In this document: one piece after another, positions 1-42,814 of the stretch | How the letters are laid out: each line of letters begins with the position of its first letter | How positions within the stretch are numbered: the stretch's first letter is position 1 | DNA from: a virus | Reading direction: 5' to 3' (one strand) | DNA length: 42,814 nucleotides | Virus record (IMG/VR): IMGVR_UViG_3300027843_000076 | Span: 1 to 42,814 of that record | The notes under the pieces: model-generated | What the model was told of the DNA's origin: nothing | The model's input: only the letters and a program-made list of their open reading frames with translations | Databases searched by the model: none | Program-made: the position numbers and the translations under genes

Positions 1-315
1 ATGAACAAAGGTATGAAGGTCACAGACCACAAACGGACATTTCCAATTGATAAGGAATACACCCTAACCTCACCAGAGTGGAAGGACTTTGTGGTTAAAC
101 ACATCAGTGAGACCCAGGAAGACGAGATTTTGCAGGGAGACATCGTTGTAGATGGTCCTTGGCACACGATTGAGGAAGTAGATGGAGCGAAGGTTCTGCT
201 TCTTACCTATAAGACTATCTGGGTAGGGAAGCCCAAGGCTAATGCGTTTGTTTATTGCGTGAATAAAATTAACAAATACAGGGAGGAGGCAGCCAATGCT
301 GGAGACAATCAATAG
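1..315 (+). CDS. hypothetical protein, 104 aa
   Basis: I do not recognise this protein. It is soluble and mixed in charge, with no signal peptide or membrane segment. It ends at a TAG and overlaps the next small gene by 20 bases. The window opens exactly on its ATG, so its ribosome binding site and possible upstream codons cannot be seen; another in-frame ATG lies at codon 5. It is the first gene of a small early group (1-588) upstream of the terminase promoter. The codon use matches its neighbours. Confidence 0.7.
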   Translation: MNKGMKVTDHKRTFPIDKEYTLTSPEWKDFVVKHISETQEDEILQGDIVVDGPWHTIEEVDGAKVLLLTYKTIWVGKPKANAFVYCVNKINKYREEAANAGDNQ

Positions 316-406
316 TATCTTGGGTCTTGCGACACTAGCAGTCGCAGTGTTTGCGTTTTTCGGAACGATTTATCTATTAATTTGGAAATTAGGAGGAGGA
401 AAGTAA
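296..406 (+). CDS. small membrane protein, 36 aa
   Basis: The reading frame starts at ATG 296 behind a GGGAGGAGG-type ribosome binding site (281-289) inside the end of the preceding gene. It stops at TAA 404-406, whose last base begins the next ATG. The 36-residue product has one long hydrophobic stretch (about residues 8-30) with a short basic, glycine-rich tail, so it should be a single-pass membrane peptide. The dense packing and good binding site argue that it is real. Function unknown. Confidence 0.6.
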   Translation: MLETINSILGLATLAVAVFAFFGTIYLLIWKLGGGK

Positions 407-588
407 TGAAAGATTTGTTCAAAGTTCTCGGAGGAGCACTCGCTCTATCAGCAGTCATCGTTTTAGTAGCCTATTCAGCGTTCTGGATGTGGATTATGGC
501 GTTTATCTACCTAGGTTATGGGATGTCAGTCATTGTTTACATCACTGTGGTTGCCACTGCAGCCTTTCTCATTAAAAAGTTTGCATAG
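406..588 (+). CDS. membrane protein, 60 aa, two transmembrane segments
   Basis: I chose ATG 406 because an AGGAGGAGG binding site lies at 391-400 and the start overlaps the preceding stop as TAATG; the in-frame ATG at 382 has no such site. The product MKDLFKVLGG... has two hydrophobic segments (about residues 8-30 and 34-56) and a basic end (KKFA). With the 36-residue gene just upstream it forms a pair of small membrane proteins. They could be holin or antiholin-like, or superinfection-exclusion proteins; nothing in the sequence decides this. Confidence 0.65.
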   Translation: MKDLFKVLGGALALSAVIVLVAYSAFWMWIMAFIYLGYGMSVIVYITVVATAAFLIKKFA

Positions 589-591
589 TTC

Positions 592-619
592 TTGACTTGT
601 GTATACGGTAGGGTATACA
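592..619 (+). promoter_or_regulatory. sigma70-type promoter upstream of the terminase operon
   Basis: TTGACT (592-597) and TATACA (614-619) are separated by 16 bases, a good match to the -35/-10 consensus. The predicted transcript start is near 626, a few bases before a strongly folded leader (631-697) and 88 bases before ATG 714. The -10 box lies inside a palindrome, so the promoter is probably repressible. Confidence 0.6.
600..619. promoter_or_regulatory. palindromic operator candidate over the -10 box
   Basis: Two arms, TGTATAC (600-606) and GTATACA (613-619), form a perfect 7-bp inverted repeat with a 6-base spacer. Each arm also contains the self-complementary hexamer GTATAC, and their centres lie 12 bases apart. 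The site covers the spacer and -10 box, a usual position for a repressor. The Phd-like protein encoded just downstream is a natural candidate to bind it, because Phd/YefM proteins autoregulate through palindromes; that link is inference. Confidence 0.5.
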
Positions 620-630
620 ATTGTATGTAA

Positions 631-697
631 GTAGTGGGGTTAATATGGCTCTACCCTCCGAGCCACGCCACATCTTTGATGCGACAACCCCCACTAC
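631..697 (+). ncRNA. folded 5' leader RNA, predicted three-way junction
   Basis: GTAGTGGGGTT (631-641) pairs with AACCCCCACTAC (686-697) in an 11-bp stem with one bulged C. Inside it, TGGCTC (646-651) pairs with GAGCCA (660-665), and ATC (672-674) pairs with GAT (678-680), with CGC/GCG outside it. This gives a three-way junction starting about five bases after the predicted transcript start. The AAGGAG ribosome site (705-710) follows immediately and stays unpaired. It is not a tRNA, since no T-loop consensus or anticodon arm fits. It could protect the 5' end or act as a regulatory leader. Confidence 0.5.
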
Positions 698-713
698 CCC
701 CTAAAAGGAGACT

Positions 714-965
714 ATGAAGACCTACAATGTCAGAAATTTTAAGATAAAAACCAAAGAAGCCTTAGATATTGTATCTACAGGCGAAACAGTGCTCATCATC
801 AGAGGTGGTGAGCTCTTTAGATTGGAGAAGTTCAGTGAAAAACAAGAAGTTAGTGAGCCGTCTCTATCCAGTGAACCACATTACCCTAGCCAGATGGGAG
901 GCAGCAGGCACATTATTGCAGAAAGCAGCAGAGCTAGGGCTGGCAGTATATCCGAAACGAGTTGA
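714..965 (+). CDS. Phd/YefM-like antitoxin-type DNA-binding protein
   Basis: The start at ATG 714 is preceded by AAGGAG at 705-710. The first ~40 residues (MKTYNVRNFK..., then GETVLIIRGG and FRLEKF) match the pattern of the Phd/YefM antitoxin N-terminal fold: short strand, helix with KEALD, then a GETVII-type hairpin. The last ~43 residues are serine-rich and overlap the next gene out of frame for 131 bases, so only the N-terminal half looks conserved. No toxin gene is adjacent. It may be a repressor of the promoter at 592-619. Confidence 0.6.
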   Translation: MKTYNVRNFKIKTKEALDIVSTGETVLIIRGGELFRLEKFSEKQEVSEPSLSSEPHYPSQMGGSRHIIAESSRARAGSISETS

Positions 966-1188
966 GAGAATATCTCAAGTCATTAACAGTGGCAAGTTTG
1001 ATGATTTGAGCAAGTTCCCTGACAATTCACTGACGAAAGAAGAGATTGAATGGCTCAGGGTCGCCTACTCGTATCCAAATGGACCGATACTTGACCCTAG
1101 ACCCAGGAAAGGAGCACCGAAAGGTATCTACTATGACGAAAAAACAAAGCAATGGAAGTCAAGACCATACATTACAATCCCAGGTTAA
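835..1188 (+). CDS. hypothetical protein upstream of small terminase, 117 aa
   Basis: I chose GTG 835 because GGAGAAG (824-830) sits just upstream; the frame is open further 5' but only as an out-of-frame shadow of the Phd-like gene. The product begins MKNKK and is basic. It contains a possible short helix-turn-helix-like region (about residues 10-45) and ends in a GIYYDEKTKQW motif that vaguely recalls small DNA-contacting beta modules such as AP2-type domains. It overlaps the small terminase start by 56 bases. A role in DNA packaging or regulation is a guess. Confidence 0.55.
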   Translation: MKNKKLVSRLYPVNHITLARWEAAGTLLQKAAELGLAVYPKRVERISQVINSGKFDDLSKFPDNSLTKEEIEWLRVAYSYPNGPILDPRPRKGAPKGIYYDEKTKQWKSRPYITIPG

Positions 1189-1747
1189 TCCAAAAGTCTT
1201 TGAAGTAGTTACCCTTCTCAACTCTAAACTAAAGTCTATGAAGAAGCGTGGTCTAGGACACATCAGTCTACGACCAATTACTCCTGAAGAGATGAGATGG
1301 ATTCAGAAGTATGTAGAAACAGGGGATATTATCGCAGCATCTTACTACGCTTACGGAGACAAGATTAATAATAAAGTTCACGCAAGGAATATGGGATTAG
1401 TAAAAATGGATAAACCTATCATCAGGACAGCAATCGGAGATATAATGACCCAAGACGAAAGATTATCAGAGGACAAGGTAATCAAACGCTTTGGTGATTT
1501 AATGTATTCAGAAAACGAAGTGGTTGCGTCTGGAATGGTCAAAGAATACTTTAAGATAAAGGGAGCCTATGCACCAGAAAAACACATCGGAATTAACGCC
1601 AACGCAGACATCTCAAGTTTTACAGATGAAGACTTTGTATCAGAAACTCTTAAAAGCCTTGGAGAAAGAGATGAACGAGGAGAAGAGGACATCCTTGACC
1701 AAATCACTCTTAGAGACGGAGAAGAGACTGGGGAAGCTGGACTTTGA
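1133..1747 (+). CDS. terS: terminase small subunit (putative)
   Basis: The likely start is ATG 1133, with AAAGG 8 bases upstream, giving 204 aa. Position directly before the large terminase and the layout suggest TerS, which recognises phage DNA and hands it to the large subunit. Residues about 45-110 have the TerS-like pattern: TPEEMRWIQ, GDIIAASYYAYG, then a run ending in PIIRTAIGDIM. A second helical part (EDKVIKRFGDLMYS...KEYFKIKGAY) resembles the oligomerisation half of Terminase_2-like small subunits. The tail is acidic. It overlaps the large subunit gene by 77 bases. Confidence 0.65.
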   Translation: MTKKQSNGSQDHTLQSQVNPKVFEVVTLLNSKLKSMKKRGLGHISLRPITPEEMRWIQKYVETGDIIAASYYAYGDKINNKVHARNMGLVKMDKPIIRTAIGDIMTQDERLSEDKVIKRFGDLMYSENEVVASGMVKEYFKIKGAYAPEKHIGINANADISSFTDEDFVSETLKSLGERDERGEEDILDQITLRDGEETGEAGL

Positions 1748-3092
1748 TTTCTTTAACGAGTTTATTCTTGGTTGTAGGAATCTTGCTCCTGTTCACCACG
1801 AGCTTTGTCTTAGGGCTCAGTATGGTGCGAAGAGACAACTTACTCTTATCCCTCGTGGACATCTTAAATCTACTATCCTTACTGTTGGGTATTCTGTATG
1901 GCGTATCGTATGCGACCCTAATATTCGTATCTGTATTGCTAACGCTAAACAGGATAACGCTGAGACTTTCCTTACAGAAATAAAGGGTCACTTTGAATCT
2001 AACCAGCGTCTACGGATGCACTACGGAGACTTCGTAGGCAAGAAGTGGAACGAGGGTGAAGTTGTAGTTAAGACCAGGTTCATAACTAAAAAGGAACCAA
2101 CTGTGAAGACCACAGGTGTAGGTGCTTCCTTGGTATCCCAGCATTATGATTTGGTTATTGGTGATGACCTTATTAACGAAACGAACATCACCACCAAAGA
2201 CCAGATTGAAAAGACTAAGGACTGGTGGAGACTGGCTCAATCTCTTGGAGACGGAGACCAGACTGACTGGCGTTTAGTCGGAACTCGCTACCACTATGAC
2301 GACCTTTACGGAATGATTATTGAAGACCAAGCTGATATGTATGACATCTACATCAGGAGAGCTTTTGAGGATGGTATTCCTATCTACCCAAGCAAGTTCA
2401 ATGCAGAGCACTTGGAAGAGATTAAGAGGAACCAGGGCTCTTATATCTTCTCTTGTCAGTATTTCAATGACCCAGTAGACGACATAGATGCTACCTTCCG
2501 TAGGGATTGGTTGCGTTTCTATAAGGAAGACGACTTCAAGGTGGTTGGTAAATACAACACCTTCATCACCCTGGACCCAGCTGTATCAGAGGAAGCCACT
2601 GCCGACTACTCTGTATTCGTGGTCAATGCTGTGGATAAGAACAACAACTGGTGGATTCTTGAGATGCGTTCTGGCAAGTGGAATCCTAAAGATTTGATAG
2701 ACAATATGTTTGAACTAGACGAACTCTACAAACCACTACAATTCGGTATAGAGATGCAGGCTTTCCAGAAGATACTGAGATATGTATTTGAAGACGAATG
2801 TTCTAAGAGGAATATGTATCCACCGATAGTTGAACTTAAACCAGATAGTAGAAGTAAGAAATCTCGTATAAGAGGATTACAACCAAAGTTTGAATATGGT
2901 AAAATTATATTAAAGGAAAATGTAATGGAGACAGAACGCCTCGTAGATGAGTATGTTCGGTTTCCTAGGACAACCCACGATGACCACCTTGACGCATTAG
3001 CCTATCAGTTAGATATTGCATACCCACCTCGCCAAGAAGTAGAGCGAAAAAGGGAACAAATAGTTTACATAGACCCTATAACTAAATATTAG
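1671..3092 (+). CDS. terL: terminase large subunit
   Basis: This is the ATP-driven packaging motor with a C-terminal headful nuclease. I chose ATG 1671, behind GGAGAAAGAG at 1661-1670, giving 473 aa; an upstream in-frame ATG at 1569 lies deep within the small subunit gene. A Walker A-type loop LIPRGHLKST is at residues 59-68 (GHLKST instead of the more usual GSGKST, as in T7-like terminases). Walker B is YDLVIGDD near residue 160. The RNase H-like nuclease shows ITLDPAVS near residue 300 and the late acidic pair in THDDHLDALAY. Confidence 0.93.
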   Translation: MNEEKRTSLTKSLLETEKRLGKLDFDFFNEFILGCRNLAPVHHELCLRAQYGAKRQLTLIPRGHLKSTILTVGYSVWRIVCDPNIRICIANAKQDNAETFLTEIKGHFESNQRLRMHYGDFVGKKWNEGEVVVKTRFITKKEPTVKTTGVGASLVSQHYDLVIGDDLINETNITTKDQIEKTKDWWRLAQSLGDGDQTDWRLVGTRYHYDDLYGMIIEDQADMYDIYIRRAFEDGIPIYPSKFNAEHLEEIKRNQGSYIFSCQYFNDPVDDIDATFRRDWLRFYKEDDFKVVGKYNTFITLDPAVSEEATADYSVFVVNAVDKNNNWWILEMRSGKWNPKDLIDNMFELDELYKPLQFGIEMQAFQKILRYVFEDECSKRNMYPPIVELKPDSRSKKSRIRGLQPKFEYGKIILKENVMETERLVDEYVRFPRTTHDDHLDALAYQLDIAYPPRQEVERKREQIVYIDPITKY

Positions 3093-3100
3093 GAGAGAAA

Positions 3101-5296
3101 ATGGCAGAAAAACCCACGGTAGAGAATACAGAATCTGGGATTCAAGGAGAGGAAATACTAGATTCGTATTATCCATCCTTCCTAGACGCTGATAACAAGG
3201 ATATGACAGACGAAGAGAAGGCAGCGAACTATGTTTTAGAGCGTTTCCGTTCAATGTCTAAGGCAAGAACTCCACAGGAAGAGAAATGGACTACTGCTGA
3301 GAGCAACTATCGTGTCGTTCCAGGTGCTACCCCTACTAGAAATAACAAAAATCAGTGGCGTTCTACCCATACAGTGCCTATTACTCACGGTATTGTAGAG
3401 ACTGCAGTAGCAGAATACTCAGATGCCAACCCAGACATCATTATTGCCAACCGTCTTAAAGCTGATGCTTACAAAGGCGATGTTATGGGCAATATTTTCA
3501 AATACACACAGTTCAAAGGTGACTTCAAGGTAGAGAAACTGAAGGCATTTAGAGAACTAGCCATCTACGGAACAGTAATTTGGGAAGAATTTTACAGAGA
3601 AGACCCTTCAATTGTCCGTGACCCAGTAGATTATGACCCAGAAACCAACAAATTCACCTACGAAATCAAGAAAACTACCAAGTTTAATGATGTTTATGGG
3701 CGTGTATGTAACATCTGGGATATTTATGTAGATGAAAGAGCCGAAGATTTCACTGATGCAGAGGATGTAATCAAGCGAGAAGTCCTCACGATGAACGCAT
3801 TTAAGATGAAATACGGTAAATACGAGCCAGTTAAGAAAGATGAGATAAAAGCTGGTGGTGAAACCACTCAGAAAGACGCTTTCCCTAAAGAAGAAGGCGA
3901 TGCAGTTGATAAAATTGAGGTATTTACCTACACAAACCAGGTTGAAGATGTCCAATGGATAGTCGCTAACGGCAAATTGGTCAATCCATTTGATACAGCC
4001 AACCCATTTATGCACAAAGAACTACCATATGCTCGTGGTGTGAACATCCTAATGCCTCATAAGTTCTACGGAATGGGTATTCCAGAGATTATCGCAGGTG
4101 TTCAATCAGAAATTAACACCCTTAGGCGTATGGCTCTTGACCGAGAGAAGCTAGATATTAACAAACCTTCACTTTCTTCAGGTCGCCAAGACCTCACAGA
4201 GGAAGAAGCAGGTATGTATCCAGGCAAAGTGCTCCAAGTTGCTGATGTAGACAAGTCTTTCAAGCAATTAGACACCACTGGTCCTGGTCAGGGTCGCTAT
4301 CAGGAAGAGGATTTACTCAAGGAAGATGCTCGTTATGGTTCTGGCGTATCCAACCCAAGCTCTGCTAACACAACAGGTGCTACGGCAACCGAGTCTGCAA
4401 TAGTCAAGGAAGCCACTCTGAAGCGTCTCAGGAGCGTTTTAGCAGTCAATGAGGTAATCTTACTCACTCGCATCGGAAAACTCCGTGTGAAGAACATACA
4501 GCAGTTCTACAAAGACCCTGTTAAAGTCCAAAAGGTTACAGGCGAAGGTGGAAAGACTGAATGGGTTGGAGAATATCGCCAAGTTGGTGTCCAGAAGGAT
4601 TCAAACAAGCCTATGGAGTTCTTCTCAATTGACCCAGAGTGGATTCGTGGAGACTTTGAGTTCTCTATTCAATCATATTCAACTATTCCTTTGTCTCAAG
4701 CTCTTGAAGAGCAGAGAAGTGAACAGGTCTTTGACCGTCTAACTAACCCAGTAATGATGCAGGTTATTGACCCACGCAAACTTGCTATCTGGTTTATGAA
4801 GAAACACAGTGAAGACCCACGCAAAGTTATGATGGAGAACTTAGACACACCAGATGAGGCACTAGCTGACGAAGAGAACGCCAAGATGATGATGGGCGTA
4901 GAGCTTCCACCAACACCAGGAGCTACTCCAGAACATACTGCAGCTCACTTAGCCTATGTAGAACGCTACGCTTTCCAGATTGATGATGCCAAAGATGACA
5001 TCTTCACTAAGCACATAGATGGCGAGAAGGTTCCAGTATCTCCAGCAGGTATGGGGCAGAACCTACCACCAATAACAAATGGACCTGAACAGGGAATGGA
5101 CCCTAATGCACTAGGTGCTCCACCAGAAGGTGCTGACCCTAACGCACTTCCACCAGAGATGGCAGGAGCTCCAGGACCAGGTGGTATGCCAGTAGAGGGT
5201 GGTATCCCAGGACAAGAGGGTGGGGGTAATCCACTGACTCCAGATATGAGTTTTGATGGTCAACTAAGCAAACCCAACCAGCAGGTTAGGAAATAA
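3101..5296 (+). CDS. portal protein
   Basis: The 731-residue product forms the dodecameric ring at the capsid vertex through which DNA enters and leaves. Its length is close to the P22-type portal, and it has the usual helical stem and wing pattern with conserved-looking stretches such as KFYGMGIPEIIAGVQSEINTLRRMALD and TTGATATESAIV. It directly follows the large terminase by 8 bases, with an AGGAGAG site before ATG 3101. The C-terminal ~70 residues are rich in Pro, Gly and Met with repeated DPNAL units, probably a flexible tail. It ends TAATG with the next gene. Confidence 0.9.
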   Translation: MAEKPTVENTESGIQGEEILDSYYPSFLDADNKDMTDEEKAANYVLERFRSMSKARTPQEEKWTTAESNYRVVPGATPTRNNKNQWRSTHTVPITHGIVETAVAEYSDANPDIIIANRLKADAYKGDVMGNIFKYTQFKGDFKVEKLKAFRELAIYGTVIWEEFYREDPSIVRDPVDYDPETNKFTYEIKKTTKFNDVYGRVCNIWDIYVDERAEDFTDAEDVIKREVLTMNAFKMKYGKYEPVKKDEIKAGGETTQKDAFPKEEGDAVDKIEVFTYTNQVEDVQWIVANGKLVNPFDTANPFMHKELPYARGVNILMPHKFYGMGIPEIIAGVQSEINTLRRMALDREKLDINKPSLSSGRQDLTEEEAGMYPGKVLQVADVDKSFKQLDTTGPGQGRYQEEDLLKEDARYGSGVSNPSSANTTGATATESAIVKEATLKRLRSVLAVNEVILLTRIGKLRVKNIQQFYKDPVKVQKVTGEGGKTEWVGEYRQVGVQKDSNKPMEFFSIDPEWIRGDFEFSIQSYSTIPLSQALEEQRSEQVFDRLTNPVMMQVIDPRKLAIWFMKKHSEDPRKVMMENLDTPDEALADEENAKMMMGVELPPTPGATPEHTAAHLAYVERYAFQIDDAKDDIFTKHIDGEKVPVSPAGMGQNLPPITNGPEQGMDPNALGAPPEGADPNALPPEMAGAPGPGGMPVEGGIPGQEGGGNPLTPDMSFDGQLSKPNQQVRK

Positions 5297-5511
5297 TGTT
5301 AGATTTATACAAACTTAAAAAGATAATGACAGCTGACTTAGAGGCTTCCAGGGATTTCCTGGAGGTCTCTGATGATGCCGATGAGACGAAGAAGCATCAA
5401 GGAACTATCAGATACATCAGGGGGTTCCTACCAAGAATAGAAGAGGAAATTAAAATAGAAGAAGATAGAAAGGAAATGGAAGATGCCAGCAAAGAAACAG
5501 ACGATGAATAA
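5296..5511 (+). CDS. small acidic hypothetical protein, 71 aa
   Basis: ATG 5296 overlaps the portal stop by one base (TAATG), so it is translationally coupled. The product is highly charged and predicted helical, with an acidic C-terminal half (PRIEEEIKIEEDRKEMED...). It has no membrane segment or cysteine. The place between portal and scaffold suggests a capsid-assembly accessory, but no family is recognised. Confidence 0.6.
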   Translation: MLDLYKLKKIMTADLEASRDFLEVSDDADETKKHQGTIRYIRGFLPRIEEEIKIEEDRKEMEDASKETDDE

Positions 5512-5746
5512 GGAAGAGCAACGGATTGCTAAAGAGTTTAAGGCGAAATTAGAAGAGCTGCGTGAATGGGGTTATACCGAAGGTATCGTAATTGACGCTC
5601 ATATGACCATCAAAACAGATGGCATATTCCCATATGTCAGCTATCGCTATATGACAGACGAGGAAATTGAAGCGTGGAAAACCTGGAGCGTTACTGCTGC
5701 AAAGACCAAGATGGATATTGCTAGGTCAGAAGTTCCTAAGGTATAA
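5483..5746 (+). CDS. hypothetical protein, 87 aa
   Basis: ATG 5483 overlaps the preceding gene by 29 bases and has an AAGGAAATGGAAG purine tract upstream; a second in-frame ATG at 5504 is possible. The basic N-terminus (MPAKKQTMNKEEQRIAKEFK) leads into a small alpha/beta domain with many aromatics (YVSYRYMTDEEIEAWKTW). Function unknown. Its stop codon lies within the promoter-like box TATAAT at 5742-5747. Confidence 0.6.
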   Translation: MPAKKQTMNKEEQRIAKEFKAKLEELREWGYTEGIVIDAHMTIKTDGIFPYVSYRYMTDEEIEAWKTWSVTAAKTKMDIARSEVPKV

Positions 5747-5747
5747 T
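5718..5747 (+). promoter_or_regulatory. candidate promoter before the scaffold and capsid genes
   Basis: TTGCTA (5718-5723) and a perfect TATAAT (5742-5747) have an 18-base spacer. The predicted start is near 5754, about 70 bases before the scaffold ATG at 5825. The box lies in the 12-mer TAAGGTATAATA (5737-5748), which recurs exactly at 29173-29184 just after another stop codon. A small hairpin CTGGC-TAA-GCCAG (5764-5776) would be near the 5' end of the transcript. Confidence 0.45.
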
Positions 5748-5824
5748 AGATATAGTAAGTAACCTGGCTAAGCCAGAACTGATATAATTCGTAACCCACG
5801 CAAGTGGCACGAGAAAGGACAGAA

Positions 5825-6739
5825 ATGTCAAACGAACCTGAATCAACCGAAGTCAACGAGGAGACCGTAGAGTTCCAGGAGCAAGGGCTCAAGACCGTAG
5901 AGGAAGTGAACAAAGCACTCGGAATTGAAGAGGAAGAACAACCAGATTCAGCCAAACCAGAGGAATCTGAAGACGAGGAAGAGGAAGACGAATCGGAAGA
6001 CGAATCGGAGGAGGCATCCGAAGAGGAAGAAGAAGAGGAAGACGACTCAGACGAAGATGAAGACGAACCCACTGGAGAGGAGAAGCCAGACCAGGAGAAG
6101 GAAGAAGAGGATGTTGACTGGGAGAAGAGATACAAAGATTCTCAACGAGAAGTAACAACCAAATTTATCCCCCTGCAGGCTGAAAACGAAACCTTGAAAA
6201 CGGAGCGAGAGGAACTCAGAAGTTTGATTCAATCAGACCCTGAACTACTTGAGCGATTTGTCGCAGTTGCTAGTGGAGATGTTAAGCCAGCAGATGTATC
6301 TGATATAGATGCTAAGCTTAACGAGAAACTTGCCCCAGTAAACAAACTTCTTGAGAAGATGGAGAAGGAAAAATCTGACGCTGAACTCAAAGTCATTATG
6401 AAATTTGAGGAAAAGCACCCAGACCTTACCAACGAGGACAGAAGCTTACTAGGCACTTTATCCAGAAGCTTTGAAAACACATTAGGAATCTCCTACAGTG
6501 ACGCTCTTGAGAGAGCTTGGATGGTGGCTCGCCCAGACGAAGCTAACAAAACTCTCACGACAGAGGCTGAAAAGAGAGCTAGAGTCGCTAGTGCAGTTAA
6601 AGCTAACGCAACACAGACTAAGCAAAGAGTCGGCAGTGAGACTCCAAAAGTCGGAGTAAGTCTATCACCTGAGGAAGCTAAAATGGCTAAAAACCTTGGG
6701 ATGACTGAAAAAGACTACGCTGCAATGAAGAATAACTAA
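5825..6739 (+). CDS. capsid scaffolding protein (putative)
   Basis: I chose ATG 5825, with AAAGGAC at 5814-5820, over an in-frame GTG at 5804; this gives 304 aa. Residues about 30-105 are an extreme acidic stretch of Glu, Asp and Ser. A coiled-coil-like middle follows (WEKRYKDSQREV... to LLEKMEKEKSDAELK), and a basic C-terminal helix region (EAKMAKNLGMTEKDYAAMK). Acidic, coiled-coil proteins placed just before decoration and major capsid genes are typical scaffolds that guide procapsid assembly and leave before packaging. The call rests on composition and context. Confidence 0.8.
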   Translation: MSNEPESTEVNEETVEFQEQGLKTVEEVNKALGIEEEEQPDSAKPEESEDEEEEDESEDESEEASEEEEEEEDDSDEDEDEPTGEEKPDQEKEEEDVDWEKRYKDSQREVTTKFIPLQAENETLKTEREELRSLIQSDPELLERFVAVASGDVKPADVSDIDAKLNEKLAPVNKLLEKMEKEKSDAELKVIMKFEEKHPDLTNEDRSLLGTLSRSFENTLGISYSDALERAWMVARPDEANKTLTTEAEKRARVASAVKANATQTKQRVGSETPKVGVSLSPEEAKMAKNLGMTEKDYAAMKNN

Positions 6740-6767
6740 TTAATTCTAACGAATTAAGGAGACCAAA

Positions 6768-7223
6768 ATGGCACTTACAATTTATGGTGGTGAATATGTT
6801 GGTTCCTTGAATGGAACTAATCGTTCAGCAGTTAGACACTACATCCCTAAGACCAACACTATCCTTAACAAGGGCGACTTTGTTAAATTAGCTGCTGGTT
6901 ATCTGGAAGTAGCTTCTGCTGGTGATAAAGTCCTTGGCGTTCTGCAAGCTTCTTGCACTGCTGCTCAGGCAACTACTGGAGCTAAACTCCCAGTATTAAT
7001 TGACCCAATGGCTCTTTACAGAGTCCGAACAGACGCAACTATCGTTCAGGCTGATTGTGGCACTGGCGTAGATGTAACTGGAACTACTGGTGCAATGGGC
7101 ATCACAATGACTGGTAAAGCTGCTGGTAAAGGCACTTTCCTTGTTCACGAGATTGAAGACGCTGGCACAGCCATCGTAAGCATCTTTGAAGGACAACTGG
7201 TCGCTGCTGCTGTTGTAGCATAA
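6768..7223 (+). CDS. capsid decoration or head-stabilising protein (putative)
   Basis: The 151-residue product is small, beta-rich and poor in charged residues, with many Gly, Ala and Thr, and lies between scaffold and major capsid. This position and make-up fit head-decoration proteins (lambda gpD or DUF2190-like), which lock the expanded shell. The AAGGAG site at 6755-6760 supports ATG 6768. Two cysteines (residues about 64 and 102) are not paired in a zinc motif. The family is inferred, not recognised by motif. Confidence 0.65.
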   Translation: MALTIYGGEYVGSLNGTNRSAVRHYIPKTNTILNKGDFVKLAAGYLEVASAGDKVLGVLQASCTAAQATTGAKLPVLIDPMALYRVRTDATIVQADCGTGVDVTGTTGAMGITMTGKAAGKGTFLVHEIEDAGTAIVSIFEGQLVAAAVVA

Positions 7224-7252
7224 TTATTAACTAAACTCGGAGATTAACCAAA

Positions 7253-8173
7253 ATGGCAATGAGACAAGATTTCGGTGATTTGCTAGAGCCAGGCTTCAGA
7301 AAGATTTTCAACGATAACTTCAAAGAACTTCCTGAACAATTTAGCCAGGTTTTCAAGGTAAACACCTCAACCAAGCAGGATGAAAAAGATTCTGCAGTCG
7401 GTGGATTCGGTCTTATGGAAATTCACGGTGAGTCTGAGCCTCTCAAGTATGAAGATGTTGCACAAGGTTACGATGTAACCTATACACACAAAACCTTCAA
7501 AAAGGGATTCACAGTTTCTCGTGAACTATATGAAGACGACCAATACAATATTATTAAAAAGAAACCTGCAGAACTTGCTAAATCGGCTCGCAAGACTGTA
7601 GAGACCTACGCAGCTGCTGTATTGAACAACGCTTTCGTATCTACTGGCTCTTATGCTGGTGGTGACGGACTGCCTCTATGTTCAACTAAGCACACTAGCA
7701 CCGTTCAAGGTGTTGCTGTTCAGTCAAACGCTGCTGGAACAGGTGAAGTCTTCTCTGAAGCTAACCTACGAACAGCTGTTATGGCGATGCGTGGACAAAA
7801 AGATGACAAGGGTATGAAAATTGCTGTTAAAGCAACTACTCTCGTTATCCCACCTGCACTTGAGTTCTTAGCTAAAACTATTATGAGCTCAACTCTGCTT
7901 CCAGGTTCTCCTAACAACGACATCAATGTGCTGAAAGGTGCTTTGGACATCGTTGTTCTTGATTACCTAACAAGCTCTACTGCTTGGTTCCTACTTGACA
8001 AAACTCAAGCTGAATTAAACTTCTTCTGGAGAGTTAAGCCTGAATTCAAACAGGATGAGTCATTTGACACAGACGCTGCTTTGTTCAAAGCTCGTATGCG
8101 TTTCTCAGTCGGATTCTCTGACTGGCGTGGTGTTTGGGGTTCTAACGGACTCGGCACTTCTTACACTGGCTAA
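7253..8173 (+). CDS. major capsid protein, Mu gpT-like
   Basis: The 306-residue product resembles Mu-like major head subunits (gpT family, HK97 fold). The N-terminal arm FGDLLEPGFRKIFNDNFKEL, the E-loop-like region HGESEPLKYEDVAQGYDVTYTHKTFKKGFTVSRELYEDD and the end SFDTDAALFKARMRFSVGFSDWRGVWGSNG follow that pattern. It assembles the icosahedral shell. The gene follows the decoration gene and is followed by a GC-rich hairpin, so its mRNA is probably abundant and partly terminated there. No ribosome site stronger than GGAGA is seen (7240-7244). Confidence 0.88.
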   Translation: MAMRQDFGDLLEPGFRKIFNDNFKELPEQFSQVFKVNTSTKQDEKDSAVGGFGLMEIHGESEPLKYEDVAQGYDVTYTHKTFKKGFTVSRELYEDDQYNIIKKKPAELAKSARKTVETYAAAVLNNAFVSTGSYAGGDGLPLCSTKHTSTVQGVAVQSNAAGTGEVFSEANLRTAVMAMRGQKDDKGMKIAVKATTLVIPPALEFLAKTIMSSTLLPGSPNNDINVLKGALDIVVLDYLTSSTAWFLLDKTQAELNFFWRVKPEFKQDESFDTDAALFKARMRFSVGFSDWRGVWGSNGLGTSYTG

Positions 8174-8192
8174 TCCAATGTAATCAGCCCCT

Positions 8193-8213
8193 GGGGGTGG
8201 CGTGATAACCCCC
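8193..8213 (+). terminator. hairpin after the major capsid gene
   Basis: GGGGGT (8193-8198) pairs with ACCCCC (8208-8213) around a 9-base loop, followed by TTAAAAAAG rather than a T run. It may be a partial terminator or an mRNA 3' stabiliser for the capsid transcript. Similar G5/C5 hairpins occur at 31460-31478 and 31975-32004. Confidence 0.4.
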
Positions 8214-8235
8214 TTAAAAAAGAAATGGAGAACCT

Positions 8236-8436
8236 ATGGCAGAAATAGAAGGATTTATGACCCCAGCATCATCAGATGCCTCAAGGCGTGAAGCCCCTAT
8301 GTTCGCACCAAAGCCTCTACCTAAAGCCGAAGATGAAGTTAAACACATCACAGGCGTAACTTGCGAAGTGTGTGGCAAGGTATGTGGTAGCACCTTTGGT
8401 CTACAATCACATATGCGAACACACAAAGAAAAGTAA
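8236..8436 (+). CDS. small protein with a C-terminal C2H2 zinc finger, 66 aa
   Basis: The C-terminal third has the spacing C43-x2-C46-x12-H59-x3-H63, the classical C2H2 finger, with Leu56 at its usual place; Cys50 takes the place of the usual Phe. The first 40 residues are Pro, Ala and charged-residue rich and probably unstructured. It lies between the major capsid gene and a beta-rich virion gene, with an ATGGAG site just upstream. A nucleic-acid or protein-binding role is expected from the finger; whether it is in the virion is unknown. Confidence 0.7.
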   Translation: MAEIEGFMTPASSDASRREAPMFAPKPLPKAEDEVKHITGVTCEVCGKVCGSTFGLQSHMRTHKEK

Positions 8437-8452
8437 TTAAAAGGAGAATCAA

Positions 8453-8956
8453 ATGGCAGCAACAGTATCCGTAAAAGAATGTAATGGTGCAGGTCCAACT
8501 GCGACAACTATTACTACCTCTCGTCTCTGCACATCTGATGCTTACAACCCAGGAACTAACTACCCACTTATTAAGCCTTCTGCAGGAACTAACCGTTCTT
8601 ACACCAAGACTTATTACTTGAACGCTGATACAACTCCTTCTGGAACTATCAACAACATTAAGTGGTATACCGATGGAGCAATCGGTTGGACTGGTGTAAC
8701 CCTATTCGCTGGCACAAATGCGTCTTATACGCAGGCTACTGGCACACAGGGAACCACAGGAGATGACTCTGCAGTAGCAACTACTGACGCTTCAACTCTA
8801 ACATCAGCAGCCCCTCTATCTGTTTCTGGAACTCTATCCAACCCTTCAACTGGTAAGATTTCTGACTATGTAATGGTTCAGGCTGACCTTAGCACTTCTG
8901 CTACAGCTGGAACACTTGCTGCAGAGACTATTACTTGGAGATATGACGAAACCTAA
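8453..8956 (+). CDS. beta-rich virion structural protein, 167 aa (putative)
   Basis: The product is rich in Thr, Ser, Ala and Gly, with alternating polar and hydrophobic strands and a C-terminal Thr/Ser repeat zone (TLTSAAPLSVSGTLSNPSTG), then TITWRYDET. Such composition is typical of phage tail, fibre or decoration proteins. AAGGAG (8441-8446) precedes ATG 8453. The family is not recognised; a role in the head-tail region is inferred from position. Confidence 0.6.
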   Translation: MAATVSVKECNGAGPTATTITTSRLCTSDAYNPGTNYPLIKPSAGTNRSYTKTYYLNADTTPSGTINNIKWYTDGAIGWTGVTLFAGTNASYTQATGTQGTTGDDSAVATTDASTLTSAAPLSVSGTLSNPSTGKISDYVMVQADLSTSATAGTLAAETITWRYDET

Positions 8957-8970
8957 GATAAGGAGTCATA

Positions 8971-9150
8971 ATGGCAAGAGAAGTATCCGTATGTAGAGCG
9001 TGTGGTCTACAAGTTCCAGAGAGTGGCATCTGCCCAGACTGTGGACCCACGCAAACTACTCCCCTAGATGATTTTGCTAGGGAACAAGAGAAGAAACGAT
9101 ACAAGAAAGACCGTATCGTAATCAAAATGAACCGTAAGAAAATAAAATAA
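8971..9150 (+). CDS. zinc-ribbon protein, 59 aa
   Basis: The frame runs from ATG 8971 (AAGGAG at 8959-8964) to TAA 9148-9150. Two CxxC knuckles near the N-terminus (CRAC and CPDC, 11 residues apart) form a compact zinc ribbon; the rest is strongly basic (KKRYKKDRIVIKMNRKKIK). This suggests a nucleic-acid-binding protein. It is one of several small zinc proteins among the virion genes. Confidence 0.7.
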   Translation: MAREVSVCRACGLQVPESGICPDCGPTQTTPLDDFAREQEKKRYKKDRIVIKMNRKKIK

Positions 9151-9165
9151 TAAGGAGTAAGTGGA

Positions 9166-9795
9166 ATGCAATCCCTTCTAAATTGGATAGCCGTATATAA
9201 TGACGGCACGACTGTTAGTGAAACAGAATTAGACACAACTGAAAAAATTGACCGAGACAAACTAGAGCAATTCCGACTATATGATAGTGAGGGTGTGTTA
9301 AAGTTCGTCTATTTTAACCAAAAGAATCGCAAACTAATCTTCCGAAGGAGAGGCTTCAAGCTTCAAATTAAGGAAGTGTTTTTGTTTAAGGGCGTAACAG
9401 AAGAGAACTACGCAGAAACCAGTAAGCAAAACCAAGAAATTATTATAGTAGACCCTGCTAAAGTTAAGGAAATAGCTGACTTAGTAGAGACAGATGCTGC
9501 TAGATACCATTTCAGATTAGTATGCAAAGAGTGTGGTTCTATGCACCCAAGAGGTTCACAGCGTAAATGTGAGCACGAAGATGCACCAGAAACAGGTATG
9601 GTCTTTGATTCAGAGACCGAAGAAGTTTATGTTCAAAATACTAAGGAGGAAGAACACTTCGTCTACTTGGTAGGATGGCACGAGCAAGTAAAGGGCGTAT
9701 CCGTTAAATCACTTTGCTATGTCTATGATGATGGTCATATTGAGTTTGATGATGCTCGTAATGACCTTGATTTACTACCAATAGAGGAGTTCTAA
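9166..9795 (+). CDS. hypothetical protein with an internal zinc-knuckle, 209 aa
   Basis: The N-terminal half (about residues 1-75) is a small alpha/beta domain with aromatic strands (LYDSEGVLKFVYFNQKN, LIFRRRGFKL). The middle has CKEC...KCEHE, a plausible zinc site (C-x2-C-x11-C-x-H), followed by an acidic C-terminal beta region. AAGGAG lies at 9150-9156 before ATG 9166. Only one base separates its stop from the next ATG, so it is cotranscribed with the tail genes. Function unknown. Confidence 0.65.
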   Translation: MQSLLNWIAVYNDGTTVSETELDTTEKIDRDKLEQFRLYDSEGVLKFVYFNQKNRKLIFRRRGFKLQIKEVFLFKGVTEENYAETSKQNQEIIIVDPAKVKEIADLVETDAARYHFRLVCKECGSMHPRGSQRKCEHEDAPETGMVFDSETEEVYVQNTKEEEHFVYLVGWHEQVKGVSVKSLCYVYDDGHIEFDDARNDLDLLPIEEF

Positions 9796-9796
9796 G

Positions 9797-10948
9797 ATGC
9801 CAGAGATAGTCGCAGTTGATATAGATGGCGAACTATCTCGTTGGGGTGCTTACTCCAACACGCTCTTTGAAGAAGAGGGCTCTTTTACTATCGGAAGATT
9901 AAACCAAGTAGGAAGCGTCACAATCAAAGTTAATGAGGGGGGGTATGAAGACCAAGCATTTGTCCTAAAATGCTCTCCTGGGCTCTCTCTGTCGCTCACA
10001 AACGGTAACTGGGGAGCAGATGGTGCAGACCTTAATATGGGTCAGATTACTAACAGTGGTAAGACTGCCTATGTTAAATGCACCTCTCTAACAAGTTCAG
10101 GTGTTTACCTGATACTAAATCAAGAAGGAATCCAACCTTACACTGGCGAAAGGGTCACATTTGAACTTGATGGTATCGTATTCGCTACTAATACCAAGAC
10201 TCACTCGCTTGATGCGAATGTGATTATTCGTGGTTCAATCCAAAACACTCTTGATGGTTCAGTAATAAATAGATTTACCACCACACATACAATAGATGCA
10301 GCAGATGTTGTTTCTGCTACAAAGACTAAGACAAAGACCATTGACGCTATAATCGCTGCTAGAAATACCAAGACATTTACTGCTGATGGAATCGTTAAGG
10401 CTACTATACCAAAGACATTTTCTCTTGATGGTATAGTTTCTGACCCAAGTGCGTTTACACCAGTAACGATGTATTTCAGAAGCGATAAGGTTCTTAACTC
10501 AAATGTTACAGGTTCTACTGGTAATAATATGCTAACAACCTCATATGAAGGTGGTTACTATCAGGCTAATGTTGATATTAAGGTTGAGAAGTGGGATACA
10601 AGCTGGACTCAAGTTTCTGCTCAGGGAACTGCTCCTTGGAACAACTTTGGTTGGACTTCAAACACGATAAACTACTCATTCCCAGGTGCTACATCTGTCA
10701 CAAATAACCTAAAGATTAGAATTACTATAAGAGTAACTCAGGTTGGTATAGGTTCTGTAACTGATGTTTGGACAACTGGAGACCTAGGAACAAAGACATT
10801 ACCTTCTGGAACTTGGGGTATTCACTACCACTGCTTGTATGTAAACGGTAATGACTATGGTGATAGCGAAGACCAGCCAGGAACAGATGCATACTTCCAA
10901 TATGGTGGCTCTAGCGATTCAACGATAACTAACTTCGGAGGCACTTAA
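9797..10948 (+). CDS. tail fibre or spike protein with ~14-residue repeats, 383 aa
   Basis: Residues 1-115 form a beta-rich N-terminal domain. Residues about 120-218 contain some seven copies of a repeat of consensus T-x-[ST]-[LI]-D-[GA]-x-[VI] followed by five or six residues and Lys. Residues 220-383 form a beta-sandwich-like domain rich in Gly, Thr and Trp. The same repeat fills much of the next gene, so the two probably arose by duplication or act in one appendage. A host-surface contact role is inferred from composition and position. Two bases separate it from the next start. Confidence 0.7.
   Translation: MPEIVAVDIDGELSRWGAYSNTLFEEEGSFTIGRLNQVGSVTIKVNEGGYEDQAFVLKCSPGLSLSLTNGNWGADGADLNMGQITNSGKTAYVKCTSLTSSGVYLILNQEGIQPYTGERVTFELDGIVFATNTKTHSLDANVIIRGSIQNTLDGSVINRFTTTHTIDAADVVSATKTKTKTIDAIIAARNTKTFTADGIVKATIPKTFSLDGIVSDPSAFTPVTMYFRSDKVLNSNVTGSTGNNMLTTSYEGGYYQANVDIKVEKWDTSWTQVSAQGTAPWNNFGWTSNTINYSFPGATSVTNNLKIRITIRVTQVGIGSVTDVWTTGDLGTKTLPSGTWGIHYHCLYVNGNDYGDSEDQPGTDAYFQYGGSSDSTITNFGGT
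10154..10446 (+). repeat. coding repeats, block 1 (about seven units)
   Basis: Successive units include VTFELDGIV, THSLDANVI, NTLDGSVI, THTIDAADVV, TKTIDAIIA, TFTADGIVK and TFSLDGIV. Units are 13-16 residues apart, and the DNA copies are diverged, so this is an old protein repeat and not a recent tandem duplication. Confidence 0.75.
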
Positions 10949-10949
10949 A

Positions 10950-13900
10950 ATGAGTAAACTCTTTAGTAACTCCGATGCTGGAACAATAACAGGGCAAACT
11001 TTTACAGGTATAGATGACGGAACACCGATTTCTACGCTCTCTATTTGTTTCCCAGATACACTAACAAACACCACTCCTATCCACCTCATAAACTGCACAT
11101 TCAAAGGTGTTGTTCAGTTTGGTAACTATGCCACTGCTGCTGGAAGAGCTGATTATAGAAACGCAGCCTCTAAACCAGCGACTAGGATGAATGTGATTCT
11201 TGAAGACTGTCACTTTGATTCAACCATCGTTGGTGGAATGTCTGGCGTTGAGTTCAGAGGTGGAGACTCAATAGTTGGGTTTGATACAGGAACTACTACA
11301 AGTGCTACCAACAATACGCTTACTGCTAACGGAAATACTTGGGGAACCTGGAAGAGAGACTGCCAGATTACTATTACTGGTGGAACTGGTGCAGGTCAGA
11401 CTAGACAGATTTCGTCTCACACTCTTCACGCTATAACTATTAGTGAGAACTGGACAGTAAATCCGACAGCTGGTTCAACATTTAGGATTGATACTGTTAG
11501 AATGTTCCCACACCAACAGATAGGTGGGGCAGTTGCTATCACTGGTGACGACAACATATTTGACGGTCTAAATCTTAAAGCTCAGGTTGGAATATACAGC
11601 GTTAATAATGCTATTAAAGGCTCTAGTGGTTGTGCCACTATGTTCAAGTTTTATGATGGTCGTAATGCAGTCACCTGGTCTCCTAAGGGTAATATTGTAA
11701 GAAACTGTTACTTTGAGGGATGGTCTGAAGAAGCACTTGGTTTTGACTCAATGGACCCAACTACTTCTGTTGCCACTGGAACAGTCTCAAGCACAGTTGG
11801 GCTTACAGATGTAATAGTCTCAAATACAACAAATATGGCAGTTGGTATGGTCTTCGCAGTTATTACTGGTCAAGGTGCTGGTAATTACTACCGAATTACT
11901 GCAAGAAATGGGAACCAACTTACACTTGATACATCAAGATTTGGTAATGTTATGCTCCAATCTGGGGATAGATATACTATCTCTGGTGGTATGCTTGATA
12001 CCCTTTATGATAATAATGAACTTCACTGTAACGGTAGAACTCCAATAGCTAACGATGGCACAAGAGACTATGGTCCACTCGGTATCGGTAATAATGTAGC
12101 CTTCTCTCTTTGGGGTAACTGTCACGGAAACACTGTCCAGAACAACTTAATTGTATTTGATGGACAAGTAGACCTAGCTGCTGCTGCTTTCCACGAAATA
12201 TCTACTACTATGGTTGGAAGCCCATCTACTTGGATGAACCCAAACTCACACAATAAATATCGTTACAATACTGTAAGAGATGACCGTGTAAACCCAATAG
12301 CAAACTGCGTATCTTTCTTAGCAGCTACAATTTGTTGGATACCAGGAACTGAAACAATTGTTCCACCAGCAGATTACGGTGTTCCACTTCTTGGTCATAT
12401 GACTGAGATTGTTCATAATAAACTTGCTGGTATCTCACGCTCTCAGGACTACGCTTCAGTAGGTTGGGGTGATAACACAGACGAAAACGATGACCCACTA
12501 CCAATGAGCACAATCTATGATGCTTATGCTCCTTATGATTTTCATAATACATACGCATTTTGGCAGGATTACTACCCACCTTGGTCTAACGACCCACTAG
12601 ACTATCTTGACGGTGAGTGGGTTCCTTCACTCCAATATTTTGCAGAAGGACCAACTTATGGATATGACAGTGGCTATATTTTCTACTCACTACCATACGG
12701 TCAATCTTCTGACACTGATATTTATGACCCACTGAATGTTCAGTTTGATATTGCCTCAGGTATTATTAATCCTCCTCTGACTAAAGAGCACACGCTTGAT
12801 GGTCGTGTTAAGGCTATCTACACAAAGACATACGGAACTGACGCAGTAATTAGTGCCAGAACTACTCTCACATATTCAATTGACGGAGTAGTCAAAGAAA
12901 CTAGAACATTCCAGAACACTCTAGCAGGATACACTGCTGCCAGAACTACCAAGACATACTCAATTGATTCAATGGTAAGAGATACTAAAACAAAGACATA
13001 TGAGATTGATTCTGATGAGATAACCTCAAGAATAACTAAGACACACTCACTTGACATTATTATTCAGAACCCACAAGTTCTAAAGACATTCGGAATTATG
13101 GGCTTTGTAAACACTCTCCCACCACAGAGATTACTCTCTACTGGTTTTGAATCATATCAAGCACTAGCAGAGTTCCAACAGATAGGGTATGGAGACATAG
13201 ATAACTACACTCCAAGAAGTGGTCAGTATGAGTATGCAGTAAACACAGTAAACAGCGTTGGTAGCATAAGAAAACAACTATCAACAGTTGATATTACAGA
13301 GAATGGATTTATAAGGTTCTACTTCAGGATTAAATCATACCCAAGTGCTAACACTCAGATATTCAGGCTCTTGAGCGTTGGTGGTTCAATGGTGGGTGGA
13401 ATTAAGCTTACAAATACAGGAAGACTTACTGGTAAATTAGCTAACTCTAATGACGCACCAGGCACTAGCCAAATATTGAACCTAAACCAATGGTATCGTG
13501 TTGATTACAAGCAAAACTGTAGCAACTCAACCATCGTCTTTGCTATAGATGGTGTCTTCATAGACGAATACACTAACAACATTCCAGGATACTGGGCTAG
13601 AGCAGAACTCGGTGTAGTAAACTCCTGCACCACTCACTTAGTATTTGATGACTATTCAGTAGACCAAATATCTGGTTACATTAATGATGGCTCCATCTAC
13701 CACAAACAAATGACCATAAATGCCATAGTCCAGGCTTCTTATGAGTCAATACACGACTTAGACGGAGAGACAGTAGAGAGATTAACTGCTCCTCACGATT
13801 TAGACGGAACTGTCCTACAGACATTTACCAGCGTTAATAGCATTGATGGTCTTGTCCAGCAGGATGGCAACCAAACACATAGTTTAGACGGAATAGTGTT

Positions 13901-15212
13901 TGAAACTGTCCGTAAAAACATACAAATATCTGGAATAATTACTGAAATTAAGACAAAAACGCATACAATTGACGCTGTTGTCAGAATGACATCAACCTCT
14001 GGATTCACTCTTAATGGTATCGTTAAAGTAATTACCACAAACTCACACATTTTAGATGGTATCGTTCTTGACCGTAAAGCTTACTCATACCAGATTAGTG
14101 CTGGAGTAAAGGCAATTACTGATAGTATGACTACGATTGACGCAATCATTGCAGCTAGACTTGAGAGACAATATACCATAGCAACTGATGTTGCTGACCA
14201 GAGACAGAATAGCTCTCTTTCAGTAATGGCAAGTGTTAAGGACACTATAACTAATAAATCAGCCGTAATTATTGATGGTGTGGGAGAAGAGACCTACATA
14301 GAGGGTAATGACGCACAGATTAGAACTACTCTTGCTCCTATGCTTGGAAATACATTTACTGGTAACGGAACCATAGCAAAATATGCTAGTTTCTACCTAT
14401 ATAGGTCATCTGGTGCTAGTGAAGATATGTTCGCTGAGATATACGAATTAGTTGATGGTTCTCCAGATGGTGAACCAATCGCAATATCTGAGCCACTTAA
14501 CGCCAGCATACTTTCTAATGGTGTCCACTCTGGTATGACTAGATTCACTTTTGCTGAACCTATTTTGCTTGGTGATGAAACAGAATATGCCGTAACCGTA
14601 AAATATGACCACGGTATGATTGATTCTATCTACGCAGGATTCGCAGTATACCCTGGAAGGTCAGCTCTTAGTTATGATGATACATTCACACAAGATTGGG
14701 TTGTAGTTCCTGGATACACTTTGATATTCTCAGTTAATGGCGAACAAGAAGGAACCCAACTAGACGGAATAATCCAAGGTTCAAATGATTCAACACACAC
14801 GCTAGACGGTTTAACCAAGGCTATCTATACTTCAGTCAATATGGTTGATGGTATCCTACAGGCTAGTCAAATATCATTCCACTCACTTGATGGTTCAATA
14901 AAAAGCCAGACTGCTCTTCCATATCAGCTATCAGGCAATACCACTGGTCAGGAATCAGTAACGATGGAAATTGAATGTCCAGCGATAACAAATCAGTGGA
15001 CAAAACAGAACAGTGTTGAAGCTATCGTTTCTGCTCAACCTATTAGATACAGCTTTATTGATGGAGATATAGCCGAGAGAGTCTCTAAGACAATATCAAT
15101 AGACACAATATTAGCCCAGAAGAAGACTACATCATTCTCAATCACAGGAGCTGTAGTAAACCAAATATCAAGTAGGGTAAAACCTTACGCTAAAGTCATA
15201 AGGAGACTCTAA
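10950..15212 (+). CDS. large modular tail spike/fibre protein, 1420 aa
   Basis: Residues about 30-520 look like a right-handed beta-helix (pectate-lyase type) with recurring short N- and F-rich turns such as NVILEDCHFDS, DNIFDGLNLKAQVG, GNIVRNCYFEGW, NNELHCNGRT and GNTVQNNLIVFDG. A repeat block follows (610-720), then a LamG/concanavalin-like jelly roll (about 728-905, FIRFYFRIKSYP, NQWYRVDYKQN, DGVFIDEY), a second repeat block (920-1113), another beta-sandwich (about 1115-1260) and a third repeat block to the end. This is typical of receptor-binding or polysaccharide-degrading spikes. A catalytic site is not identifiable by eye. Confidence 0.82.
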   Translation: MSKLFSNSDAGTITGQTFTGIDDGTPISTLSICFPDTLTNTTPIHLINCTFKGVVQFGNYATAAGRADYRNAASKPATRMNVILEDCHFDSTIVGGMSGVEFRGGDSIVGFDTGTTTSATNNTLTANGNTWGTWKRDCQITITGGTGAGQTRQISSHTLHAITISENWTVNPTAGSTFRIDTVRMFPHQQIGGAVAITGDDNIFDGLNLKAQVGIYSVNNAIKGSSGCATMFKFYDGRNAVTWSPKGNIVRNCYFEGWSEEALGFDSMDPTTSVATGTVSSTVGLTDVIVSNTTNMAVGMVFAVITGQGAGNYYRITARNGNQLTLDTSRFGNVMLQSGDRYTISGGMLDTLYDNNELHCNGRTPIANDGTRDYGPLGIGNNVAFSLWGNCHGNTVQNNLIVFDGQVDLAAAAFHEISTTMVGSPSTWMNPNSHNKYRYNTVRDDRVNPIANCVSFLAATICWIPGTETIVPPADYGVPLLGHMTEIVHNKLAGISRSQDYASVGWGDNTDENDDPLPMSTIYDAYAPYDFHNTYAFWQDYYPPWSNDPLDYLDGEWVPSLQYFAEGPTYGYDSGYIFYSLPYGQSSDTDIYDPLNVQFDIASGIINPPLTKEHTLDGRVKAIYTKTYGTDAVISARTTLTYSIDGVVKETRTFQNTLAGYTAARTTKTYSIDSMVRDTKTKTYEIDSDEITSRITKTHSLDIIIQNPQVLKTFGIMGFVNTLPPQRLLSTGFESYQALAEFQQIGYGDIDNYTPRSGQYEYAVNTVNSVGSIRKQLSTVDITENGFIRFYFRIKSYPSANTQIFRLLSVGGSMVGGIKLTNTGRLTGKLANSNDAPGTSQILNLNQWYRVDYKQNCSNSTIVFAIDGVFIDEYTNNIPGYWARAELGVVNSCTTHLVFDDYSVDQISGYINDGSIYHKQMTINAIVQASYESIHDLDGETVERLTAPHDLDGTVLQTFTSVNSIDGLVQQDGNQTHSLDGIVFETVRKNIQISGIITEIKTKTHTIDAVVRMTSTSGFTLNGIVKVITTNSHILDGIVLDRKAYSYQISAGVKAITDSMTTIDAIIAARLERQYTIATDVADQRQNSSLSVMASVKDTITNKSAVIIDGVGEETYIEGNDAQIRTTLAPMLGNTFTGNGTIAKYASFYLYRSSGASEDMFAEIYELVDGSPDGEPIAISEPLNASILSNGVHSGMTRFTFAEPILLGDETEYAVTVKYDHGMIDSIYAGFAVYPGRSALSYDDTFTQDWVVVPGYTLIFSVNGEQEGTQLDGIIQGSNDSTHTLDGLTKAIYTSVNMVDGILQASQISFHSLDGSIKSQTALPYQLSGNTTGQESVTMEIECPAITNQWTKQNSVEAIVSAQPIRYSFIDGDIAERVSKTISIDTILAQKKTTSFSITGAVVNQISSRVKPYAKVIRRL
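12783..13110 (+). repeat. coding repeats, block 2 (about eight units)
   Basis: Units such as HTLDGRVK, LTYSIDGVVK, TYSIDSMVR, TYEIDSDEI and THSLDIII link the beta-helix to the LamG-like domain of the 1420-residue tail protein. Confidence 0.75.
13711..14290 (+). repeat. coding repeats, block 3 (about fourteen units)
   Basis: Units such as HDLDGTVL, NSIDGLVQ, THSLDGIVF, THTIDAVVR, FTLNGIVK, SHILDGIVL and TTIDAIIAA run without break for some 190 residues between the two beta-sandwich domains. Confidence 0.75.
14754..15177 (+). repeat. coding repeats, block 4 (about ten units)
   Basis: Units such as TQLDGIIQ, THTLDGLTK, NMVDGILQ, FHSLDGSIK, YSFIDGDIA and TISIDTILA form the C-terminal ~140 residues of the 1420-residue tail protein. 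Confidence 0.75.
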
Positions 15213-15316
15213 TGAAAAAGGAAGAACTGTTGAAAGCATATGGAAGAGTTAAGCTCGGAATCCTTGAAGCTGCGATACAAGCATCTCGTAAAAAGAAAGG
15301 GAAAAAGGTAAAATAG
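15212..15316 (+). CDS. tiny basic protein, 34 aa
   Basis: ATG 15212 overlaps the preceding stop by one base, and AAGGAGA (15200-15206) gives a good ribosome site. The product has a short helix (KEELLKAYGRVKLGILEAAIQA) and a Lys/Arg-rich tail. It ends five bases before the collar-domain gene. It may be a true small gene or just a coupling leader; function unknown. Confidence 0.45.
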   Translation: MKKEELLKAYGRVKLGILEAAIQASRKKKGKKVK

Positions 15317-15320
15317 TAGT

Positions 15321-16337
15321 ATGAATATTTTTGCATTCCTAAAAAAGAAGAACAATGCTGCTGGTGAACTCGTCACAAGCTTTGACCTTGGTCAATCTGA
15401 CTTCAGGTTACAGACTGGGCAAGGTGCTCAATTTCCAGACGGAAACTTCAAAGTAACGATAGAAGATGAAATAGTCTATGTAATATCTCGTTCAACAGAA
15501 CTTTGCTCAACACTTCGTGCTCAAGAAGGAACTGCTGAAGCATATCACCCATCTGGAACACCTGTTCAGTTAAGAATTACAGAGGGTATTTTTAGTGAGA
15601 TTGAAGACTCTATCAACGATGTTGTAGGTGAGATTAACACTCACGAAGCAGATATTGCAGCTCACGGAGCTACTGGAGCAGTAGTCGGAACTACTAAGAC
15701 TCAGACTCTCACCAACAAGACTCTCGTATCACCAGTGATAGCAGACCTAACAAATGTAAACCACTCACACGCAGATGCTGCAGGTGGTGGTCTTATTGTT
15801 ACGGTTCCTACTGGATGTATGCTCCCATTTGTTGGTGCAGCAGCACCTTCTGGTTATCTACTCTGCCAGGGTCAAGCAATAAGCAGAGCGACCTATGCAA
15901 CACTTTTCGGAGTAATAGGAACTACCTACGGAGTAGGAGACGGAACAACAACCTTTAACCTGCCTAATATGCAGGACAAGTTCCCTATCGGTGCTTCTGG
16001 AACTAAGCTGAGAAACGGAACTGGTGGTGGTGTTGCTTCTATCAACTTTGAACACGCTCACACAGTAAATAACCACGCTCACGGAATCCAAACTGGTGGA
16101 TGGCACGGACACTCTGGAATCGCTTACGGTTCTGGCGATAGAGCTAACTACTACACATACGCACCTGACGGATACAATGAAGTTCACGATAACCACGCTC
16201 ACTCAGTGGGAGTATATGGTGAAGGCAATCACGCACACGGATGTGATGGCTCTGCTCCTGGAACGAACAACGCTCTCGGAACAAATGTATCAGTCATAAA
16301 CCCTTGGATAGCATTTAACTTCATCATAAGGACATAA
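15321..16337 (+). CDS. phage tail collar-domain fibre protein, 338 aa
   Basis: Residues about 165-240 hold the tail collar domain: PTGCMLPFVGAAAPSGYLLC, then GQAISRATYATLFGVIGTTYG and TTTFNLPNMQDKFPIG. The C-terminal part contains six HxH pairs (HSH, four HAH and HGH), as in fibre tips that bind metal ions along a trimer axis. The N-terminal ~85 residues form an attachment-type domain (FKVTIEDEIVYVI..., LRAQEGTAEAYHPSG). It probably mediates receptor contact. The gene follows the 34-residue gene by four bases. Confidence 0.85.
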   Translation: MNIFAFLKKKNNAAGELVTSFDLGQSDFRLQTGQGAQFPDGNFKVTIEDEIVYVISRSTELCSTLRAQEGTAEAYHPSGTPVQLRITEGIFSEIEDSINDVVGEINTHEADIAAHGATGAVVGTTKTQTLTNKTLVSPVIADLTNVNHSHADAAGGGLIVTVPTGCMLPFVGAAAPSGYLLCQGQAISRATYATLFGVIGTTYGVGDGTTTFNLPNMQDKFPIGASGTKLRNGTGGGVASINFEHAHTVNNHAHGIQTGGWHGHSGIAYGSGDRANYYTYAPDGYNEVHDNHAHSVGVYGEGNHAHGCDGSAPGTNNALGTNVSVINPWIAFNFIIRT

Positions 16338-16504
16338 TGTTAAATCAGCAGATGTTTAATCATAAAGCAATAAATGAACCTTCAGTGTTTCTGACTGTTT
16401 CTACTATTATTTCTTACAGTGCTTCAGCACCTTCTGCAAAGATACCTAAGATTAAATCTGGAGTTGTGTTATTTAAGAATAAATTAGAAACGAAAACGAG
16501 GTAA
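16337..16504 (+). CDS. hypothetical protein, 55 aa
   Basis: ATG 16337 overlaps the fibre stop by one base (TAATG), with AAGGA at 16328-16332. The product has a mildly hydrophobic middle rich in Ser, Thr and Ala and a basic end (KLETKTR). It could be a small fibre chaperone or virion protein; no family is recognised. It ends two bases before the next gene. Confidence 0.5.
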   Translation: MLNQQMFNHKAINEPSVFLTVSTIISYSASAPSAKIPKIKSGVVLFKNKLETKTR

Positions 16505-16506
16505 AA

Positions 16507-16782
16507 ATGTGTGAACACACTAATGTAGAACAATACAAACTGGTTAGACTAATCTGCCCTGATTGTGGATTAGTCAAAGAGATTTTTGTAAGGGAGAACT
16601 ACACAGAGGGATTGATAGAACAAGCCATAGAAAATGCTTCTTGCCTTCATCCAGAGACACTTACAGACGAAAGAGGAATGAAGATTTGTATGGTATGTCA
16701 CCAGATAATCGCAGTTCCACAGGGAATTATTAATACACAGCCGTCTGAATCAGAGATGGTAATACCAGAGGAAGGAGCATAA
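16507..16782 (+). CDS. zinc-ribbon protein, 91 aa
   Basis: Two CxxC pairs (CPDC near residue 17, CMVC near residue 58), with further C and H residues (CEH at the N-terminus, CLH in the middle), indicate one or two zinc sites. The C-terminal end is acidic and flexible (PSESEMVIPEEGA). It lies between the fibre and adaptor genes, with a single base before the next ATG. A role in tail assembly or in the cell cannot be told apart. Confidence 0.65.
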   Translation: MCEHTNVEQYKLVRLICPDCGLVKEIFVRENYTEGLIEQAIENASCLHPETLTDERGMKICMVCHQIIAVPQGIINTQPSESEMVIPEEGA

Positions 16783-16783
16783 T

Positions 16784-18019
16784 ATGCTAGTTTACGGTAG
16801 AAATCCTGACTTAGCAGAACAAGAGAAATCCTATATTGCTACTAAGGTAGACCCAGCAGTAAGTGAGAATACTCTTGAGATAAAATCTACTCTTGGTTTC
16901 TCAGCAAACCAAATGATTGTAGTAGGTGCTATTGGTCAGGAAAACACAGAATTAAAATACATCGGTGCTGAACCAGACCACGAAACAAGCACAATTGTTC
17001 TTAAAACTACAGGTGGTTGGTCTGGATTCCTATACCCACACTCAGTTGATGCAGTAGTTCAGGTATGTCCATACGACCAGATTGAGTTCTATAAAGCTTC
17101 CTCAGAGGGTGGAGCTTATTCGTATCTAGCTACAGTAAACCTAGATGTAGACCAAGAGTTCACAGCCTATGATGACCTTGCTGGTCTTCCTACTGATTAC
17201 TACAAGGTTCGTTTCAAAAACTCATTCCTTGGTTCAGTTTCAGAGTTTTCTGGTGAAACACCTGCTTCTGGATACACAAGCAACTCAGTTTCCTCACTTA
17301 TAGCAGCCCTTAGGATACTTGTAGGTCAGAAACCTACCGATGAAGAGCTACTTGTCCTACTAAATATGGCACAAAACGCTGTATTTGACCTAGATATTAA
17401 GTGGTTCTTTGCTAAAAAGAAGCTTACAGTGCCTATGACAGCAGATATGAGCACTATTAACCTACCAAATGACTTCAGATTACTGGGTAAATGCTACCAA
17501 AAGAGCACTACTACAGTGGTTGATACTAACGAAGTTTCACACGAAACAACTACAACAACTACCAGAACAAGCCTAAAACTAGAGAATGTTAGCTATGATT
17601 ACTACTCAGGTAGCCTATATTCAGGTAACACTCCTGGGGATAGTGCTTCAAACATCGTGCTTGATGAAGCAGAAAAGAAGTTGATAATCTACCCAACTAC
17701 CCTTCTCGGCTCAAATACTGCTACTGTCCTTACATATGATACTGACAATGTGACTGTTCTAAGGACAGTTACCACTACAGTAGTATCTACGCTTGAAATC
17801 AACTACTGGAGCATACCAACTGACCTTGCTCAGTATACTGACGAAACAGTAGTTCCTAACTCAAGAGCACTCGTATTCTGGGCAGCTTCGCAGCTAGAAT
17901 CAGCTAAGAAGAACGAAACACAGTCAAATAAGCACTGGAAAGAGTATATGGCTGCTATTAACTCAATGAACGGAAGAAGAGTAGGCGATAACCAAGACTT
18001 TAATGTGGATATGGGGTAA
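16784..18019 (+). CDS. head-tail adaptor / tail-tube (T7 gp11-like) protein, 411 aa
   Basis: Residues 1-160 are a beta-rich extension. Residues about 165-411 have the adaptor pattern of short-tailed phages: a helical start (LIAALRILVGQKPTDEELLVLLNMAQNAVFDLDIKWFF), a beta core with LPNDFRLLGKCY, LEINYWSIPTDL, and a last helix FWAASQLESAKKNETQSNKHWKEYMAAIN. Such proteins ring the portal and carry the nozzle. Its position directly before the large nozzle-like gene supports this. Homology is judged from pattern, not from a search. Confidence 0.68.
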   Translation: MLVYGRNPDLAEQEKSYIATKVDPAVSENTLEIKSTLGFSANQMIVVGAIGQENTELKYIGAEPDHETSTIVLKTTGGWSGFLYPHSVDAVVQVCPYDQIEFYKASSEGGAYSYLATVNLDVDQEFTAYDDLAGLPTDYYKVRFKNSFLGSVSEFSGETPASGYTSNSVSSLIAALRILVGQKPTDEELLVLLNMAQNAVFDLDIKWFFAKKKLTVPMTADMSTINLPNDFRLLGKCYQKSTTTVVDTNEVSHETTTTTTRTSLKLENVSYDYYSGSLYSGNTPGDSASNIVLDEAEKKLIIYPTTLLGSNTATVLTYDTDNVTVLRTVTTTVVSTLEINYWSIPTDLAQYTDETVVPNSRALVFWAASQLESAKKNETQSNKHWKEYMAAINSMNGRRVGDNQDFNVDMG

Positions 18020-18021
18020 AG

Positions 18022-19800
18022 ATGGCAATTAAAACAAAAGAGTATTACAACCTATGTGGTGGAAATAACACGATGACTTCAGGGCTTCTGATGAAGCCTG
18101 ACGAAGTTCAGCACTCGGTAAACGCTGTATTTGATACTATCGGTCTGGTTGAGAAAGCCCCAGGTCACTCTTTGTTTTGGAATCTAGGTGTCGGTGCTAC
18201 CCCAGTCAGAAGAATTGAGCAACTAGGTGCTAACTATTACGCACTACACGGTGGCTCAATTTACAAAAAGGGCGTTGGAGCTCCAATCGCTTCTGGTCTA
18301 AAGACGACATCACCTATAGAGAAGATGCTAAATCACCTATTCTACATATCTGACTCAGGAGTAATGCACTCCACAAACGGAACAATAGTTGATGACCTTC
18401 ATCTAAGAAACTGCCCTACTGGTGTTGACTACATCAAAGTAGCAAACAATAGGATGTATGCAGTGAAGGGTAACAGAATATTCATTTCTTCTCCTGTTGG
18501 AAGAATCGTCTGTCAGGTAGCTAACTCTCAGACTAAAGATGGTCTTAAGGTAACAGTAGATTCAACTCGCTACCTTAAAAAGGATACAGTAGTTGATGTC
18601 TACTCTTCTGACGGTCAAATTAAGAAAGATACATTTACCATTACGGCTAATGGTTCAAGCAAAGAGTTCACAGCTTCTGCTCGTGCTCAGATAGTAGATG
18701 AGGTGGTAAATGAAGCTCGTGATGGTGTCAGAGTCAATTTCACCATAGATAATGAGATGATTCTAGGTAATGCAGTAGTCAAGGTAGCTGGAGTAACTAA
18801 GGTTCTAGGCACTGACTATACTGAACTTGATACTAAAACGATTGGTTTTTATGTAGCACCTGCTAACAATGCTACTGTCACAGTTACCTACTACAGAAGG
18901 CTCGTAGCTGGAGACTTAATCTACTATGCCAACGGTAAGGACACCGACACCATTATGTGGGCTACAGACGAGTCCACTGGTGACTGGTTTGAGACTCAGG
19001 GGGATGATGGGAACCCAGTGGGTTTAATTGGTCAGGGAGGCTCTCTGGTGGTCATACAGCCACAGTCTACTTGGCGTTTCACAGAGACTGCTTACACTCA
19101 GATTGCTGCAGTAGGAACTCTATCACCAGAAACCATTAAGGTTGTCGGTAAGATGGGTGTTTTCACTAACGACCAGGGAATATGGTTAATTGATGGGAAT
19201 GATGTCTATAAGGCATCTACAAAGGTAGACAAATACTTTGAAGGCGTAGATGGAGCAACAATCCCATACTGGTCAGCAGGTTTCTCTGGTAACAAATACA
19301 GAGTATGGATTGGCGACACTACCTATAAAGGTGTTACAAACTGCGAGATTATCTTTGATACTGCCTCTCAGAAGTTTGAAACTCTATCAACCTTCGGTGT
19401 TTATAGCTACAAAGGGTTCGTAAGCAACAACAAATTGGCACTTTATGCTGGTAATGACGCTGGAGAGGTATTCAAACTTGATGATGGTTACTCTGCAGAC
19501 GGTGAAGCTATCAACTTTATTCTAATGACTCGTGATAACTACCTAGACTCTCCTGGTCTAATAAAGCTATTCAACCGAGTAGTCTTCTACACGAAACCAG
19601 GAACGATAGTAAATATAGAATACGCAGTTGATTCTGGTCAGTGGATTAGTCTTGGAGAGGTGAATCAACCTTCACAGGCGTTTGATTTATCAGACATCAG
19701 AGGAACCTACATCACATTCCTAATCACGGAATCTTCTAAGAGAGAGTTCCCTGGAATCTTAGGATATGAGGTTAGTGGTTCTTACGATGAGGAAATTTAA
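18022..19800 (+). CDS. tail nozzle / tubular protein B-like, 592 aa
   Basis: The product is beta-rich throughout, with repeating propeller-like blades (ANYYALHGGSIYKKG, MLNHLFYISDSGVMHSTNG, ANNRMYAVKGNRIFISSP, QGIWLIDGNDVYKAS, NKLALYAGNDAGEVFKLDDG). An inserted jelly-roll-like part covers about residues 170-310. This matches the tail-tube nozzle proteins (T7 gp12 or P22 gp10 type) that extend below the adaptor. It ends TAATG with the next gene. Identity follows from pattern and from the adaptor upstream. Confidence 0.72.
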   Translation: MAIKTKEYYNLCGGNNTMTSGLLMKPDEVQHSVNAVFDTIGLVEKAPGHSLFWNLGVGATPVRRIEQLGANYYALHGGSIYKKGVGAPIASGLKTTSPIEKMLNHLFYISDSGVMHSTNGTIVDDLHLRNCPTGVDYIKVANNRMYAVKGNRIFISSPVGRIVCQVANSQTKDGLKVTVDSTRYLKKDTVVDVYSSDGQIKKDTFTITANGSSKEFTASARAQIVDEVVNEARDGVRVNFTIDNEMILGNAVVKVAGVTKVLGTDYTELDTKTIGFYVAPANNATVTVTYYRRLVAGDLIYYANGKDTDTIMWATDESTGDWFETQGDDGNPVGLIGQGGSLVVIQPQSTWRFTETAYTQIAAVGTLSPETIKVVGKMGVFTNDQGIWLIDGNDVYKASTKVDKYFEGVDGATIPYWSAGFSGNKYRVWIGDTTYKGVTNCEIIFDTASQKFETLSTFGVYSYKGFVSNNKLALYAGNDAGEVFKLDDGYSADGEAINFILMTRDNYLDSPGLIKLFNRVVFYTKPGTIVNIEYAVDSGQWISLGEVNQPSQAFDLSDIRGTYITFLITESSKREFPGILGYEVSGSYDEEI

Positions 19801-20474
19801 TGGCAGATATTGAAGACAAAGTAATCCCCACCTACGAAGACTTCGGAATGGACAATCTGATGAGGTCTACTGCTGGGCGTGTGTCTTCTGGTTATATGTC
19901 GCAAGCTGATACTGATGTGAACTTTGAATCCATTGGTCAGGATAAGATTAAGGTTAATGATAATGGTCAGATAGTCACTATCAAGAGCTATGTTGATAAC
20001 CAAGTAGGGGTTCTTGTAAGCGACATCTCTAATATGATGAACAGTGTTGGCTCAAAGGCTAATGTTACTTCATTCAGGTTCAGGAATAACAATGGAGCTG
20101 GTAGCAGAAGTGTTACTACTAACAACAGTTGGGTTGAAGTTCCTGGGTGGTCAAATAACACTATTATTCCAACTTCAGATGGATTTATTTCTGGTCAGTT
20201 TCTGATGATGGCTATTTCCAATGGTCTTGATAGCCAAATGTGTTTATATGTGAACGGAGTATCAAAACTAACTGATTTTGGGTGTTCATATGTTCATCAA
20301 GCAGGAGTTTGGAATATACACACAATTCCATTTGAGTTTCCAGTAGCTGCTGGCAAGCCATACAAGCTTTCAGTTTGGTGGCGTATTAGTGGTGGTGGAA
20401 ACCTAACAGTTTGTAATAACAACACCGACCAACAGTTCCCAACGGAAATATCAGGTATCATCGTCAGTAAATAG
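19800..20474 (+). CDS. beta-rich tail-associated virion protein, 224 aa
   Basis: The N-terminal ~75 residues contain a helix leading into a short coiled region (VDNQVGVLVSDISNMMNS). The C-terminal ~140 residues look like a jelly roll (SFRFRNNNGAGSRSVTTNNSWVEVPGW, then MCLYVNGVSKL and KPYKLSVWWRISGGGN). This suits a small fibre or tail-tip subunit that trimerises. ATG 19800 is coupled to the preceding stop. No family is recognised. Confidence 0.65.
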   Translation: MADIEDKVIPTYEDFGMDNLMRSTAGRVSSGYMSQADTDVNFESIGQDKIKVNDNGQIVTIKSYVDNQVGVLVSDISNMMNSVGSKANVTSFRFRNNNGAGSRSVTTNNSWVEVPGWSNNTIIPTSDGFISGQFLMMAISNGLDSQMCLYVNGVSKLTDFGCSYVHQAGVWNIHTIPFEFPVAAGKPYKLSVWWRISGGGNLTVCNNNTDQQFPTEISGIIVSK

Positions 20475-20494
20475 TATCGTGCCAGTATTAAAAA

Positions 20495-20503
20495 TGTTAA
20501 AAT
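20495..20503 (+). promoter_or_regulatory. weak extended -10 promoter candidate
   Basis: TGTTAAAAT (TGn plus TAAAAT at 20498-20503) lies in the 52-base gap before the LysM gene. No clear -35 box is seen. The following AATAGATATA resembles the sequence after the TATAAT box at 5742. It could give a local start for the internal virion genes. Confidence 0.25.
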
Positions 20504-20526
20504 AGATATAAGGAAAAGGAAGAACA

Positions 20527-21381
20527 ATGAGTTATACAGTAAAAGCAGGAGACACGCTGTGGGGGATAGCCCAAAGGCTACTAGGAGATGGTTCTAGGTG
20601 GCGAGAGTTGGGCTATACAGGTAATCCTAATACAATGCCTATCGGAACTGTCCTTACTGGAGCTGGAACTGGAGGAGCTGCACCTGCACCTACAGCAGCA
20701 CCAACTGCCTCTACAACAAGCTCTACTGCAACTGCAGTTATTACTGAAGAGCAGAAGAAAACTAATGCACTTAACGACTTAAACACATTCTTAGGAACTT
20801 GGGGTCTTCCTTCCGAGTTTCTTACCAATGCTGATGGAACTCAAGTCAAAGATGCAAATGGTGTTCCAATTGCTAATATGGGCTACACAAACTGGGTAAA
20901 CTCTCTCACAAATGACGAGGGTAACTCAATGAAAGCAGGAATTGCTGTTCCTGGAGTCCAAGACAACTATAAAAATGAAATGATAAATGCTGCCCAACTC
21001 TACAAACCAGAGTGGCAGCGTAAACTTGGGAACCAACAGACTGATGTCTGGAAATCTGAAGCTTCTACTGCTGGTTCTGTTGGTAATGCGATAAAAGATG
21101 TTTATAACAGATACTCTTCAGGTGGAATCGTTGGTGGTCTAAAGCAACAGGCTGAACAATCTGCCCTTGATAGTGGTAAAGAAATGTATGACCAAGTGGC
21201 AGAAGCCAATAAAAGATGGCAGTCTGACTTCAAGATGGCACAAAAAGAGGGTGCAATGGGGTATGCTGCTACTTCTCGTAAGAAGAAGATTGGAACTTAC
21301 CAAGCTGGATTGGTCAATAAGTATCAAATTACAGACCCTACGATGCAAAATGCAATAAATAATTATTCAACAGGAGCATAG
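20527..21381 (+). CDS. internal virion protein with N-terminal LysM domain, 284 aa
   Basis: Residues 1-45 form a LysM peptidoglycan-binding module (YTVKAGDTLWGIAQRLLGDGSRWRELG...NPNTMPIGTVL). An Ala, Pro and Thr-rich linker follows (about 46-75), then a helical region that ends in basic KKKIGTYQ. AAGGAAAAGGA precedes ATG 20527. Its place between the nozzle and a giant internal protein suggests an ejected or tail-tip protein that holds the phage at the cell wall. LysM is usual in lysins, so a virion role is inferred from context. Confidence 0.75.
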   Translation: MSYTVKAGDTLWGIAQRLLGDGSRWRELGYTGNPNTMPIGTVLTGAGTGGAAPAPTAAPTASTTSSTATAVITEEQKKTNALNDLNTFLGTWGLPSEFLTNADGTQVKDANGVPIANMGYTNWVNSLTNDEGNSMKAGIAVPGVQDNYKNEMINAAQLYKPEWQRKLGNQQTDVWKSEASTAGSVGNAIKDVYNRYSSGGIVGGLKQQAEQSALDSGKEMYDQVAEANKRWQSDFKMAQKEGAMGYAATSRKKKIGTYQAGLVNKYQITDPTMQNAINNYSTGA

Positions 21382-21383
21382 AT

Positions 21384-22112
21384 ATGAGTTCACAAGACGA
21401 TTATAATGCCTGGCAAGCAGAGGCTGCCAAACTACCTGGACTGATAACAGCTAGTGACCCAACAGCCTTAACAAACGAAATAAATACAGGGTTAAACAAC
21501 AATAAGGACATAACGGATGCTCAAGCCAGAGCAAACGAAGCTGCAATTCAAACGCAGTCTTATTACAATAATGCCAATAACCCAGAATTGATGGGATTGG
21601 ATGTCTCTTCTCGTATGAGACTGGGGGATATTAACTCTTCTACAGATAGAATGAACAGCCAGATGCTTGGAGCATATGCTGCTTCTCGTAAAGGCTCTGT
21701 TGCTGATGCTATAACTGCCTGGAAAGAAGCTCAAGCAATTAAGCTAAAGGCTGCACAAGAAGCAGCTGACAACCTAAAGGCTAAGTATCAAGCTTCATAT
21801 CAGAGAGAGCAGGATGCAATCCAAAATTCTAAGGGCTCTGGCACAGGTAGTTCACCTTCTGGAGACGACTACAAGAGACTTGCAGCTACTATGCTTCAGG
21901 CTAAGTATAACGAAGGTAAGGCTAAATTTGCTAAGAGTGGACAGAAAGAACCTGCTTGGTATCGTGAATCTGTTGGTGAAGAAGTTGCTCAGAGTATGCC
22001 TTGGTTGAGAACATACATTATGGGCGACCAGTGGTCTGGTGGCGTAAAAGACGAGACAAAGACAAAGGGTCTATTATATGAAATCTATGGCGATAACGGT
22101 GGATGGTATTAA
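21384..22112 (+). CDS. helical internal virion protein, 242 aa (putative)
   Basis: The product is rich in Ala, Asn, Gln and Lys, mainly helical, with a coiled-coil-like centre (AITAWKEAQAIKLKAAQEAADNLKAKYQ) and an aromatic C-terminal end. It starts two bases after the LysM gene and stops 13 bases before the 2349-residue gene. This three-gene order recalls T7 gp14-gp15-gp16 ejection proteins, small to giant. Specific homology is not visible. Confidence 0.6.
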   Translation: MSSQDDYNAWQAEAAKLPGLITASDPTALTNEINTGLNNNKDITDAQARANEAAIQTQSYYNNANNPELMGLDVSSRMRLGDINSSTDRMNSQMLGAYAASRKGSVADAITAWKEAQAIKLKAAQEAADNLKAKYQASYQREQDAIQNSKGSGTGSSPSGDDYKRLAATMLQAKYNEGKAKFAKSGQKEPAWYRESVGEEVAQSMPWLRTYIMGDQWSGGVKDETKTKGLLYEIYGDNGGWY

Positions 22113-22125
22113 GAAGGAGAACTAA

Positions 22126-25100
22126 ATGGCTCGTAATTGGATTGATGACGCAATTGACAGTTATCGCAATGGGGATTCATCAAAAGTTCTCTCAGTCTTC
22201 AGCAATGATGATGATAGAAGAGCTCGCCTATTAGATGACGAAAGACGCAGGAAGGCAGAGAGAGCTCAACAAGAGCTAAAGGCTGAAGGCGAAAGACAGA
22301 AGCAAAAACAGCAAGACCTTGAGAACTCATTTAGTCATAAGGTAGGAAACCCTATCGCTAGAGGCGTAACTGGATTTGGTAGAGAAGCTCTTAACTGGTT
22401 AGGTAAGGGCGTTCTTGGTAATCAACTTGCTAACGATGCTGCAGAAGGTAAGCTAAACCTTGGAACCATAGGTGCTGAGGCAGCTCAGGGAACTGGAAAG
22501 CTTGCAGACTGGGTAAAAGAAAAGACTGGTTTTGATACTGGTCTAACAGGTCTTAACGATAGCAAGAAGATTGAAGACTTCAAGAACCGTTCAACAGAAA
22601 CTGCTAAGGCTAACCAAGGACTAGCTAAACTTGCTCAGGCTGATAAAGCTGCCTATAACTTCAAATTAGAGATGGCTAAACAAGCCGAGAGAAAAGGTAT
22701 TCCTGGAGCGACACTAGCAAGAGAACAACTAGAGCTATGGAACCCTTATGACAAGGGTGCTATTGACTATAGAAGAACTCTAATCGGTGAGAACAACGAT
22801 GCTGTCACCTCTAAGAATGTCAGAGAAGCACAGATTGCCCAAGAAGAGAACTCTGTAAGTATGGGGGTAGTTACTCCTGAACAAGCAAACGCAGACATTA
22901 ATCTTGGTAACGAGTTTGATAAATGGGGTGGTGTAGCAGGAACAATCCTTCCTACCGTAGCACTCTATATGGCAGGTGGTGCTGCAGCTACTAAGATTGC
23001 TGCTCCAGAGGCTGCCTCTACTGCACTTGGAACATTCGGAAGAACATTCGCTGCTAACACGGCATTTGATATTCCTGCTGGGCAAGCAATGTTCTCAGAT
23101 GAGGGTGGTGGAACTCGTGGTGAGCAAGGTGCTATAGATGTAACAGCTGCAGCTGGTATCTCATCACTTTCAATGGCTAATAAGAGCGTCAGAGCTGCTC
23201 AAATACTAGGTAAACTAGATAAGGCAGGAGCCACTACAGATGGTCTAACAGCCTGGAATCCACAGGTTGTGCTTAACGAATCAAAGACAATGCTTCGCTC
23301 TCTTAGACCTGATTTAACAGAAGACGCTATCAACGCAATGGGTCCAATGGGAGTAAGAAAAGCCGTCAACCAGACGATTGATGGTGGAACCGTTGGTATG
23401 GGCAAGAATAAGTATTCTGTAACAGGTATGACACCTGAGACTCTAGCAGATGCAGCTTATTCAACTACTAACCGTGGTAATCTTGCTAACTCATTTATTA
23501 ATAACGCTACAGATGCAGCTAAGAACCCAGATAGTGCTTCTGCTTTTGCTGCTCGTGGAGCACAATTACAAGACATAGCTACCAAAGATGCAGTCATTAA
23601 GAAGATTGCAGGAGACTTTGGTCAGGACTATGAACAGGTTGCTAAGGCACTGGAAGCACACAATACAGAGCAGGTTAAGGATGTTTATAGGAAGATGGCT
23701 ATAGCTGAGGGCAGAATCAAACCAGACAACCAACTAGACCTATCTCCTAACGCTAACCAACAGAAGCTTGAGTTCACAGGAAATGAGAATGTTCCAGGTG
23801 CTCAGGGTGCTGTTGTTGAGGATATTACTCCACCAAGACAGTCACCTATGCTTGATGCTCCTGAAGGTGGTAAGTTTACAGCTCCATTTGTAGGAGAAGT
23901 TGGTCCTAAGACCCCAACAATAATTGAAAGTGCTAAGAAAGCAGTAGCTGGTAAAAAGGCTGCTTCTAAGAAGGCTTATGTAGTAGCTACTAAGGAAGGC
24001 ACGGAGATTATAGAAGCTAAGGATGTTGAAAAGGTAGTAAACATCAAGAACGCTGAGACAGGTAACACGAAAGTAATCACAACCAAGGCTGGTAAAACAG
24101 TTTCTGCTGCAGAGATTACGGTTGATGCTAAAGCCTCAGACCCAAGGACTTTCAATAAAGCGAATATGAATAGCTACAAGAAGGGTGACATCATTGTAGT
24201 AGACGGTGAAGAAAGAGTCTTCCAGGAACTTCAAGATGGTAAATGGCTCAAAACTAAGAAGGTAGGAGACCTAACGGACTCTACTTCTAGCAAGAACATT
24301 GACTACATTGAAGACTCTGCTCCTGCTGCTCCTACACCAGTAGCTACTCCTAAAAAGGAAATCACAGCAAAGCAAAAAGAAGGCATAATTGAAAAGGTAG
24401 CTGAGCGTATCAAGAGAGAGACTCCAAACATTATCTCTGATAAGACTGCCAAGAAGATTGCAGTTGAGAAATATGACGAAGCTACTAAGAGTATCACCTC
24501 CCTTGAGAAGAAGGGCTGGGAGAAGATGCCAGAGGCTGGAGAGGGTGTCTATACTAACCGTGCTGGAGCTGCAGTTAAGAAGCTTGAGGATGGAACATTT
24601 GAAGTCCAAGACCACTTCGGTCACATAAATACATTTGAGAATGAAGACCTAATGAATAGCTATGTCGGAAGACACTTCACTGAGAAGACTCCTATTCAGA
24701 TTAAACAAGAGAAACTTGCTAAGAAAGCATACGACCATATCCTAAAGAACGATGGTATCACTATTAAGACTGGTAACAATGTCCAGCCTAAAGAGGGATT
24801 CGTCTACAGTATGGAGAAGGGTAAGGAGACTATCGTTCCTGCCAAAGAACTATCTGAAGACCACATTGAAACTTTCCTAAGAGATAACTGGAACGAACTA
24901 TCTAAGCCTGGAAACCACTTTGGTGCTTGGCTTGATGATGGTGACTTCTACCTAGATGTATCAATCGTTGGTAAAGACCAAGCTAAGGCTGTAGCAGACG
25001 CTTTCGGTAAAGAACAAATAGCAGTTTGGGATTTAGCTAAGGGAACAGGTATTGAGACTGGATGGAAACCAGTGAGCGTAAAGGCTCAAGCAGCAACTGA

Positions 25101-28100
25101 AGCTGTTGATGACCTAGTTGATTCACCAAAGGCACTCAAGACTGGCAAACAGAATGTAGAGTTCTTTACTGGTAAAGCAGAGAAACCTTCATCAGATGTT
25201 CCATATACACCTACCATAGAGACACCACAGGTATCAGGTGAGACCAAAGCAGCATTTAGCCTATACACAATGGGTGGTAACTTCACTGGTCACATCTCTA
25301 AGATGATTCCTGGCTTCGCTGAGAAGCAGATGGCAGTCACAGAAGCTATCATCAAGAGTGATGCTAAGAGCTTCCTGGACATTGGTGCTTCAGAGGGTGG
25401 AGTAGTTAAGACTGTATCTGCCAGAAACCCTAAGATTAAGAGCGTAGCACTAGACCCAAATAGAGCTATGAAGGCTAACTTTGACGCTACTCCAGCAGTT
25501 AAGAACACCGAATATAAGCTTGAGGCTCTCGGTGGTTCTTGGGTTGAAGATGATGGATTCAAGGTTAAGCAGTTCAGTCCTAAGAACAAGTTTGATGTAA
25601 TCAACGAAGACTATGCCTTCCAATTTATAAACAGTGATAGAGCAGGACAGCTTAAAGAAGTTAAGAAGATGCTTAACAAAGATGGTCTATTCGTAAGCTC
25701 AGAGAAGTTCCATACTGCAGACTTTGAGGCTAATGAGACTGCCAAACTAGCACACCAGAGCAAATACTTCTCTCCTGACCAACTAACAGAAGATAAACAA
25801 ACCATAGTATCTGGAATGTCAGACGATATGGTTAAAGATACTGCATACGAGAAGCTTCTCAAGAAGAACTTTAAGTATGTTACTGAATACTGGAACTCAG
25901 GAAACTTCAAAGGATATGTCGCAACTAACAGCAAAGCTAAACTTAATAAGTTCTTAGCTGATGTTGGTGATGTAAACTCAGAGTTCTCAGTAGTCCAGAC
26001 ACCACGAGCCGTGACTAACCCAGGAGCTAAAGCTATAGATGAAGCACCAGCTTCTGCTTACCTAGACAAGCCTAATGCTGCAGTAGAAGCAGATATGGCA
26101 GCTAAACAAGCTGCAGTAGCACCAAAGGGATTTGACGAAGCAGCTAAGACCTCAGAACTGGCAGACTTTGATGTAAAGATAGAAACAGCACAGCAACAAG
26201 CAGACAACTTCAGGGCTCAGGGCAACGAGACTAAAGCTGGAATGGTTGATGAGTATGTAAGATTACAGGAAACAAAGAAAGCTGCAGTATTAAAAGAGCT
26301 TGAGGATAACGGTGTTAGCTGGAAGGGCAATGTTGCTAAGGGTCAGAAGCTTATCGCTAAGGCTCTACAAGAGAACTCAAAGAATATGTATGGTTTCGTT
26401 GGTGGTATGAGTATGGAGCAAGACGAAAACGGTAATATGAAGATGAAGTTTGACCCAATGATGGCAGCTATGGGTATGGTTGGCTCTATGGCTTTCGGTC
26501 CAAAGGGAGTCCAAGTAGCCAAAACTATAGCGTCACAGGGAGATGTGATAGCTAAGTCTTCAGACAACCTACTTAAAACCCTTGATAACGCACCTCAGCT
26601 ATCTGATAACTTCTTAAATGCAGCTAAACAAGCACTACCTACACCTAAGGCATATGTTCCAGGTGAAGTAGTAATTAAGAACACAATGAGTGACGGAGCA
26701 ATCATAGACGAGCTTACTCAGAGAATAAGTTATGCACAGACACCTGAAGAGGTTGAGGCTCTATTCGCTCAGGCTAAGGTCAATGTTCCTGATAAGGTAA
26801 ACCTAATAGACAGAGTATTCAGACCATTTAATGTAATGGCTGGTCTTGATGGTGGAGACGATATGAAGAATATCGTTAGAGAAGCTCAGGCTGAAGCACG
26901 ACTAACAAACCAAGTATTCCGTAAGGACTCTTTAGAGAGACTCGGAACATTTGGCAGACTATCTGACGCTGAGAACTTCAACTTCATTTATAAGATTCAG
27001 CAGGGCAACCTAGAGTCAATCACACCTGCTCTCCGTGAACACGCAGAAGTATACAAACATATGGCTGACATTGATGCTAAGATGCTTCAAGAAATTAACC
27101 CTGACCTAAACCTACTTGACCACTACTTCACACAGTCTGGACTAATCAGACCACTCAACCCAGACTCTGCTACAGGATTCGTAGGTCGTTCTATGGGCTC
27201 AACTGGATTCACTAAGAAGAGAGTATTTGAGAATGTCGGAGACCTAGTTCAATGGCAGACACAAAACGCTGACAGATACGCTCTAATGACCTCTAACCCA
27301 GAGACACTCGCTGCTTCTTACCACGCTAATGTTTCAAGAGCTTATATGGCTGATAAGATTATTAAGGAAGCAAGACTAAAGGGAATTGATGAGAAGACTG
27401 TCAACTCAATGATTGAGTATATGAAGAGCTCTGGTCTCGGAAACAGTCCAATATACAAGACCGTCACAGAAGCTAATGCAGGAATCAACTCATTCGCCTT
27501 AGGTCTATCTGGATTCCACGCAACTATGACCACTGCCAACTCAATGGTATCTTCACTAGGTCAAGGTCTAAAAGAGATTACACAGGGTAGATTAGGTAGA
27601 GGACTCGTTGATGTAGCCTCAACTCCTATCGCTCCTGTCCAAGACCTTCTAAAGGGTAGAAATGTAAGAGCTGCGATAAAGACTGCACAGAAGTCTGGAG
27701 CTATCACAGCACAAGAAACTATAGATATGATTCCAAACCTAAAGCTACGAGCACAAGTTCAGGAAGTAATCCGTGCAGGTGGTGGTTTCGGAATAGACGA
27801 CATATACACAACTCGCTCAGTCCAGAGATTCAAAGACGCTTTCAATGGACTTAAAGCTGGGGATAAGCTGGTTAAAAACAGTGCTAAGTTAGCAGTAAAT
27901 ACGCCACTAGCAATCCTATCTAAGTTCTCTGAGCCACTAATGGCTTGGTATGTTCCTAACCTAAAGGTAGGAGCGTTCCTTCGTATCGCTTCAAGCGAAC
28001 TAGACAGAGTAGGTGTAGCTGCTGCAGATACTAAGAACACTACTAGAATACTGGCTAACGCCTGGGATTCAATAGACAACCGTTTCGGTCAACTTGTTAA

Positions 28101-29175
28101 GGACAACCTATTCTGGAATAAGACACTTGAAGACGCTGCTTACGCTGCTTCTCGCTCTGCTGGTTGGAACATTGGTTCTATCAAGGAGCTTGGTGGTGGT
28201 GCAGTAGATATACTTGACCCTAAGCAATGGAAAAGAATGGCTCAAGGCGAAGGTATGTCAAACAGAACTGCCTACCTAGTTGCTCTTCCTCTAACTGCAG
28301 CTATGATTGGTGGAACATATAACTACCTAGCAACTGGTGAAGCACCAAAAGACAGTAAAGACTGGTTTAACCCACGAACTGGAGCACTGACACCTAACGG
28401 AGAACCAGAGCGTATTGAGTTCCCAACCTATATGAAGGACTTGGCTTCTTGGACATCTGACCCAGTGCAGACTGCTATGAACAAGATGTCTCCTACTCTA
28501 GGTCTTGGAACAAGCTTAATCAGCAACAAAGACTGGAAGGGCGACCTAATCAGGAACCCTGATGCTTCTGCTATTGACCAGACTAAGCAGGTTGGTTCAC
28601 ACATTGCTAATACATTTATGCCATTTGCTCTAGCTAAAACTAAACAGAGGCTTGAAGACACAGGTGAGAATAAGGTCAGAGCAGGTATTGAGTCCTTCCT
28701 GGGATTCAACCCAGCTAAGCGTGATGTTACTATGAGTGAAGTAGAGAAGAAGCTCTACGATGTAGCTGGTAGGTCTAAGATGGTTAGAACCCCAGAGCAA
28801 GTTAAGGCTGACTCTGTTAAGGCTGACATCCGTAAGAAGATTAGAGAAGGCAAAGCTACTGAAGAAGATATGCAGACACTACTTGATAACGGAGTATCTA
28901 AATCTTCTCTCAAGAACTATGGTAAAGAAGCTGCTAAATCAAGCGTCATAAAGACATTTGAGACACTTTCCTTAGAAGAGAAAAAGAACTTCCTTGCAAG
29001 CTTGAGCGAAGGTCAGAGAAAAGAAATCAAGAATGAGTATATGACATACCAAAAGAACAAGTCTCTTGGAGAGAAGAATTGGCAGAAGTATCTTACTGGA
29101 AAAGAAAAAGAAGTAAATACAGGTCAAGTTATGAACGAATGGGCAAAATGGGCTACCGATGAAGAGTCTGAATAA
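22126..29175 (+). CDS. giant internal virion / polyvalent protein with methyltransferase-like domain, 2349 aa
   Basis: At 7.05 kb this gene takes one sixth of the window. An AAGGAG site precedes ATG 22126. The charged N-terminus (about 25-70) is coiled-coil-like. Hydrophobic segments lie at about 269-292, 1443-1460 and 2050-2070. A module with GNHFGAWLDDGDFYLD (about 870-985) resembles domains seen in phage polyvalent proteins. Residues about 1040-1260 look like a class I methyltransferase: motif I FLDIGASEGG (1083-1092), VALDP (1107-1111), FDVIN (1156-1160) and DGLFVSSEKF. The C-terminal ~700 residues are helical. It is probably ejected with the DNA; function beyond that is inference. Confidence 0.8.
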   Translation: MARNWIDDAIDSYRNGDSSKVLSVFSNDDDRRARLLDDERRRKAERAQQELKAEGERQKQKQQDLENSFSHKVGNPIARGVTGFGREALNWLGKGVLGNQLANDAAEGKLNLGTIGAEAAQGTGKLADWVKEKTGFDTGLTGLNDSKKIEDFKNRSTETAKANQGLAKLAQADKAAYNFKLEMAKQAERKGIPGATLAREQLELWNPYDKGAIDYRRTLIGENNDAVTSKNVREAQIAQEENSVSMGVVTPEQANADINLGNEFDKWGGVAGTILPTVALYMAGGAAATKIAAPEAASTALGTFGRTFAANTAFDIPAGQAMFSDEGGGTRGEQGAIDVTAAAGISSLSMANKSVRAAQILGKLDKAGATTDGLTAWNPQVVLNESKTMLRSLRPDLTEDAINAMGPMGVRKAVNQTIDGGTVGMGKNKYSVTGMTPETLADAAYSTTNRGNLANSFINNATDAAKNPDSASAFAARGAQLQDIATKDAVIKKIAGDFGQDYEQVAKALEAHNTEQVKDVYRKMAIAEGRIKPDNQLDLSPNANQQKLEFTGNENVPGAQGAVVEDITPPRQSPMLDAPEGGKFTAPFVGEVGPKTPTIIESAKKAVAGKKAASKKAYVVATKEGTEIIEAKDVEKVVNIKNAETGNTKVITTKAGKTVSAAEITVDAKASDPRTFNKANMNSYKKGDIIVVDGEERVFQELQDGKWLKTKKVGDLTDSTSSKNIDYIEDSAPAAPTPVATPKKEITAKQKEGIIEKVAERIKRETPNIISDKTAKKIAVEKYDEATKSITSLEKKGWEKMPEAGEGVYTNRAGAAVKKLEDGTFEVQDHFGHINTFENEDLMNSYVGRHFTEKTPIQIKQEKLAKKAYDHILKNDGITIKTGNNVQPKEGFVYSMEKGKETIVPAKELSEDHIETFLRDNWNELSKPGNHFGAWLDDGDFYLDVSIVGKDQAKAVADAFGKEQIAVWDLAKGTGIETGWKPVSVKAQAATEAVDDLVDSPKALKTGKQNVEFFTGKAEKPSSDVPYTPTIETPQVSGETKAAFSLYTMGGNFTGHISKMIPGFAEKQMAVTEAIIKSDAKSFLDIGASEGGVVKTVSARNPKIKSVALDPNRAMKANFDATPAVKNTEYKLEALGGSWVEDDGFKVKQFSPKNKFDVINEDYAFQFINSDRAGQLKEVKKMLNKDGLFVSSEKFHTADFEANETAKLAHQSKYFSPDQLTEDKQTIVSGMSDDMVKDTAYEKLLKKNFKYVTEYWNSGNFKGYVATNSKAKLNKFLADVGDVNSEFSVVQTPRAVTNPGAKAIDEAPASAYLDKPNAAVEADMAAKQAAVAPKGFDEAAKTSELADFDVKIETAQQQADNFRAQGNETKAGMVDEYVRLQETKKAAVLKELEDNGVSWKGNVAKGQKLIAKALQENSKNMYGFVGGMSMEQDENGNMKMKFDPMMAAMGMVGSMAFGPKGVQVAKTIASQGDVIAKSSDNLLKTLDNAPQLSDNFLNAAKQALPTPKAYVPGEVVIKNTMSDGAIIDELTQRISYAQTPEEVEALFAQAKVNVPDKVNLIDRVFRPFNVMAGLDGGDDMKNIVREAQAEARLTNQVFRKDSLERLGTFGRLSDAENFNFIYKIQQGNLESITPALREHAEVYKHMADIDAKMLQEINPDLNLLDHYFTQSGLIRPLNPDSATGFVGRSMGSTGFTKKRVFENVGDLVQWQTQNADRYALMTSNPETLAASYHANVSRAYMADKIIKEARLKGIDEKTVNSMIEYMKSSGLGNSPIYKTVTEANAGINSFALGLSGFHATMTTANSMVSSLGQGLKEITQGRLGRGLVDVASTPIAPVQDLLKGRNVRAAIKTAQKSGAITAQETIDMIPNLKLRAQVQEVIRAGGGFGIDDIYTTRSVQRFKDAFNGLKAGDKLVKNSAKLAVNTPLAILSKFSEPLMAWYVPNLKVGAFLRIASSELDRVGVAAADTKNTTRILANAWDSIDNRFGQLVKDNLFWNKTLEDAAYAASRSAGWNIGSIKELGGGAVDILDPKQWKRMAQGEGMSNRTAYLVALPLTAAMIGGTYNYLATGEAPKDSKDWFNPRTGALTPNGEPERIEFPTYMKDLASWTSDPVQTAMNKMSPTLGLGTSLISNKDWKGDLIRNPDASAIDQTKQVGSHIANTFMPFALAKTKQRLEDTGENKVRAGIESFLGFNPAKRDVTMSEVEKKLYDVAGRSKMVRTPEQVKADSVKADIRKKIREGKATEEDMQTLLDNGVSKSSLKNYGKEAAKSSVIKTFETLSLEEKKNFLASLSEGQRKEIKNEYMTYQKNKSLGEKNWQKYLTGKEKEVNTGQVMNEWAKWATDEESE

Positions 29176-29184
29176 GGTATAATA
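29173..29184 (+). promoter_or_regulatory. candidate promoter with repeated 12-mer
   Basis: TAAGGTATAATA repeats exactly the sequence at 5737-5748. Its TATAAT box (29178-29183) is followed by only six bases before ATG 29190, so a transcript from here could be leaderless. No good -35 box is visible 16-18 bases upstream. Confidence 0.35.
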
Positions 29185-29189
29185 TTACT

Positions 29190-29798
29190 ATGAGTTATTT
29201 TGAGAAAATACAAATAATGGCTGAAGTTTCCCCTGGAATCTACAGAACTATAGAAGGTGACGAGATAACCAGAGCTGTTCCTACGCTTGACTATGAGCAC
29301 CACGAGATTCACGAAGGAGACCACTTCGTTTACCACGACCAAGTAGAACTTGGTTCAAATGGAACTCAAGATTACCTAATCACCGTTCCTGATATGTATG
29401 GCTTGAAGTTTGAGAACTCTAAGAAGTGGGCTCACCTAACCTTCACAGTCAGTGGCTCTGCTATTACTGAATACCAAATCTATGAAGATACAGACAAGAC
29501 TGGAACAACTGCTCAGACAGCTATAAACAACAACCGAAACTCTACGAATACTCCACTTGTTACTATTAAGAAGGGAACCTCTGGGGGAACTACTGACGGA
29601 ACCAAACTTCCACTTGGTATGAAGTCAGGTTCAGCCCAGGGCTCTTCACGAACAGGTATGGAGTCGTCAAGGAGTAGCGAGATTATATTAAAAAATAACA
29701 CAAAGTATATCATTAGGATTACTTCTGGAACGGCAGCAAACCTGTGCAACATCCAGTTGAGTTGGTATGAGCATACGAATATGGTGGTGAACGATTAA
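29190..29798 (+). CDS. beta-rich virion protein, 202 aa (putative)
   Basis: The product resembles a widespread class of phage virion proteins with a jelly-roll core: HHEIHEGDHFVYHDQVELGSNGTQDYLITVPD, strand AHLTFTVSGS, then NNNRNSTNTPLVTIKKGTSGG and a final SSEIILKNNTKYIIRITS. These usually sit on the head or tail surface. No ribosome site is present before ATG 29190, only the TATAAT box. It ends TAATG with the first holin-like gene. Confidence 0.65.
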   Translation: MSYFEKIQIMAEVSPGIYRTIEGDEITRAVPTLDYEHHEIHEGDHFVYHDQVELGSNGTQDYLITVPDMYGLKFENSKKWAHLTFTVSGSAITEYQIYEDTDKTGTTAQTAINNNRNSTNTPLVTIKKGTSGGTTDGTKLPLGMKSGSAQGSSRTGMESSRSSEIILKNNTKYIIRITSGTAANLCNIQLSWYEHTNMVVND

Positions 29799-29992
29799 TG
29801 GAAAATATTAATGTAGGTGAATTATTACAGCTAGGTGGATTAGGAGCAATCGCTTTCTTCCTAGTTTGGTTTTTGTCAGTCAGAGTTATTAAGGCTCTTG
29901 ATAAGTCACAAGACACCCAGGACAAAGTGGCTGACACCCTGGGCGTAGTTGACCGTAAGGTTGACACCCTCTTAGAGAGGACAAAAAAATGA
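29798..29992 (+). CDS. holin-like membrane protein, 64 aa
   Basis: One hydrophobic segment (about residues 10-31, LLQLGGLGAIAFFLVWFLSV) is followed by a charged coiled tail with heptad-like spacing (DKSQDTQDKVADTLGVVDRKVDTLLERTKK). Small single-pass proteins with a coiled tail just upstream of an endolysin are often holins or spanin-like helpers. It overlaps the preceding stop by one base and the next gene by four (ATGA). Confidence 0.55.
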   Translation: MENINVGELLQLGGLGAIAFFLVWFLSVRVIKALDKSQDTQDKVADTLGVVDRKVDTLLERTKK

Positions 29993-30171
29993 ACATTGAA
30001 ACATTAGAATTGTTCCAGTTAGCTCTGTTACTTGGTATAATTGTATTAACGGTTTATGTTTATGTGAAAACTAGAGACATTGCTGAGAAGGCTCATAGCA
30101 TAAATGGTAAGCTGGATTCAATTTCCGACAGCGTATCTGTTCAATTAACGAAAGAAAAGAGAAAAAAATAA
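29989..30171 (+). CDS. small membrane protein, 60 aa
   Basis: One transmembrane segment (about residues 8-27, FQLALLLGIIVLTVYVYV) is followed by a short polar helix and a basic tail (KEKRKK). It overlaps both neighbours, ATGA in front and TAATG behind, so the three membrane genes 29798-30512 form one translational unit. It may be a holin subunit or regulator. Confidence 0.55.
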   Translation: MNIETLELFQLALLLGIIVLTVYVYVKTRDIAEKAHSINGKLDSISDSVSVQLTKEKRKK

Positions 30172-30512
30172 TGGTAGATTTTACTTCAGATTCAGTGACG
30201 CTAGCAATCTCGTCAGTAATGTTGGCAGCACTAGCTTGGTCTTGGTGGAGACACTACATAATTCCAGATGGTATTGGAAGGTTTATTTTACTTTGGTTCA
30301 ACGGATTACTAGCGTTCTTCATAGCAAGCCGAGCATTTGGTTACATTCTGACCTATGTTGGTGTGCTTGATATTCCTGCACAGAGAATCTACAACCAGTT
30401 CAATATCTTCGTCATCTACATTATCATCATCACACAGGTGGTAATTCAACTAAACTACAAGCACTGGGATAAGAAGAAAAAAACTTGTAAAGGTCAGAAA
30501 AAAGGAAGATAA
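30171..30512 (+). CDS. membrane protein with about three transmembrane segments, 113 aa
   Basis: Hydrophobic segments lie at about residues 8-26, 36-62 and 78-95, with a strongly basic C-terminus (KKKKTCKGQKKGR). It sits 25 bases before the endolysin. The size and topology fit a class I-like holin that would let the amidase through the membrane. Whether this or the later protein at 32039 is the main holin is open. Confidence 0.55.
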   Translation: MVDFTSDSVTLAISSVMLAALAWSWWRHYIIPDGIGRFILLWFNGLLAFFIASRAFGYILTYVGVLDIPAQRIYNQFNIFVIYIIIITQVVIQLNYKHWDKKKKTCKGQKKGR

Positions 30513-30537
30513 TTAGAGTAACAAAGGAGGACAGACA

Positions 30538-31449
30538 GTGAATGTAATAAACATTATCGGTAAACTACCGAGAAGTGGTAATCAAGGCTCACACGCAGTC
30601 GCAGGAATTACCCACATTGTTGTCCACCACGATGCTCAATTTCGCCCAGATGCCTATGACGATGAAACTCGTTATGTGCAGCAGGCGAATTTTCATATTG
30701 GGCGTGGTGAAGATGGGCTCCAATACAACTACAAGATTTCTAACCTAGGTGACATCTACCTATGTAGGAATTGGACAGACATCCTATGGCACTGTGGTAA
30801 CTACGCAGTAAACTGTGCCAGCATAGCGATTTGTTTGGATGGGAATATGGAATCTCAGGTTCCTACATCTCAACAGATTCAGGCTCTTCAGGACTTGCTA
30901 GACAACCTGACGACAGAACATCCTGAGTTCCCAGCGTCTCAGGGCAATGTTTGGTATCACAATGAAGTAGCTCTCCCAGGTGGAGCAACTGCTTGCTGTG
31001 GTCGTAACCTGAAGCCAGCAATCGTAGAGTATAGAGCTGATGGAGACATCGTAAATGATGTTCCTGCTGCTCCAGTAATACCTCAAGTTCCAGTCACAAA
31101 CAAATACTACAGAGTGTTTGACTACAACGGAACGCAGGTAGGTGCTTACACCACTCTGCAGAACGCTATGACCAAACTAGATTCAATTGAAGCTGGTGTC
31201 ATTAAAGACCCAGATATGAACGAAGTGAAACGCAAGGACAAAGTTCCTACTACACTTCCTGGACCATTCGTTGGGGTGGATGCACCACCAGAGGTTAAGC
31301 CCACAGAACCCCCTGTATTGCCAGAAATCCCTGTGGAACCACCAATCCCTACTGAACCTCCAATAACCCCACCAGAGCCAGCTCTGAGTGTTTGGGCAAC
31401 CCTTTGGAAGGCGTTAACAGAACTGTGGAACACACTCTTTAAGAGGTAG
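30538..31449 (+). CDS. endolysin, N-acetylmuramoyl-L-alanine amidase
   Basis: The start is GTG 30538, behind an almost perfect AAAGGAGG (30523-30530). Residues about 20-165 form an Amidase_2/PGRP domain: first zinc ligand in IVVHHDA (residue 30 or 31), LQYNYKISNLGDIYLCRNW, WHCGNYAVNCASIAIC, and YHNEVALPGGATACCGRNL with a later His and Cys ligand. It cleaves the amide bond between sugar and peptide in the cell wall. A small repeat-like domain (KYYRVFDYNGTQVGAY) follows, then a Pro-rich linker and a Trp-rich amphipathic C-terminal helix. Confidence 0.9.
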   Translation: MNVINIIGKLPRSGNQGSHAVAGITHIVVHHDAQFRPDAYDDETRYVQQANFHIGRGEDGLQYNYKISNLGDIYLCRNWTDILWHCGNYAVNCASIAICLDGNMESQVPTSQQIQALQDLLDNLTTEHPEFPASQGNVWYHNEVALPGGATACCGRNLKPAIVEYRADGDIVNDVPAAPVIPQVPVTNKYYRVFDYNGTQVGAYTTLQNAMTKLDSIEAGVIKDPDMNEVKRKDKVPTTLPGPFVGVDAPPEVKPTEPPVLPEIPVEPPIPTEPPITPPEPALSVWATLWKALTELWNTLFKR

Positions 31450-31459
31450 TTCTCAGCTA

Positions 31460-31478
31460 AGGGGGTTAAAGCCCCCCT
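31460..31478 (+). terminator. hairpin after the endolysin gene
   Basis: AGGGGG (31460-31465) pairs with CCCCCT (31473-31478) around a seven-base loop. No T run follows, so it may act as a weak terminator or mRNA end protector. Confidence 0.45.
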
Positions 31479-31512
31479 AAGTTGGGTAATACCAAAGCAA
31501 CTTCACTGGGGG

Positions 31513-31809
31513 GTGAATGGGTTGGCAAGTAAGAAACACCAGAAGCTGTTGGCTGAAGGAGGCTCTGACCGTCATCATTTCTATCATCCGAAGAAACTCT
31601 ACGGAGGCAAGAACCCCATTCTCCACCTGCCGTATGGTCTTCACCACAATTACCACGGACACTTTATGGCTCGTTGCAAGCAGTGGGAGCGTAGGTTGTG
31701 TCACAACGCCACCTGCACTTTCGCTGAGATATGCTGCTACCACAAAACCGATATAGATTGGGGAAGGAGAGTGCCGTATGGAACATCCGTGCAAGGTGTG
31801 TCTGACTGA
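31513..31809 (+). CDS. HNH-like protein with DRHH motif, 98 aa (putative)
   Basis: The frame starts at GTG 31513 after a G-rich tract; the start is uncertain. The middle shows SDRHHFYHPKKLYGG followed by NPILHLPYGLHHNYHGHF, a histidine-rich pattern like the HH...H...H core of small HNH-type proteins seen in phage and CPR genomes. Three to four Cys (RRLCHNATCTFAEICC) suggest an added zinc site. It overlaps the next small gene by 32 bases. Nuclease activity is inferred. Confidence 0.5.
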   Translation: MNGLASKKHQKLLAEGGSDRHHFYHPKKLYGGKNPILHLPYGLHHNYHGHFMARCKQWERRLCHNATCTFAEICCYHKTDIDWGRRVPYGTSVQGVSD

Positions 31810-31957
31810 CACGCCTAACAAATATCACCAATGCGACCACGCCTGCTACGACTACCGTCTCTTCGTGGCTTCTGTCACAGGCGAGAGTGTGGCTCGTGTC
31901 GCAAGAGAAAGTGCCGATGTCATACGGCACAACCAAGAAGAACTTGAAGCCGAGTGA
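31778..31957 (+). CDS. small zinc-binding protein, 59 aa
   Basis: ATG 31778 has AAGGAG eight bases upstream (31764-31769), and the frame runs to TGA 31955-31957. The N-terminus has CKVC and then CDHAC, a likely zinc knuckle, followed by a helix with charged ends (VARVARESADVIRHNQEELEAE). A terminator stem overlaps its last codons. Function unknown. Confidence 0.6.
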   Translation: MEHPCKVCLTDTPNKYHQCDHACYDYRLFVASVTGESVARVARESADVIRHNQEELEAE

Positions 31958-31968
31958 CCCTCGGTTTT
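31946..31968 (+). terminator. rho-independent terminator
   Basis: The stem CCGAG (31950-31954) / CTCGG (31960-31964), extended by A-T and G-U pairs to about eight base pairs, has a five-base loop and runs directly into TTTT (31965-31968). It overlaps the stop codon of the preceding gene. This is the most canonical terminator seen in the right-going arm and probably ends the lysis transcript. Confidence 0.6.
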
Positions 31969-31974
31969 AAGCCA

Positions 31975-32004
31975 GGGGAGTGAGGGGTAATCCCCCTCCT
32001 CCCC
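31975..32004 (+). other. strong G/C hairpin in the lysis region
   Basis: GGGGAG (31975-31980), a bulged T, then GAGGGG (31982-31987) pair with CCCCTC (31993-31998) and CTCCCC (31999-32004) around the loop TAATC: 12 base pairs with one bulge. It lies six bases after the terminator and 34 bases before ATG 32039. It may be a second terminator or a processing and stability element for the next gene. Confidence 0.5.
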
Positions 32005-32038
32005 ATCCAACTAGGTAAACTAAAGAAAGGAGTTCAGT

Positions 32039-32326
32039 ATGAACTTAGACCCTAATTTAATCGCCCTTGCGTCTGTCGCAGTTACCATTGTGACGCAGGT
32101 GCTAAAGAAAAGCTCACTACCAGTTACTGGGGCAAACGCTAAGGTCGTTGTCATAGTTCTTGGAGTCATAGTCGTATTAATCCCTGCTTATCTAAACGGT
32201 GCTCTGACGCAAGCAAACGCAGAGACACTGGTGACGAGCATACTACTTGTGAGTGCCACGGCAATTGGTGTCTATGAGGGCATCAAACAAATTTGGAACG
32301 CTATTGCTTCCAGAATTAAGAAATAG
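32039..32326 (+). CDS. holin-like membrane protein, 95 aa
   Basis: AAAGGAG (32026-32032) precedes ATG 32039. Three hydrophobic segments (about residues 6-22, 35-55 and 66-82) with a basic end (NAIASRIKK) match the size and topology of small class I or II holins. It lies downstream of the endolysin, separated by a terminator and hairpins, so it is probably regulated on its own. It competes with the protein at 30171 for the holin role. Confidence 0.6.
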   Translation: MNLDPNLIALASVAVTIVTQVLKKSSLPVTGANAKVVVIVLGVIVVLIPAYLNGALTQANAETLVTSILLVSATAIGVYEGIKQIWNAIASRIKK

Positions 32327-32371
32327 GGATTAAAACCTAATTCACCATTGCCAACTTAAAGTCCTAAGGAG

Positions 32372-32395
32372 GGGGGCTCTTGCCACAGAGCTCCC
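32372..32395 (+). other. hairpin before the RusA-like gene
   Basis: GGGGGCTCT (32372-32380) pairs with AGAGCTCCC (32387-32395), nine pairs including one G-U, with loop TGCCAC. The 87-base gap it lies in holds nothing else recognisable. It may terminate the holin-like transcript upstream or shape the leader of the resolvase gene, whose AAGGGG site follows at 32405-32410. Confidence 0.45.
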
Positions 32396-32413
32396 TAACT
32401 TATTAAGGGGAAT

Positions 32414-32770
32414 ATGAAAATTTATGTAGAAGGAGCCCTTCCTGGGCTCAACGGAATCATAGCAGTAGCTAAAAAACACTGGTCAGCCTACGCTAAAATG
32501 AAATCAGAACATACCGAGAGGTTTATGTGGGAAACGAAAAAGTTTCCAAAGTATGATTGCCCAGTAAAGATTACGCTCACTTGGCATTATAAAAACGCTC
32601 TTAGAGACCCAGATAACATCGCAGCAGGTGCGAAGTTTATTCTTGATGCTTTAGTTAAGAACGGTATTCTCGTTGACGATAATGTGAAGTATATTCCAGA
32701 GCTTCACCATATTTATATTAAAGACAAGACTGATGGAGTAGATATAGAAATAGAAGAAGCGAACCAATAG
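32414..32770 (+). CDS. rusA: RusA-like Holliday junction resolvase
   Basis: The 118-residue product fits the RusA family in length and in its motif RDPDNIAAGAKFILDALVKNG followed by ILVDD. The acidic residues Asp65, Asp67 and Asp88/89 match the metal-binding set of E. coli RusA. It should cut four-way or branched DNA before packaging. It is the last gene of the right-going arm, and its stop codon lies inside a perfect hairpin shared with the convergent arm. Confidence 0.85.
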   Translation: MKIYVEGALPGLNGIIAVAKKHWSAYAKMKSEHTERFMWETKKFPKYDCPVKITLTWHYKNALRDPDNIAAGAKFILDALVKNGILVDDNVKYIPELHHIYIKDKTDGVDIEIEEANQ

Positions 32771-32783
32771 AACAGTTCGCTTC
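32756..32783. terminator. bidirectional terminator-like hairpin between convergent arms
   Basis: GAAGCGAAC (32756-32764) and GTTCGCTTC (32775-32783) are a perfect nine-base inverted repeat with a ten-base loop, spanning the rusA stop. On the minus strand the stem is followed by TTCTATTTC, a fair U-rich tail for the left-going transcript; on the plus strand no T run follows. The bases from here to 32824 hold no gene. Confidence 0.5.
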
Positions 32784-32824
32784 AACGGCAGGGTTAAAAT
32801 GTCATTTCTGACTGCTCAATTCTA

Positions 32825-33154
32825 TCACAAATCAAGCTGTTTTTCTATCTCAGACTCTACCCCAGAGTCTCTTTTTGTTTCGTGCTCTCGCACTGGTTTG
32901 ATACGGACTACCTTAATCTCGTGAGTAGGTTCACTCTCGTGACCCCAACAGATTAGACCAAGGTCGTGGGAACGCTCAAGGTGGTTGTGAACCCAGTCGT
33001 GATGTCTCCTACATAGGTAGGCGATGTTCGCTTCTGAGTCCGTGCCACCTTCTGAGCGTTGCTTACGGTGATGTCTGTCAGTCTCAAACTGACCACAATG
33101 GGCGACTACGCAAGGGTGATACTCTCTCTCAAGAGCTACCTGCATTTTGTCCAT
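32825..33154 (-). CDS. HNH endonuclease
   Basis: The 109-residue product has the HNH core spread over residues about 14-58: CVVAHCGQFETDRHHRKQRSEGG, then SEANIAYLCRRHHDWVH. The second His of DRHH, the Asn in EANI and the final HH...H fit the metal and catalytic positions of small phage HNH nucleases, which nick or cut DNA, often beside terminase functions. A Cys-x5-Cys near the start may help bind zinc. ATG 33154 overlaps the preceding stop by one base. It is the last gene of the left-going arm. Confidence 0.8.
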   Translation of the reverse strand: MDKMQVALEREYHPCVVAHCGQFETDRHHRKQRSEGGTDSEANIAYLCRRHHDWVHNHLERSHDLGLICWGHESEPTHEIKVVRIKPVREHETKRDSGVESEIEKQLDL

Positions 33155-33276
33155 TACTTCTTCTTAGGCGTGGCTGCAGCTGCTTTGTATTTTCTGAAGG
33201 CTGCTTTAGCTTCTTCAATGGTTTCCTCAAGGGTCTTGCCGTCAGTGTTTAGAATTATAACTGGTTTCTTAGCCAT
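33154..33276 (-). CDS. small basic protein, 40 aa
   Basis: ATG at 33276 has AAAGGAG upstream (33284-33290 on the plus map, complement). The product begins MAKKPVIILNTDGK and has a Lys/Ala-rich helical end (AKAAFRKYKAAAATPKKK). It overlaps the HNH start by one base. Unknown function; the coupling and clean binding site support it as a real gene. Confidence 0.55.
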   Translation of the reverse strand: MAKKPVIILNTDGKTLEETIEEAKAAFRKYKAAAATPKKK

Positions 33277-33277
33277 A

Positions 33278-33541
33278 TTACTCCTTTACTATTTTTTTAC
33301 ATTTAGTGAACGGTATCATTGCGAGCTTCACACCCTTACGAATCATTGTAGGCTGTTTCAGAGCCATTTCTCCGTCAAAGTGATACTCACCCTCATAATA
33401 GAACTCTTTGCTCTTAGGAGACCTGTCTATGCAGGTTATGAAGTTATCTCCGTTATCTATTTTGTTTCTCTTGAAACCGAATCCTGGCTCGTTGATTGTT
33501 GGGTGCTTCCACACCACTTCTTTAATAACATCGTGTGCCAT
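33278..33541 (-). CDS. hypothetical protein, 87 aa
   Basis: The product is basic with a small alpha/beta look (VVWKHPTINEPGFGFKRNK, then EFYYEGEYHFDGEMALKQP) and ends in KCKKIVKE. GAGAAAGG lies just upstream of its ATG. One base separates it from the next gene. No family recognised. The 94 bases upstream contain a hairpin but no gene. Confidence 0.6.
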   Translation of the reverse strand: MAHDVIKEVVWKHPTINEPGFGFKRNKIDNGDNFITCIDRSPKSKEFYYEGEYHFDGEMALKQPTMIRKGVKLAMIPFTKCKKIVKE

Positions 33542-33608
33542 AAGAACCTTTCTCTATAAATGTGGCTGTTGGGCGAAAGGAAGGTGAATTCTAAACTCCC
33601 ACTACTTA

Positions 33609-33624
33609 GCTAGGACTACCTAGC
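33609..33624 (-). other. short perfect hairpin in the gap before the 87-aa gene
   Basis: GCTAGG (33609-33614) and CCTAGC (33619-33624) form a six-bp stem with a four-base loop, in the 94-base intergenic stretch 33542-33635. It may be a weak terminator for the membrane gene cluster or part of the next leader. No convincing promoter was seen in this gap. Confidence 0.3.
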
Positions 33625-33635
33625 ACCACATATAG

Positions 33636-33755
33636 CTATTTAACTTTTAATACTTGATAACAGAACAAGAAACAAGCTCCCCAAGCAGCGAGTAGTGTGT
33701 TGAATAAACCAACTACTGCTAGGGCAACTACCCACAATGCTATAATCTTTAACAT
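33636..33755 (-). CDS. single-pass membrane peptide, 39 aa
   Basis: From ATG 33755 the frame runs 39 codons to TAG 33636-33638. Almost the whole chain is hydrophobic (IIALWVVALAVVGLFNTLLAAWGACFLFCYQ), with a Lys at each end. It follows the transglycosylase-like gene by one base. It may help anchor or regulate that protein, but no data show this. Confidence 0.5.
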   Translation of the reverse strand: MLKIIALWVVALAVVGLFNTLLAAWGACFLFCYQVLKVK

Positions 33756-33756
33756 T

Positions 33757-34329
33757 TTAGTAGTTCCCATTCGCTAACCAATATCTGTATGCGTTCATAT
33801 AGGTGGTATACCTACCTGCTACATACTTGTCCATCCAAGCGTCTTGGACAGACTCTGGAACCTGTGACACAAGGGCTACTGCCTCTGCATATGTGTAGTT
33901 CCAGGGCTTAACATTCTTGGCGTGGTAGACACCTGCGAAATCAAGTAGCTTATCACAATCATTAGCCTGGGGTTTTCCACAGGCATAAGTAGTTTTGTTC
34001 ACCGAAGTGAGTCCACCTTCGTGGGCGATAATCCACTGCTTTGCTTCTGCTTCTGTGCTGACCGTTACTGGTGCAGCGTGTGCCACTGAAGCAAGAGCTA
34101 GTTTCGCTTTGGCTTCTGCCTTAGCTTGTTTTAACTTTTCAAGTTCCTCGTTTGTCTTCTGAAGTTTGAGTTCAAGCTCGCCAGATTTGCTAGTCTCTGT
34201 TTTAAGCTCTTGCTCTATTTTTGTTTTTGTTTCTTGAAGTGACCGATACTCTTCTTGTGATTTGTTTAGTTGGTTCCTAACGACTAGGAGTCCAACAACT
34301 GCTATAAGCAACAACACTGTTATTACCAT
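33757..34329 (-). CDS. membrane-anchored transglycosylase-like protein, 190 aa
   Basis: The N-terminal segment (residues 2-18) is a membrane anchor, followed by a long coiled coil (about 19-80). A C-terminal domain (about 92-190) resembles SLT/lysozyme-like lytic transglycosylases: WIIAHEGGL with Glu104 as likely catalytic acid, YACGKPQ, and a final DKYVAGRY...AYRYWLANGNY. ATG 34329 has a poor ribosome site. The frame is open to an ATT codon at 34356, six bases after AAAGG, which would add MILLRRVTAP in front of the anchor. It should act on peptidoglycan outside the membrane. Confidence 0.65.
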   Translation of the reverse strand: MVITVLLLIAVVGLLVVRNQLNKSQEEYRSLQETKTKIEQELKTETSKSGELELKLQKTNEELEKLKQAKAEAKAKLALASVAHAAPVTVSTEAEAKQWIIAHEGGLTSVNKTTYACGKPQANDCDKLLDFAGVYHAKNVKPWNYTYAEAVALVSQVPESVQDAWMDKYVAGRYTTYMNAYRYWLANGNY

Positions 34330-34399
34330 AGGAGCAGTTACTCTTCTTAGTAAAATATCTTACCTTTCTTTTAAGCAATCTTTTCTCAAAGTCCTACAA

Positions 34400-34702
34400 C
34401 TATTTTACCAAAATTATGGTAACTAGAATAGCAATAGATACTCCCCAAGCAATCAGAACTGCTGATAGAATCTGCTTCACTGCTTCAAACTTGTTCTCTT
34501 CGTTGATAGCAAATTCGTATGCAGATTTGGCTTTCTTCTCTGAAGCAAGTGCCATTTCAAGGTGTTCCTTAGAATCGGCTATAGCCTTGTTAGCTATTTC
34601 CATTGTCTCGGTTAGGTTGGTGAGCGTCTGCTCAATGTCTGCCTTAGGCAGTGTTACCATTTCTACTGGTGGCTGAATTGAATCTACTGGTTTATCTTTC
34701 AT
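34400..34702 (-). CDS. coiled-coil protein with C-terminal membrane anchor, 100 aa
   Basis: Residues about 18-75 are a charged helix with heptad spacing (LTNLTETMEIANKAIADSKEHLEMALASEKKAKSAYEFA), and residues 78-99 a hydrophobic anchor (LSAVLIAWGVSIAILVTIIL). The topology is tail-anchored with the coiled coil in the cytoplasm. GAGGAGACAC precedes ATG 34702, which overlaps the upstream gene by 11 bases. The 70 bases downstream hold only the leader of the transglycosylase-like gene. Confidence 0.6.
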   Translation of the reverse strand: MKDKPVDSIQPPVEMVTLPKADIEQTLTNLTETMEIANKAIADSKEHLEMALASEKKAKSAYEFAINEENKFEAVKQILSAVLIAWGVSIAILVTIILVK

Positions 34703-35096
34703 TGTGTCTCCTCATTTTTTTAATCTGACCGTCAAAGTCCAATACTTTTGCTACTCTTGCTGAGAACCAGTCCATTAGCATTAAGTTTGTAGAATAGCCT
34801 AGAGCGAATACCAAAGGTATGCCCATAAGAACTACATCAGACTTTGCTAGACCAGTTACGAACAATGCTACTCCGACCAATATCAAGCTGTATTTAACAG
34901 CCGTATACTGTAGCCTTAGCTTCTGTGTTGCTCTGAACTTATCTTCACGAATCTCTGCCATTACTACACGAGACTTTCGCTTAATTGGTTTCTTGTGGCA
35001 AGAACGGCAGGTATCACCCTTTGGGTAAAACTGTCTCTCTTCTTTCCACTCGTTGCAAGTCTCGCATAACTTCTTCTTGTTTAATTTGAACTCCAT
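34692..35096 (-). CDS. zinc-ribbon membrane protein, 134 aa
   Basis: The N-terminal part has CETC and CRSC 15 residues apart, a zinc ribbon, then a basic stretch (KKPIKRKSR). Two hydrophobic segments follow (about residues 69-86 and 88-108) and a basic tail ending RRHNER. A zinc module fused to a two-pass membrane region is unusual. It is coupled to the 50-residue gene upstream (TAATG). Function unknown; a membrane-bound sensor or exclusion factor is possible. Confidence 0.6.
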   Translation of the reverse strand: MEFKLNKKKLCETCNEWKEERQFYPKGDTCRSCHKKPIKRKSRVVMAEIREDKFRATQKLRLQYTAVKYSLILVGVALFVTGLAKSDVVLMGIPLVFALGYSTNLMLMDWFSARVAKVLDFDGQIKKMRRHNER

Positions 35097-35248
35097 TACT
35101 TTCTCCTAAGTTTAATTACTATTTCTTCTAAGTCGGTGTCGTTGATTAAGTCGTCTATGTAGATTGTGAACTTGTTAGACTTTGCGTTTTCTTTTGGTGG
35201 GAACCCAGTCCAGGTTCCGTGGTAGACTGGTGGTTTAATTTCTGGCAT
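35096..35248 (-). CDS. hypothetical protein, 50 aa
   Basis: ATG 35248 follows the helicase stop by one base, with an AAGGG tract (35256-35260 complement) in the helicase end. The product is small and mixed (MPEIKPPVYHGTWTG..., KFTIYIDDLINDTDLEEIVIKLRRK). It overlaps the next start by one base. No family recognised. Confidence 0.5.
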   Translation of the reverse strand: MPEIKPPVYHGTWTGFPPKENAKSNKFTIYIDDLINDTDLEEIVIKLRRK

Positions 35249-35249
35249 T

Positions 35250-36950
35250 TTATACCCTTTCTGTTATTAGTCCAGTTGCCATATCGTAGTGGAACCAGAA
35301 GTCTCCATACCCAGGACCATTTCGGTCTTTCTGAATACGAACCATCATTCGGCTCTGCTTCTTCAAGGTTTCTATCTTCTCAAATTCGTCTACTACTTGG
35401 TCTGGAATATCTAACGCTTGGACATCACGCCACAATACGATAACTTGGTCAGCGTCTTGCTCTATTGAGCTTGACCCTTTCAAGTCGTGAATAGTTGGCA
35501 CTCGCCCTTCTTTATCTTTCCTTGAGATATGACTGATTGCCACGATTGGCACTGCCAAACTGACTGCCAGTCTCTTCATTTGTAGGACAAGAAGCGATAG
35601 CTCCTGTGTCACATTGTTGGGGTTACGAGCAAAGAAGTGTATGTGGTCTACGAGTATCGCTTCCACGCCATAGTATTTTTTTGCAGCTATTGAAACTGCT
35701 CTCACAGTGGACATATCAGTGTCCTTATCTCCTGCGAAGTAGAAATACATAGGCAAAGCGTTATACATATCTTCTATGTCTTGTAGCTCCTGGGTTGTTA
35801 TCTTGTTGAACGGCTTGTTAGCCATCATTGAAGCCATACGCTTGACGGTCTCTATTGGTTGGTTCTCTAAGCTGAATATCATTACTGGGGTTCCGTTCAG
35901 ACACATATTTCTGAATATGTTTAGTCCGAAGGTGGACTTACCTATTCCAGTATCAGCTGCAATTACCGAGAGCTTACCTGCTCCGAGTCCAGAAAACACT
36001 GAATCTAATTGGTCATAACCTGTAGCGAGTCCAGTCGCTCCGTCTTGGTTCTTCAGTTCTGACATTAGTTCTGAGAAGCTCATAACATTCTCTGGTTTTA
36101 CTTTATCGGCTTCTTTGATTAGTTGGGTAAACTCTTCTTTTGTGTGACCTTGCAGAAAGAACTCATTTAAGTCTTTAGTAGGTAATACGATGTTAAGACA
36201 TCGCTCTAGCCCTAGTCTGTCTATTAACTTGTGAGCACCTTTCTGACCTGCCTCGTCACTGTCATAACACACAATGACTTTATCAGCTTTATCAAGTTGC
36301 TTCATTTCTTCTGGGGTAAAGGAACTCGCTCCTGTGATTCCAGATACTGCCACCATACCCCACTGGTAGCCTATCATTGCATCAAACTCACCTTCCGTGA
36401 GAACTACTGCCTTTCCCTTCTCAATGAAATCTCCATTGAAAATGTAGGAAGGACACCCTGTCTCACGAGAGTATTGTTTTTCTGCAGGTGGAATAGAACG
36501 ATATTTGATACAGACTAATTTGCCGTCAGCAATAATTGGTATTGCTATCAAGTTCTTGGGTGACAGCCCTAGCCGTAGTTCTTTAATTGTTTCGTCTTTT
36601 AACCCTCGCTCCCTCAGATAATTTAGAGCATTTTCGCTTTTCCAGAGAGCCTTGAACATAGAGTTCATTTTAGCCTTATCTGGGAAAACCTCTTCTTTTT
36701 TAGGCACGAAGGTGCGTATCTGTTCTAAGATTGTGTTGGAAAAGTTCTTCTGCAGTTGCCAGAGATTACCCTTTTCCCCACACTTCTTGCAGTCGTAGAG
36801 ACCCTTATCGGAACTGACATAGAAATGCCATTTGGTGTCTAGGCAGTAAGGACAGGACTGGAGAATAAACTCATTGCCTTTGTCCTTGTATACCCACCCT
36901 TGTCCGTTGAGGAAGTCCACAACATCATATTTGTTTGGGTCTTTGAACAT
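35250..36950 (-). CDS. primase-helicase, T7 gp4-like
   Basis: The 566-residue product unwinds the replication fork and primes the lagging strand. A zinc ribbon (C33-x2-C36 and C54-x2-C57) opens it. A TOPRIM primase core has LTEGEFDAM (E186, E188) and CYDSDEAG (D230, D232). The DnaB-like helicase has Walker A AADTGIGKST (331-340) and Walker B ILVDHIH (about 436-442), with GSSSIEQDADQVI near the end. AAAGGTGA precedes ATG 36950. It is the first gene after the 416-base control region. Confidence 0.93.
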   Translation of the reverse strand: MFKDPNKYDVVDFLNGQGWVYKDKGNEFILQSCPYCLDTKWHFYVSSDKGLYDCKKCGEKGNLWQLQKNFSNTILEQIRTFVPKKEEVFPDKAKMNSMFKALWKSENALNYLRERGLKDETIKELRLGLSPKNLIAIPIIADGKLVCIKYRSIPPAEKQYSRETGCPSYIFNGDFIEKGKAVVLTEGEFDAMIGYQWGMVAVSGITGASSFTPEEMKQLDKADKVIVCYDSDEAGQKGAHKLIDRLGLERCLNIVLPTKDLNEFFLQGHTKEEFTQLIKEADKVKPENVMSFSELMSELKNQDGATGLATGYDQLDSVFSGLGAGKLSVIAADTGIGKSTFGLNIFRNMCLNGTPVMIFSLENQPIETVKRMASMMANKPFNKITTQELQDIEDMYNALPMYFYFAGDKDTDMSTVRAVSIAAKKYYGVEAILVDHIHFFARNPNNVTQELSLLVLQMKRLAVSLAVPIVAISHISRKDKEGRVPTIHDLKGSSSIEQDADQVIVLWRDVQALDIPDQVVDEFEKIETLKKQSRMMVRIQKDRNGPGYGDFWFHYDMATGLITERV

Positions 36951-37028
36951 TGTTTCACCTTTCTTTTCTTGAGATAGAATAACTATGAATATTAAGTTTT
37001 AGCTTCGGTTAGATTGTTTTTAGGTATG

Positions 37029-37044
37029 CCCCCCCTACCCCCCC
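37029..37044 (-). other. G7-TA-G7 tract in the helicase leader
   Basis: The plus strand reads seven C, TA, seven C; the left-going RNA would carry two G7 runs two bases apart. Two such runs could pair into part of a G-quadruplex or act as a binding site in the ~250-base leader of the helicase mRNA. Long homopolymer runs may also be sequencing-sensitive. Confidence 0.4.
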
Positions 37045-37201
37045 ACAGTCAGAAAAACAGTGTGTGAGAAAGTAGGTGAGCAATACTTTAGCTTACGGTT
37101 GAGTTGCTTCAGTATACGCCCTGCAGACTTGATTTTAGTTCACCTATCTGCACAGATACTTCTGCCCCTTGTGAACACCGAGTTTCGCACTTGGTCTACC
37201 C

Positions 37202-37232
37202 ATTATAGCAAAAGCCCAAGACTGTGTGTCAA
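37202..37232 (-). promoter_or_regulatory. promoter for the primase-helicase
   Basis: On the minus strand TTGACA (37232-37227) and TGC-TATAAT (-10 at 37207-37202, extended TGn) lie 19 bases apart. The spacer is long, but the extended -10 should compensate. Predicted start is near 37195, leaving a leader of about 245 bases before ATG 36950. Confidence 0.6.
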
Positions 37233-37280
37233 GGGCAATTTGCGAGAGCACATTGTGCGAAACTCAATGCTCGTATTCAA

Positions 37281-37323
37281 TTGTGCTATGTCAGCAACGA
37301 CTAGCAATACTATTATAGCACAA
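37281..37323. promoter_or_regulatory. inverted repeat TTGTGCTAT / ATAGCACAA in the control region
   Basis: TTGTGCTAT (37281-37289) and ATAGCACAA (37315-37323) are perfect nine-base arms, 25 bases apart. The second arm covers the -10 box of the upstream promoter. A related palindrome, GCACATTGTGC, lies at 37248-37258. Together they look like operator sites for one regulator. Confidence 0.4.
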
Positions 37324-37342
37324 CTTGTCCACAACTTGTCCA
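37312..37342 (-). promoter_or_regulatory. second promoter of the same design
   Basis: On the minus strand TGGACA (37342-37337), a 19-base spacer, and TGC-TATAAT (-10 at 37317-37312) copy the layout of the promoter at 37232-37202. The -35 box lies inside the DnaA-like boxes, so initiator binding could shut it off. Confidence 0.45.
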
Positions 37343-37344
37343 CC
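37325..37344 (+). other. two DnaA-like boxes, candidate replication origin
   Basis: TTGTCCACA (37325-37333) and TTGTCCACC (37336-37344) are in tandem, 11 bases apart, about one helical turn. The first is the actinobacterial-type DnaA box. An A/T-rich stretch (about 37346-37360) is adjacent, and the primase-helicase and putative SSB genes flank the region. An origin is therefore plausible, but only two boxes are present. Confidence 0.4.
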
Positions 37345-37366
37345 GTTATTCTATTATCAAGATACC

Positions 37367-38134
37367 TTACTTGAAGGGCTCGTCTTCGTCTACGACAGTT
37401 CCACCGAGAGCGTCTGCTACTCGTTCTACTTCTGAAGCACCGTTGATGTCTAGTGGGTCACTCATTGTGTTGTCCTTCATAGACAGGTAGGCTTCAGCCA
37501 TTTTGTCCATAACATCTTTAGAGATTGCTTCTTTCTCGGTCACTACCAATGTGTAGTAAGCCACAGAACCCTTGGTCTCTTTCTTAGTTGTTATAGTCAA
37601 GATAGAACTGAATAGTGGTCTCTGTGATTTGTAGAAGTTATTTAATAGACCTGTGCCTACCTTATAACTTGCTCCCCTAAACTGAATTGAGAAAGGTGTA
37701 GCCATTTCTCCACCGATTAAACCAGTGAAGTTGATTGACTCTTTACAAGCAGGTGGTGTCTTGCCGTTCCATCTGGAATTCTCACAAAACGCACACTTGC
37801 CATACTCTGTTCCTTCAAGGTTCAAAGCGTTCTTTTCTTTCTTAATAGTTTTACAGAGTGGGTCACTTCCTGTCATACCTTCTGGGAAGAGAATACGAGA
37901 GAAGCCGTAGTCCAAGAGAATTACATCCCAAGACTTTGCCTTCTCACCTGTTAGGGTGTATTCAATCATACCGAAAGTATCGGAAGCACTTGAGTTATCT
38001 AATTTAAGATAACCGAAAGTAGTGGCAGGAACATACTCTTCCATACCCATTACTTTACCTTCTGCGTCACGATAGTTGGCTACGACTTTATCGTCTACCT
38101 TAGCCAGTTCCAGTGAATCTTTTTCTTCAATCAT
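37367..38134 (-). CDS. putative single-stranded DNA-binding protein, 255 aa
   Basis: The C-terminus ends in an acidic tail with EDEPFK, like the DDDIPF tip of SSB proteins that recruits partners. The body is beta-rich, with a CAFC...C (about residues 114-130) zinc-like site, then FSIQFRGASYKVG and LFSSILTITTKKET. It lies directly before the control region and helicase, where phage SSB genes are common. GGAGACACA precedes ATG 38134. The fold is not confirmed by motif, so the call rests on tail, context and size. Confidence 0.5.
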   Translation of the reverse strand: MIEEKDSLELAKVDDKVVANYRDAEGKVMGMEEYVPATTFGYLKLDNSSASDTFGMIEYTLTGEKAKSWDVILLDYGFSRILFPEGMTGSDPLCKTIKKEKNALNLEGTEYGKCAFCENSRWNGKTPPACKESINFTGLIGGEMATPFSIQFRGASYKVGTGLLNNFYKSQRPLFSSILTITTKKETKGSVAYYTLVVTEKEAISKDVMDKMAEAYLSMKDNTMSDPLDINGASEVERVADALGGTVVDEDEPFK

Positions 38135-38143
38135 TGTGTCTCC

Positions 38144-38485
38144 TTACTTTGTCTTCTTAAACTTGTTTAATCTTACTTGTATAACGACTGTATCGTTACA
38201 CACATCGCAACAACGACCAGAATTTACTGGTTCAGCGTTGTTACCGAAACCCTCGTAGGGTTCGTGGCAGATAGAACATACTTGTTCTTCTTTTGCTAAT
38301 TCCTCTTTTGTGAGGACTGCTTCAAGACCTGCCATACCGAATCGTGCTCCCCAAGTAAGAGATTCTCTATCTTGTTTACACATTTCTTTAGCAAGGTCTT
38401 CTGGGGTTACTTTACATAGTCTAGCTAGTGCGAATACAACTTCGTTGCTCGCAGAGATTAGACCTTTGATTTCGTCTTTTGCCAT
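38144..38485 (-). CDS. phage zinc-ribbon protein, 113 aa
   Basis: The N-terminal ~65 residues are helical (VVFALARLCKVTPEDLAKEM...EAVLTKEELAKEE). The C-terminal part has CSICHEPYEGFGNNAEPV followed by GRCCDVCN, then a short strand VVIQVRLNK: the common phage zinc ribbon of the CSICG...CCD.CN type. GGAG precedes ATG 38485. Ten bases separate its stop from the SSB-like gene, so the two are cotranscribed. A DNA-repair or replication accessory role is likely but unproven. Confidence 0.7.
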   Translation of the reverse strand: MAKDEIKGLISASNEVVFALARLCKVTPEDLAKEMCKQDRESLTWGARFGMAGLEAVLTKEELAKEEQVCSICHEPYEGFGNNAEPVNSGRCCDVCNDTVVIQVRLNKFKKTK

Positions 38486-38493
38486 TTTAACTC

Positions 38494-38628
38494 CTAACCT
38501 AATGTTACTTTAATCAATAACCAGAGTATGCCATAGGCAATTAGCCCACGAACACAAGCCCAACAAAAGTCTTTCCACAGATAATTTCTGGGGTCAAACT
38601 TGTTTGGGTATCTCAATCTACTTTTCAT
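38494..38628 (-). CDS. small membrane protein, 44 aa
   Basis: ATG 38628 overlaps the end of the ATPase gene by 11 bases; GGAGGTC lies just upstream. A basic N-terminus (MKSRLRYPNK) precedes one hydrophobic segment (about residues 22-43, CWACVRGLIAYGILWLLIKV). It stops eight bases before the next gene. Function unknown. Confidence 0.5.
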   Translation of the reverse strand: MKSRLRYPNKFDPRNYLWKDFCWACVRGLIAYGILWLLIKVTLG

Positions 38629-39889
38629 TTGAGACCTCCAGTTTTAACTCTTGCTTATCAACAACTCTGGCAAGAAAGAATTGTCCTACGACCTTAGGAA
38701 GTTCCCAAGTAACAGACTCATAGTTATCAAGGAAGAACATATTTACTGCTCCACCAGACAACTTGTCTATTAGCATTGAGAACGCCAGTCCAACCCTTAG
38801 CTTCTCACCAGTTGATAACCTATCATATGTGACACCTTTGACTGTTACCTCAAAAGTCTCAACCCACTCAAGCGTAGTCTGAACTTCTCGCATTAGCTTG
38901 ATGTCTATTTCTGGAATAATCTTTTTTAGGAACGCTACCATTGGTCTCACCTTCACTTCAAGCTCCCTTGCAGGAACCATATTAGGTGCTAGATATTTGA
39001 TAGCGTGTTCTAGTAGCGACATATCGTCACCAGAAGTGTCCTGTGACTTGCGTAGAGCCCCTACAACAGCTTTTTTCTGCAAAAGGGTCTCCTTATACGC
39101 CCTAAGCTCTCCAACGGCTTCTGAGTAGATTCTTTTTAGCTCGTCAGTTTTGAAGTCTGGGGTTGGTTGCCCACACTTATCACAAGTCTTAACTTTTCTG
39201 GCTTTTAGTTGCTCACCTAAAGCAGTAGCTTCAATGTCTGAAGCACCTACTACTACTTCTAACTCTTTGATTTCGTCTTCAAGAGCTCGTATGTTTGTGG
39301 TCTTCGCATACTGATTCTTCTCAATGCGTAGGCGTTCTGCTTGTAGCTTCTTTCGTTCTGCTCCAAGGTTGCCGTTAAGATTCACACCATACTTCTCAAG
39401 GAAGTCTTTAGGGTCTGACCCCCACAGCTGAGTAAAGAGCTCTAATCTGTTCACAACAGGAGAGTTATCTATAATCAACTGTCTTTGTTCGTTTAATGGT
39501 AGACCGAAGAAGAAGCCGACATCAAAGATACACTGAAACAACTTAGCTTCTGGCAATATGCTTTCTAAGTCTCTTTGTGCGACTTCCCCTTGGTCTGTGC
39601 TTCCGTCAAAGAAGAACACTTTGCTACTGGCTAGTGACCGTAACCTTTGGACAGTGTAGTCACTGAATTCGGCAGAAACTTTAGCAGAGTTCTCGCCCTG
39701 CTTGACGAGTTCCCTTAAACCTAAATTGCTACCGTTTAAGTCTTTACCATACAGTGCGAACAACACTGCTTCTTTTATGGAAGACTTACCAGAGCCGTTC
39801 TTCCCAGATAGATAATTTACATCACCGAACTCTAACTCTTGTGAGCTAAAGTTACGGAAGTTTGTTAGCGATAATCTATTGAGTTTCAT
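38618..39889 (-). CDS. SbcC/Rad50-like SMC-type ATPase with zinc-hook motif
   Basis: I prefer ATG 39889, giving 423 aa, over ATG 39907. Walker A is GKNGSGKSS (residues 29-37). A short coiled-coil arm is split near residue 235 by CDKCGQP, the CxxC of a Rad50 zinc hook. The signature LSTGEKLRVGLAF and Walker B-like MFFLDNYESV follow. The usual Glu after Asp is Asn, with Glu two residues on, a variant seen in phage ATPases of this type. It is about half the length of bacterial SbcC. No SbcD-like nuclease gene is adjacent. It overlaps the preceding gene by 14 bases. Confidence 0.85.
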   Translation of the reverse strand: MKLNRLSLTNFRNFSSQELEFGDVNYLSGKNGSGKSSIKEAVLFALYGKDLNGSNLGLRELVKQGENSAKVSAEFSDYTVQRLRSLASSKVFFFDGSTDQGEVAQRDLESILPEAKLFQCIFDVGFFFGLPLNEQRQLIIDNSPVVNRLELFTQLWGSDPKDFLEKYGVNLNGNLGAERKKLQAERLRIEKNQYAKTTNIRALEDEIKELEVVVGASDIEATALGEQLKARKVKTCDKCGQPTPDFKTDELKRIYSEAVGELRAYKETLLQKKAVVGALRKSQDTSGDDMSLLEHAIKYLAPNMVPARELEVKVRPMVAFLKKIIPEIDIKLMREVQTTLEWVETFEVTVKGVTYDRLSTGEKLRVGLAFSMLIDKLSGGAVNMFFLDNYESVTWELPKVVGQFFLARVVDKQELKLEVSNEK

Positions 39890-40274
39890 TTTCACCTTCA
39901 CTTTCATATCTTCTTACAATTTTTTCTATCTCTGGGTATGTGGTTGCGTAATCTTTGATTACTCTTTTGAGTCCGAATCGGAAGAAGTCAGAGAAAGTCC
40001 AGTCAAGCATATGGTTGTTCACCTTTATGATTGCAATGGCAGGTCTATACTCTTGGTTGAACCTAAAGTTCCATTGGTATGGGTTCTTAGGTGTCTTTGG
40101 TTTCTTCCTTGGTGCGAACTCTTCTTTTCCGAAGTATGCTACTGCTTCCTTCAGAACTTTGTTGGCTATATCTTGTAAGTTTTCGCTCTGAATAGATACA
40201 AGATATGTGATACAAGCGAACTCATATTTTTCTATAACTACGCCTGTATTTGTGCTTGTTTTTCTTATCTTCAT
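39876..40274 (-). CDS. hypothetical protein upstream of the SbcC-like ATPase, 132 aa
   Basis: AAAAGG lies six bases before ATG 40274. The product has a beta-rich N-terminus (VVIEKYEFACITYLVSIQS), a basic Lys/Pro linker (APRKKPKTPKNP) and an aromatic helical end (MLDWTFSDFFRFGLKRVIKDYA). Because it overlaps the ATPase gene, it may be its partner. It shows no nuclease motif that I can recognise. Confidence 0.55.
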   Translation of the reverse strand: MKIRKTSTNTGVVIEKYEFACITYLVSIQSENLQDIANKVLKEAVAYFGKEEFAPRKKPKTPKNPYQWNFRFNQEYRPAIAIIKVNNHMLDWTFSDFFRFGLKRVIKDYATTYPEIEKIVRRYESEGENETQ

Positions 40275-40301
40275 TATACGCCTTTTATATCTTTATATCA
40301 A
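40273..40301 (-). promoter_or_regulatory. sigma70-type promoter match at the start of the 132-aa gene
   Basis: On the minus strand TTGATA (40301-40296), a 17-base spacer and TATAAT (40278-40273) are a near-perfect promoter. Its -10 overlaps ATG 40274, so the transcript would start about eight bases inside that gene and mainly serve the ATPase and later genes. Confidence 0.45.
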
Positions 40302-40437
40302 TGATTAATAGGCACTTACGACATATGCCTTCACCTTTTCTGCACTCGTATGGTGTGAGTTTTTTGAAGCAGTCCAAACACCTATGGGTCTGCTTCTCAA
40401 ACCTGCACCACTTACAGTTTTTCTGTGGACTTTTCAT
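40285..40437 (-). CDS. cysteine-rich zinc protein, 50 aa
   Basis: Seven cysteines in 50 residues form CKWC (8-11), CLDC (20-23), C32 and CRKC (39-42), enough for one or two zinc sites. The N-terminus and middle are basic. It starts inside the end of the preceding gene (26-base overlap) and stops ten bases before the next. Nucleic-acid binding is likely; the target is unknown. Confidence 0.6.
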   Translation of the reverse strand: MKSPQKNCKWCRFEKQTHRCLDCFKKLTPYECRKGEGICRKCLLIIDIKI

Positions 40438-40609
40438 TTTCTGCTCCCAGTTTTAATCTCAACGCTTGTTCCCCCCAGATACGATTTTCTGGGTTGTTTA
40501 AGAACTCTTGTAAAGAGAACTCGTCATATAGGTTCCTACGCCAGAACTGATTAGTCAAGTAAATGTCCACTCGTTCTTTCACAGTTATCTGTGTAAGTGG
40601 GTCTGTCAT
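40412..40609 (-). CDS. hypothetical protein, 65 aa
   Basis: ATG 40609 overlaps the preceding stop as ATGA, with GGAGCTTAA upstream. The product is helical and charged (KERVDIYLTNQFWRRNLYDEF, then SLQEFLNNPENRIWGEQALRLKLG). No family recognised. Confidence 0.55.
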   Translation of the reverse strand: MTDPLTQITVKERVDIYLTNQFWRRNLYDEFSLQEFLNNPENRIWGEQALRLKLGAENEKSTEKL

Positions 40610-40998
40610 TTAAGCTCCTTCCGTATGTTCTCTAATGCGTAGTGGATTTCTGCTTCGTCTGGATTAAGCAAAGCGAACCAAGCTTCACGCAGAGCGTGAT
40701 AAAGTGGTGCGAACTTCTGCTCTTCTCTCGTTAGCACTGGCTCCAAAGGTATAGCACCACAATGTTCTTTGCAGTCTGCACACATACCTTCGCCATTGTT
40801 CTCGTTAAGAACTTTTGCAGAGCAACAGCTTGATACCTTCGTGAAGTAGTAGTCTACCCACTCTTTGTATGCTTTGTTGTTCTTGAAGCTGTCAGTCTGG
40901 TTCTCAAGCCACTGCTCTTCTGTCCAGACTTCCTTCAATGGTAAGTCGTTTTTACGAAGATACTCTCCGTAGGTCTTTCCTAAGTGTATTACGCTCAT
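40606..40998 (-). CDS. zinc-ribbon protein, 130 aa
   Basis: I chose ATG 40998, which overlaps the preceding stop as ATGA behind GAAGGAGA; the longer frame from 41079 only shadows that gene. Residues about 56-86 have SSCCSAKVLNENNGEGMCADCKEHCG, a zinc ribbon. The N-terminal part is helical and aromatic (EVWTEEQWLENQ, YKEWVDYYFTK). The C-terminal helix is acidic. Function unknown. Confidence 0.6.
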   Translation of the reverse strand: MSVIHLGKTYGEYLRKNDLPLKEVWTEEQWLENQTDSFKNNKAYKEWVDYYFTKVSSCCSAKVLNENNGEGMCADCKEHCGAIPLEPVLTREEQKFAPLYHALREAWFALLNPDEAEIHYALENIRKELK

Positions 40999-41195
40999 TT
41001 GGTCTCCTTCTCCTGTGTGTATAAGTAAAATACACCCCCAGGTTTTAAGTCTTGAACTGCGTGTGCCGTAAAGTGGCAACAGAGTTTCAAGTTCTTTTTG
41101 TTAATACCGATATAGTCACGCTCTGGTTCTAATTCACCAGAAGCGATTACTCTGCTCAAGTCATATAGACTGAGCACAATTGGGTTTTTGTCCAT
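40995..41195 (-). CDS. hypothetical protein, 66 aa
   Basis: ATG 41195 overlaps the preceding TAA (TAATG). The product has a short helix at the start and a small beta end (GGVFYLYTQEKETK), with CCH in the middle. It lacks a clear motif. Coupling on both sides supports that it is expressed. Confidence 0.55.
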   Translation of the reverse strand: MDKNPIVLSLYDLSRVIASGELEPERDYIGINKKNLKLCCHFTAHAVQDLKPGGVFYLYTQEKETK

Positions 41196-41350
41196 TACTC
41201 ATTACCCCCTATTACTTCTACTAATTCTAATAATTCTTCTTTAGTGTTAAAGTGAAAAACTTCTCCGTCTTCTGTGACAATGTAGTATTTCCAGTTCTTT
41301 TCTAGCACTAAGTTATTTTCTTTAGCAATTTTCTCTAATTCTTTAGACAT
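41195..41350 (-). CDS. hypothetical protein, 51 aa
   Basis: ATG 41350 overlaps the preceding frame by eight bases. The product is a charged alpha/beta mini-domain (LEKIAKENNLVLEKNWKYYIVTEDGEVFHF followed by a Leu/Glu helix). It ends TAATG with the next gene. Unknown function. Confidence 0.5.
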   Translation of the reverse strand: MSKELEKIAKENNLVLEKNWKYYIVTEDGEVFHFNTKEELLELVEVIGGNE

Positions 41351-41501
41351 TTGGTAAGTTCTCCACCATAGGGCTTGGGCAGTCTACTTTGTGAACCATA
41401 ATCTCGTCTCGGTCATATGCACACTTACAACCCTTCTCCCTATTCTCTTTCATTATTGCGTCTTGATAGCATTTTACTGCTTCGGTTTTGTGATTAAGCA
41501 T
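41343..41501 (-). CDS. cysteine-containing small protein, 52 aa
   Basis: ATG 41501 lies inside the end of the MucR-like gene (28-base overlap) with AAAGGAAC upstream. The chain has a basic helix, then GCKCAYDRDE and HKVDCPSP, four cysteines and a histidine that could bind one zinc. Its end overlaps the next start. Function unknown. Confidence 0.5.
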   Translation of the reverse strand: MLNHKTEAVKCYQDAIMKENREKGCKCAYDRDEIMVHKVDCPSPMVENLPNV

Positions 41502-41920
41502 TTCGTTCCTTTCTTTAATCTTTCTAATGTTTGTGGTGAGCGAGTATACTTTCCTGCCTTCTCGTCACCTTTCTTGAACCAGAACTGCCGACCTTTAATC
41601 AAGTTCTGTCTTCCACCGACAGAGAGTTCAGCTTTTAGCTTCCGATAGTCTTCTGGCAATTGCCCCTTCTTTAGGTCAAAGCCGAACTCTTTACGGTATT
41701 GTCTCGCATTGTCATAACCGTGAACTTGCACTAGGTGAGTTCCGATTTGTCTGAACCACCTGTTGCAGATTTTGCACTGAATAAGATTTTCGTAGCCGTA
41801 GGTGTCTATCAGTTTCTGTTGTGTCCGTTGCTTCTGATATTCAGCACCATACTTCTCTCTACGCTTCGCCTTCACTTCTGGTCTGGCGTAGTATTCTTTC
41901 ATATACTCGTTCCTATTCAT
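41474..41920 (-). CDS. Ros/MucR-like zinc-finger regulator, 148 aa
   Basis: Residues about 49-105 follow the Ros/MucR pattern: LIQCKICNRWFRQIGTHLVQVHG with C49/C52 and H62/H67 as ligands, then a YRKEFGFDLKKGQLPEDYR tail like YR..WGLP.....Y. Basic helices flank it (KAKRREKYGAEYQKQR, then RQNLIKGRQFW). The family binds DNA as repressors or activators, so this is a good candidate phage regulator. It starts at ATG 41920, coupled to the preceding stop (TAATG). Confidence 0.65.
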   Translation of the reverse strand: MNRNEYMKEYYARPEVKAKRREKYGAEYQKQRTQQKLIDTYGYENLIQCKICNRWFRQIGTHLVQVHGYDNARQYRKEFGFDLKKGQLPEDYRKLKAELSVGGRQNLIKGRQFWFKKGDEKAGKYTRSPQTLERLKKGTKCLITKPKQ

Positions 41921-42129
41921 TACTCGTGTCTCCTAAGCCACTCGGCTTCTCGGTAGCCGTCTACCTGTTGGTCAATAGCTTCCTGTTCAAGGTATTCAGC
42001 ATAATCAGAGCACCAAGCAGGGAAGGTCTGGACTTTTTCAACGCCCTTCGCTTTCTCTTCTCGGTAGAACTCGTTATACTTCGCCTTGAGCTCGTCATAA
42101 TTCTCGCTTACCCACTCGTTATAACTCAT
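41920..42129 (-). CDS. hypothetical protein, 69 aa
   Basis: GGAGACT lies upstream of ATG 42129. The product is a charged, aromatic helical protein (YDELKAKYNEFYREEKAKG, then FPAWCSDYAEYLEQEAID). It overlaps the MucR-like start by one base. No family recognised. Confidence 0.55.
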   Translation of the reverse strand: MSYNEWVSENYDELKAKYNEFYREEKAKGVEKVQTFPAWCSDYAEYLEQEAIDQQVDGYREAEWLRRHE

Positions 42130-42131
42130 AA

Positions 42132-42293
42132 TTAAGTCTCCCTTTTAGTTAGTTCTCTCTCAATTTCAAGCAGTGTGTTCAGCTCGGCTGTGTTATTGGC
42201 GTTGGGTGTGAAGAAGTCCATAAGCACTTCTCGTCTTTGTATAAGCTCGTCATTATCAAGCTCGTGAACTCGGTCTGTGATTAGATTAGCCAT
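42132..42293 (-). CDS. hypothetical protein, 53 aa
   Basis: ATG 42293 overlaps the preceding stop by one base, with AAGGAGACCC (42307-42298 complement) upstream. It is helical (VHELDNDELIQRREVLMDFF, then LNTLLEIERELTKRE). It ends two bases before the next ATG. Function unknown. Confidence 0.5.
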   Translation of the reverse strand: MANLITDRVHELDNDELIQRREVLMDFFTPNANNTAELNTLLEIERELTKRET

Positions 42294-42814
42294 TAGAAGG
42301 GTCTCCTTTCTGGTGTCATTATTGGTATTGCTTGTGCAGTTCTTATCGCTTGGTCAAGTTGTTCTTGGGTCAAGCCGTTAGCTCCGTCTCGTAGCTCTGG
42401 GTGTCTCTGCAGGAAGCGTTCATAACGCTCATTAGCAGACATTTCATTTCCAGAGAGAGTTGGGTCTTCGCTTGGGTCTGGTAGCACTTCGCTCCAGTCT
42501 ATCTGCTTATCGCTTCCTTCTGGGTGCTTCGGTCTAGCGATAGCCACCTTGAAGGTAGTATCTGCACCTTCCCAAGAGCGTTGGCTGTTGTTGTTGCCGA
42601 TTTCCACTCGGTTCACCTTCTTGATAGCAGTCTCAAGCTCAAGCACCATAGCTCTAAAGCGTGTAGCCGTTGAGCTGTCGTGTGGTGAGTTGATTATCTC
42701 CTGCCCCATAGGTGTGATTACAAAGTGGAAGGTAAAGGGCAGTGCAATGTAGTTGTTCAAGAATTTCAAGTAAGCCAGTTTCTGTCCAGAACTCGTGAGC
42801 ACAAGCTCACAGTT
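42293..42814 (-). CDS. hypothetical protein, 5' end cut by the window edge
   Basis: The frame is open to the last base of the window (…CELVLTSSGQK), so its true start is probably outside; a GTG at 42802 is the first internal start. The visible part is about 173 residues: a hydrophobic-aromatic front (LAYLKFLNNYIALPFTFHFVITPMG), a charged middle with EVLPDPSEDPTLSG, and a C-terminal helix (NERYERFLQRHPELRDG...) ending in Pro and Arg. No family recognised. It is the first visible gene of the left-going arm. Confidence 0.55.
   Translation of the reverse strand, partial: NCELVLTSSGQKLAYLKFLNNYIALPFTFHFVITPMGQEIINSPHDSSTATRFRAMVLELETAIKKVNRVEIGNNNSQRSWEGADTTFKVAIARPKHPEGSDKQIDWSEVLPDPSEDPTLSGNEMSANERYERFLQRHPELRDGANGLTQEQLDQAIRTAQAIPIMTPERRPF

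Follow-up and report, generated by a model that had tools for sequence, protein, structure and literature searches.

A candidate folded leader RNA ahead of the packaging genes of an uncultivated phage, and structured RNAs at the matching place in its relatives

Why would the short spacer in front of a phage packaging operon fold so strongly? The DNA analyzed here (the window), a phage record of 42.8 kb (42,814 nucleotides), encodes SU10-like portal and adaptor proteins and a large terminase of the Terminase_6C type. Its leader spacer runs from the stop codon of a small gene (588) to an ATG at 714 and holds a promoter followed by a strongly folding segment; the first-pass annotation had described a promoter feeding a folded leader immediately 5' of the packaging genes, an arrangement which both the sequence and the fold support. 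In this uncultivated phage, transcription probably yields an RNA with a stable, three-armed fold in its first 70 bases, 5' of these genes. To our knowledge, structured RNAs heading phage late operons have rarely been described, least of all in phages that lack a cultured host. The parts of the locus are:

592–621, plus strand: sigma-70-like promoter, TTGACT-N18-TACAAT (10/12 consensus positions; an N18 type common to three relatives)
600–619, no strand: palindrome TGTATAC-GGTAGG-GTATACA over the -10 element, a possible operator (read directly; single copy)
631–697, plus strand: three-way-junction RNA with outer stem 631–639/689–697 (from fold, shuffles and genome-wide rank; the minus strand folds better)
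646–665, plus strand: inner hairpin 1, TGGCTC-TACCCTCC-GAGCCA, stem TGGCTC/GAGCCA (read directly and from the fold)
666–683, plus strand: inner hairpin 2 (CGCCACATCTTTGATGCG), imperfect on plus, 8 bp with two G-U pairs on minus
705–711, plus strand: Shine-Dalgarno sequence AAGGAGA, 7 nt past the outer stem (read directly)
714–965, plus strand: first gene 3' of the leader, with a weak Phd/YefM-like N-terminus (profile match E 0.013, below the curated cut-off)
835–1188, plus strand: small conserved terminase-operon gene (43–47% identical in relatives)
1569–3092, plus strand: terminase large subunit ORF (Terminase_6C)

The promoter had been read as TTGACT-N16-TATACA. Both hexamers are present (592–597 and 614–619), but TACAAT at 616–621, with an 18-nt spacer, is the preferred -10 element because this reading matches the consensus at 10 of 12 positions and has a spacer identical to that in all three relatives. 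Either -10 hexamer overlaps the palindrome, whose 7-bp arms (TGTATAC at 600–606 and GTATACA at 613–619) can be read directly, as claimed. Does the palindrome make the promoter repressible? That step is not supported: by simple arithmetic, dozens of 7-bp palindromes with a short spacer are expected in a genome of this size, and the composite site occurs once in the window, with no second copy, so that an operator here is at most putative.

The outer stem pairs GTAGTGGGG (631–639) with CCCCACTAC (689–697) through nine contiguous base pairs, the 11 bp originally proposed being reached only with a bulge, and encloses two inner hairpins where the annotation had placed them. The three-way junction likewise stands, beginning 2–3 nt after the predicted start rather than about five, and the ribosome-binding site lies outside the fold, as anticipated. 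The predicted structure is stronger than expected from composition: the segment 620–715 folds at -28.7 kcal/mol (z -3.1; 0/200 shuffles equally good), its core at 629–700 reaches -27.7 kcal/mol on the plus strand (z about -4.9), and only 3 of 2,376 72-nt windows scanned genome-wide on both strands are as extreme. No Rfam 15 family matches at or above its gathering threshold, in line with the annotation, which named no described phage leader of this form, and neither DNA similarity searches of phage records nor exact-pattern searches of IMG/VR returned a homologue of the exact leader.

Structure is common in the late-gene spacers of this phage. The strongest fold of the window lies at 31940–32012 (-41 kcal/mol, z -6.9), where two long hairpins, the first followed by UUUUA and perhaps a terminator, precede a small holin-like gene; hairpin-rich late-gene spacers are also found at 31452–31490 and 32365–32400 (z about -2.1 each). 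Within the packaging operon itself, ORFs 714–965 and 835–1188 overlap by about 130 bases and both have good ribosome sites. The product of the former combines its Phd/YefM-like start with a serine-rich tail; the weak match of that N-terminus hints at autoregulation without being evidence for it. Elsewhere, ARAGORN called a tRNA-Leu (caa) at 10576–10670 within a long ORF (9797–10948), possibly a false call.

Is a structured RNA at this place a peculiarity of one phage? TerL searches yielded four related records (L002/L008, L003/L009, L006 and L007), and the portal protein and a small gene of the operon, used as queries, added no other record with a leader. In the three relatives that bear a leader (L002, L003 and L007; TerL 55–58% identical to that of the window), TTGAC[A/T]-N18-TATA[A/C]T lies 5' of the matching operon and is directly followed by a structured RNA; the N18 spacing is thus found in four of four genomes, and a stable stem begins 0–3 nt from each predicted start. 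The second half of the relatives' RNA (domain B) is also a three-way junction, in which the outer stem (UGAAGCG/CGCUUCA; UGAAGAGC/GCUCUUCA in L002) is joined by two hairpins, one variable and the other with an invariant GGAGGGU loop on a stem that differs (UUCAGG/CCUGAA, GAUGG/CCAUC and CGGAGG/CCUUCG). A hairpin that precedes these presents an invariant ACCCCCUU loop, which is computed to pair with GGAGGGU at -8.4 to -9.6 kcal/mol. Both-sided changes occur at 3 of 12 pairs in the alignment and none is broken; this covariation is lost when partners are slid, yet 43 of 500 shuffles do equally well, so that three sequences provide modest support. Rfam searches at E up to 10 gave nothing credible except a tRNA, and the relatives' RNA appears to represent a small family, so far undescribed, that is restricted to these phages.

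Pattern searches of IMG/VR with GGGGAGGGTCC recovered the relatives and chance matches in unrelated phages only; the latter were rejected because their stems are absent beyond pattern-forced bases (one reaches 4 bp), as were a match within a coding gene (L035) and an archaeal-MAG contig that carries nothing but a distant terminase (L038/L040). In L003, the GGAGGGU RNA is followed by a second folded RNA (3424–3548, about -58 kcal/mol, no Rfam match) and then by a tRNA-Pro gene (3551–3627). All three relatives also share a conserved non-coding block, GTATACCTTGT...ATAATTT (TCTAATTT in L007), 5' of the first promoter (L002:2960–2990, L003:2740–2770, L007:15–45).

The window and its relatives thus have a layout in common: a TTGAC-N18 promoter, an RNA stem at +1 and the terminase operon next; the first gene after the RNA is not the same from one relative to another. 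The RNAs themselves are unlike. That of the relatives is longer and bipartite, carries ACCCCCUU and GGAGGGU loops, and differs from the window leader in junction and in position relative to small membrane-protein genes; no RNA sequence similarity is detected on either strand. A covariance model of domain B (R1), on which the relatives score 62–77 bits by construction, finds its best matches in the window elsewhere, at E 1.5 or worse, and the leader was accordingly rejected as a plain homologue of domain B. What the window has looks like a real RNA site, since the corresponding position in the relatives, behind a promoter of matching type, is occupied by another folded RNA; the leader is a statistically strong candidate for a structured leader at a position where this phage group keeps structured RNAs.

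If the leader is made from the plus strand, why does the minus strand fold better? The core at 629–700 reaches -38.7 kcal/mol on the minus strand (z -5.9), matched by one window in the same genome-wide scan, because five A-C mismatches of the plus strand become G-U pairs: hairpin 2 contains two of them, hairpin 1 has one at its base, and the remaining two lie at the outer end. Judged by predicted structure alone, both strands are possible and the balance leans toward minus. The loop of hairpin 1 adds to this: UACCCUCC is the exact complement of the relatives' GGAGGGU, and its minus-strand copy is the sole GGAGGGT in the window. Read on that strand, the locus keeps the relatives' order (outer stem, variable hairpin, GGAGGGU-loop hairpin) and adds a C-rich hairpin, the palindrome, able to pair with the loop at -9.5 kcal/mol, within the range of the relatives. 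A small minus-strand non-coding RNA that is an inverted and diverged version of the one in the relatives would account for these features. A chance match of the loop was put at about one in a thousand, an estimate made after the fact, but GGAGGGT hairpins do arise by chance in unrelated loci (4/42 have stems of at least 5). Furthermore, no minus-strand promoter lies close upstream of 631–697 (the nearest listed, at 967–995, matches 9/12), the relatives' RNA is on the plus strand behind a plus-strand promoter, and neither the covariance model nor sequence similarity connects it to the minus strand here. Such an RNA is therefore unlikely, if worth keeping in view, and the wider proposal that the group has an undescribed RNA class heading the packaging operon, marked by GGAGGGU and a complementary C-rich loop and inverted in the window phage with fold and loop kept, is more doubtful still. 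A plus-strand leader is favored overall because the promoter, its match to the relatives (5 of 500 shuffles align as well with the L007 promoter region) and the open Shine-Dalgarno sequence are all on that strand.

What could a plus-strand fold do, if it does anything? A chance fold in a GC-rich spacer, or a DNA-level site such as an operator or packaging site, would explain why no homologue was found, why the palindrome is of ordinary size and why both strands fold, as a DNA site would; set against the z-scores, the genome-wide rank and the structured RNA with compensatory stem changes at the equivalent place in relatives, this is improbable. Translational control, either by pairing of the loop CUCC with GGAG at the ribosome site or by binding of a ligand or phage protein to the junction, draws on the position of the junction just 5' of the Shine-Dalgarno sequence and on a computed -5.4 kcal/mol for UACCCUCC with AAGGAGA. 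This pairing, however, comprises only 4 bp, the first gene varies among relatives, and in L003 a tRNA separates the RNA from the first gene, which argues, for that phage, against translational control as well as against protection of the terminase message at its 5' end; control of this kind is quite improbable, and no support was found for the earlier suggestion of ligand sensing. The tRNA in L003 points instead to a co-transcriptional or trans role in that phage, since tRNA processing would cut the RNA off the mRNA. A trans-acting RNA released from the transcript, for example a packaging RNA, would suit the adjoining terminase genes, the two complementary loops of the relatives and the tRNA-linked RNA cluster of L003. 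In the window, no second partner for GGAGGGT was found and the plus transcript has none, the Terminase_6C-type TerL and SU10-like portal are not a phi29 motor, and no Rfam model matches, that of pRNA included; a trans-acting RNA is hence very doubtful.

The preferred reading, held tentatively and at somewhat less than even strength, is that the leader forms a folded 5' terminus on the transcript of the packaging operon and acts in cis during transcription. A sigma-70-type promoter would start the RNA of the packaging (late) operon; the first ~70 nt would adopt the three-way junction immediately, so that the ribosome site of the first gene stays accessible; and the folded 5' end would either (i) cause RNA polymerase to read through, in the manner of HK022 put RNA, or (ii) shield the message from decay. 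Both the plus-strand transcription and the cis role are what we infer. Put-like read-through or a decay-resistant 5' end fits because the stem starts a few bases from +1 and the operon is long and co-directional. The strength and rank of the fold, the shared promoter type and the relatives' RNA before the matching operon, with its invariant loop and compensatory changes, argue for a cis leader; the better minus-strand fold and the dissimilarity of the relatives' RNA, which the model fails to extend to the window, argue against it. No strong terminator such as would demand antitermination was found just downstream, which weighs against that particular role.

How does the leader compare with known phage RNAs? 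HK022 put RNA binds the zinc-binding domain of the RNA polymerase β' subunit and suppresses termination. Its putL element begins the transcript, spans ~70 nt and base-pairs from the third base (PMC9378689), and the window leader is similarly about 70 nt long and predicted to fold, and would likewise head a long transcript just after a sigma-70 promoter; compared by architecture, put elements are two stem-loops in series in early operons, unlike the closed three-way junction before packaging genes. With phi29 pRNA the leader shares a phage origin, a three-way junction and a link to DNA packaging, but differs in its packaging motor and in having no complementary loop pair on the plus transcript. 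Staphylococcal cabRNA, a CBASS-activating RNA, is also a structured RNA of the terminase region but arises within the terS-terL coding sequence (PMC10686824).

The main interest of the window leader is as a pointer to the undescribed RNA in the relatives, a family with defined loops that is absent from Rfam. If real, the leader would be a compact RNA that may regulate the packaging of phage DNA or accompany it.
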